Source: Phytoactinopolyspora halotolerans
Lineage (GTDB): Bacteria > Actinomycetota > Actinomycetes > Jiangellales > Jiangellaceae
Assembly (NCBI RefSeq): GCF_010550675.1
Contig: NZ_JAAGOA010000019.1
Location: 1 to 64,000, forward strand
Length of the DNA: 64,000 bases
Reading direction: 5' to 3'
The notes beneath the pieces were generated by a model that worked only from the letters and a program-made list of their open reading frames with translations, did not search any database and was not told where the DNA came from. A program made the position numbers and the translations under genes. Of this stretch, positions 1 through 64,000 are shown piece after piece. Position 1 is the stretch's first letter. Each line of letters opens with the position of its first letter.

Positions 1-78
1 CCGCCGCCGCGCCCAGCCGCTCAGCACGGAACGCTCCTCATCGGACAACACGACTTGATCAAGCTTCGGACTCGGCAC
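1..78 (-). pseudogene. IS630-type transposase, N-terminal end only (cut by window edge)
   Basis: Reading leftward from a GTG at 78, 26 codons stay open to the window edge. The peptide begins VPSPKLDQVVLSDEERSVL and continues SGWARRR, which resembles the start of IS630-family transposases (a leading DEER segment followed by a W-A-R-R motif). A hairpin (GACTCGG/CCGAGTC) overlaps the start codon. Only the first residues are visible, so it may be an intact element extending left or a remnant. The divergent HxlR gene begins about 70 bp away, so an insertion sequence next to a damaged regulator is plausible. Confidence 0.5.
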
Positions 79-157
79 GACCCGAGTCTACCCATTTGCC
101 AACGAATTATTGACTCACGACACTAGTAACCAACGGGTACTATCGGAGTATGGCGGC

Positions 158-225
158 CCGGACAGACGAATGCGCGCGGAACGACGTCTATCCGGACAGA
201 CGAATGCGCGCGGAACGACGTCTAT
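158..225. repeat. 34-bp perfect tandem duplication
   Basis: Positions 158-191 and 192-225 are identical 34-mers, each beginning CCGGACAGACG and ending ACGACGTCTAT, placed head to tail. Because 34 is not a multiple of three, the duplication shifts the reading frame of the HxlR gene that starts at 150. With one copy removed, the ATG at 150 reads MAARTDECARNDVY and then AAMCPCRDMLDLL, a normal HxlR N-terminus. Confidence 0.95.
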
Positions 226-231
226 GCGGCG

Positions 232-531
232 ATGTGCCCGTGCCGGGACATGCTCGACCTGTTGGCGAACAAGTGGAGCGCGTTGGCCATCGGTGCGCTG
301 GAGGATGGCCCGCAGCGGTTCGGGCAACTCAGAAGGCGGCTGGAGGGCGTCAGCCCGAAGGTTCTCTCGCAGACGCTGCGTCGGCTAGAGGATCATGGGA
401 TGCTCACCCGCACGGTGTACGCCGAGGTGCCGCCAAGAGTCGAGTATGAACTCACTGACCTGGGTCACAGCGCGTCGGTGCCGCTGAAAGACCTGCGGAA
501 CTGGGTCGAAGAGAACGTCCCCAGACACTGA
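232..531 (+). CDS. HxlR-family winged-helix regulator, N-terminus frameshifted by a tandem duplication
   Basis: HxlR proteins are small dimeric winged-helix DNA-binding regulators, often redox or aldehyde responsive. The 99-residue frame shows the family signature: a CPCRDMLDLLANKWS opening (an early Cys near the conserved W), the recognition-helix stretch RLEGVSPKVLSQTLRRLEDH, and the wing VEYELTDLG. The original start is probably ATG 150, since joining 150-191 directly to 226 restores a full-length protein of about 112 residues. The 34-bp duplication at 158-225 puts that start out of frame. The frame can still be entered at ATG 232, but without the first helix and with no clear ribosome binding site. 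It may be dead, phase-variable, or translated from the internal ATG. Confidence 0.75.
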   Translation: MCPCRDMLDLLANKWSALAIGALEDGPQRFGQLRRRLEGVSPKVLSQTLRRLEDHGMLTRTVYAEVPPRVEYELTDLGHSASVPLKDLRNWVEENVPRH

Positions 532-533
532 CG

Positions 534-1154
534 TTACCGCTCCCGGACTGCGTAGGTCAGGTGGGTCACCCGCTGCGTCGGCTCCGCGTGGACCTGCTCC
601 AGGGCCACGCGGCCCGCGTCGACGCCCTCGAACAGGCGGACCCCGGAGCCGAACAGCACGGGCGAGAGCGAGATCGAGAACTCGTCGATCAGGCCTGCGT
701 TCACGTACTCCAGGATTGTCGCGCCACCGCCGGCGATGCGGACGTCTCGGTCGCCGGCGGCCTCGCGGGCCTGGTCGAGCGCGGTCTCGATGCCGTTGTT
801 GACGAAGTGGAAGACGGTTCCGCCCGGCCGCTCCCAGGGGTCACGCTTCTCGTGCGTCACCACGAAGACCGGCGTGTGGAACGGCGCCTCCTCCGGCCAC
901 ATCTGCTCGCCGGCGTCGAACATGCGCTTGCCCATCACGCTCGCGCCGGTGCGCAGATGCGTCTCCCGCAGGATGTCGTTGTCGCGACCTTCCTCGCCGC
1001 CCCCGCCGAGCTTCAGGTTCTCCCGGAAGAACCGCTGCGGGAATACCCACCGCTGCAGTTCCATCCACTGCCTTTGCATCAAGTCCTCGACAGACTCGGG
1101 CGCGATGAACCCGTCCAGCGACATCGACACGCTGAAGAACACCTTCCCGGCCAT
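534..1154 (-). CDS. Dihydrofolate reductase / RibD C-terminal domain family protein
   Basis: This 206-residue protein has the RibD-C/DHFR-like fold signature: an N-terminal strand KVFFSVSMSLDGFIA, a central GKRMFDAGEQMWPEE segment, the VFVVTHEKRD strand, and the nucleotide-binding glycine motif RIAGGGATILEYV near residue 150. Such proteins bind NADPH and reduce small heterocycles, but most actinobacterial members have no known substrate. Its start overlaps the stop of the SRPBCC gene by one base (TGATG), so it is the third gene of an ArsR-SRPBCC-DHFR operon. The physiological reaction is unknown. Confidence 0.85.
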   Translation of the reverse strand: MAGKVFFSVSMSLDGFIAPESVEDLMQRQWMELQRWVFPQRFFRENLKLGGGGEEGRDNDILRETHLRTGASVMGKRMFDAGEQMWPEEAPFHTPVFVVTHEKRDPWERPGGTVFHFVNNGIETALDQAREAAGDRDVRIAGGGATILEYVNAGLIDEFSISLSPVLFGSGVRLFEGVDAGRVALEQVHAEPTQRVTHLTYAVRER

Positions 1155-1669
1155 CAGCCTTCCTCTCCGTTGTGCGCGATCTCGGCGACGTAGGCAGCCA
1201 GGTTGTTCAGGGTCTGATGACCGCCCTCGATCGCGTGGTACTTCTCGACCGCTTCGTCGCGCAGCTCCTTCGTGGGGAACACCGTGCGCATCTCGATCCG
1301 GGTTGTCACGCCGTCGGGAGTGAAGGTCAAGACCGACTCGAAGGCGTTCGGGTCGTCGCGGGACTCACCGTGCAGCAGCGCGATGCGCTCCGGTGGGGTG
1401 ATCTCGGTCCAGGTGATCCACTCGGGGTAGTCCGTCCCGTCCGGTCCGTGCATCGTGAAGTCCCACACTCCGCCCACGCGGAACTCGAACGACTGCGTGG
1501 TGGTGGTGAACCCCTCCGGTCCCCACCACCGCGACAGGTGCCGGACTTCGGTGAACGCCTCGAACACCAGCTCCCGCGGGGCGTCGATGACGCGGGAGAT
1601 CACGATCTCGCGGTCGGACGTCACTGGTTGAGCTGCCTGCGCCGGCCGCCCTTGCCCTGTCGAACTCAT
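1154..1669 (-). CDS. SRPBCC (AHSA1-like) domain protein
   Basis: A 171-residue protein of the START/Bet v1-like SRPBCC superfamily, AHSA1 type. Visible hallmarks are the N-terminal REIVISRVIDAPRELVFEAF, then HLSRWWGPEGFTTTT, the WTEITPPERIAL strand and the C-terminal helix ending HQTLNNLAAYVAEI. These proteins form a hydrophobic ligand cavity; no catalytic residue defines them. The start lies 3 bp after the arsR stop and its ribosome binding site (GGAGGGG) is inside the arsR 3' end, so the two are translationally linked. Adjacent ArsR-SRPBCC pairs are very common in actinobacteria; the ligand is not known. Confidence 0.9.
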   Translation of the reverse strand: MSSTGQGRPAQAAQPVTSDREIVISRVIDAPRELVFEAFTEVRHLSRWWGPEGFTTTTQSFEFRVGGVWDFTMHGPDGTDYPEWITWTEITPPERIALLHGESRDDPNAFESVLTFTPDGVTTRIEMRTVFPTKELRDEAVEKYHAIEGGHQTLNNLAAYVAEIAHNGEEG

Positions 1670-1672
1670 CAG

Positions 1673-2014
1673 CTACCCCTCCTGCTTTGTCTGCTTTAGT
1701 TCCTGCACGTACGAGTCCAGTCGGTCGAAGCTCTCGTTCCAGAACAGCTCGAACCCGCCGGTCCACTCGTGGACCGGCTTCAGCCCGCGTGCGTCGAGGC
1801 CGTACAGGCGCTGCTTGCCCGCCGTGCGGTTCCGCACCAGCCCGACCTCGCGGAGCACCCGCAGGTGCTTGGACGCCCGCGGCTGGGTCATCCCCAGCTC
1901 TTCGGCCAGCTCGGTCACCGGCCGCTCGCCCGCCCGCAGCAGTACCAGGATCTCCCGGCGCTGCGGCTCGGCGATTGCGTTGAAGACGTCCGACGTCGTC
2001 GCTGCTCGTGCCAT
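1673..2014 (-). CDS. ArsR-family winged-helix repressor
   Basis: With the ATG at 2014 the product is 113 residues, MARAATTSDVFNAIAEP followed by the wHTH core (RREILVLLRAGERPVTELAE, then MTQPRASKHLRVLREVGL) and the wing RTAGKQRLYGLDARGL. No metal-binding ELCVCDL-type motif is present, so this is the non-metal subgroup that accompanies SRPBCC proteins. It is the first gene of the three-gene operon and is probably autorepressed through the palindrome at 2027-2042, which ends about 12 bp before the start. Upstream in-frame starts (to 2137) were rejected because they run through that palindrome and lack family residues. Confidence 0.9.
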   Translation of the reverse strand: MARAATTSDVFNAIAEPQRREILVLLRAGERPVTELAEELGMTQPRASKHLRVLREVGLVRNRTAGKQRLYGLDARGLKPVHEWTGGFELFWNESFDRLDSYVQELKQTKQEG

Positions 2015-2026
2015 GGACGCAATCAT

Positions 2027-2042
2027 ATGCCTATATCGGCAT
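2027..2042. promoter_or_regulatory. Candidate ArsR operator
   Basis: An ATGCC-n6-GGCAT inverted repeat with AT-rich centre (TATATC) lies immediately upstream of the arsR start. It is the only clear palindrome in the promoter region, in the position expected for autoregulation. On the minus strand it includes TATAGG/CATATGAT, so it may overlap the -10 element. Confidence 0.45.
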
Positions 2043-2245
2043 GCGTCAAACGGAGGAATCAGGCGCGAGGCACGACCCCCGGGCGGTCCCGTCTCCGCGC
2101 TATCAGCGTCCGTGTGGGGATCGCGGACTGGTGACACCGATGAGATCGGGGCGTTGGTCCGGTCTAAACGTTGACCCGCCTTTGGCTACACCGATGTCTA
2201 CGTAGGCGGGCGAGATCAGACCGCGACCCAAGAAAGAAGGACCGG

Positions 2246-2644
2246 ATGAGCCCCACGGATGACATGGCGAGAACAACCGACGAGGTCATCGACCGCTTCA
2301 ACCGCGCGTTTCGGGAGCGCGACGCGACCCTCCTCGAGGAGATCATCGCCCCCGACTGCGTCATGGAGAGCATCCAGCCAGCTCCCGACGGCACCCGCTA
2401 CGAGGGCTATGACGCTTCGTTCAGCTCGTGGAAGGCGCTCATCGATGACACCACTAGCCACTTCGAGGTCGAGGACGTCCACACCGGTGACGAGTGGGCG
2501 CTTATCCGCTGGCGCTACGTTTGGGGTCCCGGCGACGCCGACTCGGTTCGGGGCGTCAATGTCATGCGGGTCGTCGACGGCAAGATCGTCGAGGCCGCCG
2601 GCTACTCGAAGACGGCGCCGACTGTCGCCGCCCTGGAGAGCTGA
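2246..2644 (+). CDS. NTF2/SnoaL-like domain protein
   Basis: A 132-residue single-domain protein. The ATG at 2246 was chosen because AAGAAGGA lies just upstream. The pattern is typical of SnoaL-like/NTF2 folds: helix TTDEVIDRFNRAFRERD, then LLEEIIAPDCVMES, a central helix FSSWKALI, strands WALIRWRYVWG and RGVNVMRVVDGKIVEAAGYSK. Such proteins may be enzymes (isomerases, epoxide hydrolases) or ligand-binding proteins; the fold alone does not decide. Its stop is 7 bp before the next gene, the degenerate alpha/beta hydrolase, so they form a two-gene unit. Confidence 0.8.
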   Translation: MSPTDDMARTTDEVIDRFNRAFRERDATLLEEIIAPDCVMESIQPAPDGTRYEGYDASFSSWKALIDDTTSHFEVEDVHTGDEWALIRWRYVWGPGDADSVRGVNVMRVVDGKIVEAAGYSKTAPTVAALES

Positions 2645-2651
2645 GCGACCG

Positions 2652-3494
2652 ATGGCCACCGTCAACGCCAATCAGGTCGCCCTGGGCATCGAGTCCTTCG
2701 GTGACGATGACGCACCACTGGTCCTGCTCGCGGGCGGGACGACGATGCTGTCCTGGCCCGACGCGCTTTGCCAGAGCCTCGCCGCCGGCGGGCGTCGCGT
2801 TGTGCGCTACGACCTACGTGACAGCGGCGAGTCGACGACGGCGGACCCGGACGCGCCCTCCTTCACATTGCGCGACCTCGCCGCCGACGCGGCGGCCCTG
2901 GTGGACGCCCTCGGCGGCGAGCGTGCGCACATCGCCGGGATCGGCGTCGGCGGGATGGTTGCCCAGGCCGCCGTGCTCGACCATCCCAGCGCGTTCTCGG
3001 CGCTCACCCTGGTCGGCACCCGCGCGGTCGCGCCGGGCAAGTGCGACGCTGACCTCCCCGACCACGACGGGGCGACGATGAAGCGCCTGTTCACACTTAC
3101 GATGCCCGACTGGACCGACCGCGAGGCGGTGGCGGAGTTCGCTGCTGCCAGCGCGGAGATCCTCGGCGACGACCCCGTCGCTGCACGTGCGATCGCCGCG
3201 CGCATATGGGACCGCACACCTGGCACGACGTCACCGATCCAGATGGCCAACCAGCTCGGCATGGTCTTCGCCAAGCTCGACTGCAAACCCCGCTGGCGCG
3301 AGCGTCTCCCCGAGATCCAGGTCCCCACGCTCGTCGTCCACGGCCGCCGAGATCCGTTCTTCCCCGTCGGCAACGGCGAGGCTATCGCGCGCGAGATCCC
3401 CGGGGCACGGCTGCTCATCCTCGAGGAAGCTGCCACCGCGATCCCCGATGAGGCAGCCGGCGATGTCGCGGAGGCGATGCTCTCGCTCGGGTAG
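2652..3494 (+). CDS. Alpha/beta-hydrolase fold protein lacking catalytic Ser and His
   Basis: A 280-residue alpha/beta hydrolase related to actinobacterial esterases and polyketide methylesterases (APLVLLAGGTTMLSWP, RVVRYDLRDSGEST, RDLAADAAALVDALG, VPTLVVHGRRDPFFP). The nucleophile elbow, normally G-x-S-x-G-G, reads GIGVGG (near residue 99), so the Ser is Gly. The position of the catalytic His in LLxIEGMGHDLP-type homologues is Thr here (ILEEAATAIP). The acid D in RRDPFFP is kept. It therefore looks catalytically dead and may act as a binding or regulatory subunit with the neighbouring NTF2-like protein; that role is inference. Confidence 0.8.
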   Translation: MATVNANQVALGIESFGDDDAPLVLLAGGTTMLSWPDALCQSLAAGGRRVVRYDLRDSGESTTADPDAPSFTLRDLAADAAALVDALGGERAHIAGIGVGGMVAQAAVLDHPSAFSALTLVGTRAVAPGKCDADLPDHDGATMKRLFTLTMPDWTDREAVAEFAAASAEILGDDPVAARAIAARIWDRTPGTTSPIQMANQLGMVFAKLDCKPRWRERLPEIQVPTLVVHGRRDPFFPVGNGEAIAREIPGARLLILEEAATAIPDEAAGDVAEAMLSLG

Positions 3495-3538
3495 AGTCTC
3501 TCGCGGCGTGTTGGAGCGCGCGGCTGTCGCCCTCGGAA

Positions 3539-3580
3539 GAACGACATTCTGGTCGCGATCACGACCGCTATGCATGCTCG
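3539..3580. repeat. Intergenic palindrome element, copy A
   Basis: GAACGACA, 4 nt, GGTC, 8 nt, GACC, 4 nt, TGCATGCTCG. One of six copies in the window with identical spacing (others at 7154, 7673, 13285, 53921, 54098). It lies in the 213-bp gap between the hydrolase and the SNF2 helicase; nothing else is seen in that gap. Confidence 0.8.
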
Positions 3581-3707
3581 TTTCGGCGGTCACGTCTCCG
3601 TGCTGACGTGGGTGTCAGCAGCCACACTGACCTCATCTGTACCTGATTCCCGTGGCGTCGGCGGGTTGAACTAAGGCTGTCGGTGCCGGCCGCTAGCGTG
3701 CTGAGGC

Positions 3708-6700
3708 ATGCTCCTCGAAACCTTCAAGCAGCGCGATCCGACCGGTCTCGTCGACCATGTCGATGAGGCGTCGTACCTGCGCGGTGTGATCTATGCGCAC
3801 GAGGGCGCGGTGACGCGCATCTCGTGGGACCGAGCGGCCGGTACCCTGCTCGGTCAGGTTCGCGGCAGCGGGAGGAAGACCTACTCGGTGATTGCGCACC
3901 TGGACGAGGCAGTTGGCGGGGGCTACGAGTTCGGGTACGGCATGTGCAACTGTCCGGTGGGCTCGAACTGCAAGCACGTCGTCGCACTGGTGCTCACGGC
4001 TGCAGGGAACGGGAAGGGCGACCAGCTGGCCGTCGCCGAGGCGGCATCGCCCGAACCGACGTGGGAGCACTCCCTGGAAGCGATGCTCGACGGATCCGAT
4101 GGAGGCGACGCCGCCCGGGGCTTGACTCCGTTGGGGCTGGAGCTGACGCTGTCTACCTCGCCGTCTGCGGCGCGAGCACGTTCTGGAGCGGGACCCGTGG
4201 GTTGGCCGCTGATGGCCCGGCTGGTACGTCCCGGCAAGAACGGTGGCTGGGTCGCGGGAGGGCTGAACTGGTCGAAGTTGGGGCAGCTTCACTACTCGCG
4301 GGAGTATGTGGCGGAGCAGGCGCGGTTGCTGCAGGAGCTGTATGCGCTGTATCAGGCGGGTCGGAGCAACTCCTACTACGCGTACGGATACGGCCGGGAT
4401 GAGAAGCACATCGACCTGTCCAGGTTTGACTCCCGGCAGCTGTGGCCGATGCTGGATGAGGCCGAGTCGATCGGGCTGCGGATGGTTCACGGGAGGAGGA
4501 CGCTGGGGGAGGTGGAGTCGCCGGGGATGGCGCGGATGTGTGTCGACGTCACGGACGGTGACAGGTCCGGCATGCTGGCCGCTGAGCCGGTCCTGCGGAT
4601 CGACGGCGTCGACGCTGACGTCGTCCCGGTGAGCTTCATCGGGGTACAGGCCCACGGCGTCGTCTACACAGACCGGGCGGCCGTTGAGGCGGAAATGCCA
4701 ACCAGTGACTGGCGCTTGGGGCTGGCGAGACTCGGCAAGCCGATACCGCAGCAGCTACAGCAAATGGCGGTGGATGGCCAGCGCCTGGAGATTCCCGAGA
4801 CTGAGGCGCCGCGGTTCCGCGACGAGTACGTTCCGCGGCTGCGGCGGGTGGCCGCGGTCGAGTCGTCCGACGGATCGTTCACGCCGCCTGTCGTGTCCGG
4901 GCCGACGTTGGTCGCCCATGCCGCATACGACGACGAGCATGTGCTCGATCTGACGTGGGAGTGGCTCTATGAGGTCGGCGAACTCGAGAAGCGGGTCCCC
5001 GTAACCCCGGAGGGTGTTGCGGGCCTCGGGTTTCGGGACGTCGAAGCGGAGCAGACCGTGCTGCAGCGTATCGACGCTGGACTCGAGCCGTTGGGAATCG
5101 TGACGAGCAGTGGTATCCGCTCCGTAGCGGGCGCCTTCATCGCGGGTGCCGACGGCCCGTCGCTGGTACCGCACACGCGGCTCAGTGGCATGGACACGAT
5201 GCGGTTCACCACGGAGGTGCTGCCGCTGCTGGAAGACGCGGAGGACGTCGTCGTCGATATCAGCGGAGAGCCCGCTGACTATCGTGAGGCGACCGACTCG
5301 CTGACCGTGGGAGTGTCGACCGAAGCGGTGGCGGACAACGCCGACTGGTTCGACCTCGGCGTCACCATCTCGGTCGAGGGACGGGAGGTTCCGTTCGTCA
5401 ACGTGTTCACCGCGCTCGCACGGGATGAACAGCACATGTTGCTGCCAGACGGCGCTTTCTTCTCGCTGCAGAAGCCGGAGCTGCAGGCGCTGCGCAGGTT
5501 GATCGAGGAAGCGCGGGCACTCGGCGAGGGCTTGAACGGGCAGACGAGGATCAGCCGGTTCCAGGCGGGGCTGTGGGAGGAGCTGGCGGCGCTCGGCGTC
5601 GTGACCCATCAGGCCGAGGCGTGGCAGCAGCAGGTTGAAGGGCTGTTGTCGATCGATGCGGTAGAGCAGGCCGAACCGCCTGCTTCCCTGGTTGCGGAGT
5701 TGCGCCCCTACCAGCTGGACGGCTTCCGATGGCTGGCGTTCCTCTGGGAGCACCGGCTGGGCGGGATCCTCGCCGACGACATGGGCCTGGGCAAGACGCT
5801 GCAGACGCTGGCGCTGATCTGTCATGCCAAGGTGGCCGACCCTGAATGCGGCCCCTTTCTGGTCGTGGCGCCGACGAGCGTCGTGTCGAACTGGGTTGCC
5901 GAGGCGGCACGCTTCGCGCCTGGCCTGCGCGTCGTTCCTGTGACCGACACTCTGCGCAGGCGAGGGGAGTCGATCGAGGAGGTGACGGCCGGCGCGGACG
6001 TGGTGGTGACCACGTACACATTGCTGCGGCTGGACTCCGACGACTATGGGCAGGTCTCGTGGGCGGGCGTCGTGCTGGATGAGGCCCAGTACGTGAAGAA
6101 CCACCAGTCCAAGACGTATCAGGCCGTGCGGCAGCTTCCATCGCCGTTCAAGCTGGCCATCACCGGCACCCCGATGGAGAACAACCTGATGGAGCTGTGG
6201 TCGCAGCTTTCGATCACCGCGCCCGGCATGTTCCCCAGCCCCACGAAGTTCGACGAGTACTACGCCCGTCGGATCGAAAAGCAGGGTGACGCCGGACTGC
6301 TTGCGCAGCTGCGACGGCGCATCAGGCCGCTGGTGAAGCGTCGCACGAAGGAGCAGGTGGCCACGGACCTGCCGGCCAAGCAGGAGCAGGTGATCGAGGT
6401 TGAGCTGCATCCGCAGCATCGCAAGCTGTACCAGAAGTACCTGCAGCGCGAGCGGCAGAAGGTGCTGGGGCTGCTCGACGACGTGAACAAGAACCGGTTC
6501 ACCATCCTGCGTTCGTTGACGTTGCTGCGGCAGCTCAGCCTGCATGCCGGGCTGGTCGACGAGGCGCACGGTGGCTATCCGTGCGCGAAGATCGATGTGC
6601 TGATGCAGCAGCTGGGCGAGGTCGTCGATGGGGGACATAGGGCGCTGGTGTTCAGCCAGTTCACCGGGTTCCTCAGCATCGCGCGGGAGCGCCTGGAGGC

Positions 6701-7085
6701 GTCCGGCATCGAGTACTGCTACCTGGACGGCTCCACCCGCAACCGGGAAGAGGTGATCGCCCGGTTCAAGGAAGGACGAGCACCGGTGTTCCTGATCAGC
6801 CTGAAGGCGGGCGGGTTCGGGCTGAACCTCACCGAGGCGGACTACTGCTTCCTGCTCGATCCGTGGTGGAACCCGGCGACCGAGGCGCAGGCCGTGGACC
6901 GCACCCATCGCATCGGGCAGACGCGCAACGTCATGGTGTACCGCCTGATCGCCGCTGACACCATCGAAGAGAAGGTCATGGCCCTCAAGGCACGCAAGGC
7001 GAAACTGTTCACCAGTGTGATGGACGACGGCAACGCCTTCGGCTCCAGCCTCGACGTCGACGACATCCGCGGCCTGTTCGAGTAG
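3708..7085 (+). CDS. SWIM zinc-finger SNF2-family DNA helicase/translocase
   Basis: A 1125-residue protein. Residues about 80-98 carry a SWIM zinc finger (MCNCPVGSNCKHVVAL, CxC...CxH). The middle is a bacterial SNF2-associated region, followed by a SNF2 ATPase: ILADDMGLGKTLQTLAL (Walker A, about residue 685), VVLDEAQYVKN (DEAQ box), ITGTPMENNLMELWSQL, and the second RecA lobe with SQFTGFLSIARERLE, GSTRNREEVIARFKEG, LISLKAGGFGLNLTEAD and AVDRTHRIGQTRNVMVYRL. Such proteins are dsDNA-dependent ATPases that move on DNA or remodel protein-DNA complexes. The gene stands alone with about 880 bp before the restriction-modification cassette. SNF2 proteins occur in some defence systems, but many actinomycetes carry this type as housekeeping. 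Confidence 0.95.
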   Translation: MLLETFKQRDPTGLVDHVDEASYLRGVIYAHEGAVTRISWDRAAGTLLGQVRGSGRKTYSVIAHLDEAVGGGYEFGYGMCNCPVGSNCKHVVALVLTAAGNGKGDQLAVAEAASPEPTWEHSLEAMLDGSDGGDAARGLTPLGLELTLSTSPSAARARSGAGPVGWPLMARLVRPGKNGGWVAGGLNWSKLGQLHYSREYVAEQARLLQELYALYQAGRSNSYYAYGYGRDEKHIDLSRFDSRQLWPMLDEAESIGLRMVHGRRTLGEVESPGMARMCVDVTDGDRSGMLAAEPVLRIDGVDADVVPVSFIGVQAHGVVYTDRAAVEAEMPTSDWRLGLARLGKPIPQQLQQMAVDGQRLEIPETEAPRFRDEYVPRLRRVAAVESSDGSFTPPVVSGPTLVAHAAYDDEHVLDLTWEWLYEVGELEKRVPVTPEGVAGLGFRDVEAEQTVLQRIDAGLEPLGIVTSSGIRSVAGAFIAGADGPSLVPHTRLSGMDTMRFTTEVLPLLEDAEDVVVDISGEPADYREATDSLTVGVSTEAVADNADWFDLGVTISVEGREVPFVNVFTALARDEQHMLLPDGAFFSLQKPELQALRRLIEEARALGEGLNGQTRISRFQAGLWEELAALGVVTHQAEAWQQQVEGLLSIDAVEQAEPPASLVAELRPYQLDGFRWLAFLWEHRLGGILADDMGLGKTLQTLALICHAKVADPECGPFLVVAPTSVVSNWVAEAARFAPGLRVVPVTDTLRRRGESIEEVTAGADVVVTTYTLLRLDSDDYGQVSWAGVVLDEAQYVKNHQSKTYQAVRQLPSPFKLAITGTPMENNLMELWSQLSITAPGMFPSPTKFDEYYARRIEKQGDAGLLAQLRRRIRPLVKRRTKEQVATDLPAKQEQVIEVELHPQHRKLYQKYLQRERQKVLGLLDDVNKNRFTILRSLTLLRQLSLHAGLVDEAHGGYPCAKIDVLMQQLGEVVDGGHRALVFSQFTGFLSIARERLEASGIEYCYLDGSTRNREEVIARFKEGRAPVFLISLKAGGFGLNLTEADYCFLLDPWWNPATEAQAVDRTHRIGQTRNVMVYRLIAADTIEEKVMALKARKAKLFTSVMDDGNAFGSSLDVDDIRGLFE

Positions 7086-7153
7086 CCGGCTACCGTCGGC
7101 GGATGTACGGCCTACTCGCGCGGTCGGCTACAGACACGGGCGGCCAACGAAGC

Positions 7154-7197
7154 GAATGACATTTCGGTCACCATCGCGACCACAACGCATGTCCTTC
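7154..7197. repeat. Intergenic palindrome element, copy B
   Basis: GAATGACA, 4 nt, GGTC, 8 nt, GACC, 4 nt, then CGCATGTCCTTC. Same spacing as copies A, C, D, E and F, with a diverged right arm. Confidence 0.7.
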
Positions 7198-7672
7198 TCG
7201 GCGCATAGGGGGTGCACCGTATCGCGCGGCGCGTCCTGGGGGAGCGTATCGAGTGGTTCGTTGAGGACAGTCCGCCGGCGATCGTGTCGCTGCGTGATGT
7301 CCGTGAGCCGGGGGCATCGAGTCCCGCAGTAGACCAGGTTGTCGAGCAGATCGCCCGCCACGGCGAGGCTACAGTGAGCCATGGCGGTCTGCGGCTCGAG
7401 CCGCCTGACCCGTTCGAGACCCTACTTCAGCGAAGGAAGCTGAGGAGGCTGCGGCTGCTGTCTGGGCATTGCTGGCTGTTGACGATGTCCAGCCGCTTGT
7501 TGACTTGTCTCGACGCGTAGCCGCGTGCGGTCTGCTCGCGTTCACCTTCGACATGGGTGAAAACGCCGCTGATGGCGCATCGATCCGGATGTAGTGATCT
7601 TGGTCTTCCCCTCGGACCCTCGAGTCAGATCTTCCCGGCGTTCGGTTGACCCGCGCCGTCGGCCACCGGAGG

Positions 7673-7714
7673 GAACGACATCGTGGCGGCGATCGCGACC
7701 GAAATGCATGCTCG
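7673..7714. repeat. Intergenic palindrome element, copy C
   Basis: GAACGACA, 4 nt, GGCG (GGTC elsewhere), 8 nt, GACC, 4 nt, TGCATGCTCG. Its outer arms are identical to those of copy A. Confidence 0.75.
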
Positions 7715-7860
7715 AGGAGTTGAAGCCGTGCCGTCGTTGGCATGACGCCGGGAATGGGCGCCACCAGCCGGACCTTAGGCTGATGCGGTAGCGTGCCCAC
7801 CCGCCACTGCGCCACCCATCTGGGACACCTCCTGACGCGTGGCCGGTTCGGTTGTAGGCT

Positions 7861-7878
7861 AATTACACGTATGTGATT
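7861..7878. promoter_or_regulatory. Candidate operator/promoter palindrome upstream of the methyltransferase
   Basis: AATTACA-CGTA-TGTGATT, an inverted repeat with one mismatch per arm, lies 88 bp upstream of the cytosine methyltransferase start in locally AT-rich sequence. Restriction-modification genes are often controlled by upstream operators or autoregulated by the methylase; no separate controller gene is present here. Confidence 0.3.
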
Positions 7879-7965
7879 CTCGACGAGCATCCAGGTGGGG
7901 CCAGCGCAGCGCCCCGCACGAGGGTCGACTACTGTTCTACCCTGACCCGGTGAGAGGAGCTGATC

Positions 7966-8970
7966 TTGACAGAGGAGCTAGCTGCGGCCAACGAGCCATT
8001 GAGAATCATCTCGCTGTTCACCGGAGCCGGCGGTCTTGATCTCGGATTTGAAGCAGCAGGCTGTCATACCATCGCGGCAGTCGACAACGATCCCGAGTCC
8101 TGCAGGACACTACGCCACAATCGTCCTGACTGGAACGTATTCGAAGGCGACGTTCGCGAGTATAGCCCGGTGCTGCGGGATGTTGATCTTGTAATCGGAG
8201 GGCCACCATGTCAGGGATTCTCTTCGGCCGGGAAGGGAGACCCGAATGACCCAAGGAATTTCCTCTGGAAAGAGTATTTCAGAATCGTCAAGGCGGTGCG
8301 TCCGCGAGGGTTGGTTCTCGAGAACGTTTCTGCCCTTACTCACCGCAAGAATGGCGATCATTTAACCGGCATAATCAGCGCCCTTGAAGAGGCCGGTTAC
8401 CACTTCGCCATGGATGTTCTAAATGCGGCCGACTATGGCGTTCCGCAGAATCGACGTCGTCTCATCGTAATAGGCCTGCGCGACGGAAACCCCGGCCTTC
8501 CCGTCCCGACGACTGCCGATCGCCCCAGGACAGTCCGCGAAGCAATTGAAGACATTGATAACAAGTTTGATGAGTCCTGGAATCACGTACCACCGAAGCA
8601 CGCGGAGCACGTCGCTGAGCGCTGGGCGAAACTCAAGGCCGGCGAGGTGGATCCCAATTATCGCCGGGCACGGCTAGATTACGACAAGCCTAGCGTTACG
8701 ATAAGAGCGGGCGGGGGGTACGGACCGAGGGGCGATCACCTTGCTGGCTTCCACCCACCGATTCATCCCACTAGACCGCGTCAGTTGACTGTCCGCGAGG
8801 CTGCTCGAATCCAGTCCTTTCCAGATGACTGGATTCTGAAAGGCAGTAAGACGGCTCAGGGTCGCCAGATCGGAAATGCCGTGCCCGTTCTGTTGGCAGA
8901 GGCCATTGCCAAGCATGTAGTAGACTTCCTCCGCAGTAGGGACGCCGATGCGTCGGTGCGGTCGGCGTAA
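7966..8970 (+). CDS. DNA (cytosine-5) methyltransferase of a NotI-type R-M system
   Basis: A 334-residue C5 methyltransferase that methylates a cytosine using S-adenosylmethionine. Conserved motifs in order: I (ISLFTGAGGLDLGFEAAG), IV with the catalytic Cys (GGPPCQGFSSAG, about residue 84), VI (GLVLENV), VIII (QNRRRLIVIG), a short target-recognition region, IX (LTVREAARIQSFPDDW) and X (GRQIGNAVP). The TTG start at 7966 was chosen for its strong site GAGAGGAGC. A/T-ending codons (ATA, TTA, AAT) contrast with the neighbours and point to horizontal transfer. It precedes the endonuclease by 18 bp and should protect the host's own sites. Target sequence not readable from the protein. Confidence 0.95.
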   Translation: MTEELAAANEPLRIISLFTGAGGLDLGFEAAGCHTIAAVDNDPESCRTLRHNRPDWNVFEGDVREYSPVLRDVDLVIGGPPCQGFSSAGKGDPNDPRNFLWKEYFRIVKAVRPRGLVLENVSALTHRKNGDHLTGIISALEEAGYHFAMDVLNAADYGVPQNRRRLIVIGLRDGNPGLPVPTTADRPRTVREAIEDIDNKFDESWNHVPPKHAEHVAERWAKLKAGEVDPNYRRARLDYDKPSVTIRAGGGYGPRGDHLAGFHPPIHPTRPRQLTVREAARIQSFPDDWILKGSKTAQGRQIGNAVPVLLAEAIAKHVVDFLRSRDADASVRSA

Positions 8971-8988
8971 GGGAGGAAGCCTCTCGTC

Positions 8989-9972
8989 GTGGGCGCGCTC
9001 GAGGAATTATTCGACTGTCGCACGCTCGTTGGTGCGGTCCCCATCAAAGGAGCCGGGTTGAGCACTACAATTTTCGAATTCTATGGATATCAATCGACCG
9101 ATCAATCTCCAATAGCGCTTGAACATGCGCGAGATGGGCGTTGCCCATTCATCCTCGATACTTGCGAGAAGACGCTACGCAATGGCGAAACGTCTGGTGT
9201 CTGTAGCCTTAAGCCCGCGACCTCCGGCCCCGTCATCTGTTGTCCTATTCGCCTCTATGCCGACAATTATCGAATCCTTAAGGATGTTTGTAAGCTGGCT
9301 TTCGGTCAGCACCTTCCGCTAGTGCCGGGCGCCGCAGCGGTTTACAAGGCAAAACGGGGCGGCTCTTCCGTCGTGTCCGTGTTCGGTAAGCGCTGGGGAG
9401 GTGAACTGCGCTTGCCTCAGCGCCAAGGGCGTGGCTCATACTTTGTCGACTGGATTCTTGCGCGACTCGAACCAGACGGTAGCCTCGCCGAATTCGTCGC
9501 GGTGGAAGTGCAATCAATTGACACAACTGGCAATTATCAGGATTCACGCCGGCATCTACTGGAATCGGGCAGAAGAGTCGCCAAGGCAACGGCTGGCTTC
9601 AATTGGGAGAACGTGAGTAAGCGGATACTTCCACAGATCATATACAAAGGGAACGTTCTGCAGCGCGAGGAGCTGTGCCAAAAGGGGCTTTTCTTCGTTA
9701 CGCCTTCTCCTGTTTACGCTAAGGTAATGCAGCGGCTCGGTGGCGCGGACGGATTGTTGCCGTATCCTCTCCAGTCAAGCAGTATAACCTTTATGGCGTA
9801 CGACATCGACTACAATAATGCTCAACCCGGAAAACCACTGCAGTTAGAGCAGAGCGATGTTTTCACGACGAATATCGGTCAGGTCGCGCAAGCGTTCGCT
9901 GGCCCCGGAGTTATGCCGCCTAAGGACTGCTATCGCGAAGCGATCAAGCAAGCGCTCGGGGCTGTAGCCTAG
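8989..9972 (+). CDS. NotI-family type II restriction endonuclease
   Basis: A 327-residue protein with two hallmarks of the NotI family. The first is an N-terminal cluster of cysteines for metal/iron binding (CPFILDTC, then GVCS, then CCP, residues about 48-88). The second is a PD-(D/E)XK-type core in which VDWILARL supplies the Asp and FVAVEVQSID the E-x-Q pair (about residues 160-185). Characterised relatives (NotI, EagI) cut GC-only palindromes such as GCGGCCGC; specificity here is inference. GTG start. The gene is AT-richer than its surroundings (for example 23 G/C of 60 in 9061-9120). It lies between the methyltransferase and vsr, forming an M-R-Vsr cassette. Confidence 0.85.
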   Translation: MGALEELFDCRTLVGAVPIKGAGLSTTIFEFYGYQSTDQSPIALEHARDGRCPFILDTCEKTLRNGETSGVCSLKPATSGPVICCPIRLYADNYRILKDVCKLAFGQHLPLVPGAAAVYKAKRGGSSVVSVFGKRWGGELRLPQRQGRGSYFVDWILARLEPDGSLAEFVAVEVQSIDTTGNYQDSRRHLLESGRRVAKATAGFNWENVSKRILPQIIYKGNVLQREELCQKGLFFVTPSPVYAKVMQRLGGADGLLPYPLQSSSITFMAYDIDYNNAQPGKPLQLEQSDVFTTNIGQVAQAFAGPGVMPPKDCYREAIKQALGAVA

Positions 9973-9976
9973 AGTC

Positions 9977-10393
9977 ATGGAAGTTAAGTCGTGGGCGTCG
10001 AGCAGGGCCACCCGGAAGAGCATGCTAGCGAACCGAAGTCGCGACACAGGGCCTGAGCTTGCTCTGCGTTCGATTCTTCATGGACGCGGTTATCGTTATC
10101 GAGTTAACTATCGACCGTTGCGAGACAAGCGAAACAGTGCTGATATCGTCTTCACGAAGGCGAAGGTTGCAGTGTTCGTCGATGGCTGTTACTGGCATGG
10201 CTGCCCCGAGCACTATTGGCCAGCGAAGACGAATGTTCACTACTGGGCCCCAAAGATAGCAGCCAACAAGGAGCGTGACGAGCTCTTCAATGAGGCGCTC
10301 GCCGAACGTGGTTGGACTGTAGTAAGAGCCTGGGAGCACGAGGCACCGGAGGATGTAGCTGAGCGTGTCGCACTGGCCTTGCGTCGCTTATAA
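9977..10393 (+). CDS. vsr: Very short patch repair (Vsr) endonuclease
   Basis: A 138-residue Vsr enzyme, which nicks 5' of the T in T:G mismatches left when 5-methylcytosine deaminates at methylase target sites. Family motifs: RSRDTGPELALRSILHGRGYRYR, LRDKRNSADIVFTKAKVAVFVDG (containing the catalytic Asp), CYWHGCPEHYWPAKTN (zinc/His region) and the helix KERDELFNEALAERGW. It begins 4 bp after the endonuclease gene, so all three genes are one transcriptional unit. Its presence supports the call that the partner methylase is a C5 enzyme. Confidence 0.95.
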   Translation: MEVKSWASSRATRKSMLANRSRDTGPELALRSILHGRGYRYRVNYRPLRDKRNSADIVFTKAKVAVFVDGCYWHGCPEHYWPAKTNVHYWAPKIAANKERDELFNEALAERGWTVVRAWEHEAPEDVAERVALALRRL

Positions 10394-11209
10394 ACGCTCG
10401 GTGGCCTGACTCGCACCGGCGGCATTTTGCTAAGTCTACTGCGTCATTCTGAACGAGCGTTCGTCTCGAACAGATCGTGAGAGAACCCCTGGACTGGACC
10501 GATCATGCTGGTGGCCGACTGCGATCGCGGCCTGGCCCGTCATCGTGTCTCCGGCCAGTAGTCCGCACCCAGTTCCTCCACGTCGCCTGCGTTATCGCCG
10601 GTGCCGGCACGGGAAAGACGCGGGCCATCACGCACCGGATCGGTGTGCAGGTTGGGCTGTCCTCCACTTCGTGGACCGCCGGCCACGGCGCGTCGCGCTC
10701 GAAGCGCTGTCCGGCGTCGCTGGCGCTGTCGAGAGTCAGGTCGAATAGCATCGGTTCATGCCAGCGTTCGACCGCGTGTGCATCAAGTGCCGGGCTGGTC
10801 GAACTTGAAGGGGGAGCGCGAAGTCGCGCGACCACGTCGTACGCACGCGATGCGGCGCGGACACGACGGCACTGCGGCCGGGTGCGGCGGTGACGGTCTC
10901 GTCGTTCACGGTGACGCGCACTCCCGGGCAGCGTCGCGAGCACCGCGTACACGCCGATCTGATCGAGCTCGGTGGAGACCTGGACACGGAACATGAGCAC
11001 GGCCGTACTCATCTAGCCCAGGGGGCGCCATGGATGTCTAAGTCGACCGTGGTGGACAGATCTGCGCTCGATGTGTTGAGGGCGCTAGATGACCACGGCC
11101 TCGCGGGGGCGACCTTGAACCGTGTCCTCCCGCAACACGCTTAGCCTCTCCGGTTGGGAAGCCCCGGGTCGCAATGTGCCGCAGGCACGCGGCGTAGCGG
11201 TGTCGCGGC
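10394..11209. other. 816-bp stretch of gene debris right of the R-M cassette
   Basis: No intact gene was recognised. A uvrD-like fragment lies at 10585-10650 on the plus strand. On the minus strand about 10640-11000, protein-like segments occur in shifted frames: one contains VERWHEPMLFDLTLDSA, others give FRVQVSTELDQIGVYAVLA and VRVTVNDETVTAAPG. They look like pieces of one or two broken genes. Together with the debris on the left side this marks the cassette as an insertion hotspot. Confidence 0.45.
10585..10650 (+). pseudogene. UvrD/PcrA-type helicase fragment (Walker A region)
   Basis: The frame reads VACVIAGAGTGKTRAITHRI, matching the Walker A region of UvrD-family helicases (A-G-A-G-T-G-K-T-R-A-I-T-x-R-I). 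Neither the upstream Q motif nor any later helicase motif follows, and the continuation loses similarity within about ten residues. It is a short remnant, not a gene. Confidence 0.6.
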
Positions 11210-12664
11210 CTATGGCGCGTGCTGCTTCGCCGGTGTTGCTGGTTGGGCGGGCGTCGTAACTCGCGCTTTCCTGAGTGTGAGCGCGACGACCATGGCCAAC
11301 AGCGCGATCAACGTCAGCGCGAGAAAGGTGTCGGAGTAGGCCGGCGCGTCGTGGGCATAGAGCGGATTGAGCGCGTCGTGCTCGCCGGCCTCGCGAGCCG
11401 ACAGCAGCGCTCCGAACAGGGCCGGTCCCGCCCCTGCGCCGAGGAACTGCGCGGCCTGGAAGATGCCGACTCCGACGCCGACCTGCTCGGGCGGTAGCAC
11501 GCGGCTGACCGCGCTGGTGGCGAGGGTGACGACGAAGGCGAAACCGGCACCGAGGCCGACGACGGCGACACCGGCCAGCGCGGGGGAGGCGCCGACGGCG
11601 ACCGTGGACAGGAACAGCGTCGACGCGCCGATCATGCCCAGGCCGATGAGGGCGACGGTGCCCTCGTTGGCGCCGCGCGCGCCGACGCGTCCGGCTACGG
11701 GAGCCAGCACCGCCAGCGCGAGCCCGCCGGGGATCATGACCAGGCTGCCTTCGCCGGGTGTGAGGCCGTTGACGTCGATGACCAGGATCGGCACTAGAAC
11801 CAGCGTCGCCAGGTTCACCACCATCGCCAGGAAGATCACGGCGACCGCAGCCACGTACCCGCGATTGGTGAACAGCGATGGCGGCACGAATGGGTGCGCG
11901 GCCGTACGCGTGCGCCAGGCGAACAGCGCCACCAGCACGATTCCGCCGAGCACGGTTCCCAGTGAGGACGCGGAGCCGAGTCCCGCGCTCTCGGCCTGGG
12001 TGACGCCATACAGCAGCAGGCCCGCGCCGAGTCCGAGCAACATGCCGCCGAACACGTCGAACGGACGGGCGTCGTCGGGCGCGTCGTCGTTGAGAATCCG
12101 CCGCATGGCCGGGATCAGCGCGAACGCGGCTACGGTCATGATCCAGAACAGAGCCCGCCATCCCAGCAGCTGCCCGAAGACCCCGCCCACCGCGGGCCCG
12201 GCCGCCGCGCCGGCACCTCCGGCCGCACCGATGAACCCGACGCCGACCGCGGTCTTGTCGCGGGGCAGCAGGCGCGCGGCGGCCACGATAGCGAGCACCG
12301 GAATCGCGGCCCCGCCAGCTCCCGTCACCACCCGGCCGAGCACCAGGACCAGGAGGCTCGGCGCCAGTGCGCAGATCAGGCTTCCGGCCCCGAACACCGC
12401 CAAGGCCACGGTGAACAGCCGCCGGAGGCCGTAGCGGTCCGCGATACGTCCGTAGATCGGGACGCCGACGGCCATCGTCAGCAGGAACCCGGTCACCACC
12501 CAGGCCACCTGGGCCGTCGACGCAGTGAACTCTTCGGCGATGACGGGAAGAACGAGGGAGACCATGTCGGCGGCGATGGGGATCAGCAGCATCGCCGGCA
12601 CGAGCACGGTCAGCAGGCGACGCATCGGGACTGCGGTGCTCGGCGAGTCAGGGGTGGACGGCAC
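11210..12664 (-). CDS. MFS drug/solute efflux transporter (DHA2-like)
   Basis: With the GTG at 12664 (preceded by TTGGAGC) the product is 484 residues and almost entirely hydrophobic, with an estimated 14 membrane segments. Motif A in the first cytoplasmic loop is clear (GRIADRYGLRRLFTVAL), and LGRVVTGAGGAAIPV and a glycine/alanine-rich helix follow as in antiporter-type MFS exporters. It probably exports a toxic compound in exchange for protons; substrate unknown. It lies downstream of the Rrf2 regulator on the same strand. A palindrome at 12681-12703 sits directly in front of the GTG and matches the one before the regulator, so repression by the Rrf2 protein is likely. The upstream ATG at 12712 would run translation through the operator. 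Confidence 0.85.
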   Translation of the reverse strand: MPSTPDSPSTAVPMRRLLTVLVPAMLLIPIAADMVSLVLPVIAEEFTASTAQVAWVVTGFLLTMAVGVPIYGRIADRYGLRRLFTVALAVFGAGSLICALAPSLLVLVLGRVVTGAGGAAIPVLAIVAAARLLPRDKTAVGVGFIGAAGGAGAAAGPAVGGVFGQLLGWRALFWIMTVAAFALIPAMRRILNDDAPDDARPFDVFGGMLLGLGAGLLLYGVTQAESAGLGSASSLGTVLGGIVLVALFAWRTRTAAHPFVPPSLFTNRGYVAAVAVIFLAMVVNLATLVLVPILVIDVNGLTPGEGSLVMIPGGLALAVLAPVAGRVGARGANEGTVALIGLGMIGASTLFLSTVAVGASPALAGVAVVGLGAGFAFVVTLATSAVSRVLPPEQVGVGVGIFQAAQFLGAGAGPALFGALLSAREAGEHDALNPLYAHDAPAYSDTFLALTLIALLAMVVALTLRKARVTTPAQPATPAKQHAP

Positions 12665-12680
12665 GGGGTGCTCCAATCTT

Positions 12681-12703
12681 ACTGTAACTATAAAAGTTGC
12701 AGT
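12681..12703. promoter_or_regulatory. Rrf2-type operator in front of the MFS gene
   Basis: ACTGTAACT-n5-AGTTGCAGT, a 9-5-9 near-perfect palindrome with an AT-rich centre, 17 bp upstream of the GTG start. The same half-site (ACTGTAACT) recurs in front of the Rrf2 gene at 13228-13250. Confidence 0.65.
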
Positions 12704-12754
12704 TGCGGTCATGAGAATGGGCGGAGGGTGCGTCCCTCCGCCCGAGTGGTGTTC

Positions 12755-13207
12755 TTAGTGCGGTGCGGGTGTGGCGCCTTCGCGCCGGATGACGCTGCGG
12801 AGCAGGTCGGCGATGCTTGTCTGGGTGAGGCGGTCTTCCATCGCGCGCTGCGCCGCGGCGAACTCGGCCTCCAAGAGTGGCGGCATGTGACGTCCGATCA
12901 CGCAGCTCTGATTCGGTGGATGGGTGTGCACGGGCAGGACGGTTGCGCCCGGCTCGACGGCGACGTAGGCGTCATGCAGCGTGATCTGCTCGGCGGGCAT
13001 GGCCAGCTGCCAGCCGCCGCCACTGCCCTCGACCGGATAGACCAGGCCGTTGTCCCGGAGTAGGCCGAGGACGCGGCGCACCAGCACCGGATTGCTCTCC
13101 AGGCTCTCGGCGATCTTCGCCGACGATTGCAGGCCCTCCCGTTCCCACTGGGCAAGGAACGTCAACGCATGCACCGCCACCGCGGTCCTGCTGCTTACGG
13201 CCATCAT
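12755..13207 (-). CDS. Rrf2-family transcriptional regulator
   Basis: A 150-residue Rrf2 winged-helix protein: SSRTAVAVHALTFLAQW, HTH region SSAKIAESLESNPVLVRRVL, recognition and wing LLRDNGLVYPVEGSGGGWQLAM, followed by the dimerisation helix ending IADLLRSVI. Only one Cys is visible (NQSCVIG), so the three-cysteine iron-sulfur site of IscR/NsrR is missing; it resembles the cluster-free subgroup that senses small molecules or thiol stress. The MFS gene follows on the same strand. Matching palindromes before both genes suggest that it represses itself and the pump. Confidence 0.9.
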   Translation of the reverse strand: MMAVSSRTAVAVHALTFLAQWEREGLQSSAKIAESLESNPVLVRRVLGLLRDNGLVYPVEGSGGGWQLAMPAEQITLHDAYVAVEPGATVLPVHTHPPNQSCVIGRHMPPLLEAEFAAAQRAMEDRLTQTSIADLLRSVIRREGATPAPH

Positions 13208-13227
13208 GAACCTCGCGCTCGAAGAGA

Positions 13228-13250
13228 ACTAGAACGATACTAGTTACAGT
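13228..13250. promoter_or_regulatory. Rrf2-type operator in front of the regulator gene
   Basis: On the minus strand ACTGTAACT-n5-CGTTCTAGT, the same 9-5-9 design as 12681-12703 with one degenerate arm. It lies 20 bp upstream of the rrf2 start, consistent with autoregulation. Confidence 0.55.
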
Positions 13251-13284
13251 TCGGTTGGAGATCAAGTGCCATCAGGAGTGCAGG

Positions 13285-13326
13285 CGGCGACATCGTGCCC
13301 ACGATGGTGACCGTGATGCATGCTCC
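13285..13326. repeat. Intergenic palindrome element, copy D
   Basis: CGGCGACA, 4 nt, GCCC, 8 nt, GACC, 4 nt, TGCATGCTCC. It is the most diverged copy on the left side but keeps the exact spacing and right arm of copies A and C. It sits between the Rrf2 gene and the first AraC gene. Confidence 0.6.
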
Positions 13327-13485
13327 TTGCCCGCCGATCTGCGCCCGCTACCAGCCACAACACGACACTCACCACGGTTGGCGGCGGCTTGTGAGGGTTG
13401 TAAGTGAACGTAACATTTTTCCGCAGGGTGTTTGCACAGCGTGAGGATGTCGCTACGCTCTGTAATTCAGGCCGTCACTCCGAGG

Positions 13486-14487
13486 ATGGATGGACCAGTG
13501 GAAGGCAGCAACGGACAGCTACCGCTACAGCGTTACGAGCTGTTCCATACGTCCAACCTTGATCATGCTCGCGAAGTGGTCGGACGTAGCTTTGTCGCCC
13601 ACCGGCTGGACCTCGTCGGGCGGGCGGAGCGCGTAGAAGCGCGGATGCACATGGCGCGGATGTCGAATCTCGCCGCGAGCTACGTCGCCTATGGCGGCGA
13701 CTTCGAGATCGAGCCCCAGGAACTGGGGCCCATCATCGCGGTGCAGATGCCGTTACGCGGTTACAGCACCATCCGCAGCGGCGGCCGGGAGATCCAGTCG
13801 GACGCGAACTGCGCCGCGGTGGTCTCCCTTTCGGATCCACTGCGCCTGTACTGGTCACGTGACTGCGAGAGCCTTGTCCTGCGGTTCGAGCGGCCCGCCG
13901 TTGAAGCACACCTCAGGGATCTGCTCGGCGTGCCGCTGGGCGACCCGCTGCGATTCGAGCTGGACATGGACATCGCCAAGGGATACGGGCGGAGCTGGGC
14001 ACATCGCTTCCGCATGCTGGTGGACGAGCTGGACCGGCCGGACAGCATCATCCATCATCCGCGTGCCGCCGTGGAGTTCGAGGACTGGCTGACGACGGGG
14101 CTGTTGCTGTCGCAGCGGCACAACTACTCGGCGATGCTGGACGACGCCGGGCAGTGGTCGGTCTCGAACCGCACCGTGGCCGTCGTTCGTGACCTCATCG
14201 AAAGCCACCCGGAGTGGCCACACACGGTGGCATCCCTGGCGCGCGAGGCCCACGTGGCGATCCGGACGCTGCAGAAGGCGTTCATGGAACATCTGGGCGT
14301 ACCGCCTAAGGAATACCTCACGCGGGTGCGGATGCAGCGTGCCCACGACGAGCTCGTGGCGGCCGATCGCTCCGTGACCACCGTGACCAGCGTGGCGGCG
14401 AAGTGGGGTATGCCCCACATGGGCCGGTTCGCCCGCGAGTATCGCAAGCGCTACGGCGAGTTGCCGTCAGAGACGCTTGCGCGATGA
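13486..14487 (+). CDS. AraC-family regulator, full length (paralogue 1)
   Basis: About 333 residues: an N-terminal AraC-binding domain (LQRYELFHTSNLDHAREVVG..., cupin-like, about 10-190) and a C-terminal double HTH (HTVASLAREAHVAIRTLQKAF and, as second HTH, VTSVAAKWGMPHMGRFAREY). The start is uncertain: ATG 13486, or GTG 13498 with GAGGATGGA upstream; a TTG at 13432 seems too early. It ends at a strong terminator and precedes a dehydratase-like/VOC gene. It shares the H-P-E-W-x-H-T-V-x-S-L-A stretch with the HTH-only protein at 24746, so the AraC genes of this region form one family. Inducer unknown. Confidence 0.88.
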   Translation: MDGPVEGSNGQLPLQRYELFHTSNLDHAREVVGRSFVAHRLDLVGRAERVEARMHMARMSNLAASYVAYGGDFEIEPQELGPIIAVQMPLRGYSTIRSGGREIQSDANCAAVVSLSDPLRLYWSRDCESLVLRFERPAVEAHLRDLLGVPLGDPLRFELDMDIAKGYGRSWAHRFRMLVDELDRPDSIIHHPRAAVEFEDWLTTGLLLSQRHNYSAMLDDAGQWSVSNRTVAVVRDLIESHPEWPHTVASLAREAHVAIRTLQKAFMEHLGVPPKEYLTRVRMQRAHDELVAADRSVTTVTSVAAKWGMPHMGRFAREYRKRYGELPSETLAR

Positions 14488-14489
14488 CG

Positions 14490-14528
14490 ACGGCGGCGGT
14501 GCCTTGGTGGGTAGGGCACCGCCGCCGT
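14490..14528 (+). terminator. Strong hairpin after AraC paralogue 1
   Basis: A perfect 14-bp stem (ACGGCGGCGGTGCC 14490-14503 with GGCACCGCCGCCGT 14515-14528) and 11-nt loop begins just after the stop codon. It separates the regulator from the VOC gene. Confidence 0.8.
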
Positions 14529-14681
14529 TATGCACTGCCGTGGACAGCCGCGCCGTGACGCGACCGGGCGCGCTGGGGTGTTACCGCCGTTGCTTCGCAT
14601 TTCGGACGGCGAAGAGGATAGGGGGCGTGATATCACTAGATCGACGGCAAATGAACCTTTTATTCCGAAAGGCGAACCACG

Positions 14682-15332
14682 ATGGTCGACATGACGACGG
14701 CCGGCTCCGGCTGGCGGTACGTGCACGGCGCGCTGGGCACATCGGTGCGGGTGACATCCATGGCGCAAGGCGCCGACGTCGTGAAACGCGCGGTGGAAGC
14801 GTGCGGTGACGACGTGGACGAGCACCTGTCGGTCGAGATGCAGCGCAAGAAGGTCACGATGACGCTGCAGTCGGCACGCTCGGCCTCCGTCACCCACCGT
14901 GATCACGAGCTCGCCGCGCTCATCTCCGTGTCTCTGGGTGACCGTCTCATGTGGGCGACAGGTGTCAGGCACGGTCCGCCGCATTCGAGGCAGGTGATGG
15001 AGGTCATCATCCCGACGCGCGATCCCTCGGTCCGCGAATTCTGGGAGATCGCCACCGGGTACGACCGCGAGCGCGGCAGTGCCGATCCCGAAGATCCGCT
15101 AGTCGACCCGTTGTGCCAAGGCCCGACCATCTACTTCCGCAAGTTCGACGATCGTGACGGCGGTCCGCCGGTCTGCGTGAACATCAATGTCGGACGCGAC
15201 GAGGCTCAGCGCCGGATACAGGCGCTCCGGGACTTCGGCGCGCGCGTGGTGGCGGACTGCCCGCAGGAACTGCACACGGTCTTCGCCGACGCCGCCGGCA
15301 ACGAGGTGCGCATCGTGCCGCTACACCCGTGA
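14682..15332 (+). CDS. Pterin-dehydratase-like/VOC fusion protein (paralogue 1)
   Basis: A 216-residue two-domain protein. The N-terminal 90 residues resemble a degenerate pterin-4a-carbinolamine dehydratase domain: HLSVEMQRKKVTMTLQSARS followed by VTHRDHELAALISV. The C-terminal half is VOC/glyoxalase-like: a strand leading to RDPSVREFWEIATGYDRE, the loop DPEDPLVDPL, and strands PTIYFRKFD and VFADAAGNEVRIVPL. Classic metal ligands are not obvious, so catalysis is unproven. It follows AraC paralogue 1, and a close paralogue (16289) follows the HTH-only AraC, so an AraC-VOC module seems to have been duplicated. Confidence 0.65.
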   Translation: MVDMTTAGSGWRYVHGALGTSVRVTSMAQGADVVKRAVEACGDDVDEHLSVEMQRKKVTMTLQSARSASVTHRDHELAALISVSLGDRLMWATGVRHGPPHSRQVMEVIIPTRDPSVREFWEIATGYDRERGSADPEDPLVDPLCQGPTIYFRKFDDRDGGPPVCVNINVGRDEAQRRIQALRDFGARVVADCPQELHTVFADAAGNEVRIVPLHP

Positions 15333-15760
15333 AGCCGGCGCCGGGAGCCTTCGCCGTCGACCCTTCGCCGGGTAGGTAGTTTCCACATAGTTTCCACGTA
15401 CTTCGGGTGATTTGGTGGAAACCCTTGTCTCGGGACGTTCAGCACAGGAGACTATGCTCCGAGCCAAGGCTGCGGCCCGCCGCATCCGCGGGGACTTTGC
15501 CGCTGTTTCTCGCGCGTTCTGACCGGCGCTGTTGCCCGGGCTCGACAGCCGAACAAGGGGGGCCTCTCGCCGAAAGCAGTCCGATGGAGTGTGGCGCGGC
15601 TTTTGACCAGCGCCCGAGCACGTTTCGATTCCGAGATCAGGCAGGCGCTTGTGTCGGAGCTGTTGACTCGCTGGGGTCGTCACGCACCGTCCACAACGTC
15701 GTGGGCGCGCCGCATGGCCGGCTCTCCAGCCTGCTCGGCTGAGGCCTGAAGGGAGGGAAT
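15333..15760. other. 428-bp gap between the first VOC gene and the HTH-only gene
   Basis: No credible gene is visible. The repeated TAGTTTCCAC motif (15377-15422) is the only structured element. I looked for a decayed AraC N-terminal domain upstream of the HTH-only gene and did not see one; the frame there is low-complexity and ends at a stop at 15742. Confidence 0.5.
15377..15422. promoter_or_regulatory. Candidate AraC-type operator (two direct repeats plus an inverted one)
   Basis: TAGTTTCCAC occurs at 15377-15386 and 15388-15397, 11 bp apart (one helical turn), followed by the inverse GTGGAAAC at 15415-15422. Same-face direct half-sites are typical of AraC-family binding. The surrounding sequence is locally AT-rich. 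Confidence 0.4.
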
Positions 15761-16171
15761 GTGCTTGACGACGCCATCGGACCCGACGGACAACCGGTAC
15801 CGGACCTCGAACTCGACCTCGACGTGCCCGACTACGTGGAACATGCGCTGCGCATCATCCACAAGAACCCGACCGAGGTGATCAGCACGGCCCAACTCGC
15901 CCAGCAAGTGAGCATCGGGGAGCGCAGCCTGCAACTGAGGTTCAAACGCCATCTCGGTGTGACACCGATGGCCTACGTGCGTGCGGTGCGCCTGGATCGG
16001 ATCCGGGAGATCCTCATCGACTCCCGGCCCGGCCACGGCCCGACGCTGGACCGCATATCGCGGGAGTGGGGCTTCAATCACTACGGGCATTTCGCCGCGG
16101 AGTACCGCAACAGGTTCGGCGAGCGACCCAACGAGACCCTCCGGCGGCGACCGGACGCCACGGCGACGTAA
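15761..16171 (+). CDS. HTH-only AraC-type protein (paralogue 2, no ligand domain)
   Basis: 136 residues starting at a GTG with a strong site (GGGAGGG) just upstream. After a short acidic leader (LELDLDVPDYVEHALRII) the protein is only the AraC double HTH: ISTAQLAQQVSIGERSLQLRF, KRHLGVTPMAYVRAVRLDRI, and LDRISREWGFNHYGHFAAEY with the terminal RFGERPNETL. The sensor domain is absent although translation signals are good, so it looks like a deliberate stand-alone DNA-binding protein and not a simple pseudogene. It could compete with the full-length relatives for sites (inference). Confidence 0.8.
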   Translation: MLDDAIGPDGQPVPDLELDLDVPDYVEHALRIIHKNPTEVISTAQLAQQVSIGERSLQLRFKRHLGVTPMAYVRAVRLDRIREILIDSRPGHGPTLDRISREWGFNHYGHFAAEYRNRFGERPNETLRRRPDATAT

Positions 16172-16288
16172 GCGTCTCGCCGCAACGTGACGCAGTGCGC
16201 CGTGCCACGTGTGGGCTGACCGCGTCCCACCGCGGTCCGCCGCCCGTGGACCCAGTGACCGCGGCGGCGCTGTGCGAGATTCGTCGGC

Positions 16289-16996
16289 ATGGACGATTCC
16301 TGGAAAGAACCAGCGCAGTTCAGCAACGGACACGACGTGAGCGCCGACCTCGGTTGGCGTCGCGTCCTGGGTGTGCTCGGCACGTCCGTCGAAGTAGAGA
16401 ATCTCAGCCAGGCGGTCGACGTGGCCGCTCGGGCCGCCGAGGCCTGCGGTGCGGACGGCGACGGCCGGCTGAATGTCGATATCCGTCACGGGCGGGTGGT
16501 GCTCACCCTGCATTCGGTCGCCGACGCCGAAGTCACCTCGTACGACGTCGAACTGGCCGGCCGGATCTCCACCGCGATCGCCGACATGGGGCTACGCACC
16601 TGGCTCGGAACCGGCGACGGCACGCAGAGCTCGGCTCAGGTGGTCGAGCTGGTGGTGGACGCCGTGGACATCCCGGCGGTGCGGGCCGTCTGGCAGGCCG
16701 CACTCGGCTACGACGACGAGCGCGACAGCGCCCACCCGGAAGACCCCCTCGTCGACCCGCTCGGCCAGTGCCCGGCCGTCTCGTTCCGGCGCATCGACCC
16801 GGGCTCGGCAGGGCGGGGGAGCGGCGTCCGGATCGACGTCGCCGTCGGCGGTGACGAGACCGACCGGCGGCTCCGCGCGGCCAAGGACGCCGGCGCCACC
16901 ATCGTCCCGGACGAAACAGAACCGGACTGCTGGCTGCTGACCGACGCCGAAGGCAACGAGGTGACGCTGGCGATGCTGCACGGCGGCGACGCTTGA
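16289..16996 (+). CDS. Pterin-dehydratase-like/VOC fusion protein (paralogue 2)
   Basis: A 235-residue paralogue of the protein at 14682: RLNVDIRHGRVVLTLHSVAD and VTSYDVELAGRISTAI correspond to its dehydratase-like domain, and YDDERDSAHPEDPLVDPL, PAVSFRRID and LTDAEGNEVTLAML to its VOC domain. The DPEDPLVDPL-type loop is shared almost exactly. It lies 117 bp after the HTH-only AraC gene and ends before a bidirectional terminator. Its substrate is unknown; regulation by one of the local AraC proteins is a reasonable guess only. Confidence 0.65.
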   Translation: MDDSWKEPAQFSNGHDVSADLGWRRVLGVLGTSVEVENLSQAVDVAARAAEACGADGDGRLNVDIRHGRVVLTLHSVADAEVTSYDVELAGRISTAIADMGLRTWLGTGDGTQSSAQVVELVVDAVDIPAVRAVWQAALGYDDERDSAHPEDPLVDPLGQCPAVSFRRIDPGSAGRGSGVRIDVAVGGDETDRRLRAAKDAGATIVPDETEPDCWLLTDAEGNEVTLAMLHGGDA

Positions 16997-17079
16997 CGCT
17001 CGACGGCCGCCCGTTCGACGGCCCCGTGCTTACCGGCCGCGCGTTCATGGGGCAGCCGGGCGTGAGATAGACGCGGTGT

Positions 17080-17110
17080 GGCCGGTCAGCCCGGTGCGAG
17101 CTGACCGGCC
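17080..17110. terminator. Bidirectional terminator hairpin
   Basis: GGCCGGTCAGC (17080-17090) pairs perfectly with GCTGACCGGCC (17100-17110) around a 9-nt loop, between the convergent VOC gene and the ABC permease operon. Confidence 0.75.
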
Positions 17111-17145
17111 GCACGCATCCGCGACCCAGCGTCGCCAGCGGCTGC

Positions 17146-18033
17146 CTACTTGATGCCCGTACTGGCGATGCCCTGCACGAACTGCCGCTGGAACACCAGG
17201 AACACCAGCAGCAACGGCAGCACGGTCACCGTCGCGACCGCCATCACCGCTCCCCACGGCGAGCTGAACGCCGGGTTGTTCGTCAGCGTCGACAGCGCCA
17301 CCGGCACGGTCAGGTTCTCGTTGCCCTGCAGCACCACCAGCGGCCACAGGAAGTCGTTCCAGCGGTTCATGAACCCCAGGATCACCAGCACACCCACCAG
17401 CGGGCCGCATGTCGGCAACACCACCCGGACGAAGGTACGCAGCTCACCGGCGCCGTCGATGCGCGCCGCCTCCAGCAGGGCATCCGGCACACCCAGCATG
17501 AACTGTCGTGCGATGAAGATCCCGACCACGTCGAACAACGTCGGCAGGATCACCGCCCACGGAGAGTCGACCAGCCCGGCCCGCGCCACCATCAGGAACG
17601 CCGGCACCAGCGTCACCTGGATCGGGATCATGATGGTGACCAGGAACGCCGCGTACAGCACGCCGCGCCCGCGGAACGAGTACTTGGCCAGCGCGTACCC
17701 GGCACCGAGCGACACGCACACGCTTAGCGCCGTGCCGACCGTCGCGATGAACATCGAGTTGCCGAGCCAGTGCCAGACCGGCTGGGTGGCGAATACCTCG
17801 TCGAAGTTGGCCAGCGTCGGATCCGACGGCCACAGGTAGAACTCGCTGCTCTGCGACTGCCCGCCCGGCGTCAGCGCGGACACGGCCATCCAGTACACCG
17901 GGAAGATCATCAGCATCGCCAGCGCGGTCAGCGCGGCGAACAGCAGCCAGCGGCGGTTGCGGCCGCCGCGACGAGCGCCGCCTTCGTGACCGGTGCGGTC
18001 GCCGCCGAGGTTGCGGTTGCGTACGCCGTTCAC
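17146..18033 (-). CDS. ABC sugar transporter permease, MalG/UgpE type
   Basis: 295 residues from the GTG at 18033, which has an excellent site (GGAGGTCC) and overlaps the preceding permease by 4 bp. Six membrane segments are visible, with N-terminal LLFAALTALAMLMIFPVYWM and the conserved cytoplasmic EAA loop for the ATPase (LLEAARIDGAGELRTFVRVVLP). The C-terminus FQRQFVQGIASTGIK is typical of MalG-like permeases. It is the last gene of the GH4-SBP-permease-permease operon; no ATPase gene is present, so a shared MsiK-type ATPase elsewhere probably drives it, as is common in actinomycetes. Confidence 0.92.
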   Translation of the reverse strand: MNGVRNRNLGGDRTGHEGGARRGGRNRRWLLFAALTALAMLMIFPVYWMAVSALTPGGQSQSSEFYLWPSDPTLANFDEVFATQPVWHWLGNSMFIATVGTALSVCVSLGAGYALAKYSFRGRGVLYAAFLVTIMIPIQVTLVPAFLMVARAGLVDSPWAVILPTLFDVVGIFIARQFMLGVPDALLEAARIDGAGELRTFVRVVLPTCGPLVGVLVILGFMNRWNDFLWPLVVLQGNENLTVPVALSTLTNNPAFSSPWGAVMAVATVTVLPLLLVFLVFQRQFVQGIASTGIK

Positions 18034-18965
18034 AGGACCTCCTCCGCCTTCCGGGTGGCACGCTGCCGCAGCAGCGTGAACAGCAGCAGGATCGCCACCA
18101 GCACCAATCCCAGCGCCGCCGCGTAACCCATCCGGGCGTCGATGAACGCCGCCCGGAACACGTACTGGATCAGCACCGTCGTGGAGAATCCGGGCCCGCC
18201 GCCGGTCATCACGTAGATCACGTCGAACGCCTGCAGCGAGAACACCACGTTCAGGATCAGCAGGATCGACGTCGTCGGGCGCAGCAGCGGCCAGGTCACG
18301 CTCCAGAACCGCTGCCAGCGCGACGCGCCGTCGATCGCCGCCGCCTCCTTCAGCTCGTTCGGGATGGACTGCAGCGCGCCCAGGTAGATGACCATGCAGA
18401 AGCCCACCCGGGTCCACACCACCACCAGGATCAACGTGAACATCGCCCACTGCGGCGAGGTCAGCCATGGGACGCGGTCCAGCCCGACCACCCCGAGGAG
18501 GTTGTTCGCCACGCCGTAGTCGGTGTTGAAGATCCAGGACATGATCACGCCGACGACGACGCCGGCCGCCACCATCGGCACGAAGAACAGCGCGCGCAGC
18601 ACCGCCCGTCCCGGCAGCGGCCGGTTCAACGCCACCGCCAGCGCCAGGCCGATCACCATGGCGGTCGGGACGGTGCCGACGGTGAAGATCAGCGTGTTGC
18701 GCAGCGACGTGAGGAACAGCGGATCGGAGCCGAGCCGTTCGAAGTTGTCGGTGCCGACCCACGTGCCGTCGCCCAGCGTCGCCGTCTCTTGAAAGGCCAG
18801 CCCGATCGCGACGACGATCGGCACCAGCGAGAACGCCAGGAACAGCAACGCCGCGGGTCCGACGAACAGGTACGGCGCCTTCGACCGGGAGCGCCGGCGC
18901 GGCTCGTCGTCGTCGGCGGCCGTCGTCGCGGTGGGTCTGGTGGCGATTCCGGATGGTGTGGTCAC
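18030..18965 (-). CDS. ABC sugar transporter permease, MalF/UgpA type
   Basis: A 311-residue six-TM permease: hydrophilic N-terminus, first TM YLFVGPAALLFLAFSLVPIV, the periplasmic stretch GTDNFERLGSDPLFLTSL, and the EAA loop ELKEAAAIDGASRWQRFWSV. It pairs with the downstream MalG-type permease (4-bp overlap) to form the membrane channel for the sugar delivered by the neighbouring lipoprotein. Confidence 0.92.
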   Translation of the reverse strand: MTTPSGIATRPTATTAADDDEPRRRSRSKAPYLFVGPAALLFLAFSLVPIVVAIGLAFQETATLGDGTWVGTDNFERLGSDPLFLTSLRNTLIFTVGTVPTAMVIGLALAVALNRPLPGRAVLRALFFVPMVAAGVVVGVIMSWIFNTDYGVANNLLGVVGLDRVPWLTSPQWAMFTLILVVVWTRVGFCMVIYLGALQSIPNELKEAAAIDGASRWQRFWSVTWPLLRPTTSILLILNVVFSLQAFDVIYVMTGGGPGFSTTVLIQYVFRAAFIDARMGYAAALGLVLVAILLLFTLLRQRATRKAEEVL

Positions 18966-18969
18966 GATG

Positions 18970-20352
18970 TCACCCCGCTGTGACGCTGCGCATCGCGTCC
19001 ATCATCTGCGCGGATGCGTCGGAAGGAGAGAGCTCGCCGAGGAAGCACAGATCCGCGTAGTCGGCGAAGACCGTGTTGAGCGAGCTGAAGTACTGGCCGG
19101 ACTCGGCCTTGACCAGGCTCAGCGGAATCCGCGCGCCCTGGTCGATGAACTGCTGCATGGTGTCGGTGTGCGCGGCGTAATCGATGTCGGCCGCGTCCAG
19201 CGACGCTCGGGCGGGCAGCCAGTTGCCCTCGTGACAGAAGTCGACCATCTTCTCCCGACTGGTGATGTAGGCGACGAGCTCCGCCGCCAGTCCCGGGTGC
19301 TTGCTCGACTTGGTCACCGCGAGCGCGTTACCGCCCAGGTCGGACGCCTCGTCGGTGTTGCGGATCATGTAGGTGGTGCCCCACTGGTCCGGCATCTCCT
19401 CGTCGAGCTGGGTGATCGGCTCCGGGTTGTTGAGCATCATGCCGATCTGCCCGGTGAGAAACATGTTCCGGGAGACGTCGCCGCCGCCGGACTTGCACAT
19501 GTTGCTGGTGGAGACCAGCTCGTCGGCGTACCAGCGACGGCCGAACTCCAGCGCCTCGATGGCCTCGTCGGTGTCCATGCTGGGTGTCTGCCCGTCCTCG
19601 CCGAGGAACGCGCCGCCGTTCTGGTAGACGATCGGCAGCCACCGGTACGCGGTCTGCGTCCCGCTCCAGCCGAAGCCGAACGCGTAGCGCCCGGTGACCT
19701 TCTTGACCTCGGCGGCGATCTGCAGGAACTCGTCCCAGCGCCATGCCTCGTCCAGCGACGACGGCGGGGTCACCCCGATCTGCTTCATCACGTCGCGGTG
19801 GTAGAACGTGATGAAGGTGTCCGTGTGCTGGAAGATGCCGAAGACGCCGTTCTCGCGCGCGCCGATCGCCCAGAACGGCTCCGAGTAGTCGTCGGCATAG
19901 TCGGCCGGGATCGCACCGGATAGGTCCACCAGGCTGCCGTTCGCGGCGTACCGGCCGATCTGCTGCGGCGTGATCCGGATGATGTCCGGCGCCAGGTCGG
20001 CCGCCAGGCGGGTGATGAACCACTGGTGGAACTGGCCGGTGGTGACCTCCACCGACACGCTGGTGCCGGGGTGGTCGGCGACGAACTCGTCCGCGATGCG
20101 CTGGTACGTCTCCAGATCGGTGGGGATGTTCCAGGAGGACAGCCGCAGATGCGTCGTCGAGGTGGATTCTCCGGCGCAGGCGGCCAGTGCCCCGGCGAGC
20201 GAGATGCCGGACAGCGCCAGGAAGCCTCGCCGGCTCATCTCCGCTCGCGCCGCGGGTGAGGTGTCGCGTGTCCGCGCGGGCGAGACGGGCCGAGGCCCCG
20301 CCGATGGTGCGCGCCGTGCCCGCACGGACGAGATGTGTCGTGTTCGTTTCAC
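18970..20352 (-). CDS. Extracellular sugar-binding lipoprotein of the ABC transporter
   Basis: 460 residues from the GTG at 20352 (GGAGAGG upstream). The N-terminus carries a twin-arginine motif followed by a lipobox: SRRGFLALSGISLAGALAAC, so it is probably exported by Tat and lipid-anchored at Cys 59. The mature part is a family-1 extracellular solute-binding protein: LRLSSWNIPTDLETYQRIAD, TFITFYHRDVMKQIGVTPP, WLPIVYQNGGAFLGEDG and NALAVTKSSKHPGLAAELVAY. It should deliver an alpha-galactoside or related sugar to the two permeases, since the operon starts with a GH4 gene. A longer frame to 21288 is an overlap with melA and was not used. Confidence 0.92.
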   Translation of the reverse strand: MKRTRHISSVRARRAPSAGPRPVSPARTRDTSPAARAEMSRRGFLALSGISLAGALAACAGESTSTTHLRLSSWNIPTDLETYQRIADEFVADHPGTSVSVEVTTGQFHQWFITRLAADLAPDIIRITPQQIGRYAANGSLVDLSGAIPADYADDYSEPFWAIGARENGVFGIFQHTDTFITFYHRDVMKQIGVTPPSSLDEAWRWDEFLQIAAEVKKVTGRYAFGFGWSGTQTAYRWLPIVYQNGGAFLGEDGQTPSMDTDEAIEALEFGRRWYADELVSTSNMCKSGGGDVSRNMFLTGQIGMMLNNPEPITQLDEEMPDQWGTTYMIRNTDEASDLGGNALAVTKSSKHPGLAAELVAYITSREKMVDFCHEGNWLPARASLDAADIDYAAHTDTMQQFIDQGARIPLSLVKAESGQYFSSLNTVFADYADLCFLGELSPSDASAQMMDAMRSVTAG

Positions 20353-20411
20353 CGTCGTCCTCTCCGTTGAGGTTGCCCGGGAAGTTGATCGGTTGCCGGA
20401 CGGCCTGGGAA

Positions 20412-21794
20412 TCAGGCGGCGTCGGGCTTGAGCGCCGCCGGCAGCAGGTCCGCGTGCGCGGTGAGCAGCTCGTCGGTCATCTGCTGGATCTGGTCGACGG
20501 TGAGCAGCGCACCGGTGAGCGGGTCGAGCATGACCGCGTGGTACACGTGCTCGCGGTTGCCGCTCAGCGCGGCCCGCACCGCCAGCGTCTGCACGCCGAT
20601 GTTGGTCCGGTTCACCGCGGCCAGCTGCGGGGGCAGTGCCCCGACGGCCGTCGGCTGTACGCCGTTGGCGTCCACCAGGCAGGGCACCTCCACGCACGCG
20701 TCGGCGGGCAGGTTGGAGATGATGCCGGCCCTGTTCGGCACGTTCCCGTAGACGACGCTGGGCACCCCGGTGACTGAGGAGTTGACGATGCTGGCGCCGT
20801 ACTCCACCGACGGGGCCAGATGCTCCTTGAGCTTGGCGAGCTGCTCGTCGATGTCGCCCTGCTCGTCGTGCGAGGCGCAGATCTCGTAGTAGTCCCAGCG
20901 CTGCGGGATGTACTCGCGCACCAGCTCCGGGTTCTTGCGGAAGTACGGCAGGTACTCCGACGCGTGGTGGCTGGACTCGGTCTGGAAGTAGCCGAACGCG
21001 TCCATGATGGTGGTGCGCACCTGCTCGTTGCCGCCCTCGTAGGTGCTGGCCGCCTCGGCTGCCTCGCTGTGGTCGCCGTCGTCGGAGGCGAGTCCGGCGG
21101 CGCCACGTCCGCGCAGGTGGCGGGCGCGCATCGTCTCCCGCAGGCGCGGATAGAGGTCCTCGTCGCCGCGCCGGAACTCCAGGATCCACGCCTGGTGATT
21201 GATGCCGGCGGAGAGATAGCTGACCTCGTCGTACGGCACGTCGAGGGTGCGGGCGAGCATGCGGGTGGTGCCCTGCACGCTGTGGCACAGCCCGACGGTG
21301 TTCAGGCCCTGCGCGTTCAGGAACGCCGTCGCCATGGCCATGGGGTTGGCGTAGTTGATGAACTGTGCGTCCGGGCAGAGTTCGCGGGCGTCGGCGGCGA
21401 TCGCTGTGTACGCCTCGACGGAGCGGAGGAAGCGGAACACGCCGCCGGGGCCGACCGTATCGCCCACGGGCTGGTCGATGCCGTACCGGCGCGGGATCTC
21501 CACGTCGTGCCGGTACGACTCCACGCCGCCCACCTGGAAGGTGATGATGACGAAGTCGGCGCCGCGCAGGGCCTCGCGGCGGTCGGTGGTCTCGACGACG
21601 TCGGCGTCGAAGCCGTGGTGTGCGACGAGCTCGCGGGCCGCCGTCGCCGTGCGGGAGAGTCGATCGGCGTCGACGTCCATCAGGCAGAGCGTGCTGGAGC
21701 GCAGCGCGGGGAAGCTGACGAGGTCGCCGATGAGGCGGAAGGGGAAGACGAACCCGCCCGCGCCGATGATGGTGATCTTTCCGGAGTAGCTCAT
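20412..21794 (-). CDS. melA: Glycoside hydrolase family 4, alpha-galactosidase-like
   Basis: A 460-residue GH4 enzyme. GH4 enzymes cleave glycosides by an NAD+- and divalent-metal-dependent oxidation/elimination route in the cytoplasm. Seen: the Rossmann start KITIIGAGGFVFPFRLIGDL, DFVIITFQVGG, the INYANPMAM segment, the metal-binding Cys in GLCHSVQGTTRM and the His in LSAGINHQAWILEF. The CHS-type signature groups it with alpha-galactosidases and glucuronidases, not with 6-phospho-glycosidases (inference). It heads the transport operon; an AraC-type activator is divergent. No ribosome binding site is obvious, so translation may be leaderless. Confidence 0.85.
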   Translation of the reverse strand: MSYSGKITIIGAGGFVFPFRLIGDLVSFPALRSSTLCLMDVDADRLSRTATAARELVAHHGFDADVVETTDRREALRGADFVIITFQVGGVESYRHDVEIPRRYGIDQPVGDTVGPGGVFRFLRSVEAYTAIAADARELCPDAQFINYANPMAMATAFLNAQGLNTVGLCHSVQGTTRMLARTLDVPYDEVSYLSAGINHQAWILEFRRGDEDLYPRLRETMRARHLRGRGAAGLASDDGDHSEAAEAASTYEGGNEQVRTTIMDAFGYFQTESSHHASEYLPYFRKNPELVREYIPQRWDYYEICASHDEQGDIDEQLAKLKEHLAPSVEYGASIVNSSVTGVPSVVYGNVPNRAGIISNLPADACVEVPCLVDANGVQPTAVGALPPQLAAVNRTNIGVQTLAVRAALSGNREHVYHAVMLDPLTGALLTVDQIQQMTDELLTAHADLLPAALKPDAA

Positions 21795-21816
21795 GACTGC
21801 ACGCTAGTGATGTGAA

Positions 21817-21885
21817 TCCCGGGACACTTCCGTGCCGCGCGGCAGGAGTTCCGGGATGCTCAGGTCCCGCGCTACCATCCCGGGA
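21817..21885. promoter_or_regulatory. Triple CCGGGA repeat in the divergent melA/araC promoter
   Basis: TCCCGGGA at 21817-21824, TTCCGGGA at 21849-21856 and TCCCGGGA at 21878-21885, spaced 32 and 29 bp (about three helical turns). The last site overlaps the AraC start codon. The arrangement fits an AraC-type activator that also represses its own gene, but binding is inferred. Confidence 0.45.
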
Positions 21886-22808
21886 TGGATATGCCCGCGC
21901 CGCCGGCGACGGCGGTCGCTGACGCGGACGTCTCCCCGACCGGGGACCTGCCAGTGGTGGAGGAGTCCGTCGCGGCCGGTGACCCCGTGGTCACGATGGA
22001 GTCGTCGCTGTGGGTGCGCCGGGGCGCCCCGCCGGCGATGCCGAAGCCGCACCGGCACGATGACGTCGAGGTCAACCTCGTCCTCGAGGGGCGGCTGGAC
22101 TACCTGTTCGGCGGCTCCTACCTGAGCGTGACGGCAGGGCAGATGGCGATCTTCTGGGCGGCGACGCCGCACCGCCTGGTGGGCGCCGGCGAGGATGCCG
22201 ACGGCGACGTGTGCTGGGTGCATGTCCCGCTGAGTACGGTGCTGGGCTGGGGGCTGCCGGACCGCGATCTCGGCCAGGTGCTGACGATGCGCCCGGTGAT
22301 CGTGCCGGCGACGGCGATCGGGCGGGACGTCGCGGCGATGTTCACCGCCTGGTGCGAGGAGCTGACTCACGACGACACCGCCACGATCGTGCTGCTGGAG
22401 GCGCAGGCGTTGGTCCGTCGTGCGCTCCGGCACGCCCGGGACGCATCCGATACGGACAGTGGGCGCGCTGCCCTCGGCACGGGCGAGGCGATGCGCAACG
22501 TGACGGCGATGGCGCAGTTCACCGTCGCCCACTTCCGGGAGCCGATCTCCACCGTGGACATCGCCGAGGCCGCGCATCTGAATCCGAACTATGCGATGAC
22601 CCTGTTCCGCCGGGCGGTCGGGACGACGCTGGGCAGTTACCTGACCCGCTGCCGGGTGGCCGAGGCGCAGCGACTGCTCATCACCACGGCGATGACGACG
22701 GCGGAGATCGCGTATGCGGCGGGATTCGGGTCGCAGAGCAGCTTCTACGAGCATTTTGCCCGAGCGTGCGGACGATCGCCGGGCGCGTACCGCCGGGAAC
22801 TGCGGTGA
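21885..22808 (+). CDS. AraC-family regulator of the alpha-galactoside operon (MelR-like)
   Basis: 307 residues: an N-terminal cupin domain with KPHRHDDVEVNLVLEGRLDY (sugar-binding jelly roll, about 55-115), then a C-terminal double HTH: ISTVDIAEAAHLNPNYAMTL, FRRAVGTTLGSYLTRCRVAE, and MTTAEIAYAAGFGSQSSFYE with the closing ACGRSPGAYRREL. It is divergent from the GH4-ABC operon, so it probably activates it in response to the transported sugar. It belongs to a different AraC subgroup from the paralogues nearby (cupin with an HRH motif, shorter protein). Confidence 0.9.
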   Translation: MDMPAPPATAVADADVSPTGDLPVVEESVAAGDPVVTMESSLWVRRGAPPAMPKPHRHDDVEVNLVLEGRLDYLFGGSYLSVTAGQMAIFWAATPHRLVGAGEDADGDVCWVHVPLSTVLGWGLPDRDLGQVLTMRPVIVPATAIGRDVAAMFTAWCEELTHDDTATIVLLEAQALVRRALRHARDASDTDSGRAALGTGEAMRNVTAMAQFTVAHFREPISTVDIAEAAHLNPNYAMTLFRRAVGTTLGSYLTRCRVAEAQRLLITTAMTTAEIAYAAGFGSQSSFYEHFARACGRSPGAYRRELR

Positions 22809-23009
22809 CCTGTATGTTTCGTGCCGGTATGCGGGGGTTTGCTGATCCGATGCGGGCCCCGGCGGTAGTGCCGCAATCCGGAACTTTCGGGGACGGGAAG
22901 TAACTTTTCGGACTTTTGATGGTCATGATCGCTTAAGTGCCAGATGATGAGTCGCTAGACCGAGATCGGGCACGGTGTGGGAGAGAGTGGGCGTGACCGT
23001 TAGGCGAGT

Positions 23010-23040
23010 TGTCGTGTCAGCGACATATGACAGTACTGTC
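23010..23040. promoter_or_regulatory. Palindromes upstream of AraC paralogue 3
   Basis: TGTCG-n6-CGACA (23010-23025) is followed directly by the perfect palindrome GACAGTACTGTC (23029-23040), about 43 bp before the GTG start. Probably a promoter/operator region; the factor is unknown. The rest of the 274-bp gap 22809-23082 shows nothing recognisable. Confidence 0.35.
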
Positions 23041-23082
23041 CAGCACAGACGCTGGCAGGTGACGGTCTAAGGGCGCCGAGGA

Positions 23083-24138
23083 GTGAATCACAAGGACGAC
23101 GAGCCGTTGCCGCTCGCGCGTTTCAGACTCAGCCTCCCCGGCGGGCACGACGGCCTGCGGGAGGGGCTCCGTCAGGTGCTCGGCTGGGAACCCCGCGATG
23201 TGGCCAGCGCGCCTGCGGGGGAGCCGTGTGTGCATCGCCGAGCTATCCGCGACGCGATCTTCGGTTATGTGCAGCTGGTGACCGACACCGATGCGACGTT
23301 CATGGTCGACCGCAGCTCCGTCGTCGTGCTGGTGCCGATGTCCGGCATCGCCGCGGTCTCCGTCGACGGCGAGCACATGAACATCACGCCGGGATGGGCG
23401 GCGGTGCTCTCCGATGCCGGGCAGTTGACCATGCGGTGCCGGGACGGTTTCCGGATGCTCACGCTGCGGGCGGACCGCGGCGTCCTGGAAGGGCTGACGC
23501 GGGAGATGACCGGGCAGCCGCTCGGTCAGCCGTTGCGTTTCGAGCGCCGGATGAACATCGGCAGCGGACACGGGCAGAGCTGGTATCTGCGGTGGCGGAT
23601 GCTGGTGGACGAGTTCGCGCGCGAGGGCGCGCTGATGCATGAGCAGTGGTACGCCGAGCAGTCCGAGCGTCAGGTGCTCACGTTGTTCCTCCAGGTGCAT
23701 GCCCACAACTACGCGCAGGCGATCGTCCGCGACGGCCCGGCTGGGGTGCCGGTGCAGCGTCCGCGTGACCCTGAGCTGGCATATCCGGCGTATCTGCGTA
23801 CGGCCCTGCGGCTGATCCGGGAGCAGCCGCAGGATGACCACACCACGCCGCTGCTGGCGCGCCGGGTGAACATCGGTGAGCGGAGCCTGCAGATGAGCTT
23901 CAAGGAGCATCTGGGCGTGTCGCCGACGACGTTCGTGCGGAACACCCGGCTGGACCGGGTGCACGAGACCCTGCTGAGGTCCACCAAGAACGAGACCACC
24001 GTGGAGAAGGCGTTCCGGCGTTGGGGTTTCCGGCATCAGGGGCACTTCACCAACCACTACACGGCGCGGTTCGGCGAGCACCCACGCATCACGCTGGCGC
24101 GGCCGCCGGGGGAGAACTCCGACGCGCGCGTCACCTGA
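23083..24138 (+). CDS. AraC-family regulator, full length (paralogue 3)
   Basis: 351 residues from a GTG with GAGGAG-like sequence upstream. The N-terminal ligand domain (about 8-215) is diverged, with LPLARFRLSLPGGHDGLREG and VVLVPMSGIAAVSVDGEHMN; the C-terminal HTH pair is clear: TPLLARRVNIGERSLQMSFK, EHLGVSPTTFVRNTRLDRVH, and EKAFRRWGFRHQGHFTNHY with RFGEHPRITL. It aligns throughout with the protein at 26546 (shared PLxFERxM, G-x-SW and HNYAxA motifs). A near-perfect terminator follows. It is probably a one-component sensor; inducer and targets are unknown. Confidence 0.85.
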   Translation: MNHKDDEPLPLARFRLSLPGGHDGLREGLRQVLGWEPRDVASAPAGEPCVHRRAIRDAIFGYVQLVTDTDATFMVDRSSVVVLVPMSGIAAVSVDGEHMNITPGWAAVLSDAGQLTMRCRDGFRMLTLRADRGVLEGLTREMTGQPLGQPLRFERRMNIGSGHGQSWYLRWRMLVDEFAREGALMHEQWYAEQSERQVLTLFLQVHAHNYAQAIVRDGPAGVPVQRPRDPELAYPAYLRTALRLIREQPQDDHTTPLLARRVNIGERSLQMSFKEHLGVSPTTFVRNTRLDRVHETLLRSTKNETTVEKAFRRWGFRHQGHFTNHYTARFGEHPRITLARPPGENSDARVT

Positions 24139-24197
24139 TGCCCAGCTTGGTGTGGTGGGCGTGGGACTGGCGGCTCAAGGATGCGTGGTGTGGGTGC

Positions 24198-24229
24198 GGT
24201 GCCGCGCCGCACACGTGCGGCGCGGCACC
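24198..24229 (+). terminator. Perfect GC-rich hairpin after AraC paralogue 3
   Basis: GGTGCCGCGCCGCAC (24198-24212) pairs with GTGCGGCGCGGCACC (24215-24229), a 15-bp stem with a minimal loop, 60 bp after the stop codon. Confidence 0.7.
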
Positions 24230-24360
24230 GATGACCGGGAAAGATCTTCGGTGTGACGGTTGTGGCGGCTGCGGGCATACCTTACGATTCTTGAAGTGGC
24301 TATTTCACAGTTCGTAGCGATGGGTGATGGCACGGCCACACGAGAGAGGCCACGGTATCG

Positions 24361-24546
24361 ATGACGCAGCACGACGCACACCGTAGCCCTGCCGACGCGG
24401 TGCGGGAAGCTGCGGAGCGAGCGCTTGAGAAATTCAGTGCGCCGCCTGTCCGCGACGACGCCGAGATGGACCGTGCGTCGGAGGCGGATCGGTCACGTCC
24501 GCGTCCTGGACGGAACCCTGAATCGCCGGCCAGAGGCGGTGAGTGA
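24361..24546 (+). CDS. Small hypothetical protein between AraC genes
   Basis: A 61-residue acidic/basic protein (MTQHDAHRSPADAVREAAER, ALEKFSAPPVRDDAEMDR...). The first 30 residues could form an amphipathic helix; the tail is Arg/Pro-rich and disordered. GAGAGG lies about 12 bp upstream. No family recognised. It sits between AraC paralogue 3 and the HTH-only gene at 24746. It could be a true small protein or chance; codon bias is compatible with coding. Confidence 0.35.
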   Translation: MTQHDAHRSPADAVREAAERALEKFSAPPVRDDAEMDRASEADRSRPRPGRNPESPARGGE

Positions 24547-24745
24547 CGAGGAAGACGACCGGCGGCACGGAAGAGAATCCGCGCCGGTCAGGCCCATGGC
24601 ATATGGCGTGGGCAGGTGAATGTGACGGGATCCGTTGGCCAACGGGCTGTTCCGACCGAGGGTGAGTCATGGCCCCGGGGCCGCTCGCGCGCACCGCGGC
24701 ACTCCGCGGTGCATTGTCCCTACCAGTTGATGTCGGGGAGGCAAT

Positions 24746-25255
24746 GTGAATGCCTACCGGCTGGACCAGCGGGCACGCTGGCCAGCACACTATCCTGCGG
24801 ATTTGGTGCAGGTACTCAATACCGTCGACGAGCATCCGGAATGGAACCACACGGTGATCTCGCTGGCGCAGCACGGCGCCGTCAGTGTGCGCACGCTTGA
24901 GCTCCGGTTCCGGCAATACCTGGATACGACGCCGTCCCGGTTCGTGATCGAGGCTCGCCTCGATCGCATCCACGACCTGCTGGTGCAGGGGTCGCCGGAT
25001 ACGACCACCGTCGAGGAAGTGGCGACGGGGCTGTGGTATAGCAGCTTCGGCCATCTGATCCGGCACTACGTGCGACGGTTCGGCGAACAACCCATGGACA
25101 CGCTGAGCCGGATGGGCAGTGCGCGCGACGGCGGCGCCTCAGATGACCGAGCCGGTGCGGTGGTTGCCACTGCGGCCGGCGAGAGCGCGGACACGAGCGT
25201 CGACGAGAGTGCGGACACGAGTGTCGGCGACGGCGAGCACGACGCACGGAACTGA
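24746..25255 (+). CDS. HTH-only AraC-type protein (paralogue 4, no ligand domain)
   Basis: 169 residues from a GTG with GGGGAGG upstream. A 30-residue leader is followed directly by the AraC HTH pair: HTVISLAQHGAVSVRTLELRF, RQYLDTTPSRFVIEARLDRI and VEEVATGLWYSSFGHLIRHY with RRFGEQPMDTLSRM. The second HTH is unusual (GLWYSSFGHL where relatives have WGFxHxGHF). A low-complexity acidic tail follows (ESADTSVDESADTSVGDGEHD, an 8-residue repeat). As with the protein at 15761, the sensor domain is missing but the ribosome binding site is good. Confidence 0.75.
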   Translation: MNAYRLDQRARWPAHYPADLVQVLNTVDEHPEWNHTVISLAQHGAVSVRTLELRFRQYLDTTPSRFVIEARLDRIHDLLVQGSPDTTTVEEVATGLWYSSFGHLIRHYVRRFGEQPMDTLSRMGSARDGGASDDRAGAVVATAAGESADTSVDESADTSVGDGEHDARN

Positions 25256-25429
25256 CGCGGTTTCTGGGCATTTCTGGCATCGAGGGCTTTCGCGTTCAAA
25301 ATGTGAGACGCCGGGATATCGATCGAGAAATCAATGACCAGCGCTCCTGCTGGCCACGTCAGGCCGCACCCTAGCGGTGGGGCGCAGGCCGTTGTGTGCA
25401 GGCGATTTGCGCTCGGTCAGGATGTGGCC

Positions 25430-25672
25430 ATGTCCGCTAATGACACAACGAATGCCGAGAAGATTGTCGATGACGAGCGCACGCTTGGAGACGTCATCCG
25501 GAACAGGCGCCTCCGCCGCGGCCTGGAGCAGCGTGATGTGGCCCGCATGGCAGGCGTGACGCTGCAAGACGTTCAGGCGCTCGAGCAGAATGAGTCCGGG
25601 CCGGAGCCGCTGTTTCCCGTCCTTTCGGCGCTCGAGATTCCTTATCTGCGAGGGAGCCGTAAGCGTTCCTGA
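25430..25672 (+). CDS. Small XRE-family HTH protein
   Basis: 80 residues from ATG 25430 (AGGA 7 bp upstream). After a short acidic leader, residues 22-70 form a Cro/C1-type HTH: TLGDVIRNRRLRRGLEQRDV, ARMAGVTLQDVQALEQNES. There is no effector domain, so it is a minimal DNA-binding protein, such as an antitoxin-like or phage-like repressor; no toxin gene is adjacent. It follows the HTH-only AraC gene by 174 bp with nothing recognisable between. Longer in-frame starts back to 25334 are possible but lack a ribosome binding site. Confidence 0.75.
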   Translation: MSANDTTNAEKIVDDERTLGDVIRNRRLRRGLEQRDVARMAGVTLQDVQALEQNESGPEPLFPVLSALEIPYLRGSRKRS

Positions 25673-26545
25673 CGCCAATCGATCGCCCTGGATTCCGCGC
25701 GGCAGCGATCATGTCGTGCGGCGCCGACTGGCCGAGAAGCGGGAACTGCGGCGTCGTAGATGAGCGTGCTCGAAGGGGCGGGATAAATGTCGCGGCTCGG
25801 TCGCGATTGTGCATAGCGTCGATGTCAAGGACCTTCGGCCCTAGTGTTCCGGGTCGAGATGTACGAGTCTGTTGTCTCGTGCGCGCTCGGCGGCAGCGGT
25901 AGCGGACGTTGAGTCCGAGGTAGGGCCTACCGCCACCTCGTTACCTCGTCAGGCAGGTGCATGCTGCCTCGTGCTGGCGTTGCGTGCTGCACAGCCGGTT
26001 CGTCGCCCTAGGGTGGGAAGGGCGACGAACCGGCGTTTGTCATGCGCTCGTCGATCGGAGCGCGAGCCAGGCCGGCGCGGTCACGATGCCCCCGCGCCGC
26101 TGTTCCCCCCGGGGTGGGACGGCGACGATGCGGTCTGCGCGGCGGTGAGCCGCGCTCTGACATCGCGCCCGAGCCTGCGGTGCGTGAGATGCTCCGCCGG
26201 CGCGAGCAATTGTCACTCGCGTTGCGGAATCTCCTCGTTAGTGAAGAGATGCCGTTCCGTTATAACGTGCCATTAATGCAGCTCTGCGCACGATCGCGAG
26301 GTGAAGTTTCACGTATGCCCTTTTTTGACAATTCGACGTTATGTAGACTGATTTGTCACGGTGCTCACGGGGCGCGGTTGCGCATCAACGACTGCGCGTT
26401 TCGCCTATTTGATTGTTGGGTTCGCCGTCGTCCCTGATCATGTAGCGGTGGAGCGTTCAGAACCGCCGTGGGGTGCGGGACTCGGTTCGCTACAGGGGGC
26501 CTGTTCGACGAAGCCACCGAAGCCCGTTACAAGGGGATAGAGTCC
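25673..26545. other. 873-bp gap between the XRE gene and AraC paralogue 5
   Basis: No convincing gene. It holds a very strong terminator-like hairpin (25994-26034) more than 300 bp after the nearest stop, and an AT-rich tract 26210-26420 with TTGACA at 26325-26330, which may be the promoter of the AraC gene at 26546. One plus-strand frame gives a helix-like segment around 26180-26290 (VREMLRRREQLSLALRNLL) that could be decayed coding sequence. Confidence 0.5.
25994..26034 (+). terminator. Orphan rho-independent-type hairpin
   Basis: GCCGGTTCGTCGCCC (25994-26008) pairs perfectly with GGGCGACGAACCGGC (26020-26034) around an 11-nt loop; GTTTGT follows. No annotated gene ends nearby, so it may terminate an unrecognised RNA or be a leftover. 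Confidence 0.65.
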
Positions 26546-27646
26546 GTGAATGAAGAGCAGGCAAGGCTCTTGCCGCTTGCACGCCATGAGGTATGTGAAT
26601 CCGTAGGCCCCGAGGGCGTCCGTGAGGTCCTCCACACTGCTCTGGGATGGGACGTCGTGGGCGTCGATTCCCAGGAGCCCGTTCTCCGTCCCCGTGTCCA
26701 CCGCTACCTGATGCCAGACGTTCAGCTTGGATACGTCGAGCTGGGCGGCGACGTCTACCTGACGTACCGCATCCCGGATGATCGGCACGTCATCCACGCG
26801 CCGCTGTCCGGCGTCGCGGAGGTCACGCTCGGTCCGGAGCAGTACAGTCTGGCCCGGAATCGGGCCGTGGTATTCGGGCCGGCTGCTCGCCCGTCAATGC
26901 GGGTCAACGCGGGGTGCCGGATGCTGGTGCTGCAGATCAGACAGGCAGCACTGGAAGTGATGCTCAGCAAGCGCGTCAAGGACGGCATCGTCGCCACGCC
27001 GCTCCAGTTCGAGCGCCTGATGGACTTCCGCGGCCACGCGGGTAGCTGGTTCCGGGGGTGGCTGTTCATGGTCCAGGAGCTGGATACGCCCGGCTCGCTC
27101 CTGGAGGATCCCAGGCATGCGCGCCGATCGGAGCTTCTGATCATGGACACGCTGCTGGACGTGCAGCCGCACAACTACGCGCGTGCCCTGGACGAGAGAT
27201 TCGAGGCCACTGCCGGGCAAGCCTGGGCGGATCCGCGCTGGGCGACCTTCCCCCGCTACCTGCGGGAGGCCGTGGAGATCATCGAGCGTAATCCGGAGGA
27301 GGACCACAAGACCAAGACGCTGGCCGCCCGGGTATCCATCAGCCCGCGGATGCTGCAGATCGCGTTCAAGGACTATCTCGGCACCACGCCGGGCCGGTTC
27401 CATCGCGACGTCCGGCTGGAGCGGGTACGTGAGGCTTTGCTCGAGGCATCGGCCGGAAGCGTGACGGTCGACCGGATCGCGCGCTCGTTCGGGTTCAATC
27501 ACTACGGCTATTTCGGCGGCGTCTACCGCGAGAAGTATGGCGAATCACCGCGTATCGCGCTGCGCACAAGCCCGGAGCCGACGTCGATTCCACACCAGCG
27601 GAGCGGCACCGCCGACCGCGATGACGAACGCACGCGGAGGCGATGA
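26546..27646 (+). CDS. AraC-family regulator, full length (paralogue 5)
   Basis: 366 residues if translation starts at GTG 26546, which gives VNEEQARLLPLARHEV, parallel to the start of paralogue 3; a GTG at 26468 is less likely. The sensor domain contains LGYVELGGDVYLTYRIPDDR and the shared PLQFERLM and QPHNYARALD motifs. The DNA-binding pair is KTKTLAARVSISPRMLQIAF, KDYLGTTPGRFHRDVRLERV and VDRIARSFGFNHYGYFGGVY with KYGESPRIAL. The C-terminal 30 residues are charged and unstructured. Regulated gene unknown; the AT-rich promoter tract upstream suggests independent transcription. Confidence 0.85.
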   Translation: MNEEQARLLPLARHEVCESVGPEGVREVLHTALGWDVVGVDSQEPVLRPRVHRYLMPDVQLGYVELGGDVYLTYRIPDDRHVIHAPLSGVAEVTLGPEQYSLARNRAVVFGPAARPSMRVNAGCRMLVLQIRQAALEVMLSKRVKDGIVATPLQFERLMDFRGHAGSWFRGWLFMVQELDTPGSLLEDPRHARRSELLIMDTLLDVQPHNYARALDERFEATAGQAWADPRWATFPRYLREAVEIIERNPEEDHKTKTLAARVSISPRMLQIAFKDYLGTTPGRFHRDVRLERVREALLEASAGSVTVDRIARSFGFNHYGYFGGVYREKYGESPRIALRTSPEPTSIPHQRSGTADRDDERTRRR

Positions 27647-27722
27647 CCCAATCGTCTGCGGCGACCGTCGTCGGTGGGGACCGTCATGGGCACGACCGCC
27701 GACGGCACGACCGCCGACGGCG

Positions 27723-27959
27723 TCACTCGTTGACGTAGGTGTATTGCAGGGCGTCGGCCGCCGCTTCCTCCGGTTCGCAGTCCTCGTACAGCAGGGTGGT
27801 CGTGACGTCTGCGGAGCCGGATCGATGGTCCGTGGTGACGACGCGCCAATACGACCGGCCGTCCATGTCCTTCACCTCGTGCACAGTCACCTCTGCGAAC
27901 AGGGTGGCGTAATGCGCCTCGTGTGCGCCGGCCAGCCTGGACGGATCTACGCGCCTCAT
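27723..27959 (-). CDS. Small hypothetical protein downstream of the XRE-HEPN fusion gene
   Basis: 78 residues from ATG 27959: MRRVDPSRLAGAHEAHYATL then FAEVTVHEVKDMDGRSYWRV and VTTTLLYEDCEPEEAAADAL. The pattern (a beta hairpin with SYWRVVTTD and an acidic C-terminal helix) looks like a genuine small folded protein. No family recognised. It lies 154 bp downstream of the four-domain XRE gene on the same strand, so it could be co-transcribed. The frame stays open to 28268, but the upstream part is Ser/Arg-rich antisense-like sequence and was left out. Confidence 0.45.
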   Translation of the reverse strand: MRRVDPSRLAGAHEAHYATLFAEVTVHEVKDMDGRSYWRVVTTDHRSGSADVTTTLLYEDCEPEEAAADALQYTYVNE

Positions 27960-28113
27960 GTCCCTGAGTGTGGCTCCAATCGTGGCGTCACCGCCATAGC
28001 GGACATTACGGGCACGTGTGTTCTGCGTCTCATGTCGCGCTTCGCCTCCGACGACGTGGAGAAAGGGCCCGTTGGTGATGTTAGGTGCGGAAACCTCGTC
28101 GTGACGGGTGTGC

Positions 28114-29532
28114 TCAGGTGAAGAGGTTGAGCTCGATCGCCAGGTCCTGTGAGGTCTTGAGGAGCGATCGTGCGGCGGGTATCGCGCCGTGCACGTCCAG
28201 GTCGCCGATCCGGTTATCACGCCAGGTGGGGTCGTCGAGCTCCAGCAGACGTTCGCGCAACAGCTCAACCTGCCGGAATTGCGGCCCGAACTGGGCGACC
28301 ACCGCCTGCCCCAGCACGCTGGCCCGGCTTCCGGCCACTGGGCGGAGCCCTTGCGCCGCGAGCAGGCCGAGCGCGATGGACCGGACTGCCTGGCAGAGCA
28401 GCACGAACGCCGATCCTGGCGAGTGTCCGGCGACTTCTTCGGCGGAGGTCAGATGCGCGTCGGCGACCTCGAAGTATGGCCGGGCGTCGGCCGAGTCGCC
28501 GCTGAAAAGCTCGAGTTGGCCGTCGTCGAGGAATTTCCTGATCTTGTCGGCGCCGGTGGTCCAGGCGTCTGCCGCGGGCGGCAGTGCATTCAGGGCGGAG
28601 TGCGAGACGATCTGGACCACCGGCCGTCGGCGGCGCTGCGCTGGGACGCGCGCGGGCGCGGTCCTGTTGGGGGTGCGCCCGTTCGCGGCGTCACCGGCGC
28701 GCGGCGGTGGATGGACGACGTTGTAGGTGACGGGGCGGTGCAGCCGGGTTTGGGCGCGCCGTGCGGCGGCGGCGAGATCCTGGTCACTGACCTTCTCGTT
28801 TCGCTGCGGCGCGATGCGGACCTGGATCGAGTCCGGCTCGGGGCCGATCAGCCCGGCGAACCGCTCGGCCCAGGTGCCGACCAAAGCGATGCGGCCGATA
28901 CCCGGCACGCGGCCGAACTCCTCGCCGATGACCTGCGGCACGCCGTAGGTCACTCGGATCAGTTCGGTGAGCGGCGTCAGCATGGGCTCGTCGGTGGCGG
29001 CGCGGATCAGCCGGATGGCCCCGTCGTACCTGGTGTACAGGATGCCGGCCTCTTCAAGCAGCTTGCTCTCCTTGGAGACTGAGGCGAGCGAGCCGCCCGC
29101 CTGCTCAGCCAGCTCAGAGAGACTGAACGCGCGGTTCGGGTTGAGCAGTGTGGCGGCCAGGATGCCGGCCTGGACCCGGGACCGGAAGACGGGGAGTAGC
29201 GCGGGCGTGCCCTGCGAGCGGCGGGCCGTGTGCGAGCCGTTCGGTGCCGTGGCGGTGACCATGGCATGGCCGAGCCGGTTCTGCCGACGGGCGGCTTCGG
29301 CGCCGGCGTCCAGGCGCTCGGCGGGCACATCCAGGACCGCGGCCAGCCATTGCCGCCACTCGCTTCGTGGCACCTGGCTGCCGCGCTCCCAGCGCGCGAT
29401 CCGGTCGCGCCCCATGGTGCTTTTCCCGGATATCGCCGCGAGTTGATCGGCCAGCACGTACTGGCTCAATCCCAGGCGCTGGCGTGCCGAGCGGATGATC
29501 TGCCCAATGGGTTGATCGACGGTTGTAGTCAT
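28114..29532 (-). CDS. Four-domain regulator: XRE HTH, winged HTH, inactive NTase-like domain, HEPN-like domain
   Basis: 472 residues from ATG 29532. Domains: XRE HTH (about 8-75; IIRSARQRLGLSQYVLADQL, DRIARWERGSQVP); winged HTH (about 110-175; FSLSELAEQAGGSLASVSKE, then LLEEAGILYTRYDG); a MNT-type nucleotidyltransferase-like domain (about 180-285; GIGRIALVGTWAERFAG then PEPDSIQVRIA); and a helical HEPN-like C-terminus (about 335-470; ARPYFEVADAHLTSAEEVAG, SAFVLLCQAVRSIALGLLAA). Active MNT domains have GS..D-x-D; here the relevant positions read GT and S-I-Q, so catalysis is probably lost. The HEPN RNase motif R-x4-6-H is not visible. It therefore looks like an MNT-HEPN pair fused to DNA-binding domains and turned into a sensor/regulator. 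Confidence 0.7.
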   Translation of the reverse strand: MTTTVDQPIGQIIRSARQRLGLSQYVLADQLAAISGKSTMGRDRIARWERGSQVPRSEWRQWLAAVLDVPAERLDAGAEAARRQNRLGHAMVTATAPNGSHTARRSQGTPALLPVFRSRVQAGILAATLLNPNRAFSLSELAEQAGGSLASVSKESKLLEEAGILYTRYDGAIRLIRAATDEPMLTPLTELIRVTYGVPQVIGEEFGRVPGIGRIALVGTWAERFAGLIGPEPDSIQVRIAPQRNEKVSDQDLAAAARRAQTRLHRPVTYNVVHPPPRAGDAANGRTPNRTAPARVPAQRRRRPVVQIVSHSALNALPPAADAWTTGADKIRKFLDDGQLELFSGDSADARPYFEVADAHLTSAEEVAGHSPGSAFVLLCQAVRSIALGLLAAQGLRPVAGSRASVLGQAVVAQFGPQFRQVELLRERLLELDDPTWRDNRIGDLDVHGAIPAARSLLKTSQDLAIELNLFT

Positions 29533-29937
29533 CTCACATGCACCCCTTCGTTCCACCTTCCGAACCCCCGTAAACGTGTCCCGGGGCCGGTTCTCCGGGA
29601 TCGACATTACGGCCCGAAACGGACGCGAAGTGAGTGCGGTACGCGACGGCACTCGTTCATTTTGCGAAGACCGGCGAGATGGTGCGGCGTCTTAGTGACA
29701 TCGCTGTGAACAGCGCGTTCATGATGATTGTCGAGTCCGGCTGCGGTTTCCTGGCGGCGAAATGTGGCATCGCATTTGGGTACTTTGTGCGTCTTTTCGC
29801 GCGTGTCGAATAGCGTCAGGGCGGAGTGAGTGCGGCGCCGGGCCGGACCTCTCTCGCCATGCCGATGTCCTTGACGAGACAATCGGCGTACGGGTGGCGT
29901 AATCGGCCACCATGACAGGGTCGACTCGGGAGGATCG
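29533..29937. other. 405-bp divergent intergenic region
   Basis: Between the XRE-HEPN fusion (minus) and the ASRT-like gene (plus). It holds a GAGTGC-n11-GCACTC inverted repeat at 29632-29654, about 100 bp upstream of the fusion gene, a possible operator. The rest is moderately AT-rich and shows nothing recognisable. Confidence 0.4.
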
Positions 29938-30348
29938 TTGACAGACACCATCGCGACATCGCAGCCGGTCGAGGCGGAGCGTTCTCCGGCGGGTGAGGGA
30001 CACCGCGTCTGGCACGTGCCGGATTGCTTCCTGCCGAGCCGGTCGGTGGGCGAGCACCCCAGTCACGAGGCGTTGTGCGTGCTGAACGTCTCCGACGAGG
30101 ACGCGCGGCTGGAACTGCAGCTGTTCTTCGCCGACCGGGAGCCGGTGACGTCCGTGGTGACCGTGCCGGCGCGGCGGAACGTGCACATCCGCACCGACCA
30201 GCCGGAGATGGTCGGCGTCACCATCCCGCGCGACGTGCCGTACGGCTGCCGGATCCAGAGCTCGGTGCCGGTGACCGTGCAGTACAGCCGGTTGGACGCG
30301 CAAGACGGCTACGAACTCATGACCACCGCCGCGATGCCGATCGCCTGA
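29938..30348 (+). CDS. Sensory rhodopsin transducer (ASRT) family protein
   Basis: 136 residues from a TTG with GGGAGGA upstream. The sequence follows the Anabaena sensory rhodopsin transducer: GHRVWHVPDCFLPSRSVGEHP, SHEALCVLNVSDEDARLELQ, LFFADREPVTS, VPARRNVHIRTD and SVPVTVQYSRLDAQD. The family is a compact beta-sandwich, small-molecule-binding tetramer; in Anabaena it couples to a photoreceptor, but most bacterial homologues occur without rhodopsin. No rhodopsin gene is in this window. It lies 125 bp before miaA, probably a separate unit. Ligand unknown. Confidence 0.85.
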   Translation: MTDTIATSQPVEAERSPAGEGHRVWHVPDCFLPSRSVGEHPSHEALCVLNVSDEDARLELQLFFADREPVTSVVTVPARRNVHIRTDQPEMVGVTIPRDVPYGCRIQSSVPVTVQYSRLDAQDGYELMTTAAMPIA

Positions 30349-30473
30349 CGGCTCGTACGTCGGCGGCGGCCGCGGCGCACCTGTGGAACCGGCCGCCGGC
30401 GCGCGTCGTCGTCGTGCGCGGCGCCGTGTGAAACTGGACTGATGAGCATGGGTGGAGAGGGGAGACGGCGGAC

Positions 30474-31397
30474 GTGACGCAGACGCCGATCGTCGCCGTG
30501 GTGGGCCCCACGGCCGCCGGCAAGAGCGACCTGGCCATCGAGCTTGCCCTGCGGCTCGGGGGAGAGGTGGTCAACGCGGATTCCATGCAGATCTACCGTG
30601 GCATGGACATCGGCACCGCCAAGGTTCCGCCCGCTGAGCGGCGCGGCGTGATCCATCACCTGCTGGACGTGCTGGATGTGACGGAGACGGCGACCGTCGC
30701 GGAGTTTCAGCGGATGGCCAGGTCGGCGATCGACGACTGCCGCGGGCGTGGCGTCGTGCCGGTCGTCGTCGGCGGCAGTGCGCTGTATGTGCGGGCGATC
30801 CTGGACCGGTTCGAGTTTCCGGGCACCGACCCCGACATCCGGGCGCGGCTGGAGGCGGAGCTGGCCGAGGTCGGGGCGGCGCGTATGCACCAGCGCCTCA
30901 CCGAGAGGGATCCGGACGCCGCCGCGTCGATCTTGCCGAGCAATGGACGGCGCATCGTGCGGGCGCTGGAAGTGATCGAATTGACCGGCCGGGAGTTCTC
31001 CGCGACGCTGCCGCCCAGGGAGTACGCGTACGACGGCGTCGTGCAGGCGGGGCTGGACGTTCCGCGGCCGGTGCTGGACGACCGGATCGAGCGCCGGGTT
31101 TACGCGATGTGGGACGCGGGGCTGGTCGATGAGGTGCGCCGGTTGGAGGCCGCCGGGCTACGCGACGGCCGGACCGCCTGCCGGGCGCTGGGCTATGCGC
31201 AGGTACTGTCCTTCCTGGCCGGCGAATGCACCGAGGACGAGGCCCGGGAGGAGACCGTGCGAGCGACGCGGCGCTTCGCCCGGCGGCAGGACTCGTGGTT
31301 CCGCAAGGACGAGCGGATCGAGTGGATCCCGTTCGACGCGCCGGACCGGGCAGAACGCGCACTTCACCTCCCCATGATCATGAACACTTACCGTTGA
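30474..31397 (+). CDS. miaA: tRNA dimethylallyltransferase
   Basis: 307 residues. Transfers a dimethylallyl group from DMAPP to N6 of A37 in tRNAs reading UNN codons. Seen: P-loop [20 protein letters not shown], the substrate stretch [51 protein letters not shown], and the C-terminal tRNA-binding [16 protein letters not shown] followed by [16 protein letters not shown]. It opens a conserved core block with dapF and hflX. Start GTG 30474. The last codons and stop lie inside a 59-bp perfect hairpin repeat (31370-31428). Confidence 0.97.
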
Positions 31398-31428
31398 TAT
31401 GGCACGGTTACTGTTCATGATCATGGGG
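31370..31428. repeat. Long hairpin overlapping the miaA stop codon
   Basis: CCCCATGATCATGAACA (31370-31386) pairs perfectly with TGTTCATGATCATGGGG (31412-31428). Inside, a symmetric 3/3 internal loop is followed by ACCGT/ACGGT and a 9-nt loop. The left arm encodes the last miaA residues (PMIMNTYR). It may serve as terminator or attenuator before dapF. Confidence 0.85.
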
Positions 31429-31457
31429 GTAGGAGAGTCGGAGCAACGATACGTCGT

Positions 31458-32471
31458 ATGGAGGCATTGGTGGACTTCGTCAAGGGGCACGGCACGGAGA
31501 ACGACTTCGTGGTGGTGCCGGACCCGGACGGAGAGCTGGACCGGGTTCTGGATCCGCCGACCGTTCGGCGGCTGACCGACCACTACTCGGGGCTGGCGGC
31601 CGACGGTCTGATCCGCGTCGTGCGCACGGCGCGCGTCGACGAGGTCGCCGAGCAGGCCTCCGAGGCCGAGTGGTTCATGGACTATCGCAACGCGGACGGC
31701 TCGTTCGCCGAGATGTGCGGTAACGGCGTGCGTGTGATGGCCCGTTACCTGTTCGACCACGGCATGGCCGACGACGACACGCTCACCGTGGCCACCCGCG
31801 GCGGTCCGCGGACCGTGCGTGCCGAAGCGGATGGCGAGTACACGGTGCACATGGGCCGTGCCACACCGATGGGTGGCGGGGAAGATGGGGCGGCAGCCGT
31901 GGCGGACGGCGACGCGCACGTTGCCCGCGTCACCGTCGACATCGGGGCCGGCCGTACCTGGCCGGCCGTGGCGGTGGCCGCGCCGAACCCACATGCGGTT
32001 GTCTTCGTGGAGGATGCCTTGGATGGCGCGCCCACCGACCCGGACGGGGTGAGCTCCGGGGCGAGCGCGAGCGCGGATGCGGCAGGGCGGCCGGGGCACA
32101 GCGGAGCCGATCAGCACGGCCGGATGGATCCGACGAGCGTCTTGGCCCGCCTCGGCATGTTGGCGGAGCCGCCTACCCTGAGTCCGGAAGAGATCTTCCC
32201 GGAAGGGGCCAACGTCGAGTTCGTGACGGTGGCGGGGGAGCGGCATATCGCGCTGCGAGTCTGGGAGCGCGGGGTCGGCGAGACCCGCTCGTGCGGCACC
32301 GGCGTGTGCGCCGCGGCGTGGGTGGCGATGGTGCGTGACGGCGCTGCGGCGTCGACGTCGTACGTGGTCGATGTGCCGGGCGGTCGGCTGCGCGTGACGC
32401 GGCGCGACGACGGCGAGCTGCTGCTGACGGGACCCGCCGTGCTCGGTGTCCGCGGTAGCGTCACGATCTGA
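31458..32471 (+). CDS. dapF: Diaminopimelate epimerase
   Basis: 337 residues. Interconverts LL- and meso-diaminopimelate for lysine and peptidoglycan synthesis with two cysteines: Cys in FAEMCGNGVRVMARYLF (about 87) and in TRSCGTGVCAAAW (about 279). Other motifs: KGHGTENDFVVVPD, NPHAVVFVEDA and NVEFV. It is about 60 residues longer than typical enzymes because of a low-complexity insertion near residues 190-225 (TDPDGVSSGASASADAAG). It supplies the meso-DAP used by murE later in the window. An alternative start is the GTG four codons on. Confidence 0.96.
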   Translation: MEALVDFVKGHGTENDFVVVPDPDGELDRVLDPPTVRRLTDHYSGLAADGLIRVVRTARVDEVAEQASEAEWFMDYRNADGSFAEMCGNGVRVMARYLFDHGMADDDTLTVATRGGPRTVRAEADGEYTVHMGRATPMGGGEDGAAAVADGDAHVARVTVDIGAGRTWPAVAVAAPNPHAVVFVEDALDGAPTDPDGVSSGASASADAAGRPGHSGADQHGRMDPTSVLARLGMLAEPPTLSPEEIFPEGANVEFVTVAGERHIALRVWERGVGETRSCGTGVCAAAWVAMVRDGAAASTSYVVDVPGGRLRVTRRDDGELLLTGPAVLGVRGSVTI

Positions 32472-33074
32472 CGTCGTGCCCGCGCTGACGTCGCACCCGC
32501 GCTGATCGGCACGCCCTGCGCCAGCGCTTCTGCGCAGCTCAGGAGCATGTGACGTAGGTTACAGAATCCTTATGCGTCTCCGGGGCGTCTCCTCCCATAG
32601 GACGACGCCGATTGCCGACCACAGTCTGATCTCGGGCTGTGATCCGCACACTAGCGTCGTACGTGGTGGCCTTCTGCGGGGGAGGGCTACCGGTTTGAGA
32701 GGTGGCAACATGATGAAGATCGAGTCGGAACGCCGTGAGGCGGTGCTCGCCAGCGCCGTTCTCCGTTCCCGTCGACGTGCTGCGCAGCGGAGAGGCCGCC
32801 GCCTGGCGGCTTCGGTGCGGACCACGTCGGCGTTGCGGTTGGCGGCGTCCACGCGGATGAGTCCCGAGCGGTGACGGCCCACGGCGTCGGCGGTGACCAC
32901 ACCGTCGGCGCCGTGCGGCCGGCGCCGTCGGCGCAAAAAGATGGTGATTGACGGCCGCTCACGTGTCATCCTTGGGTTACGGGAAGCGTGGGCGCGTCGT
33001 TCGCGTTATTCCTACAGACATAACTGGACATCCCTCATGTCCCGGTCCAAGCCAGCCGGGGCGGAAGAAGGAGC
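32472..33074. other. 603-bp region between dapF and hflX
   Basis: Apart from the possible small gene at 32710-32874, no feature is clear. A GGTAGC-like AT-richer promoter region lies near 32560-32700; no strong hairpin was found. The antisense frame 32559-32969 is Arg-rich and looks like a shadow. Confidence 0.4.
32710..32874 (+). CDS. Small basic hypothetical protein
   Basis: 54 residues, MMKIESERREAVLASAVLRS followed by an Arg/Ala-rich stretch (RRRAAQRRGRRLAASVRTTS). GAGAGGTGG lies about 8 bp upstream of the ATG, a good site. It is strongly positively charged, perhaps nucleic-acid binding, but composition alone does not show this. Lies free between dapF and hflX. No family recognised. Confidence 0.4.
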   Translation: MMKIESERREAVLASAVLRSRRRAAQRRGRRLAASVRTTSALRLAASTRMSPER

Positions 33075-34583
33075 ATGACGACAAACCCGCAGCGGGTCAT
33101 CACTTTCGATCCATACACCGAGACGCCAGAGAACGACCTTGGGACGCATGACGCCGCGAGCGATGGCCGCGCGTCTGAGATCGACCCGCAGGATGCGGAT
33201 CGGGCCGATGCTGAGCTCACCACCGGCGAGTTCGACCTCGAAGACCGTTATTCGTTGCGCCGCGTCGCCGGCCTGTCGACCGAACTCGAAGAGATCAGCG
33301 AGGTCGAGTACCGGCAGCTGCGCCTGGAACGTGTGGTCCTCGCCGGAGTCTGGGCCGACGGCACGTCCGCCGACGCGGAGAACTCGCTGACCGAGCTCGC
33401 CGCCCTCGCCGAGACGGCCGGTTCGATGGTGCTCGAGGGCCTGATCCAGCGGCGCAGGACGCCAGACCCGGCGACGTTCATCGGCTCCGGAAAGGTCGAG
33501 GAGTTGCGCGAGGTGGTCCTGACCACTGGAGCGGACACCGTCATCTGTGACGGAGAGCTGTCCGCGTCGCAGTTGCGCAACCTGGAAGACCGGATCAAGG
33601 TCAAGGTCATCGACCGGACCATGCTGATCCTCGACATCTTCGCGCAGCACGCCAAGAGCCGTGAAGGTAAGGCACAGGTCGAGCTGGCGCAGCTGGACTA
33701 CCTGTCACAGCGTCTGCGCGGGTGGGGTGACAGCCTCTCCCGGCAGGCCGGTGGTCGGGCCGGCGGCGCGGGCGGCGGCGTCGGGACCCGTGGACCCGGT
33801 GAGACCAAGCTGGAGACGGACCGGCGCCGGATCCGGACCCGGATGGCCAAGCTGCGCCGGGACCTGGACGGCATGCGCACCGCGCGGGAGACCAAGCGGT
33901 CCGACCGTCGTCGGCACCAGGTGCCTGCGGTCGCCATCGTCGGGTACACCAACGCGGGCAAGTCCTCGCTGCTCAACCGGCTCACCGGCGCGGGAGTGCT
34001 GGTCGAGGACGCGTTGTTCGCGACGCTGGACCCCACCGTGCGTCGCGCGGAGACGCCGGACGGACGGGTGTACACCTTCGCCGACACGGTCGGATTCGTC
34101 CGCCACTTGCCGCACGAACTGGTGGAGGCCTTCCGGTCGACGCTGGAGGAGGTCGCCCAGGCGGACCTGCTGCTGCATGTGGTCGACGGTTCGAATCCCG
34201 ATCCGGAAGGCCAGATCAGCGCGGTGCGCGAGGTGCTCGCCGAGGTCGGCGCCTCTGAAGTGCCGGAGATCGTGGCCGTGAACCAGTTCGACGCCGCGGA
34301 CCCCTACGTCGTGACCCGGCTGCTGCGTGCCGACACCGGTGCGGTGGCGGTCTCCGCACGGACCGGGGAGGGCATCGACAAGCTCCGCTCGGTGATCGAG
34401 GAGAGCCTGCCGCAGCTTCCGGTGGAGGTCGACGCGCTGGTTCCGTACGACCGGGGCGAGCTCATCTCCAAGGTGCATTCCACCGGGGAGATCCTCACCG
34501 TCGACCACGAGCCGACGGGTACACGCATCCACGCGCGCGTCTCCGAACCGCTCGCCGCGGCCCTGCAGCCCTACGCCACGTAG
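33075..34583 (+). CDS. hflX: GTPase HflX
   Basis: 502 residues. Ribosome-associated GTPase that splits or rescues stalled ribosomes under stress. N-terminal HflX domain (RLERVVLAGVWADG..., LIQRRRTPDPATFIGSGKVEE), the linker GPGETKLETDRRRIRTRMAK, then the G domain: G1 VGYTNAGKSSLLNRL, G3 DTVGFVRHLPHELVEAF, G4 VNQFDAAD. GGAAGAAGGAG directly precedes the ATG. An acidic N-terminal extension of about 60 residues is present, as in other actinobacteria. Followed by a terminator and the long repeat at 34661. Confidence 0.97.
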   Translation: MTTNPQRVITFDPYTETPENDLGTHDAASDGRASEIDPQDADRADAELTTGEFDLEDRYSLRRVAGLSTELEEISEVEYRQLRLERVVLAGVWADGTSADAENSLTELAALAETAGSMVLEGLIQRRRTPDPATFIGSGKVEELREVVLTTGADTVICDGELSASQLRNLEDRIKVKVIDRTMLILDIFAQHAKSREGKAQVELAQLDYLSQRLRGWGDSLSRQAGGRAGGAGGGVGTRGPGETKLETDRRRIRTRMAKLRRDLDGMRTARETKRSDRRRHQVPAVAIVGYTNAGKSSLLNRLTGAGVLVEDALFATLDPTVRRAETPDGRVYTFADTVGFVRHLPHELVEAFRSTLEEVAQADLLLHVVDGSNPDPEGQISAVREVLAEVGASEVPEIVAVNQFDAADPYVVTRLLRADTGAVAVSARTGEGIDKLRSVIEESLPQLPVEVDALVPYDRGELISKVHSTGEILTVDHEPTGTRIHARVSEPLAAALQPYAT

Positions 34584-34609
34584 CAGCCAGGGCGTACCTG
34601 TATCACGAA

Positions 34610-34647
34610 CGCCCGGGAGCGGCCCGTCACCGGTGCTCTCCCGGGCG
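34610..34647 (+). terminator. Terminator hairpin after hflX
   Basis: CGCCCGGGAG (34610-34619) pairs perfectly with CTCCCGGGCG (34638-34647), followed by CTTCCCT. Confidence 0.65.
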
Positions 34648-34660
34648 CTTCCCTGTCGCC

Positions 34661-34750
34661 TAAATGATCATGTGAAGTGGGTTTTCTCGTGCTTCAACAG
34701 GTCTGCAGACATGGTAGTGCTGGAGAAAACCCACTTCACATGATCATTTA
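34661..34750. repeat. Long perfect inverted repeat between convergent genes, copy 1
   Basis: The 28-bp arms 34661-34688 and 34723-34750 are perfect reverse complements (left arm begins TAAATGATCATGTGAAG), around a 34-nt centre. The right arm plus GGGC is identical over 32 nt to 48707-48738 in another convergent gap. It lies between hflX and the S9 peptidase and could serve as a bidirectional terminator or be a mobile palindromic repeat. Confidence 0.95.
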
Positions 34751-34807
34751 GGGCAGGGTCGAGGGGTGCGGCGCAGCGGGTGGTGGTGTGACGTGACGTG
34801 ACGGTGC

Positions 34808-36652
34808 TCAGTCGGCGGAGCGGCCGCCGAGGTGCTGCGCGAGGAACTTCTCGGCGGCGGCATAGAAGCGCTCCCGGTTCTCCGGCTTCGCCATGCCGTG
34901 CCCCTCGTCCTCGAAGAGCAGGTACTCGTAATCGAGGCCCTTCTCGGCGAGCGCATTGACGATCTGCTCCGCCTCGGCCTCCTTCACGCGCGGGTCGTTC
35001 TTGCCCTGTGCGACCAGGATCGGGATGCGGATGTCGTCGACCTTGGACAGCGGCGACGCCGCCCAGAGTAGGTCCTTCTCCGTCTCCGGATTGCCCACCC
35101 GGCTGTACATCAGCGAGATCTGCGGCTTCCAGTACTCCGGGATCGAGGTGAGCAGCGTGAGTAGGTTGGACGGTCCGACCAGGTCGACGGCGCACCGGAA
35201 GACGTCCGGTGTGAACGCCGCGCCGGCCAGTGCCGCGTAGCCACCGTACGAGCCGCCGTAGATCCCGACCCGCTTCCGGTCGATCCACTCCAGCCCGACC
35301 AGGTACTCGACGGCGTCGAGCAGGTCGGTGTGCATGGTCAGGCCCCACTGCTTGTTCCCGGCGTTGATGAACGTCTTGCCGTAGCCGGACGAGCCGCGGA
35401 AGTTGACCTGGACGCAGACATATCCGCGGTTGGCGAACCACTGCGCCTCGGGGTCATATCCCCAGGTGTCCCGTGCCCACGGTCCGCCGTGCACGTTGAG
35501 GACGGCGGGCAGATCCTTACGTTCCGCACCGACCGGGAAGGTCAGGTACCCGTGCACGGTGAGTCCGTCGCGGGCGGTGAAGCTGAACGGCTCCATCTCG
35601 GCCAGCTCGTATTGTTCCAGCTCGGGCCGGTGCGAGAACAGGTAGGTGAGTTCGCGGGTGTCGCGGTCGAAGATGTAGTACCGGATCGGCCCGTCAGAGA
35701 GCACGTCGTGCACGACCCAGCGGCGGTCGTCCCGCACCGACCTGGAGATGCCGACCTCACCGCGGAGTTGCGCACGCAGGAAGTCGACCTCGGCGCCGAA
35801 CTCCGGATCCAGATGGACCCACTCCTTGCGTTCCTTGACGAACGTCACTCCCTGCGGTTCCAGGGTCTCCGGGTGCGACGTCACGCCGGCCACGTCGTAC
35901 TCGGGATCCTCGGCGAGCACGCTCTGTTCGCCGGTGGCGAGATCGACCCGCAGCAACCGTGAGGCGTTCACGCCGATGCTGGAGGTCATGTACACGGTGT
36001 TGCCGTCGCGGCTGAACCCGTACACGCCTGTTGCGGTGACATCGTCCGGCCCCACCTCGAGCCAGGGCTCGTCCTCGCCGGTCTGTCGGTTGCGCACATA
36101 AACGACCGCGCCGCCGTCCTCGGTCATGGCGACCCCGCCGCGGATGTTGAGATCGGAGTCGACCATCCAGCCGGCGTAGCCGGGGTTGGTCTCGACCTTC
36201 TCGATCTCACGGGTGGTCAGATCCAGGCGGTACACGTCGTGCAGCGCCGGATTGTCCGCATTGAGGGCGATCAGCATGGTGGTCGGGTGCCAACGGTTGT
36301 GCGCGAGCACCCCGGCGGTCACCCCGGTCTGCGGCGTGACCAGCACCGCCTCTGAGGTTTCCAGGTCGAGGGCGTAGAGCCGCCAGTCTTCATCGCCGTC
36401 GGTGTCCTGAAGGTAGACGAGCGTGCGGTCATCGTGGCAGAAGTCGAACATGCGGATGCCGCGACCGCGATCCGCGGTGACCGGACGCGCCGCCGACGGA
36501 TCATCCGCCGGACCGACCCACACGTTGAGGACACCCTCGTCGGGTGCGACGAAGCCCAGGCGCGTCCCATCCGGCGAAAGCGTGGGCGAGACACGTTGCG
36601 GATTTCCGAAGAGGACGTCGCGCGGGATCAGTTGCGGCCGGTCATCACTCAT
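34808..36652 (-). CDS. S9 family prolyl oligopeptidase-type serine peptidase
   Basis: 614 residues. N-terminal beta-propeller (about 1-350; RVSPTLSPDGTRLGFVAPDE and repeated SPDG-like blades), C-terminal alpha/beta hydrolase with the triad Ser in RVGIYGGSYGGYAAL (about 466), Asp in AQGKNDPRVKEAEAEQ (about 551) and His in EDEGHGMAKPENRE (about 586). Such enzymes cleave short peptides, often after Pro, or release acyl groups from N-termini; no signal peptide, so cytoplasmic. Single gene, convergent with hflX and divergent from the helicase gene (95 bp apart). Confidence 0.95.
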   Translation of the reverse strand: MSDDRPQLIPRDVLFGNPQRVSPTLSPDGTRLGFVAPDEGVLNVWVGPADDPSAARPVTADRGRGIRMFDFCHDDRTLVYLQDTDGDEDWRLYALDLETSEAVLVTPQTGVTAGVLAHNRWHPTTMLIALNADNPALHDVYRLDLTTREIEKVETNPGYAGWMVDSDLNIRGGVAMTEDGGAVVYVRNRQTGEDEPWLEVGPDDVTATGVYGFSRDGNTVYMTSSIGVNASRLLRVDLATGEQSVLAEDPEYDVAGVTSHPETLEPQGVTFVKERKEWVHLDPEFGAEVDFLRAQLRGEVGISRSVRDDRRWVVHDVLSDGPIRYYIFDRDTRELTYLFSHRPELEQYELAEMEPFSFTARDGLTVHGYLTFPVGAERKDLPAVLNVHGGPWARDTWGYDPEAQWFANRGYVCVQVNFRGSSGYGKTFINAGNKQWGLTMHTDLLDAVEYLVGLEWIDRKRVGIYGGSYGGYAALAGAAFTPDVFRCAVDLVGPSNLLTLLTSIPEYWKPQISLMYSRVGNPETEKDLLWAASPLSKVDDIRIPILVAQGKNDPRVKEAEAEQIVNALAEKGLDYEYLLFEDEGHGMAKPENRERFYAAAEKFLAQHLGGRSAD

Positions 36653-36747
36653 GAACCGATTCCATCACGGCGGTCCGACAGACGAGTCGCGGGGTGGCGG
36701 GCGGGCCACGATCGTCCGAGCGCGCCGAAAGGGGTAGCCTCACGTCG

Positions 36748-38928
36748 GTGAACCGCGATCAACCCTCGCTGACAGATGACGTTGACACGGCGCTCGACGA
36801 CGCGGGTCTCGACGCCGCGCCACGGGCCCACGGCGAGGAGCTGATCGACGACGACGTATCGGGCGGCAGCGCGGACGACGAGGAACACAACGCCGCCGGC
36901 ATCGTGGACCCCTATGCCGCGGACCGGGGCGAGGCTCCCCGCATCTCCCGCGCCAAGGACGTCAGCGTGCAGGAACTGTTGCATGCCGCGGTCACCTCGC
37001 TCGGCGGGTCGGAGCGTCCGGGCCAGGTGCAGATGGCAGAGGCCGTGGAGAAGGCGATCCGGACCGGCGAACACCTGCTTGTCCAGGCGGGTACCGGAAC
37101 GGGCAAGTCGTTGGCGTACCTGGTGCCGTCGTTGTTGTTCGCCGCCGACATGGACGAGCCCACCGTCGTCGCTACGGCGACGCTCGCGCTCCAGGCGCAG
37201 CTGGTCGACCGTGATCTGCCGGCGCTGGCCGACGCGGCGGAACCGCTGCTCGGCCGGCGGCCACGGTGGGCGACGCTGAAGGGACGGGCGAATTACGCCT
37301 GCCTGCACCGGGTCCGCAACGGGGTTCCGGACGATCAGGGGGAGTTGGTCGCGGCGGACGATCTTTCCGTCGGTGCCATGGGCGCCGAGGTGATCCGAGC
37401 CCGTGACTGGGCGGAAGAGCAGGCGGAGCGCGGGGGTACCGGTGACCGTGACCGGTTGGAGCCCGGCGTCAGCGACCGTGCCTGGAGCCAGGTATCGGTG
37501 AGTGCGCGGGAGTGTCTCGGTGCGCAGCGTTGCCCGTACGGCACAGAGTGCTTCGCCGAGCGGGCTCGGTTTCGGGCCGGCGACGCCGACATCGTGGTGA
37601 CCAACCATGCGCTGTTGGCGATCAATGCGCTGGAGGGTGTGCCGGTGCTGCCGGAGCACGAGGTGGTGGTGGTCGACGAGGGCCATGAGCTCGCTGCGCG
37701 GGTCACCAGCGTAGCGGCGGCCGACCTCTGGCCGGGCGTGGTGGACCGTGCGGCGACGCGATCTCGCTCCTACGCCGGTGAAGGCGATGCCGGCGAGTTG
37801 CGCCTGGCCGGAGAGCGATTGCGTCAGGTCCTCGCCGACGCTCCGGCCGCGCGGATCGACGAGTTGCCGGACGCGCTGCTGGAGGCGCTGGTCGGTGTGC
37901 GTGATGCGGCCCGGGCGGTGCAGTCGGGGTTCGCGGCGTCCGGCGATCGGGAGAAGGAACCGGACGCGGAGGCGGCCCGACGTGCGGCCAAGACCATGGT
38001 GGACGAGATCTTCGAGACCGCGGAACGGATCCTGGCCGAGAGCGAGCACGATGTCGTCTGGGTGGAAGACCGCGATCGGGGCGGCAAGATCCTGCGCATC
38101 GCTCCGCTGACGGTGGCCGGGTTGCTGCGAGACAAGCTGTTCGGCGAAACGACGGTGATCGCCACCTCGGCCACGCTCGAGCTGGGAGGCTCGTTCGAGG
38201 CGGCCGCCGGCGCGTTCGGACTGACCGGAGAGAAGGCACCCGCCTGGCGTGGCCTGGACGTCGGGTCGCCGTTCGACTACGCCAAGCAGGCGATTCTGTA
38301 TGTCGCCCGGGACCTGCCGACACCCGGGAGAGATGGTCTGCGTCCGCAGGCGGTCGATGCCCTCGTCGAGTTGATCTCGGCGGCGGGCGGACGCACGCTT
38401 GCGCTGTTCTCCTCCAGGCGAGGTGCGGAAGAAGCGGCCGAAGCGGTGCGTCAGCGACTGCCGGAGCTGACCATCCTGTGTCAGGGCGAGGACATGGTGC
38501 CGACGCTGGTGCGCAAATTCAGTGAAGACAGCGCGACCAGCCTGTTCGGCACGCTCTCACTCTGGCAAGGTGTCGATGTGCCGGGCGACTCGTGCCGGCT
38601 GGTGATCATCGACCGGCTGCCGTTCCCGCGTCCGGACGAACCGTTGAGCTCCGCGCGCCAGCGCTGGGTGGAGAAGAACGGCGGGAACGGCTTCATGACG
38701 GTCGCGGCGAACCATGCGGCGCTGTTGCTGGCCCAAGGGGCAGGGCGGCTGATACGGCGGTCGACCGACCGGGGCGTCGTGGCCGTCTTGGACCCCCGCC
38801 TGGTCACCGCTCGCTACAGCAATTACCTGCGCGCCTCGTTGCCGCCGATGTGGTTCACCTCCGACCGCGCCGTCGTCACGGGAGCATTGCGGCGACTGAA
38901 CGAGCCGGCGCCGGCACAGCCCGACTGA
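36748..38928 (+). CDS. DinG/XPD-type ATP-dependent DNA helicase
   Basis: 726 residues from GTG 36748. Superfamily 2 5'-3' helicase with an iron-sulfur cluster: Walker A VQAGTGTGKSLAYLVPSLLF, DEGH box (VVVVDEGHELAARV), four cysteines spaced as in XPD/DinG (NYACLH, RECLGAQRC, TECFAE), and C-terminal motifs LFGTLSLWQGVDVPGDSCRL and AQGAGRLIRRSTDRGVVAV. Likely acts on damaged or structured DNA. It converges with lexA; no SOS box was seen upstream, so SOS control is not indicated. Confidence 0.95.
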   Translation: MNRDQPSLTDDVDTALDDAGLDAAPRAHGEELIDDDVSGGSADDEEHNAAGIVDPYAADRGEAPRISRAKDVSVQELLHAAVTSLGGSERPGQVQMAEAVEKAIRTGEHLLVQAGTGTGKSLAYLVPSLLFAADMDEPTVVATATLALQAQLVDRDLPALADAAEPLLGRRPRWATLKGRANYACLHRVRNGVPDDQGELVAADDLSVGAMGAEVIRARDWAEEQAERGGTGDRDRLEPGVSDRAWSQVSVSARECLGAQRCPYGTECFAERARFRAGDADIVVTNHALLAINALEGVPVLPEHEVVVVDEGHELAARVTSVAAADLWPGVVDRAATRSRSYAGEGDAGELRLAGERLRQVLADAPAARIDELPDALLEALVGVRDAARAVQSGFAASGDREKEPDAEAARRAAKTMVDEIFETAERILAESEHDVVWVEDRDRGGKILRIAPLTVAGLLRDKLFGETTVIATSATLELGGSFEAAAGAFGLTGEKAPAWRGLDVGSPFDYAKQAILYVARDLPTPGRDGLRPQAVDALVELISAAGGRTLALFSSRRGAEEAAEAVRQRLPELTILCQGEDMVPTLVRKFSEDSATSLFGTLSLWQGVDVPGDSCRLVIIDRLPFPRPDEPLSSARQRWVEKNGGNGFMTVAANHAALLLAQGAGRLIRRSTDRGVVAVLDPRLVTARYSNYLRASLPPMWFTSDRAVVTGALRRLNEPAPAQPD

Positions 38929-38936
38929 TGACCGCC

Positions 38937-38970
38937 GGCTGCCAGGCCGCGATGATCGCGCCTGACAGCC
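38937..38970. terminator. Hairpin between convergent helicase and lexA genes
   Basis: GGCTGCCAGGC (38937-38947) pairs with GCCTGACAGCC (38960-38970) with one mismatch; the loop itself is the palindromic CGCGATGATCGC. Probably a bidirectional terminator. Confidence 0.55.
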
Positions 38971-39030
38971 GACGGCCGTGGCCAAGCCGGAGGGTATTGA
39001 ACTCGCGCTACCGCGTTGCGCACAGACAGA

Positions 39031-39777
39031 TCAGATGCGTCGCATCACGGCGACCACGCGGCCGAGGATGGCGGCGTCATCACCCGGGATCGGGTCGTAC
39101 GCGTCGTTGTGCGGCAGTAGCCAGACACCGTCGTCGCGACGCTTGTACGTCTTGACGGTGGCTTCCCCGTCGATCATCGCCGCCACGATCTCGCCGTTCT
39201 CGGCGACCTGCTGCTGGCGCACGACCACCCAGTCACCGTCGCAGATGGCGGCGTCGATCATGGAATCCCCGGTGACGTTGAGCATGAACAGTTCGCCCTC
39301 GCCCACCAGCTCGCGGGGGAGCGGGAAGACGTCCTCGACCGCCTGTTCGGCCAGCACCGGGCCACCGGCGGCGATCCGGCCGACCAGCGGGACGTAGGAC
39401 GGTGCCGGCAACGGCGTGTCCTCGGGTGTCGGTTCGGCCTCGACCGGCGCAGTCTCTTGATCGCGTTGCGGCGGGGCCAGCACCTCCAACGCGCGCGGCC
39501 GGTGCGGGTCCCGGCGGATATACCCCTTCGCCTCCAGGACGCTCAGCTGATGCGACACGCTGGACGGGCTGGCGAGGCCGGCCGCCTGCCCGATCTCACG
39601 CATGCTCGGCGGATATCCGCGACGCTCGACCGCATCACGGATGACCTCCAGCACCTTCCACTGGCGCGGCGTCAGGATGGGACGACCGCCCGTGGTCGGG
39701 TCGGGGAACTGGTGAACAGAGGCACCCCGTGCGGAGCCCGAGTTCACCTCCTGCTCATTCTTGCCTTGTCTGGCCAC
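39031..39777 (-). CDS. lexA: SOS response repressor LexA
   Basis: 248 residues from GTG 39777, which has GGAGGT 6 bp upstream; an ATG at 39828 lacks a site. N-terminal winged HTH ([33 protein letters not shown]), cleavage site Ala137-Gly138 ([10 protein letters not shown]), catalytic Ser172 ([11 protein letters not shown]) and Lys209 ([10 protein letters not shown]). RecA-promoted self-cleavage releases SOS genes. It is divergent from the LysM protein with three SOS-box-like sites between them, so both genes should be LexA-controlled. Confidence 0.97.
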
Positions 39778-39889
39778 GACGCTACCTCCGGGTAGTTCTG
39801 CCGCACGGCCCTGGACACGCCGTGGCATGTGCCAGAGCCCTGTGCCTGTTGATCTATCGACGTCAGGCTAGCTCGAAAACGCGACACGA

Positions 39890-39976
39890 TCAAACATCTG
39901 TTCGAGGGTTTCTCGACATTGTCGGTGCCACGGTGTACAAATAATCGCACGGATGTTCTATCGAACGGCTGTTCGG
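39890..39976. promoter_or_regulatory. SOS (LexA) boxes in the lexA/LysM divergent promoter
   Basis: Three matches to the actinobacterial box TCGAAC-n4-GTTCGA: TCAAACATCTGTTCGA (39890-39905), a weaker TCGCACGGATGTTCTA (39945-39960), and TCGAACGGCTGTTCGG (39961-39976), the last two touching. The first faces lexA, the others the LysM gene. Confidence 0.85.
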
Positions 39977-40020
39977 TACCTTCCGTGTGTCGTGTCCGGA
40001 AAGAGCTGGAGGTAAAGGCG

Positions 40021-40713
40021 ATGTCGATCACGTCGACGCGGCCGGCGGCGCGTTCCGTCGCGCTTGCCCGCGAAGCGAGTGAGGCGCCTGAGTCCGACGC
40101 GTCGCGGCGTGTCGGCCCCCGCACCGATGGGTCGGGCTCGGCACATGGGCGACAGTTGGTCGACACGCGCGAGGACGGTGGTTGGGACTCTCTGTCAGAC
40201 CAGCCCGGGATGGCGGTGGTGCTTCCGTTCACTCGGCCGGCGCGGACCGCCGAACCAGCCGAGACCGGTGATCGTGGCCGGGCGCCGGTGGTAGCGCCGT
40301 CTCCGACGCTCCGACCGCGGCGACCCGCGGTGAGTGACGAGCCACGTCTGCGACGCATCGGGGCAGAGTCGGGGCGGTCGCGCCGTGCGGGATGCGCCAC
40401 GTCTGCCGCGCCGAGTATGCATGGGTCGCGGCTCACTCGTCGCGGTCGTGTTGTGGTCGCCGCCCTGTGGATGGTGCTGGTGGCACTGGCGGCGCTGCCC
40501 ATCGTCCAGTACGTGGGCGGAACGAGCGCTGAGGTCGAGACGGTTCGGGTCGAGGTCCAGCCCGGTGACACGCTGTGGCAGTTGGCGCGGGAGGTCGACC
40601 CTGACGGTGACCCGCGCGCAGTGGTGGACGCGATCATGGGTCTCAATGGCCTGACGTCTGGAGCGGATATCCGCCCGGGTGACACGCTGACGGTTCCCGC
40701 TGAGGGCCGCTGA
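40021..40713 (+). CDS. LysM-domain SOS-induced division suppressor (DivS/Rv2719c-like)
   Basis: 230 residues with a long unstructured N-terminus, one TM segment (VVVAALWMVLVALAALPIVQ, about 142-162) and a C-terminal extracellular LysM domain (VEVQPGDTLWQLAREVDPDG, NGLTSGADIRPGDTLTVPAE). Divergent placement from lexA, SOS boxes in the promoter and domain order match the actinobacterial division suppressors DivS (Corynebacterium) and Rv2719c (Mycobacterium), which delay septation during DNA damage. Functional equivalence is inferred from context. Confidence 0.88.
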   Translation: MSITSTRPAARSVALAREASEAPESDASRRVGPRTDGSGSAHGRQLVDTREDGGWDSLSDQPGMAVVLPFTRPARTAEPAETGDRGRAPVVAPSPTLRPRRPAVSDEPRLRRIGAESGRSRRAGCATSAAPSMHGSRLTRRGRVVVAALWMVLVALAALPIVQYVGGTSAEVETVRVEVQPGDTLWQLAREVDPDGDPRAVVDAIMGLNGLTSGADIRPGDTLTVPAEGR

Positions 40714-41043
40714 GCCGCCTGGGCGGCCGACCGCCGAGTTCTGACGGCTCGGTTACCGCGGCGCGCGGTTCTCCCTGAGCCACGGCGGGGTCTCCACATG
40801 GAGGAACGTGGAAAGCGTATGTGCCGAGCGTGGCCTTGCTCACGGCGATTCGGCGAGGTGTGCTTGCTCACTCTCGGCTCGAGCGACGTGGGCCGATGTG
40901 GCGGCGACGCGCCGAGTGTCGGCCGTCGTGTGGCGTGTGACCTGCTCGGATGAAGAGGTGGCGGCCGTTCCTTCGGATTCGGTTGCATGCCCACTCGTTG
41001 CGACGTACCGTACCCCTAGATGTAGTAGTTACATAGCTGTAAG

Positions 41044-41095
41044 TAGTCCACAGATTGTGGTCGGTAGTGCACAGGTTGTCCCCAACTCATCCACA
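41044..41095. promoter_or_regulatory. Phased DnaA-box-like repeats upstream of nrdR
   Basis: Four same-orientation 9-mers: TAGTCCACA (41044), TAGTGCACA (41065), TTGTCCCCA (41076) and TCATCCACA (41087). Three match a DnaA box (TTRTCCACA) at 8 of 9 positions counting either purine; starts are 21, 11 and 11 bp apart, so they lie on one helix face. The rest of the 410-bp gap 40714-41123 shows only an AT-rich patch near 41015-41040; no cobalamin riboswitch or certain NrdR box was seen. Confidence 0.5.
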
Positions 41096-41123
41096 GGTCA
41101 GGTAACGGAAGGGAGAGATTGCC

Positions 41124-41597
41124 GTGAACTGTCCCTTCTGCCGGCACCCAGACAGCCGGGTGGTCGACAGCAGGACCGCCGATGATGGCGCGGCCATTCG
41201 GCGGCGGCGGCAGTGCCCGGCGTGTGAGCGCCGGTTCACCACTGTCGAGAAGCTGACGCTGGCCGTGGTGAAGAGGTCCGGGGTGACCGAGCCGTTCAGC
41301 CGGGAGAAGGTCATCGCCGGGGTGCGTAAGGCGTGTCAGGGCCGGGGCGTCGACGAGGACGCGCTGGCCAGGCTCGCGCAGCGCGTCGAAGACCACATCC
41401 GCGGCTCGGGTTCCGCCGAGATCCCGAGCAACGAAGTAGGGCTGGCCATTCTCGAGCCGTTGCGGGAGCTCGACGAGGTGGCGTACCTGCGGTTCGCAAG
41501 CGTCTATCGGAGTTTCGACACTCTGGCGGATTTCGAAGCCGAGATCGCCGCACTGCGGGGCGACCGGACGGAGCACATGCCAGAGCCACAGCACTGA
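41124..41597 (+). CDS. nrdR: Ribonucleotide reductase repressor NrdR
   Basis: 157 residues. N-terminal zinc ribbon ([32 protein letters not shown]: four Cys) and C-terminal ATP-cone domain ([46 protein letters not shown]). NrdR binds ATP/dATP and represses ribonucleotide reductase genes when dNTPs are plentiful. It precedes nrdJ by about 100 bp, so it is autoregulated with its target. AAGGGAGAG lies upstream of the start. Confidence 0.98.
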
Positions 41598-41698
41598 ACG
41601 TCCACCGCAGAGAACTGAAGATCCGGCTCGATTCCGGCACGCCATGCTCACTCCGGGCGGGTGTCGGCAACGGGGGAACGAACACGAGGGAGCATTCC

Positions 41699-44602
<2,904 letters not shown>

Positions 44603-44704
44603 TATATGAGTCGCCCGGCGGCGCCAAGATTCGGGCACGGACGCTGAAGCTGGCGCTCGCCGGGTGACATCCCCCAAGACCCCACGTTCGTCCGTTGGGA
44701 AAGG

Positions 44705-44745
44705 GAAGCGGGGAACCGGTGACTTGTCTCCCGGTTCCCCGCTTC
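44705..44745. terminator. Bidirectional terminator after nrdJ
   Basis: GAAGCGGGGAACCGG (44705-44719) pairs perfectly with CCGGTTCCCCGCTTC (44731-44745) around an 11-nt loop, between convergent nrdJ and the spermidine-synthase-like gene. Confidence 0.85.
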
Positions 44746-44777
44746 ACTGTCGTGCGAGCTGGAACACTCACCGAGGC

Positions 44778-45743
44778 TCACTCAGAATCGTGCCGGGGAC
44801 GGACCCCGGCCACCAGCTCACGGACCCGAGGCGGTTCCACGTATCTGGCCCGCACGGCGCCGCCCGCCAGCCGGCGGATCAACGCCTCGGCCGGCAACTC
44901 CGCCTGGGACGCCACGACCAGCACGTTCCCGTACCGGCGGCCGCGCAGCTGGGCCGGTTCGGCCACCAGCGCGACGTGCCGGAACACCTCCAGCGCCGAC
45001 GCCGCCTCCACCCGAGACTCCCGTACCCGCGCGCTGTCGGCGACGTTCGCCACGTAGATCCCGTCACCACGCAACACCCGCGCCACTTCCTGGCACCATC
45101 CGACGGTGGAGAGATGCGCGGGGACACGTGCCTTGGGCGCGTCCGTGTCGTCGTCGGCGCTGGGGTCGTCGGCGCGCACCCGGTCGCTGAACGCGTCCCG
45201 GATGATGATGTCGGCATCGTCGTCGGCCAACCCGGACAGCCCCGCCCGGCCGTCGCCGGTCTTCAGCCGCAGGCCCGCGACGCCGCGAAGCCCGAACGCG
45301 GAACGGGCCAGCGCCACCATCCCGGCGTCGACCTCGAATACCAACTGCCTCGATCCCGGCCGGGTGGCGGCGATGTACAGGGGAAGCGTGCACCCGGCGC
45401 CGCCCACGTGGACGGCGTCGATCGGTGCTCCGTCGGCTGCGAAAACGTCGAGGATCCGGCCGGTCCATTGCATGTACTCGAAGTCGAGCCGCGTCGGATC
45501 GTCGAGGTCGACGTGTGAGCTGGGCACGCCGTTGATCGCGACGGTCCAGCCACGCTGGCGCTCGTCGTCGGGGATCAGGTCCGCAACGCCCCCGTCGATC
45601 TCGAACGACCCCTCGGCCGGCTCGGCCCGCTGACGCCCTCGACGCGTCGGGCGGGACCGCGGGTGCGCGGCGCCGGCCGAGGACGATGCGGATCCGGGGC
45701 TGTGGGAGGGGCCCGCACGGCGGGACGAACGGCGGTTCGGCAT
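44778..45743 (-). CDS. Spermidine synthase-like methyltransferase-fold protein
   Basis: 321 residues. Rossmann fold of the spermidine synthase type: VPSSHVDLDDPTRLDFEYMQ, VHVGGAGCTLPLYIAATRPG (SAM-site glycines), FEVDAGMVALARSAFGL, DADIIIRDAFSDRVRADD and GDGIYVANVADS. Polyamine synthases carry a catalytic D-x-x-D near this last site; here IRDAFSDR keeps one Asp only, so aminopropyl transfer is uncertain. N-terminal 45 residues are Arg/Ser-rich and disordered. It starts just 18 bp from the divergent aldo/keto reductase, so promoters overlap. Confidence 0.8.
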   Translation of the reverse strand: MPNRRSSRRAGPSHSPGSASSSAGAAHPRSRPTRRGRQRAEPAEGSFEIDGGVADLIPDDERQRGWTVAINGVPSSHVDLDDPTRLDFEYMQWTGRILDVFAADGAPIDAVHVGGAGCTLPLYIAATRPGSRQLVFEVDAGMVALARSAFGLRGVAGLRLKTGDGRAGLSGLADDDADIIIRDAFSDRVRADDPSADDDTDAPKARVPAHLSTVGWCQEVARVLRGDGIYVANVADSARVRESRVEAASALEVFRHVALVAEPAQLRGRRYGNVLVVASQAELPAEALIRRLAGGAVRARYVEPPRVRELVAGVRPRHDSE

Positions 45744-45761
45744 AGACGATAGGTTCGCACC

Positions 45762-46823
45762 ATGGCACAACGACCTCCAAAGAACCTGCATGCCAACGCG
45801 CCGTACCAAGCGGCCGAGTCGCGATACGACGCGATGGAGTACCGACGCAGCGGCCGAACCGGCTTGCAGCTGCCCGCGGTCTCGCTCGGGCTCTGGCAGA
45901 ACTTCGGCGACGACACCCCGCTGGCGAACCAGCGCCAGATCATCAGGACGGCGTTCGACCACGGCATCACCCACATCGATCTGGCGAACAACTACGGCCC
46001 GCCGCCCGGTTCGGCGGAGACGAACTTCGGCCGGATCTTCGCCGAGGACCTGAAGCCGTACCGGGACGAGCTCATCATCTCCACCAAGGCCGGATACGAC
46101 ATGTGGCCCGGCCCGTACGGGGAGTGGGGGTCGCGGAAATACCTGCTGGCGAGTCTGGACGCGTCGCTGGAACGAATGGGCCTGGATTATGTCGACATCT
46201 TCTATTCGCATCGCTTCGACCCGGACACGCCGCTGGAAGAGACGATGGGCGCGCTCGACACGGCGGTACGGTCGGGCCGGGCTCTGTACGCGGGTATCTC
46301 GTCGTACTCGCCGGAACGGACCCGGGAGGCGGTGCAGATCATGGCCGACCTCGGCACTCCGATCGCGATCCACCAGCCGTCGTACTCGATGTTCAACCGG
46401 TGGATCGAGGACGGCCTGCTGGACGTCACCGGTGAACACGGGATGGGCGTGATCGCCTTCTCGCCATTGGCGCAGGGCTTGCTCACCGGCAAGTACCTGA
46501 ACGGCATTCCCGACGACGCGCGCGCCGCCCGGCCGGGGTCGTTCGACCCGTCGCTCATCACCGACGACGCGGTGCGGCGGCTGCGGGCCCTGAACGAGAT
46601 CGCGGCGCGGCGCGACCAATCGCTGGCGCAACTGGCGTTGAGCTGGGCGCTGCGTGATCGGCGGGTGACGTCGGTGCTGGTCGGGGCTCGGACCGTGGAT
46701 CAGCTCATGGATAATCTGGGCATCCTGCAGCGGCCGGAGCTGACCGACGACGAGCTGGCGGAGATCGATCAGTACGCTGTGGAAGCCGGTTTGAACCTGT
46801 GGGCGCGGTCCAGCGACAGCTGA
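45762..46823 (+). CDS. Aldo/keto reductase, YghZ (L-glyceraldehyde-3-phosphate reductase) type
   Basis: 353 residues. NADPH-dependent (alpha/beta)8 reductase close to E. coli YghZ: SRYDAMEYRRSGRTGLQLPA, THIDLANNYGPPPGSAETNF (catalytic Asp and Tyr), LIISTKAGYDMWPGPYGEWG (Lys), VDIFYSHRFDPDTPLEETM (His), GVIAFSPLAQGLLTGKYLNG and SVLVGARTVDQLMDNL. The characterised relatives reduce methylglyoxal or L-GAP; the specific substrate here is not shown. Confidence 0.92.
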   Translation: MAQRPPKNLHANAPYQAAESRYDAMEYRRSGRTGLQLPAVSLGLWQNFGDDTPLANQRQIIRTAFDHGITHIDLANNYGPPPGSAETNFGRIFAEDLKPYRDELIISTKAGYDMWPGPYGEWGSRKYLLASLDASLERMGLDYVDIFYSHRFDPDTPLEETMGALDTAVRSGRALYAGISSYSPERTREAVQIMADLGTPIAIHQPSYSMFNRWIEDGLLDVTGEHGMGVIAFSPLAQGLLTGKYLNGIPDDARAARPGSFDPSLITDDAVRRLRALNEIAARRDQSLAQLALSWALRDRRVTSVLVGARTVDQLMDNLGILQRPELTDDELAEIDQYAVEAGLNLWARSSDS

Positions 46824-46934
46824 CGCGTCAGACGTCGTATCGGTGGGGAACCGGCGCTGCATCGCCGGGCCACACGTAGGGTGGGGTCTGGGTGCGATGC
46901 TCGGACGTGGGCGGGCGCAGGAGGGCTTCGGTCG

Positions 46935-47699
46935 ATGGGCAACGGTGGTGGGATGACGGACCATTCGCATCGCGGGGTGCGCGGATCCGCGGTGTGGGAA
47001 CAGGTCTCCGGCGTGGTGGCGCGGCGCACGTCGGCGCTGGGCCGGGCTGGACTTGACATCGTCGACGTCGGCGGCGGCAGCGGTATCTTCGCGGTGCCAC
47101 TGGCCGCCGACGGCCACCGGGTCACCGTCGTGGACCCAAGCCCGAACGCGCTGGCCACGTTGCGGCAGCGGGCCAGCGAGGCGCAGGTGACCGACCTGGT
47201 CGCGGCGGTTCAGGGGGACGCTGCCGGCCTGGGCGCACTGGTCGGCAAGGAGTCCGCGGATCTGGTGCTGTGTCACGGTGTGCTCGAGGTGGTGGACGAG
47301 CCGTCGTCCGCCCTGGCCGGCATCGCCGAATGCCTGCGGCCCGGTGCGCTGGCCAGTATCGTCGTCGCGCAGCGCAACGCTGCCGTGATCAGCAAGGCGG
47401 TGGCGGGTCACCTGCATGAGGCGCGCCGGCTGCTCGACGACCCGGACGGCCGATGGGGGCCGACCGATCCGCTGCCCAGGAGGTTCCGCGAAGCTGAGCT
47501 GAGGGCGGTGTTGGCGGAGACGGGCTTCACCATCGAGGAGATCCACGGGGTGCGGATCTTCACCGATCTGGTGCCTGGCGCACTGGTCGACGAGCCGGCC
47601 GACGTCCGGGCGCTGGCGGCGCTGGAGGCGGCCGCGGCCGGCGTGCCGGAGATGCGCGCGATGGCCGCCGTGCTACACGTGATCGCGGCGCGTCCGTGA
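46935..47699 (+). CDS. Class I SAM-dependent methyltransferase
   Basis: 254 residues from ATG 46935. Motif I VDVGGGSGIFAVPLA, acidic loop VVDPSPNALATL, motif II region ADLVLCHGVLEVVDEPSSAL and CLRPGALASIVVAQRNAAVI. The stretch with HLHEARRLLDDPDGRW and a late ETGFTIEEIHGVRIFTDLVP resembles the actinobacterial CmoA/Smt-like group of unknown substrate. Divided from the AKR gene by 111 bp. Frame open upstream to 46881 but without a site. Confidence 0.9.
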   Translation: MGNGGGMTDHSHRGVRGSAVWEQVSGVVARRTSALGRAGLDIVDVGGGSGIFAVPLAADGHRVTVVDPSPNALATLRQRASEAQVTDLVAAVQGDAAGLGALVGKESADLVLCHGVLEVVDEPSSALAGIAECLRPGALASIVVAQRNAAVISKAVAGHLHEARRLLDDPDGRWGPTDPLPRRFREAELRAVLAETGFTIEEIHGVRIFTDLVPGALVDEPADVRALAALEAAAAGVPEMRAMAAVLHVIAARP

Positions 47700-47900
47700 T
47701 GGGCCGGATGAGTGATGCGGCGCCGGTTCGAGGCCGGCCCGGACCATCGCTAGAGCGCGATCCGCACGATTGGTCCGATTTTCTCCAGGCTCATATCGCT
47801 CTCTCCGTGACCCCGGCTTTTCCCCAGCGCTCAGTACGCATATGCTGGAGGGTACAGCAGGAAAGGCCCCAGATAGTCCGCGTTCGTTGGAGGGAATACG

Positions 47901-48347
47901 GTGCCTCTCTCCGATCATGAGCAGCGGCTGCTCGAGCAGATGGAGCAGGCGCTCCAGGCCGAGGATCCGAAGTTCGCCACCACGATGCGTGGCGCCGACA
48001 TACGGCGACGCTATGTGCGTCGTACCGTGTGGGCGGGGATCTGTTTCGTCCTGGGCGTTGTGCTGTTGATGGCGGGCGCGCTGTTGTTCAGCACCAACGG
48101 TAACGAGATGCTTGTCCTGCCCATTGCCGGCTTCGTGGTCATGCTTGTGTCCGCATGGCTGGGGGTCACATCCTGGCGCCGTGCGCCGGAGGCGTCGGAC
48201 GATGCAGACGTGCCAGACATCAGTCCCGGCTCGCCGCGTCGTCAGCGGCGAAGCGGCCGGTCCAAGGGGCCGAAGCATGATGGCACGTTCATGCAGAGGA
48301 TGGAAGAGCGCTGGCGGAATCGTCGCGAGCGCGGCTACGGCAACTGA
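47901..48347 (+). CDS. DUF3040 membrane protein
   Basis: 148 residues from GTG 47901 with GGAGGG upstream. N-terminal helix PLSDHEQRLLEQMEQALQAE with EDPKFATTMRG is the DUF3040 hallmark, followed by two TM segments (GICFVLGVVLLMAGALLF, LPIAGFVVMLVSAWLGV) and a basic C-terminal tail ending FMQRMEERWRNRRERGYG. Function unknown; the family is restricted to actinobacteria and is often found near the division/cell-wall cluster, as here. Confidence 0.9.
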   Translation: MPLSDHEQRLLEQMEQALQAEDPKFATTMRGADIRRRYVRRTVWAGICFVLGVVLLMAGALLFSTNGNEMLVLPIAGFVVMLVSAWLGVTSWRRAPEASDDADVPDISPGSPRRQRRSGRSKGPKHDGTFMQRMEERWRNRRERGYGN

Positions 48348-48753
48348 TCTGATCGGCTGCGTGCAGCCGGGTTCTGGCGGCATCATTGCCTGCTGTCACT
48401 ACGCGGACCCATTGGGGTTTGAGCTGTCCGCGCACTGCTGACGTCGTTGTGCGCGCGTCGTACGTGAATGTGGAGACGATCCGTGCTGCCGTCGGCAAGG
48501 CCAGGATGGAGCACGAGATACGTGCGGCGCTACCTGCCGTGACCCGTTGACATCGTGCGGCCGTCCGTGGCGGGATCCGTCGTCACCTGCGCGTTGCCGC
48601 TATGACGCGACCCCTACGCGGGTCGCGAGCGTCTGCCCATAGGTGCCGCCGTGCGCCTTACCAGGGTTTCTCGTGCTCTACCGGGTCTGGAGGCATGGTA
48701 GAGCACGAGAAAACCCACTTCACATGATCATTTAGGGCGTGGGTGAGGGTTGG
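48348..48753. other. 406-bp convergent gap
   Basis: Between DUF3040 and the transglutaminase gene. Apart from the palindromic repeat at 48664-48738 nothing is recognisable. Confidence 0.5.
48664..48738. repeat. Long palindromic repeat between convergent genes, copy 2
   Basis: GGGTTTCTCGTGCTCTACC (48664-48682) pairs with 48697-48716 (one bulged A) around a 14-nt loop. The downstream 32 nt (48707-48738, GAGAAAACCCACTTC... to GGGC) are identical to 34723-34754. Compared with copy 1 it has lost part of the left arm but regained a perfect inner stem. Confidence 0.9.
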
Positions 48754-51099
48754 CTAGCGGCGGAGGGCGGTGCGCAGGCGGCGGTCGAAGTAGGCGCGGG
48801 TTCGGTCGCCCGCGGTGTCGATCCGGTCCAGGCCGGAGGACGCCTTGCGGCTCAGCGACGCCCAGCCGTCTCGCAACGACGACGGCCAGAGGAACGCGCG
48901 GACCTGCCGGCGCAGCGGACGCGAACGCATGATGGTGCGGCACAGCATCGCCGTGTCCGCCCGCAGCCCGGCGACAGGTTCGGCCGAGCGGGAGTACCGC
49001 GACCGCTCCACCACCGAGACGAGATGGTCGAGCATCTCACGGCTCTCGTCCCACAACCCGGCGCCCGCCGCGACCGAGCGCCCGGCGGATCGCGGCGTGG
49101 CCGCGTCGTCCCAGCTCAATCCAGCGTCGCGGACCGTCTCCCGGAACTGAGCCCAGGCCGCCGCCGCGACATCCGCCGGATCGTCACCGGCCCGCGCCCA
49201 CCGACGCCAGCTGCGCAGCCGGGCCAGGCCGGTCGGCACCAGCGCGAGTATCGCCGCTCCCAGCACGGCCGCGGCCACCACCCACGGCCAGCGACTCGCG
49301 CCATCGCCCGTGGACCCGACGCCACCCTCGAAGTCTCGGCCGCCGATCGGCGTCTCGGGGTCCTCGTTCGGCGCCGCCGTGGCGGTGGAGTCGGGCACGG
49401 GGGAGTTGTCCGACGGCGTCCGCTCGACCGGCTGGACCGTCCACGACGGCGCCGTTCCGGTCCGTCCCGCGGGTGTCGGCTCGAAGCGCACCCAGCCGAC
49501 GCCGTCGAAGTAGAGCTCGGGCCAGGCATGCGAATCGTGCGAGCGCACCAGCCAGGTGTCGTTGCCCTCGTAGGTGCCGGGGGTGAACCCGACCGCGACC
49601 CGCGCCGGGATGCCCAGGTGACGGGCCATGATGGCCATCGTCGCGGCGAACTGCTCGCAGTATCCGGTGCGGTCGTTGAGGAAATCGGCGACGGCGCCGG
49701 CGGAGGTTCCAGGCTGCGTGGATGTGTCGTAGGTGAACTCCGGACCGCGGAACCACTCCTGCAGCGCGGCGGCGCGGCCGAAGTCGGTGTCCCGGTCGCG
49801 CGTCACCTCCTCCGCCAGCTCGGTGACGATCGGCGGCAGGTCGTCCGGGAGTTCCGTCGCGTCCGACAGGTCCGAGTCAGGCTCGTCGGCGTTGCGCAGC
49901 GTCTCCGCGTCGACGGTGACGTCGAGGCTGACCGCGGTGTACTCGGTGCCCAGCACGTCGTCGTCGGTGGAGACCACGTCGAGCGTGTCGTTGTCGTAGC
50001 GCCAGTCGCCGGCGATCTCGATCTCCTGCGCCGGGTAGGCCAGCGGCAACCAGCGCGAGCTGTAGTTGTCGGTGATCTCGAAGTCGAACTCGATCTCCGG
50101 CGGATCGTCCAGATCCATGCCGGGCGGGTCCGGCAGACCCTCGTTCACCCGCTGCGATTCCGGCACCGGCCGGTCCGAGGTCTGCCACACGTCGCCGTCG
50201 AACGAGTCGAGCGTCACGGTGCGGATGTAGTGCGGAGCGTCGTCGGATGCGCGATACCGCAGCACGTCGACGTTGTCCGGCCGGTTCAGGTTGCGCTGCA
50301 GGTCCAGGATCGGGTTGTCGGTGCGGATGGTCCGTCCGTCGCCGCCGCCCCCGCCGCTCCCGCGGCCCTGGACGAACCCGTCCGACAGGGCCGGTGCGGC
50401 GGCCGGGATGGTCACGGCGGCGATCAGGGCGAACGCGCCGACCCGTCGGCCGTTGCGGGCGAGAGCGTCGACACCGGGCAGGTCCTGGACGCCGCGCGGG
50501 CCGGACGGCGCGGCCACCCGGCCCCACGCGGCCACCCGGGCGCGGCTCTCGGTGAGCAACATCGCCAGGTAGGCGACCGCCGGCGCGATGAACCACCACC
50601 AGCCGATGTTGCCGCCCTCGACGGCGGCGGTGACCGCGTAGCACGCGGCGATCGGCGCGCCGGTCAGCACCGTGCGCTTCAGGCTGGCGGAGAACATGTC
50701 GATGAGCAGCGCGACGACGCCGGCCCCGCCGACCAGGAAGATCAGGACGCCGTCGGTCACCGGCACCGGGCTCGGCATGATGTTGATGGTTTCCGCACCC
50801 TCGCGGAAGACGAGTTCGAACCGCTCCGGCCAGGCGGTGCTGGGAAAGACGCCCATCCACGCCAGGTCCGCGGCGATCAGCAAGCCGAGCCACCACGTCA
50901 GCACCGCGATCTGAACCAGAGCTTCCAACCCGCCCGGGATCCGCAGCAGCCGCCCCAGATATCCGGTGGCCGTGACCAGCGCGATGGCAAGCGCGGCGGG
51001 CAGCAACCAGTCCCAGTCCTGAGTCAGCACCAGCAGCGGGAGCACGGAGACCAGGGCGGCCACGCCTCCCACCAGCGTCAACCGGCTGCTGTTGTTCAT
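48754..51099 (-). CDS. TgpA-like transglutaminase membrane protein (DUF3488/DUF4129)
   Basis: 781 residues. Several N-terminal TM segments (about 1-200), an extracellular transglutaminase-like domain with catalytic Cys in NDRTGYCEQFAATMAIMARH (about 481), His in VRSHDSHAWPELYFDG (about 524) and the following Asp, then another TM (WVVAAAVLGAAILALVPTGL) and a C-terminal DUF4129. Third gene of the MoxR-DUF58-TgpA operon, overlapping the DUF58 stop by 4 bp. Such sets are thought to work in cell-envelope protein processing; no direct role is proven here. Confidence 0.92.
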   Translation of the reverse strand: MNNSSRLTLVGGVAALVSVLPLLVLTQDWDWLLPAALAIALVTATGYLGRLLRIPGGLEALVQIAVLTWWLGLLIAADLAWMGVFPSTAWPERFELVFREGAETINIMPSPVPVTDGVLIFLVGGAGVVALLIDMFSASLKRTVLTGAPIAACYAVTAAVEGGNIGWWWFIAPAVAYLAMLLTESRARVAAWGRVAAPSGPRGVQDLPGVDALARNGRRVGAFALIAAVTIPAAAPALSDGFVQGRGSGGGGGDGRTIRTDNPILDLQRNLNRPDNVDVLRYRASDDAPHYIRTVTLDSFDGDVWQTSDRPVPESQRVNEGLPDPPGMDLDDPPEIEFDFEITDNYSSRWLPLAYPAQEIEIAGDWRYDNDTLDVVSTDDDVLGTEYTAVSLDVTVDAETLRNADEPDSDLSDATELPDDLPPIVTELAEEVTRDRDTDFGRAAALQEWFRGPEFTYDTSTQPGTSAGAVADFLNDRTGYCEQFAATMAIMARHLGIPARVAVGFTPGTYEGNDTWLVRSHDSHAWPELYFDGVGWVRFEPTPAGRTGTAPSWTVQPVERTPSDNSPVPDSTATAAPNEDPETPIGGRDFEGGVGSTGDGASRWPWVVAAAVLGAAILALVPTGLARLRSWRRWARAGDDPADVAAAAWAQFRETVRDAGLSWDDAATPRSAGRSVAAGAGLWDESREMLDHLVSVVERSRYSRSAEPVAGLRADTAMLCRTIMRSRPLRRQVRAFLWPSSLRDGWASLSRKASSGLDRIDTAGDRTRAYFDRRLRTALRR

Positions 51100-52430
51100 G
51101 CCGCGCCTTTCGTTGCCGGCCCGCCGGCACTCGTCGCCCGCCCGTCGTCACTCATCGCCGGCCCGCCGCCACGCTGCAGGCCCAGGCCTTCCCATACCGA
51201 GGCGAGGTGCTCGTTGCGGCCCGCCGTCACCACACTCCAGCCGCCGCGCCGCATGTTCTGCACCACCTCCGCCTGCCGGATCCGTTCTGCGTCCACGTTG
51301 GCCATGGTCGTCCAGGACGGGACGTCGAGCAGGATGGCCAGCGCGGCCGACGAACCCTGCCGCAGCCGGGCCACCATGTTCGCCTCCTCCGGATGCAGCC
51401 GCCCCAGCACGGCGATCAGCATCCCGCTGGCCGTGCCCGCCAGCATCTCCTGCCAGTGCGCCACCGACGTGTGCCGGCTCGCCGACACCACGGCGAGCCG
51501 GTCCAGCAGTGCCACGCGGGAGTCCGCGGCGTGGGCGGGGGAGCGGTGGTCCGTGTCGCCGGCGTGTGCGGCGTCGGCCGCGTCGGTGAACAGCTGCACC
51601 GAGTAGCCGCGTTCGGTCAGATGCACACCGATGGAGGCGGCCGCGCTCACCGCCCACTCCAGAGACGAGTCCGGCCCGTCGCCGATATGCCCGCCCAGGC
51701 GGGTGTCCAGCAGGATGCCGGCCCGGCTCTGCCAGGGCTGCTCCTCCCGGCGCACCATCAACTCTCCGTGGTGGGCGGTCGCGCGCCAGTGCACACGCCG
51801 CATGTCGTCGCCGTCCCGGTAGACGCGGATGGTGGCGTCCTCCTCGCCGGCGGTGGCGATCGCGCGCGGCCGGGTCTCGCCGCTGCCGCTCCACTCGCCG
51901 ACGAGTCGTACGGCGGGCAACCGCCACACCGTGGGGGTGACCACCAGCGTGCCGACGTCGTCGAACGAACGACGCAGCTCGACCAGGCCGAACGGGTCGG
52001 TGACGCGGATCGCGAGCGGCCCGACCGGGTAGCGGCCGCGCATGGACGGCTGGATGGCGTAGGTGACCTCGCGCCGGAACCGGGACCAGACGTGGTCGAG
52101 GACGAAACGGGGGCGGCTGCCCAGCGTGTACGGAAGCGTGTCCTCGACCAGCACCACCCCGGTGGGGATGCGCGTGGCGTTGGACAGCTCCAGATGGACC
52201 GTCGCTCTGGAGCCGACCTGCACGCGCGACGGCTCGACGGTGCGGCTGGCGGCCAGCCGGACCCGGCTGCGTGCGGCGACCAGCAGGCTGGTGAGCGGCA
52301 GGATCAGCAGCAGGATGCCGACCCGGAGCAGATCACGCTGGCCGATGAGGACCGCCGACAGCGTGATGCCGCCGCCGAGGGAGACGAACGCCCAGCCACG
52401 CGTGGTGAGCCCCGAGAGGGATCGGCCCAT
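51096..52430 (-). CDS. DUF58 domain protein
   Basis: 444 residues. Two N-terminal TM helices (about 10-55), the DUF58 core with PSMRGRYPVGPLAIRVTDPF, then IRVYRDGDDMRRVHWRATAH, HHGELMVRREEQPWQS, and a VWA-like C-terminal part (GILLDTRLG). Always partnered with MoxR ATPases; probably a membrane-anchored client or adaptor. The start is 6 bp after moxR ends. Confidence 0.92.
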   Translation of the reverse strand: MGRSLSGLTTRGWAFVSLGGGITLSAVLIGQRDLLRVGILLLILPLTSLLVAARSRVRLAASRTVEPSRVQVGSRATVHLELSNATRIPTGVVLVEDTLPYTLGSRPRFVLDHVWSRFRREVTYAIQPSMRGRYPVGPLAIRVTDPFGLVELRRSFDDVGTLVVTPTVWRLPAVRLVGEWSGSGETRPRAIATAGEEDATIRVYRDGDDMRRVHWRATAHHGELMVRREEQPWQSRAGILLDTRLGGHIGDGPDSSLEWAVSAAASIGVHLTERGYSVQLFTDAADAAHAGDTDHRSPAHAADSRVALLDRLAVVSASRHTSVAHWQEMLAGTASGMLIAVLGRLHPEEANMVARLRQGSSAALAILLDVPSWTTMANVDAERIRQAEVVQNMRRGGWSVVTAGRNEHLASVWEGLGLQRGGGPAMSDDGRATSAGGPATKGAA

Positions 52431-52436
52431 CTGCTG

Positions 52437-53474
52437 TTACCGGCCCTCCGGCACAGGTACCTGACGGACGATGTCGGAGATGACCGCCGACGCCTCGCGG
52501 CGACCGATCTGCGCCTCCGCCGTCGGCAGCAGCCGGTGCGCGAGTACCGGTGCGGCGAGTGTCTGCAGGTCGTCGGGGAGGACGTAGTCGCGGCCGTCCA
52601 GCGCCGCCCACGCCTTGGCGGCGCGGACCAGGTGCAATGTGGCGCGTGGCGATGCGCCGAGCCGAAGCTCCGGGGAGGTGCGGGTAGCGCTGGTGATCGC
52701 GACGGCGTACTGCTTCACCGCGGACGACACGTAGACCGAGCGCACCAGCCCGATGAGCTTGCGCATGTGTGCCGCGTCGGTCACCGGCTCCAGGCTGTCC
52801 AGCCCGGTGTAGGAGCCGTGCGTGTCGATCATCTCGATCTCGTCCGAGACGGCGGGGTACCCCATGGAGAGGCGGACCATGAACCTGTCGCGCTGCGCCT
52901 CGGGCAGCGGGTAGGTCCCCTCCATCTCGATCGGGTTCTGGGTGGCGACCACCATGAACGGCGTGTCGAGCGGGTAGGTGGTGCCGTCGACGGTGACCTG
53001 GCGCTCTTCCATGCACTCGAGCAGGGCGGATTGCGTCTTGGGTGAGGCGCGGTTGATCTCGTCACCGACGACGACGTTGGCGAACACGCCGCCGGGCTTG
53101 AACTCGAACTCCCGGGTCTCCTGGTTGAACACCGACACCCCGGTGACGTCGCTGGGCATCAGGTCCGGCGTGAACTGGATGCGGCGGACCGAGCAGTCGA
53201 TGGCGCGGGCGACCGACTTCGCCAGCATGGTCTTCCCGACACCGGGGACGTCCTCGATCAGCAGGTGGCCCTCGGCGAACAGCGTGGCCAGTGCCAGCTC
53301 TATGACGTCGGCCTTGCCCTCGATGACCCCGCCGATGGCGTTCTGCAACCGGTCCGCGGTGTCGGTGAGGTCGGCCAGGTCGAGCTCACCGGGACGATGG
53401 CCGTCCGGCTCGGCGGCACCGGCCGGTGGCGCGGGCGGCGGTCCGAGGTGGCTTTGGGTGACGGGATCTGGCAC
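52437..53474 (-). CDS. MoxR-family AAA+ ATPase
   Basis: 345 residues from GTG 53474, with AAGGAG upstream; the frame continues to 53654 without a better start. AAA+ core: Walker A LLIEDVPGVGKTMLAKSVAR, Walker B VVGDEINRASPKTQSALLEC, sensor 1 MVVATQNPIEMEGTYPLPEA, the arginine finger region QRDRFMVRLSMGYP and the lid domain. MoxR proteins act as chaperones that mature or insert metal into partner proteins; here DUF58 and the transglutaminase are the likely partners. First gene of the operon. Confidence 0.95.
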   Translation of the reverse strand: MPDPVTQSHLGPPPAPPAGAAEPDGHRPGELDLADLTDTADRLQNAIGGVIEGKADVIELALATLFAEGHLLIEDVPGVGKTMLAKSVARAIDCSVRRIQFTPDLMPSDVTGVSVFNQETREFEFKPGGVFANVVVGDEINRASPKTQSALLECMEERQVTVDGTTYPLDTPFMVVATQNPIEMEGTYPLPEAQRDRFMVRLSMGYPAVSDEIEMIDTHGSYTGLDSLEPVTDAAHMRKLIGLVRSVYVSSAVKQYAVAITSATRTSPELRLGASPRATLHLVRAAKAWAALDGRDYVLPDDLQTLAAPVLAHRLLPTAEAQIGRREASAVISDIVRQVPVPEGR

Positions 53475-53920
53475 TGACGTCTCCTTCTCACCGGCGCCGC
53501 GAGCGGATGCAAGGCTTGCGCGCTCCACCGCGCCCCACTGTGGGGTGTTCTGTTCCACGAGTCTCGCAAATTGTGCGCCGATAAACGAGTCCGATGCTGC
53601 GCTCATCGTCGGCGGCGGCCTTACGGTTACCCACTTGCTCCCCTCGTGTACCACGGCCGGCTCCGCCGTATCGAGTTGCCGGCATCATCTGTCAGACGTA
53701 CGGCAGGCGAAAAGAGTTGCATCCGGCGCATTCCGGATCGGCGCGCGGCGCCACCCGCCCGCGGGCTGAGCATGGCGTTCCTTGATGTGCGGTGTGGCGG
53801 CCTGCCGGCCGGTTGCACGTAGGCCGCCGAACGGCGGGAGTGAATCCGGGCCCCAAGCGGTCTGGACCAGTGCTCGCGACCTTCGGGCGGGCGTGCGGAA
53901 CCGACTGCGGGCGGGGAACC

Positions 53921-53960
53921 GAACGACATAGTGGTTGTTCTGACGACCAGATTGTCGTTC
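53921..53960. repeat. Intergenic palindrome element, copy E (symmetric form)
   Basis: GAACGACA, 4 nt, GGTT, 8 nt, GACC, 4 nt, TGTCGTTC. Outer arms are perfect reverse complements. Same spacing as copies A-D and F. Confidence 0.85.
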
Positions 53961-54016
53961 CTTCGAGCGCGCGTTCCGCCCGATCGTGATCTTCCGGGCC
54001 GGGACTCGGCATCCGG

Positions 54017-54086
54017 TCACACGGCAGACCGCACGGTCGGTTCTGAGACCGCTCTTTCTCACACGGCAGACCGCACGGTCGGTTCT
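54017..54086. repeat. 28-bp direct repeat pair
   Basis: 54017-54044 and 54059-54086 are identical (TCACACGGCAGACC... to GGTTCT), period 42 bp. Each contains the small palindrome GACCG-CA-CGGTC. Lies between palindrome copies E and F. Confidence 0.9.
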
Positions 54087-54097
54087 CAGCGTGTAAC

Positions 54098-54137
54098 GAA
54101 CGACAAAGCGGTCATCCCGGCGACCACAATGTCGTTC
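54098..54137. repeat. Intergenic palindrome element, copy F (symmetric form)
   Basis: GAACGACA, 4 nt, GGTC, 8 nt, GACC, 4 nt, TGTCGTTC. Perfect outer and inner stems separated by a symmetric 4/4 internal loop. Confidence 0.9.
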
Positions 54138-54220
54138 ACCTCGCGTCCCCCACGATGCTCCACTCTCCTCACACGGCTCCGGTCGTGGTTCCCGCTCCCC
54201 GCCGTGGTCGGCGAGTTGTG

Positions 54221-54440
54221 GTGGGGTCGATGTGGGGTGGGGCGGTCAGTGGGGCGAATGGCCTCCTTGAGGCGGACGGGGCGGCCGGCGTGGGTCGATG
54301 TGGGGCGGGGCAGTCGACGCGGCGCGGGGCAGCGGAGGCGGGGCGGGGCAGCGGACGCGGGCGGAACGGTCGGTGTGGGGCGAGGTGGCGGGCGCGCGTC
54401 CGCCCCACCACTGCTCCACTCCTCACCCACTTTGCCCCAC
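54221..54440. other. G-rich tract with repeated GTGGGG hexamers
   Basis: GTGGGG occurs at 54221, 54232, 54237, 54249, 54300 and 54375, and its complement CCCCAC at 54403 and 54435. Clustered GGGG runs (for example 54222-54254) could form G-quadruplexes. The hexamer equals the MraZ box unit, so the tract may be a diffuse MraZ-binding field or just low-complexity DNA. Confidence 0.5.
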
Positions 54441-54513
54441 ACCTCCCTGACCTCGGTGTTTGCCGACGCCGAAAGGTGAAGTGGGGGAGATCGTGGTGCT
54501 GACGGGGTCGTTT

Positions 54514-54549
54514 GTGGTTGCAAGTGGGGGAAAGTGGAGTAGAGTGGCG
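54514..54549. promoter_or_regulatory. MraZ box array
   Basis: Four direct repeats exactly 10 bp apart: GTGGTT (54514), GTGGGG (54524), GTGGAG (54534), GTGGCG (54544), 45 bp before the mraZ start. This matches the known operator design of MraZ (three or more direct GTGG-type repeats), so mraZ and the dcw genes should be autorepressed. Confidence 0.85.
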
Positions 54550-54593
54550 AGCAATGGAGCGAGAGTGGCCTAGCCGACGGGGAGGTGGGGCAC

Positions 54594-55025
54594 ATGTTCT
54601 TGGGCACCCACAACCCGCGCCTGGACGACAAGGGGCGGCTCTTCCTCCCGGCGAAGTTCCGAGAAGACCTGGCGGAGGGCGTAGTGATCACACGAGGGCA
54701 GGAGCGTTGCCTCTACGTGTGGCCGCGCGCCGAGTTCGTGCGGTTCACCGAGCAGCTCCGCGCGGCACCGTTCACCCACAAAGGCACTCGCGACTTCGCG
54801 CGGATGCTCGCCGCCGGCGCCAGCGACGAGGTGCCGGACAAGCAGGGGCGCATCACCATCCCGCCCGGCCTGCGGACGTACGCCGGCCTGGAGAAGGAGT
54901 GCACCGTCGTCGGCGCGATGACCCGCGTCGAGATCTGGTCCACCGAAGCCTGGGACACCTACCAGGCGGAGAAGGAACCCATGTTCGCCGACATCTCCGA
55001 GGAGGTACTGCCCGGCATCTTCTAA
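54594..55025 (+). CDS. mraZ: Transcriptional regulator MraZ
   Basis: 143 residues from ATG 54594, preceded by GGGGAGGTGG; a GTG at 54585 lies inside that site. Two AbrB-like swapped-hairpin domains: [20 protein letters not shown] and [17 protein letters not shown]. MraZ forms ring oligomers that bind direct repeats in its own promoter and represses the dcw operon. The next gene, rsmH, begins 263 bp downstream; no strong terminator is seen between them. Confidence 0.97.
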
Positions 55026-55288
55026 CCGCCGACCAGCCGCGACCGAGTCCACGGCAATCCAGCCCACGCCGCCCCAGACCACGCTGTCTCGTGCAACGAG
55101 GTCTCCGGCCCGCTCACCACTGGCTGACGCACCTTCCCCGGCGCCAGGCAGTACCGACGAATCGACCAAGCACGAGCGGGCGGGGACCTGGTTGCACGAA
55201 CCAGAAGGGACGCGACCAACAGATCGGCAGATGTCGGCGCAGCGACTCAACGGCGCGGCCGAAACGACAGGCGAGAACGGGGGTTCAG

Positions 55289-56377
55289 ATGTCGGAGCGG
55301 GAAGCGCCGGGCGCGGAGCACGTGCCCGTGATGCTCGACCGGGTGGTCGAGCTCCTGGCGCCTGCTCTGCAGGAACCCGGCAGCATCGCCGTCGACGCGA
55401 CACTCGGCCTGGGTGGGCACAGCGAAGCGTTGCTGCGCCGATGCCCGCAGTCGCACGTCATCGGTCTCGACCGGGACACTCAGGCGATCGAGGCGGCGAC
55501 CCGTCGGCTCGACCCGTTCGGTGAGAGGTTCACCGCCGTCCACGCCGTCTACGACGAACTGGGCGCGGTGCTGGCCGATCGCGGCATCGACCAGGTGCAG
55601 GGCATCCTGTTCGACCTCGGCGTCTCGTCGTTGCAGCTCGACGAGTCCGACCGCGGCTTCTCCTACGCGCAGGACGCCTCACTGGACATGCGGATGGACC
55701 AGCAGTCGAGCGGTCCCACAGCAGCGGACGTGCTCAACACCTACCCGGCCGCGGATCTGACCCGGGTGCTGCGCGACTACGGCGAGGAGCGGTACGCCTC
55801 CCGCATCGCGTCCGCGATCGTCCGCGAGCGTGCCCGCGAACCGTTCAGAACCAGCGGACGCCTGGTCGAGCTGATCCGGGACTCGATCCCGGCCCCCGCA
55901 CGGCGTACCGGAGGCAACCCGGCCAAGCGCACGTTCCAGGCGTTGCGGATCGAGGTGAACGGCGAGTTGGAGGCGCTGCGATCGGCATTGCCGGCCGCGA
56001 TCGACGCGCTGGCGGTGGGCGGTCGCATCGTCTTCCTCGCCTACCACTCTCTTGAAGACCGGATGGTCAAACGCACCCTCGCTGCCGGAGCCGCGAGCAC
56101 CGCGCCGCCGGGACTGCCGGTGGAGCTGCCCGAACACCGGCCGGTGCTGAAGCTGCTGACCAGAGGCGAGGCGCCGACGCCGGACGAGGTGGCGGCCAAC
56201 CCGCGCGCAGGATCGGCACGGCTACGTGCGGCAGAGCGCGCGAGAAGCACGGAACCACGGTCGGCCGACACACGACGGCAGACCGAGTCGCCCCGGACGA
56301 CGGAGAAGACACGGCCGTCCGGTGCATCGCCACCACCGGATGCACCGCGGGACGACAGAACACACGGGGAGGAATGA
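55289..56377 (+). CDS. rsmH: 16S rRNA (cytosine1402-N4)-methyltransferase
   Basis: 362 residues from ATG 55289 (the frame is open upstream to 54512 but that overlaps mraZ). Seen: [20 protein letters not shown] motif [77 protein letters not shown] and [13 protein letters not shown]. The C-terminal 50 residues are a charged, Thr/Arg/Pro-rich extension longer than in standard enzymes. Stop overlaps ftsL start by 4 bp. Confidence 0.97.
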
Positions 56378-56757
56378 CCATGAGCGCTGAGCGGGCACTG
56401 ACCACGCCTGAAGCGGCCCGGCCAGGCACGCGCCGGACGCTACGCGTGCTGCCGGGCGTCGCGCGGACACCGCGGGCGCCATTTGTCGTTCTGATCCTGC
56501 TGGTGCTCGGCATCGGCCTGGTGGGGCTCCTGCTGCTGAACACGGCGCTGCAGCAAGGCTCGTTCGAGCTGGCCCGGCTGGAGGCGGAGACCACGGCCCT
56601 GCGGGACCGCGCGGAGATTCTGGCCAGCCAGGTCGCCGAGAAGGAGTCGCCGGCCGGACTCGCCGAGCGCGCCGAGGAACTGGGCATGGTACCGGCCGAA
56701 GATCTGGAGATCCTGGAGATCACCACGCCCCCGCCGGCCAACGGCGGTGACGAGTGA
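56374..56757 (+). CDS. ftsL: Cell division protein FtsL-like
   Basis: 127 residues with one TM segment ([20 protein letters not shown], about 37-56) and a following coiled coil ([40 protein letters not shown]). Topology, size and location between rsmH and ftsI identify it as FtsL, which with FtsB/FtsQ links the division ring to FtsW/FtsI. Sequence similarity in this family is low; position carries most of the assignment. Overlaps both neighbours by 4 bp. Confidence 0.88.
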
Positions 56758-59144
56758 GAGAGCCGGACCCGCGCCGCTCCGGGCGTCGAGGGACCGGTGA
56801 CCCGGGTGGCGGCGGCCGTTCTGGCCGTACCGCCGCGGGACAGCGGAGCGGTGGAAAGAACAACGGGCGCGGTGCCGACGCATCGGGGGGCAGGCGTTCG
56901 GCCGGTCCGGCGGCCGGCCAGGGTCGCAACGGCGGAAACGGCGGGAAGTCCGCGAACGGCGGGAGAGCCGCGAACGGCGGGAAGTCCGCGAACGGCGGGA
57001 GAGCCGCGAACGGCGGGAAGTCCGCGAACCGCGGGAAAACCACGAACGCCGCGAACGCGGGGAAGACCGGACGCGGATCGGCCTCCGGCAGCACAGGCGG
57101 CCGCGGCCGTGGCGGCGTGGCGCGCAACGCCGGCACGTCGGCCACACCGCAGCCGAAGCAACGGCCCGGATCGGATGCCGGCAAGTCGTCGTCGATCAAG
57201 CGCGCGGTCCGCACGACCCGTCCCACCTCCGCACGCACCCGCGCGTCGGCGACGCGCCAGCCGTCTGAGCGTGCGTCCGGCACGCCGGCACGTCCGCGCA
57301 AGCCGGCGAGCGCGCGCCTGACCAAGCCCGCAGCCGCCAGGCCCAAGCAGGCCCGGCCGGAACAGGCCAAGCCGAAAACGGCCAGGCAACGCCACAAGAC
57401 GCCGCGGCTGTTCCGGATGGCCGATTCGCGCAAGCGGCTCAGAGTGCTGCTCGCCGGCCTGTGCGTGCTGATGTCGCTGTTCGCCGGCCGGCTGGTCCAG
57501 CTGCAAGGGCTGGACGCATCCACGTACATGCTGACGGCCAGCCAGATCGGCCGGAAGATGGTGCCGCTGCCGGCGGAACGCGGTGACATCGTCGACCGCA
57601 ACGGTGAGCCGCTGGCGCGAGCCGTCGAGGCCTACAACGTCTTCGTCGATCAGACCCAGGTGACGAACCCGGCCGCGTACGCGCTCCAGCTGGAGACGGT
57701 GCTGGATCAGGACGCGGAAGCGTTGCAGGAACGGCTCACCGGCGAGGATCGGTTCGTCTACGTCGCCAAGGACGTCGGAGGGTCGACCTGGCGCGAGATC
57801 CAGGACATGGGCCTGTCCGGCCTCGACGCCGAGAACGCCGACGCGCGTGCCTACCCGGCGGGCCCGGTGGCGGGGAACGTGGTCGGCTTCCTCAGCTCCG
57901 ACGGGACCCCGTTGGGTGGCCTGGAGCTCTCCCAGGAGAACACGCTGGCCGGGCAGGACGGCCGGATCGCGTACCGGGAGAGTCCCAGCGGCGAGCGCAT
58001 CCCGACCGACGCGATGGCGCGCGAGGAGCCCGTGCCGGGCGAGAGCCTGGAGCTGACGATCGATCGGGACCTGCAGTGGTACGCGGAGGAGGTGCTGGCC
58101 GAGGCGGTGGACAACGCGAACGCCGACGGAGGCACGGCGGTGGTCCTGGAGCTCACCGGCGAGGCGAACGAGATCGCCGCGATCGCCAGCGCCCCATCGC
58201 TGGATCCGAACCACCCGGAGAAGACCGACGGGCCGGACCGCGGGAGCCGAGCCGTGGAGGAGGCCTACGAGCCGGGCTCGGTGTTCAAGCCGCTGACCAT
58301 GGCCGCGATCCTCGAGGAGGGCGTGGCCGACGCGTCCACCACGCTGCCGGTCGCCGACAACATCCGGCGCAGCGGGCACACCATCCGGGACCACTACGGC
58401 CACCCGGAACAGGAGATGACGCTGGCCGGCATCCTCGCCAAGTCCAGCAACGTCGGCACGCTGCAGGTCGCGGAGGAGCTCGACGGCGAGACGTTCCGCG
58501 GGTACCTGGAGCGGTTCGGCATCGGCGAGGCCACCGGGATCGGCCTGCCGTCGGAGACGTCCGGGCGCCTGCCGTCGCTGGATGAATGGTCCCAGCTGAC
58601 CCAGGACAACATCTCGTTCGGTCAAGGGGTCTCGGTGAACACCGTCCAGATGGCCTCGGCATACGCGACCATCGCCAACGGCGGTGTGCGGATCGATCCG
58701 ACGCTCGTCTCGGCGACGGTCTCCGCCGACGGCGAACGGACGCCGACCGATCCGCGCGAACCCGACCGCGTGGTGAGCGAGGAGACGGCGGCCGAGGTGA
58801 CCGCGATGATGGAAGCCGTCATGGGCGAGGGCGGAACCGGTCAGAAGGTCGCGCTGGACGGTTACCGCGTGGCCGGCAAGACCGGAACCGCGCAGCGTGT
58901 GGATCCGGAATGCGGCTGCTATTCGCAGTACAACGCGTCATTCATGGGATTCGCACCGGCGGACGATCCGCAGTACGTTGTCGCGGTGTCGCTGATGAAC
59001 CCGCGCAACGGGAACTCGGGTAGTGGGCTGGCGGGTCCGGCGTTCGCGGATATCCTGCAGTTCGCCTTGGAGCGGGACGGCGTGGCGCCGTCGGAGGAGC
59101 CGGCGCCGGAGCTTCCGCTCTTCGCCGACGGCGTGGAGGAGTGA
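56754..59144 (+). CDS. ftsI: Septal penicillin-binding protein (FtsI/PBP2b class B)
   Basis: 796 residues from GTG 56754. The first 225 residues are cytoplasmic, basic and Gly/Asn/Ser-rich with a hexapeptide repeat (residues 63-98), much longer than usual; then one TM (LLAGLCVLMSLFAGRLVQLQ), the PBP dimerisation domain (PAERGDIVDRNGEPLARAVE) and a transpeptidase domain with SxxK in EPGSVFKPLTMAAI, SxN in AKSSNVGTLQVAE and KTG in RVAGKTGTAQRVD. It cross-links septal peptidoglycan. No C-terminal PASTA domains. Confidence 0.96.
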   Translation: MREPDPRRSGRRGTGDPGGGGRSGRTAAGQRSGGKNNGRGADASGGRRSAGPAAGQGRNGGNGGKSANGGRAANGGKSANGGRAANGGKSANRGKTTNAANAGKTGRGSASGSTGGRGRGGVARNAGTSATPQPKQRPGSDAGKSSSIKRAVRTTRPTSARTRASATRQPSERASGTPARPRKPASARLTKPAAARPKQARPEQAKPKTARQRHKTPRLFRMADSRKRLRVLLAGLCVLMSLFAGRLVQLQGLDASTYMLTASQIGRKMVPLPAERGDIVDRNGEPLARAVEAYNVFVDQTQVTNPAAYALQLETVLDQDAEALQERLTGEDRFVYVAKDVGGSTWREIQDMGLSGLDAENADARAYPAGPVAGNVVGFLSSDGTPLGGLELSQENTLAGQDGRIAYRESPSGERIPTDAMAREEPVPGESLELTIDRDLQWYAEEVLAEAVDNANADGGTAVVLELTGEANEIAAIASAPSLDPNHPEKTDGPDRGSRAVEEAYEPGSVFKPLTMAAILEEGVADASTTLPVADNIRRSGHTIRDHYGHPEQEMTLAGILAKSSNVGTLQVAEELDGETFRGYLERFGIGEATGIGLPSETSGRLPSLDEWSQLTQDNISFGQGVSVNTVQMASAYATIANGGVRIDPTLVSATVSADGERTPTDPREPDRVVSEETAAEVTAMMEAVMGEGGTGQKVALDGYRVAGKTGTAQRVDPECGCYSQYNASFMGFAPADDPQYVVAVSLMNPRNGNSGSGLAGPAFADILQFALERDGVAPSEEPAPELPLFADGVEE
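56940..57047. repeat. 18-nt minisatellite inside ftsI
   Basis: Six 18-nt units (for example GGCGGGAAGTCCGCGAAC) encode alternating GGKSAN and GGRAAN hexapeptides in the cytoplasmic tail. Unit number is likely to vary between strains. Confidence 0.9.
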
Positions 59145-59251
59145 GAGGATCGTGTCTGGCATGGTCGGGGGGCGTTTGTGCGCGCGCGTGACGAGCCGAC
59201 CCGGGGTGGGAATGCGACGGCACGAACCGACGGCGAGTAGATTTTGCTGCC

Positions 59252-61054
59252 GTGCCTGATTGGTCTGGTCCCCGTCCTCAGCAGCTCGCGCCGTTCAGAT
59301 TGGCCGCGCTGCGCGATGTGCTGCCGCTTGGAGCCGTGCCGGAACAGGACGACATCACCGTCACCGGGGTCACCCATGACTCGCGCCAGGTGCGGGAGGG
59401 CGACCTTTACGTCGCGCTGCCTGGCGAGGTGACGCACGGCGCCCGGTTCCTGGACGACGCGGTACGTTCCGGGGCCGCGGCGGTGCTCACCGACGACGCC
59501 GGGGCCGGCCTGGCGGGCATGCGGCGGCAGACGAGCGGCGGCTGGCTCGGCCAGGTGCCGGTGATCGTGGTGGATCATCCGCGGCAGTGGCTGGGCGAGG
59601 TGTCCGCGGAGATCTACGGCCGGCCGTCCAAGGACCTGCTGATGCTGGGTGTGACCGGCACCAACGGGAAGACGACGACCGCCTACCTGCTGGCGGCCGG
59701 TCTGCGCCACGCCGGCATCCGGACCGGGTTGATCGGCACGGTGGAGACCCGGATCGGTGACGAGGTGGTGCGCAGCGTGCGGACCACCCCGGAGGCCACC
59801 GAGGTGCAGGCCCTCCTGGCCGTGATGCGGGAGCGCGGGATGCAGGCCTGCGTGATGGAGGTGTCCAGCCACGCGCTGGCATACGGGCGGGCGGACGCCA
59901 TCCGGTTCGACGTCGCCGGGTTCACCAACCTCTCGCAGGACCATCTGGACTTCCACGCCGACCTGGAGGACTACTTCGCCACCAAGGCGCGGCTGTTCAC
60001 GCCGCGGTACGCCAGACGGTCGGTGATCTGCGTCAACGACGAGTGGGGCCGACGCCTCGCCGCCCGTGTGGAGATCCCGCACGTGACCGTCGCAACGGTG
60101 ACCGGCGCAGGCCCGGCCGATTGGGCGGCGGCGGCCGAGACCGAACAGTCCGCGGACGTGACCGGGACGAACCACTATGCACGCGCGGACGGCGCGCTCG
60201 CGGTGGGGGGCGATGACGCCGACGTCCCTGGCGACGACGGTGGCGTCACCCCGGTCGATGCGGGTAATACTCCAGGCAAGCCCGACGATGGACCGGGCGC
60301 GGCGCTGCGCCCGGAGACCGTCCTGGTCGCGGCGGATGGCCGGCGGATCCCGCTGCAGGTGCCGTTGCCGGGCGAATTCAACGTGGCGAACGCGGCGTTG
60401 GCGGTGACGATGCTCGCGGAGGCGGAGATCGATCCGCATATCGCGGCCGGCGGCGTGGCCCAGTGTTCTCAGGTGCCCGGCCGGATGGAACGCGTCTGGC
60501 CGCAGGCGGATTCGACGGACGCCCCCGCAGCCGCTGACGCCCCTACAGCCGCGGACGCCCCCACAGCCGCGGACGCCCCCATAGCTCTGGTCGATTACGC
60601 ACATACGCCGGATGCCATCCAGAATGTCCTGCGGGCGTTGCGGCGCGACCGGCCGGCCTCGGGGCGGCTGATCGCCGTGATCGGTGCGGGCGGAGACCGT
60701 GATCGGGACAAGCGTCCGCTGATGGGCGCGGCGGCGGCCGCGGAGGCGGACGTGGTGGTGATCACGGACGACAACCCACGGTCGGAGGATCCGGCCGCGA
60801 TCCGGGCCGCGGTGCTGGCAGGGACACAGAGCGTGCGCGACCAGGAACGTGCCGAGGTGATAGAGGTCGCTGGGCGGCGTGCGGCGATCACAGCGGCGCT
60901 GGAACAGGCGCGGGGAGGGACCGACACGGTGATCGTGCTCGGTAAGGGACACGAGCAAGGGCAGGAGATCGCAGGCACGGTGGAGCCATTCGACGATCGT
61001 GAGGTGCTCCGCGAGGAGCTGGACAACTGGGTGGAGGCGCGACGCGATGCCTAG
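59252..61054 (+). CDS. murE: UDP-MurNAc-tripeptide synthetase MurE (meso-DAP adding)
   Basis: 600 residues. Adds meso-diaminopimelate to UDP-MurNAc-L-Ala-D-Glu with ATP. Seen: VTGVTHDSRQVREGDLYVAL, P-loop MLGVTGTNGKTTTAYLLAAG, TTPEATEVQALLAVM, MEVSSHALAYGR, FTNLSQDHLDFH, and the DAP-selecting DNPRSEDP. About 100 residues longer than standard because of an acidic insertion (about 310-350) and a DAPTAA repeat (about 422-444) before LVDYAHTPDAIQNVLRAL. GTG start; 107 bp after ftsI with nothing recognisable between. Confidence 0.97.
   Translation: MPDWSGPRPQQLAPFRLAALRDVLPLGAVPEQDDITVTGVTHDSRQVREGDLYVALPGEVTHGARFLDDAVRSGAAAVLTDDAGAGLAGMRRQTSGGWLGQVPVIVVDHPRQWLGEVSAEIYGRPSKDLLMLGVTGTNGKTTTAYLLAAGLRHAGIRTGLIGTVETRIGDEVVRSVRTTPEATEVQALLAVMRERGMQACVMEVSSHALAYGRADAIRFDVAGFTNLSQDHLDFHADLEDYFATKARLFTPRYARRSVICVNDEWGRRLAARVEIPHVTVATVTGAGPADWAAAAETEQSADVTGTNHYARADGALAVGGDDADVPGDDGGVTPVDAGNTPGKPDDGPGAALRPETVLVAADGRRIPLQVPLPGEFNVANAALAVTMLAEAEIDPHIAAGGVAQCSQVPGRMERVWPQADSTDAPAAADAPTAADAPTAADAPIALVDYAHTPDAIQNVLRALRRDRPASGRLIAVIGAGGDRDRDKRPLMGAAAAAEADVVVITDDNPRSEDPAAIRAAVLAGTQSVRDQERAEVIEVAGRRAAITAALEQARGGTDTVIVLGKGHEQGQEIAGTVEPFDDREVLREELDNWVEARRDA
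60518..60583. repeat. 18-nt minisatellite inside murE
   Basis: Units at 60518, 60536 and 60554 (GACGCCCCTACAGCCGCG type) plus a partial fourth encode DAPxAA repeats, in a linker between the central and C-terminal domains. Confidence 0.85.
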
Positions 61055-61073
61055 GCGAAGCGGTCGTTGCCCG

Positions 61074-61142
61074 CGCTTTGCAATGCACACACCCACGCAA
61101 CACAGCCACGTGCCGTTGCGTATAGGTGTGCATTGCAAAGCG
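61074..61142. repeat. Long two-part hairpin between murE and murF
   Basis: A perfect 17-bp outer stem (61074-61090 with 61126-61142; core TTTGCAATGCACAC), a symmetric 4/4 internal loop, a 7-bp inner stem ACGCAAC/GTTGCGT and a 13-nt loop with CACGTG. It occupies most of the 174-bp gap in an otherwise tight operon. Confidence 0.9.
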
Positions 61143-61228
61143 GCTGCGGAGGATGTCCGATCAGGCGTGAGCGCGCGCCATGCTGCAGCGAGAGGTCTCA
61201 TGGAGACGCGTAGCGAACTGGAGGCGAT

Positions 61229-62656
61229 GTGATCCGGCTGACGTTGGCTGACGTGACGGCGGCCGTCGGCGGTCGGATCGAACCGGACGCCGCGTCGAGC
61301 GCCGACGCGGCAGCGTCGCAGGACGTGACCGCCTCCGTCGTCGTGGATTCGCGGGAGATCGAACCCGGGGGCCTCTTCGTCGCGCGGGTGGGCGAACATC
61401 AGGACGGACACGATTTCGTCGTCGCCGCCGCGGAAGCCGGGGCGGTCGCGGCGATCGTGGAACGGCCGGTGGACGGCGCGGCCGTGCCACAGATCGTGGT
61501 CGAGGACTCCGAACGTGCCATGGGCCTGCTCGCGCGCGCCGTCCTGGACCGGCTGCCGTCGCTGACCGTCGTCGGTGTGACCGGTTCGTCCGGCAAGACG
61601 ACGACGAAAGACCTGCTCTCCCAGGTGCTGGCGCCGCTGGGCCCGGTGGTGGCGCCGCCCGGCTCCTACAACACCGAGGTCGGCGTGCCGCTGACCGCGC
61701 TGCGCGTGACCGAGGCTACCCGGACGCTCGTCGCCGAGATGGGGGCTCGCGGCGTCGGACACATCGAGTACCTGTGCGGCATCACCCCTCCGCAGATCGG
61801 CGTCGTGCTCAACGTCGGCTCCGCCCACGTCGGCGAGTTCGGCGGGCGGGACGCCATCGCACGCGCCAAGAGCGAGCTGGTGCGGGCGCTGGGTCCGGAC
61901 GGCACCGCCGTGCTGAACGGCGACGATCCGATGGTGCGGCGGATGGCCGAGCAGACCGAGGCCGAGGTGCTGATGGTCGGGGAGTCGGTGCACGCGGACG
62001 TCCGCGCCGAGGATCTCCGCCTGGACGAGCGCGGATGCGCGTCGTTCACGCTGGTGACGCCGGCCGGGACGGCCCCGGTGCGGCTCGCCTTCGTCGGCGA
62101 GCATCAGGTGTCCAACGCGCTGTCCGTCGCCGGGGTCGCGCACACCCTGGGGATGTCGCCCGAGCAGATCGGCGCACAGCTCACCGAGGCGCGGCCGCTG
62201 TCGCGGTGGCGGATGGAGGTGACCGAGCGGCCGGACGGCGTCACCGTCGTCAACGACGCGTACAACGCCAATCCCGAATCGGTCCGGGCCGCGCTGAAGA
62301 CGCTGGTCTCGATGGCCGGCGGCCGGCGGACCTGGGCCGTGCTCGGCGAGATGCTGGAACTGGGAGACGCCTCGGCCGCCGAACACGACGCTATCGGGCG
62401 GCTCGCGGTGCGGCTGAACATCAACCGGCTCGTCGTCGTCGGCGAGGGCGCCCGTCCGATGTACCAGGGCGCCAGCCTGGAGGGCTCCTGGGCCGGGGAG
62501 ACGGTCTGGGTTCCGGACCGGGCCGCTGCCGAGGAGCTTCTCGCCAAGGAGCTCGGCACGGACGACGTCGTGCTGGTGAAATCGTCCCGCGACGCCGGGC
62601 TGCGGTACCTGGGGGACAGTCTGGTCGCCGCTGATGCGGGGGAGGACACCGAGTGA
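61229..62656 (+). CDS. murF: UDP-MurNAc-tripeptide D-alanyl-D-alanine ligase
   Basis: 475 residues from GTG 61229 (GGAGG upstream). Adds D-Ala-D-Ala to UDP-MurNAc-tripeptide. Seen: [21 protein letters not shown]-loop [72 protein letters not shown] and [13 protein letters not shown]. Its stop overlaps the mraY start by 4 bp. Confidence 0.97.
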
Positions 62657-63714
62657 TCTCGATCCTCACGGCCGGCTTCGCCGCCGTGGTCGTCTCGATC
62701 CTGGGCACGCCGCTCGCCATCCGCATCCTGGCCAAACGCGGCTACGGGCAGCTGATCCGCGACGACGGCCCGACGACGCACCACACCAAGCGAGGCACGC
62801 CCACGATGGGCGGTGCGGTGATCATCATCGCCGTGCTGATCGGGTACATCCTCGCGCATCTGGTGCGGCCGACGGCGCCGAGCGCGTCCGGGCTGCTGGT
62901 GCTGTTCCTGCTGGTGGGGCTCGGCCTGGTCGGCTTCCTCGACGACTACATCAAGATCTCCAAGCAGCGCAGCCTGGGGTTGCGCAGCGGCGCGAAGATG
63001 ACCGGGCAGGTCTCCGTCGCCGTCGCGTTCGGCATCATGGCGATCAATTTCGAGAACGACCAGGGGTACACCCCGGCGTCCACGGCCATCTCGTTCCTGC
63101 GGGACAGTTCGTGGGAGCTGCCGGCGGCGGCGTTCGTCATCTGGGCGTTGCTGATGGTCTCCGGCTCGTCGAACGCGGTGAACCTGACCGACGGGCTGGA
63201 CGGGCTGGCGACCGGCGCGTCGGTGATGGTGTTCGGCGCGTACACGCTGATCAGCGTCTGGCAGTTCAACCAGAGCTGTGCGGTGACGCCCGGGCCGGGC
63301 TGCTATGAGATCCGTGACCCGCACGACCTAGCGGTGATCTCGGCGGCACTGATGGGCGCGTGTTTCGGGTTCCTGTGGTGGAACGCGTCGCCGGCCAAGA
63401 TCTTCATGGGCGACACCGGCTCGCTGGCGCTCGGCGGGGCGCTGGCCGGGCTGGCCATCACCAGCCGCACCGAGCTGCTGCTGGTGGTGCTCGGCGGGTT
63501 GTTCGCCGTCATCACGCTGTCGGTGATCCTGCAGGTGGGCTGGTTCAAGCTCTCCGGCGGCAAACGGCTGTTCCGGATGGCGCCGCTACAGCATCATTTC
63601 GAGCTCAAGGGCTGGGCCGAGGTGACGATCGTGATCCGGTTCTGGATCGTGGCCGGGATGTTCGTCATGGCGGGAGTGGGGCTGTTCTACGCGGAGTGGG
63701 TCGCCACCGTATGA
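62653..63714 (+). CDS. mraY: Phospho-N-acetylmuramoyl-pentapeptide transferase
   Basis: 353 residues, about ten TM segments. Transfers phospho-MurNAc-pentapeptide from UDP to undecaprenyl phosphate, giving lipid I. Seen: [78 protein letters not shown] and the C-terminal [23 protein letters not shown] start with 4-bp overlap with murF. Confidence 0.98.
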
Positions 63715-63766
63715 GGGGGTCGGCGCGGGGATGATGAAGGTGGAAGGCGTCCTGAGGCTGGTGGGG

Positions 63767-63914
63767 ACCAGCCGAGCGAGGGAGGGAGATCTCCCTCCTT
63801 GCCCAGCGCTCGGCTCGCACCGAGAGTCGCCGTCGATCTCGTACGTCGCGTACGCGAGCCTCGCGATGCCCACCACACCATGGATGGAGATCTCCCTCCC
63901 TCGCTCGGCTGGTC
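63767..63914. repeat. 29-bp perfect inverted repeat between mraY and the presumed murD
   Basis: Arms 63767-63795 and 63886-63914 are perfect reverse complements (left arm starts GACCAGCCGAGCGAGG) around a 90-bp centre. The inner ends contain the palindrome GGAGATCTCC. It fills the roughly 270-bp gap in an operon that is normally tightly packed, and looks like a small insertion (MITE-like) or large RNA hairpin. Confidence 0.9.
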
Positions 63915-63984
63915 TCGGCTTGAGTACGGAGGCCTTCCGCCCCATGGTTGGTCGCGTCGACTCCGTGGAAAGGGGGCGACCGAC

Positions 63985-64000
63985 ATGGGCGTGAACAGCC
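63985..64000 (+). CDS. Start of the next gene, probably murD (cut by window edge)
   Basis: ATG 63985 preceded by AAAGGGGG at 9-16 bp; reads MGVNS to the edge. In actinobacteria murD follows mraY, so UDP-MurNAc-L-alanine:D-glutamate ligase is expected. Too short to verify. Confidence 0.4.

Follow-up and report, generated by a model that had tools for sequence, protein, structure and literature searches.

The window, by which we mean the whole 64,000-nucleotide stretch of Phytoactinopolyspora halotolerans DNA that was analyzed, contains six copies of a short inverted repeat. The genus belongs to the family Jiangellaceae. The repeat is an element of about 46 bp, in which two inverted half-sites are arranged around a fixed center. 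There are two types of half-site, X and Y, and we found them in three pairings: the full palindromes X-X' and Y-Y', and the hybrid X-Y'. The elements of the window and their neighboring genes are as follows.

3537..3582, + strand: hybrid X-Y', the first of a one-way cluster, 44 bp past the stop codon of an alpha/beta hydrolase gene
3708..7085, + strand: SNF2 helicase of 1125 aa, a near full-length match to the DpdE model
7152..7197, + strand: hybrid X-Y', 68 bp past the helicase gene
7671..7716, + strand: hybrid X-Y'
7966..8970, + strand: C5-cytosine methyltransferase of a type II restriction system, inside the cluster
8989..9972, + strand: NotI-like type II restriction endonuclease
9977..10393, + strand: Vsr-type nicking endonuclease
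13283..13328, + strand: hybrid X-Y', the weakest, with a degenerate left arm, between an Rrf2-type gene (- strand) and an AraC-type gene (+ strand)
53921..53960, no strand assigned: full palindrome X-X', in a gap of about 1.1 kb upstream of a gene that we take to be mraZ
54098..54137, no strand assigned: second full palindrome X-X', in the same gap of about 1.1 kb

The DpdE-like helicase is the sole gene called between two hybrids of the window. The methyltransferase, NotI-like endonuclease, and Vsr genes come beyond the third hybrid, in G+C-poor DNA (0.55 to 0.58 at 8 to 10 kb versus 0.62 to 0.70 in the adjoining kilobases). These restriction genes, at 7966 to 10393, were missed by our crude gene caller. 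Together with the helicase, they likely make the region from 3708 to 10893 a defense island. By the same crude gene calls, all six elements lie between genes, as the initial annotation of this DNA had said. Rfam gave no match in the window at gathering scores. Two further repeats were seen. A 31-nt direct repeat, 97% identical and 42 apart (54017-54047 and 54059-54089), lies between the two X-X' palindromes, and a tandem 18-nt repeat (AACGGCGGGAAGTCCGCG-like) occupies 56901-57064, a stretch flanked by the called genes 56446-56757 and 57417-59144.

The initial annotation had described the copies at 3539, 7154, 7673, 13285, 53921, and 54098 as palindromes of one fixed geometry. All six are present, and GACC occupies one slot in every copy. 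The left core is GGTC at 3539, 7154, and 54098, but GGCG at 7673, GCCC at 13285, and GGTT at 53921. The spacing is indeed shared, but the set mixes two palindromes with four hybrids. The X-X' consensus is GAACGACAT-n3-GGTC-n8-GACC-n3-ATGTCGTTC. The right arm is ATGTCGTTC at 53921 and 54098 and ATGCATGCTCnTT-like, either ATGCATGCTCnTT itself or a near version, at the other four sites, which have an X half in common on the left (degenerate at 13285). X is conserved out to 20 bp from the center and has one more T at 23; the conservation of Y reaches 23 to 24 bp. The two share their inner part and have a similar outer motif that is displaced by 5 bp. Conservation in 31 hybrid copies spans -2 to +44, with sharp edges on both sides and near-random flanks. 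The central dinucleotide is AT in 38 of 59 hybrids, 3 of 17 X-X', and 5 of 13 Y-Y' elements. The hybrids of contig C14 (6790-10959) of the window's genome, and other hybrids, show an arm (ATGCATTTC- or ATGTATTTC-like) that is intermediate between X and Y. At C14 this arm scores nearly alike as X and as Y, and it may be a third half-site type.

The spacing was said to be stricter than the sequence, and this was borne out. In the fetched loci of two genomes, GACAT-n3-GGTC-n8-GACC was fitted by 50 distinct strings and each other spacer from 2 to 15 by none or one, a count that is partly circular because most of the fetched loci were picked with the n8 pattern. The frequencies are also far above those of controls. 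GGTC-n8-GACC occurs 13 times in the 64-kb window versus 3.57 expected, a number that none of 100 shuffles reached, and a longer gapped pattern with up to three mismatches occurs 12 times versus 1.41 expected. Across the whole genome of the window (G000, 7.3 Mb), the gapped pattern with up to two mismatches gave 58 forward and 43 reverse matches versus 7 and 2 for a reversed-pattern control; full palindromes enter these counts on both strands. The spacing was retained in two congeners with a diverged version. The earlier proposal of a dispersed family with rigid spacing is supported, and the family has dozens of mostly intergenic copies.

We found at least 67 copies in the fetched parts of G000 (44 X-Y', 12 X-X', 10 Y-Y', and 1 unassigned) and 26 in the fetched loci of Phytoactinopolyspora endophytica EGI 60009 (G002). 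A half-site scan, which gave no hits in 1 Mb of random sequence, identified 43 hybrids, 12 X-X', and 4 Y-Y' in the fetched loci of G000 and 16 hybrids and 5 X-X' in those of G002. Among the matches listed, loci from a profile search added to G000 one hybrid, six Y-Y' (including a near-tie at C23:437229 that was entered as Y-Y'), and one copy without a class (C34:333237). They added one hybrid, one X-X', and three Y-Y' to G002, again among the matches listed. Y-Y' is under-sampled, because fetching started from an X-type pattern. The G002 copy at C5:144423, which has masked bases, was excluded from the alignments, from the dinucleotide, spacer, and offset counts, and from the arm-agreement test.

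With one mismatch allowed, a relaxed pattern for the full palindrome matched 14 places in G000, 8 in G002, and 7 and 9 in two further congeners, G001 and G003. The same pattern had no match in the congener G004 and at most two in every other genome of the 393 sampled from the class. In G001 and G003 the element takes a variant form, TWCCGACATYGYGGTGG..CCACC.., in which the spacing is identical and core and outer bases are altered on both sides (9 of the 16 full-palindrome places were aligned). Three patterns had no matches in viral contigs, and single 48-base queries, X-X' against plasmids and Y-Y' against phages, matched nothing. One hybrid pattern matched four stretches in a set of genome contigs from which near relatives of the window may be absent, all of them in P. 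endophytica. A literature search found no description of this repeat family.

Some other repeats came up in these comparisons. The orthologous gaps in loci L351 (about 880-980, contig C17 of G002) and L339 (contig C1 of G001) hold, by eye, other and unrelated long inverted repeats, so that several intergenic palindrome families may exist in Phytoactinopolyspora. A stretch of about 30 bases between an MFS and an HxlR gene (locus L032, 5514-5548) has about 10 matches in G004, mostly at 91 to 100%, and is possibly another dispersed repeat. Directly to the right of one element (locus L127, 5766-5928), up to 160 bases match all four congeners at 68 to 84% over various parts.

We then consider folding, since a hairpin common to all six copies had been suggested. 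The two X-X' palindromes of the window fold as RNA with -21.0 and -18.4 kcal/mol (z of -5.2 and -4.7) and as DNA with z of -4.0 and -3.0. Another X-X' had z of -8.4 (RNA) and -8.5 (DNA), and one Y-Y' had -7.0 (RNA) and -5.1 (DNA). All four full palindromes tested therefore fold better than shuffles (RNA z of -4.7 to -8.4; DNA z of -3.0 to -8.5). In contrast, none of five hybrids, four from the window and one from contig C20, folded clearly better than shuffles (z of -0.9 to 0.7 for RNA and -1.5 to 1.3 for DNA). The suggestion of a common hairpin fails on the four window hybrids, which fold no better than most shuffles either as RNA or as DNA. The hybrids keep both arms, yet those tested do not fold; therefore, folding cannot be what maintains them. 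Separate recognition of X and Y can account for their upkeep.

Compensatory changes, the proposed check on folding, gave a divided result. At degenerate positions the arms of 17 X-X' elements agree at 0.79 versus 0.63 by chance, and in a cross-species alignment changes on both sides occur in 61 cells versus 28.7 in shuffles, part of which reflects the split between species pairs. The arms of 13 Y-Y' elements show no excess agreement (0.54 versus 0.56), though changes on both sides were 18 versus 11.0 in shuffles, a weak signal. The excess agreement in 59 hybrids is slight (0.66 versus 0.61, P of 0.006), and in their inner part changes on both sides were 35 versus 25.6 in shuffles. The arm agreement of X-X' goes beyond what protein binding needs, and template-switch repair could be its source.

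The hybrids occur in clusters. G000 has four in the window, seven at C20 (54-70 kb), seven at C33, and three at C14; G002 has four at C5, three at C32, and two at C14. Among copies of the half-site scan, adjacent hybrids less than 12 kb apart point in the same direction in 23 of 23 pairs, or in 21 of 21 when C14, where the arms are a near-tie between X and Y, is left aside. A copy found later at C8 gives one more same-direction pair. Hybrids 15 to 101 kb apart follow no such rule: three pairs point the same way (two at C19 and one at C20) and three point in opposite directions (C15, C4, and C45). Orientation is unlikely to be set by replication direction, because both orientations occur within the single contigs C15, C4, and C45. 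Local duplication is a weak explanation for the one-way clusters. Identity within clusters of G000 exceeds that between clusters by only 0.026, which 96 of 2000 permutations reach. A local duplicate does exist at C33 (8368/11448), as does a tandem 127-bp unit at C32 of G002. The central dinucleotide is uniform in some clusters (AT throughout C20 and in the window's four), reads CC, CC, TC, CC at C5 of G002, and is mixed at C33 and C14. The genes between clustered hybrids point both ways and are accessory content. Those of the C20 cluster encode an MFS pump with an HxlR regulator, an alkaline phosphatase, MerR, YnfA, an AbiEi-like protein, HigB with an HTH partner, a GNAT protein (below the cut-off), and TetR with a dehydrogenase.

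The 5-bp displacement between the half-sites offers a comparison with serine integrases. Counted outward from the center, X' reads TCGTTC at 15 to 20 and Y' reads TCnTT at 20 to 24, so that the Ts stand at 18 to 19 in X and at 23 to 24 in Y. When column frequencies are compared, no shift of the outer X motif against Y between -6 and 10 scores above 0.41 except a shift of 5, which scores 0.84. Only 1.7% of column permutations equal this score at their own best shift, in a comparison of just six columns. For the Listeria integrase, the part of Rutherford et al. 2013 (PMC3783163) used here places the zinc-ribbon motif 5 bp closer to the center in attB than in attP, with Ts preferred at 17 to 19 of attB and contacted at 22 to 24 of attP. 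A serine-integrase-like reader is favored because the half lengths and the T positions match those of attB and attP. We regard the offset as one quantitative resemblance rather than proof.

We suggest, tentatively and at somewhat less than even confidence, that the elements are attachment-type sites of a site-specific recombinase, most likely with a large-serine-integrase-like reader. In this scenario, X-X' would act like attB and Y-Y' like attP, and X-Y' would be the attL- or attR-like hybrid that remains after exchange. An AT center is self-complementary, which would make attL and attR a single site that can be read from either side. Two inverted hybrids could then lose the DNA between them by excision, and two direct hybrids could only undergo inversion. 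Hybrids that lie close together would end up pointing one way and those far apart would follow no rule, as observed, and the cluster genes would be passengers. The excision and inversion step would not cover hybrids with other centers, such as those at C5 of G002, which likewise point one way.

The recombinase itself was not found and has perhaps been lost. The only PF00239 match in G000, in an open frame of 157 codons at C63, spans 61 of the 145 profile positions. This serine recombinase fragment is the only one in G000, and the sites there may therefore be relics. No cognate large serine recombinase lay beside a site: G000 has the fragment only, and no site was near those checked in G001, G002, and G003. 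Recombinases without PF00239 were sought via PF00589. No element occurred within 1.5 kb of recombinase domains at 37 loci in five genomes, or in 11 larger recombinase loci (about 220 kb, four genomes), as searched with the G000/G002 version of the element profile and, for the larger loci, also with one general pattern. These surroundings include those of the G000 tyrosine recombinases at C21 and C17, checked to 1.5 kb. No shared tyrosine recombinase specific to G000 and G002 stood out, in a comparison in which several were read in the wrong frame. The tyrosine recombinases at C64 of G000 and C4 of G002 are 85% alike over 102 aa, and the repeat-free G004 has relatives at 48 to 62%.

Comparisons between genomes gave mixed signs of mobility. 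A gene of 414 aa, presumably the last in a phosphonate-type operon of G002 on a reading by eye, is 93% identical over 1347 bases between G002 and C24 of G000, and the match stops within about 2 bases of the right edge of an element. Its left end lies just upstream of the gene, without an element. At C14, on a reading of the alignment, two elements of G000 enclose a gene of 661 aa; in the corresponding place of G002, roughly 190 bases separate a clear element from a decayed one. Two blocks of the C20 cluster (L032 12232-12978 and 13203-14290), each a single gene, are 88 to 92% identical to different loci of G002 and G003. Their ends fall no more than about 190 bp from gene edges rather than at elements, and the blocks suggest recent gene-by-gene exchange within the genus. 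The blocks flanking the element at C20:53711 keep their direction in G002, and no inversion is seen there. We count the rigid spacer, the sharp ends, the 5-bp offset, the upkeep of both arms in hybrids, the one-way pairs, and the edge of the 93% block in favor of recombination sites. Against them stand the lack of a recombinase beside the sites, the ends of the L032 blocks, the unchanged direction at C20:53711, the near-perfect X-X' palindromes and the agreement of their arms, and the fact that the offset rests on six columns.

The main rival is a REP-like or MITE-like family, in which some transposase copies palindromic units into intergenic DNA, with two arm alleles and a lineage-specific spread. 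We consider this possible but, on balance, rather unlikely. The distribution fits it. Of 78 copies from the half-site scan, 4 extend more than 10 bp into a called gene; 26 of the 78 lie between convergent genes, compared with 72 of 448 gaps. The part of PMC3733652 used here likewise places REPs chiefly in gaps between genes that are convergent or unidirectional, and it includes CGTC-tagged REPs that have no transposase dedicated to them. In the fetched loci, no copy position is common to G001/G003 and G000/G002, or to G001 and G003, and G001 and G003 have a different allele, with none seen in G004. One gene has a copy within 2 kb in both G003 and G002, but on opposite sides. However, at least four positions are common to G000 and G002, and others look common (C14:10917 and the copies that surround the AbiEi-like C20 gene). 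In six alignments, which covered five sites, neither a clean empty site nor a target duplication was seen; the relative without the element had gaps that could not be aligned, and the mraZ gap gave no readable empty site against relatives. The tested hybrids do not fold, and one-way clusters without close kinship are not expected from random insertion. Y1_Tnp (PF01797) matched none of the five Phytoactinopolyspora genomes and 5 of 14 control genomes, a result on which a RAYT-type REP fails. Of the REP-like family first proposed, the dispersed, intergenic, and apparently undescribed character stands, but not a RAYT-type origin.

Sites of a chromosomal protein, either a regulator or a nucleoid protein that accepts two half-site types, are improbable. 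Such a protein could explain the fixed spacing, the separate conservation of each hybrid arm, the symmetrical change of core and outer bases between species, and the positions common to G000 and G002. It does not lead one to expect enrichment between convergent genes, patchy presence inside one genus, clusters that adjoin accessory genes, or one-way orientation. The paired-site operator proposed earlier thus accounts for the half-sites but leaves the one-way clusters unexplained. Bidirectional transcription terminators spread by recombination are more improbable still. X-X' and Y-Y' form hairpins, and the X-X' at C7:25323 and C12:451905 lie just 9 to 28 bp from both convergent gene ends. However, none of the five tested hybrids, the commonest form found, folds, 15 of 78 copies in the half-site scan lie between divergent genes, and the conserved block has no T-run. 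The attC sites of a classical integron, as clusters without an integrase, would explain why differing sites are arrayed in one direction next to small, unrelated genes (23 of 23 pairs under 12 kb), but are largely refuted by anatomy and very improbable, because the conserved block of about 46 bp has no R-box by eye when compared with the attC consensus and none of the five hybrids folds clearly better than shuffles as single-stranded DNA.

If the elements are recombination sites, a bolder reading can be stated, which we consider unlikely but worth setting out: an actinobacterial counterpart of the integron, in which one-way arrays of accessory and defense genes are split by serine-integrase-type hybrids, inverted neighbors are excised, and direct ones survive. 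As part of this joint and equally doubtful claim, the polarity of the arrays would follow from the chemistry of attL and attR with a self-complementary center. A survey of complete genomes (PMC9024848), in the part used here, reports no complete integrons in Actinobacteria. If true, this reading would provide a second, unrelated route to one-way arrays of exchangeable defense and accessory genes, would help explain how islands grow in Actinobacteria, and would point to a new recombinase whose natural sites number in the dozens in each genome. A modest reading still gives a countable, genus-restricted repeat family with separable hybrid and symmetric forms.

Three known systems resemble these elements in part. 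REP and REPIN sequences are also short, mostly intergenic palindromes that are lineage-restricted and enriched between convergent genes. Unlike them, the elements described here have no Y1 transposase (five genomes), no GTAG tag, and two interchangeable arms, and their clusters do not alternate in orientation. An integron attC site is expected to form a single-stranded hairpin that has R and L boxes and extrahelical bases. In integron cassette arrays and CALIN, as in our clusters, varied sites of a single orientation adjoin accessory, toxin-antitoxin, and defense genes, but the site here is short and without attC boxes, the tested hybrids do not fold, the genes face both ways, some with regulators, and no IntI was seen in the clusters. 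From large serine integrase sites, our elements differ in their tens of copies, in the near-perfect symmetry of some X-X' and Y-Y', in their one-way clusters, and in that no integrase was found nearby; a natural attB site does not, as a rule, take the form of a near-perfect palindrome repeated many times. Like the elements described here, however, large serine integrase sites have half-sites that are inverted about a central dinucleotide and come in a shorter and a longer type, and they form hybrids. Their outer (zinc-ribbon) motif lies 5 bp farther out in the attP type, which would correspond to Y, than in the attB type, which would correspond to X.
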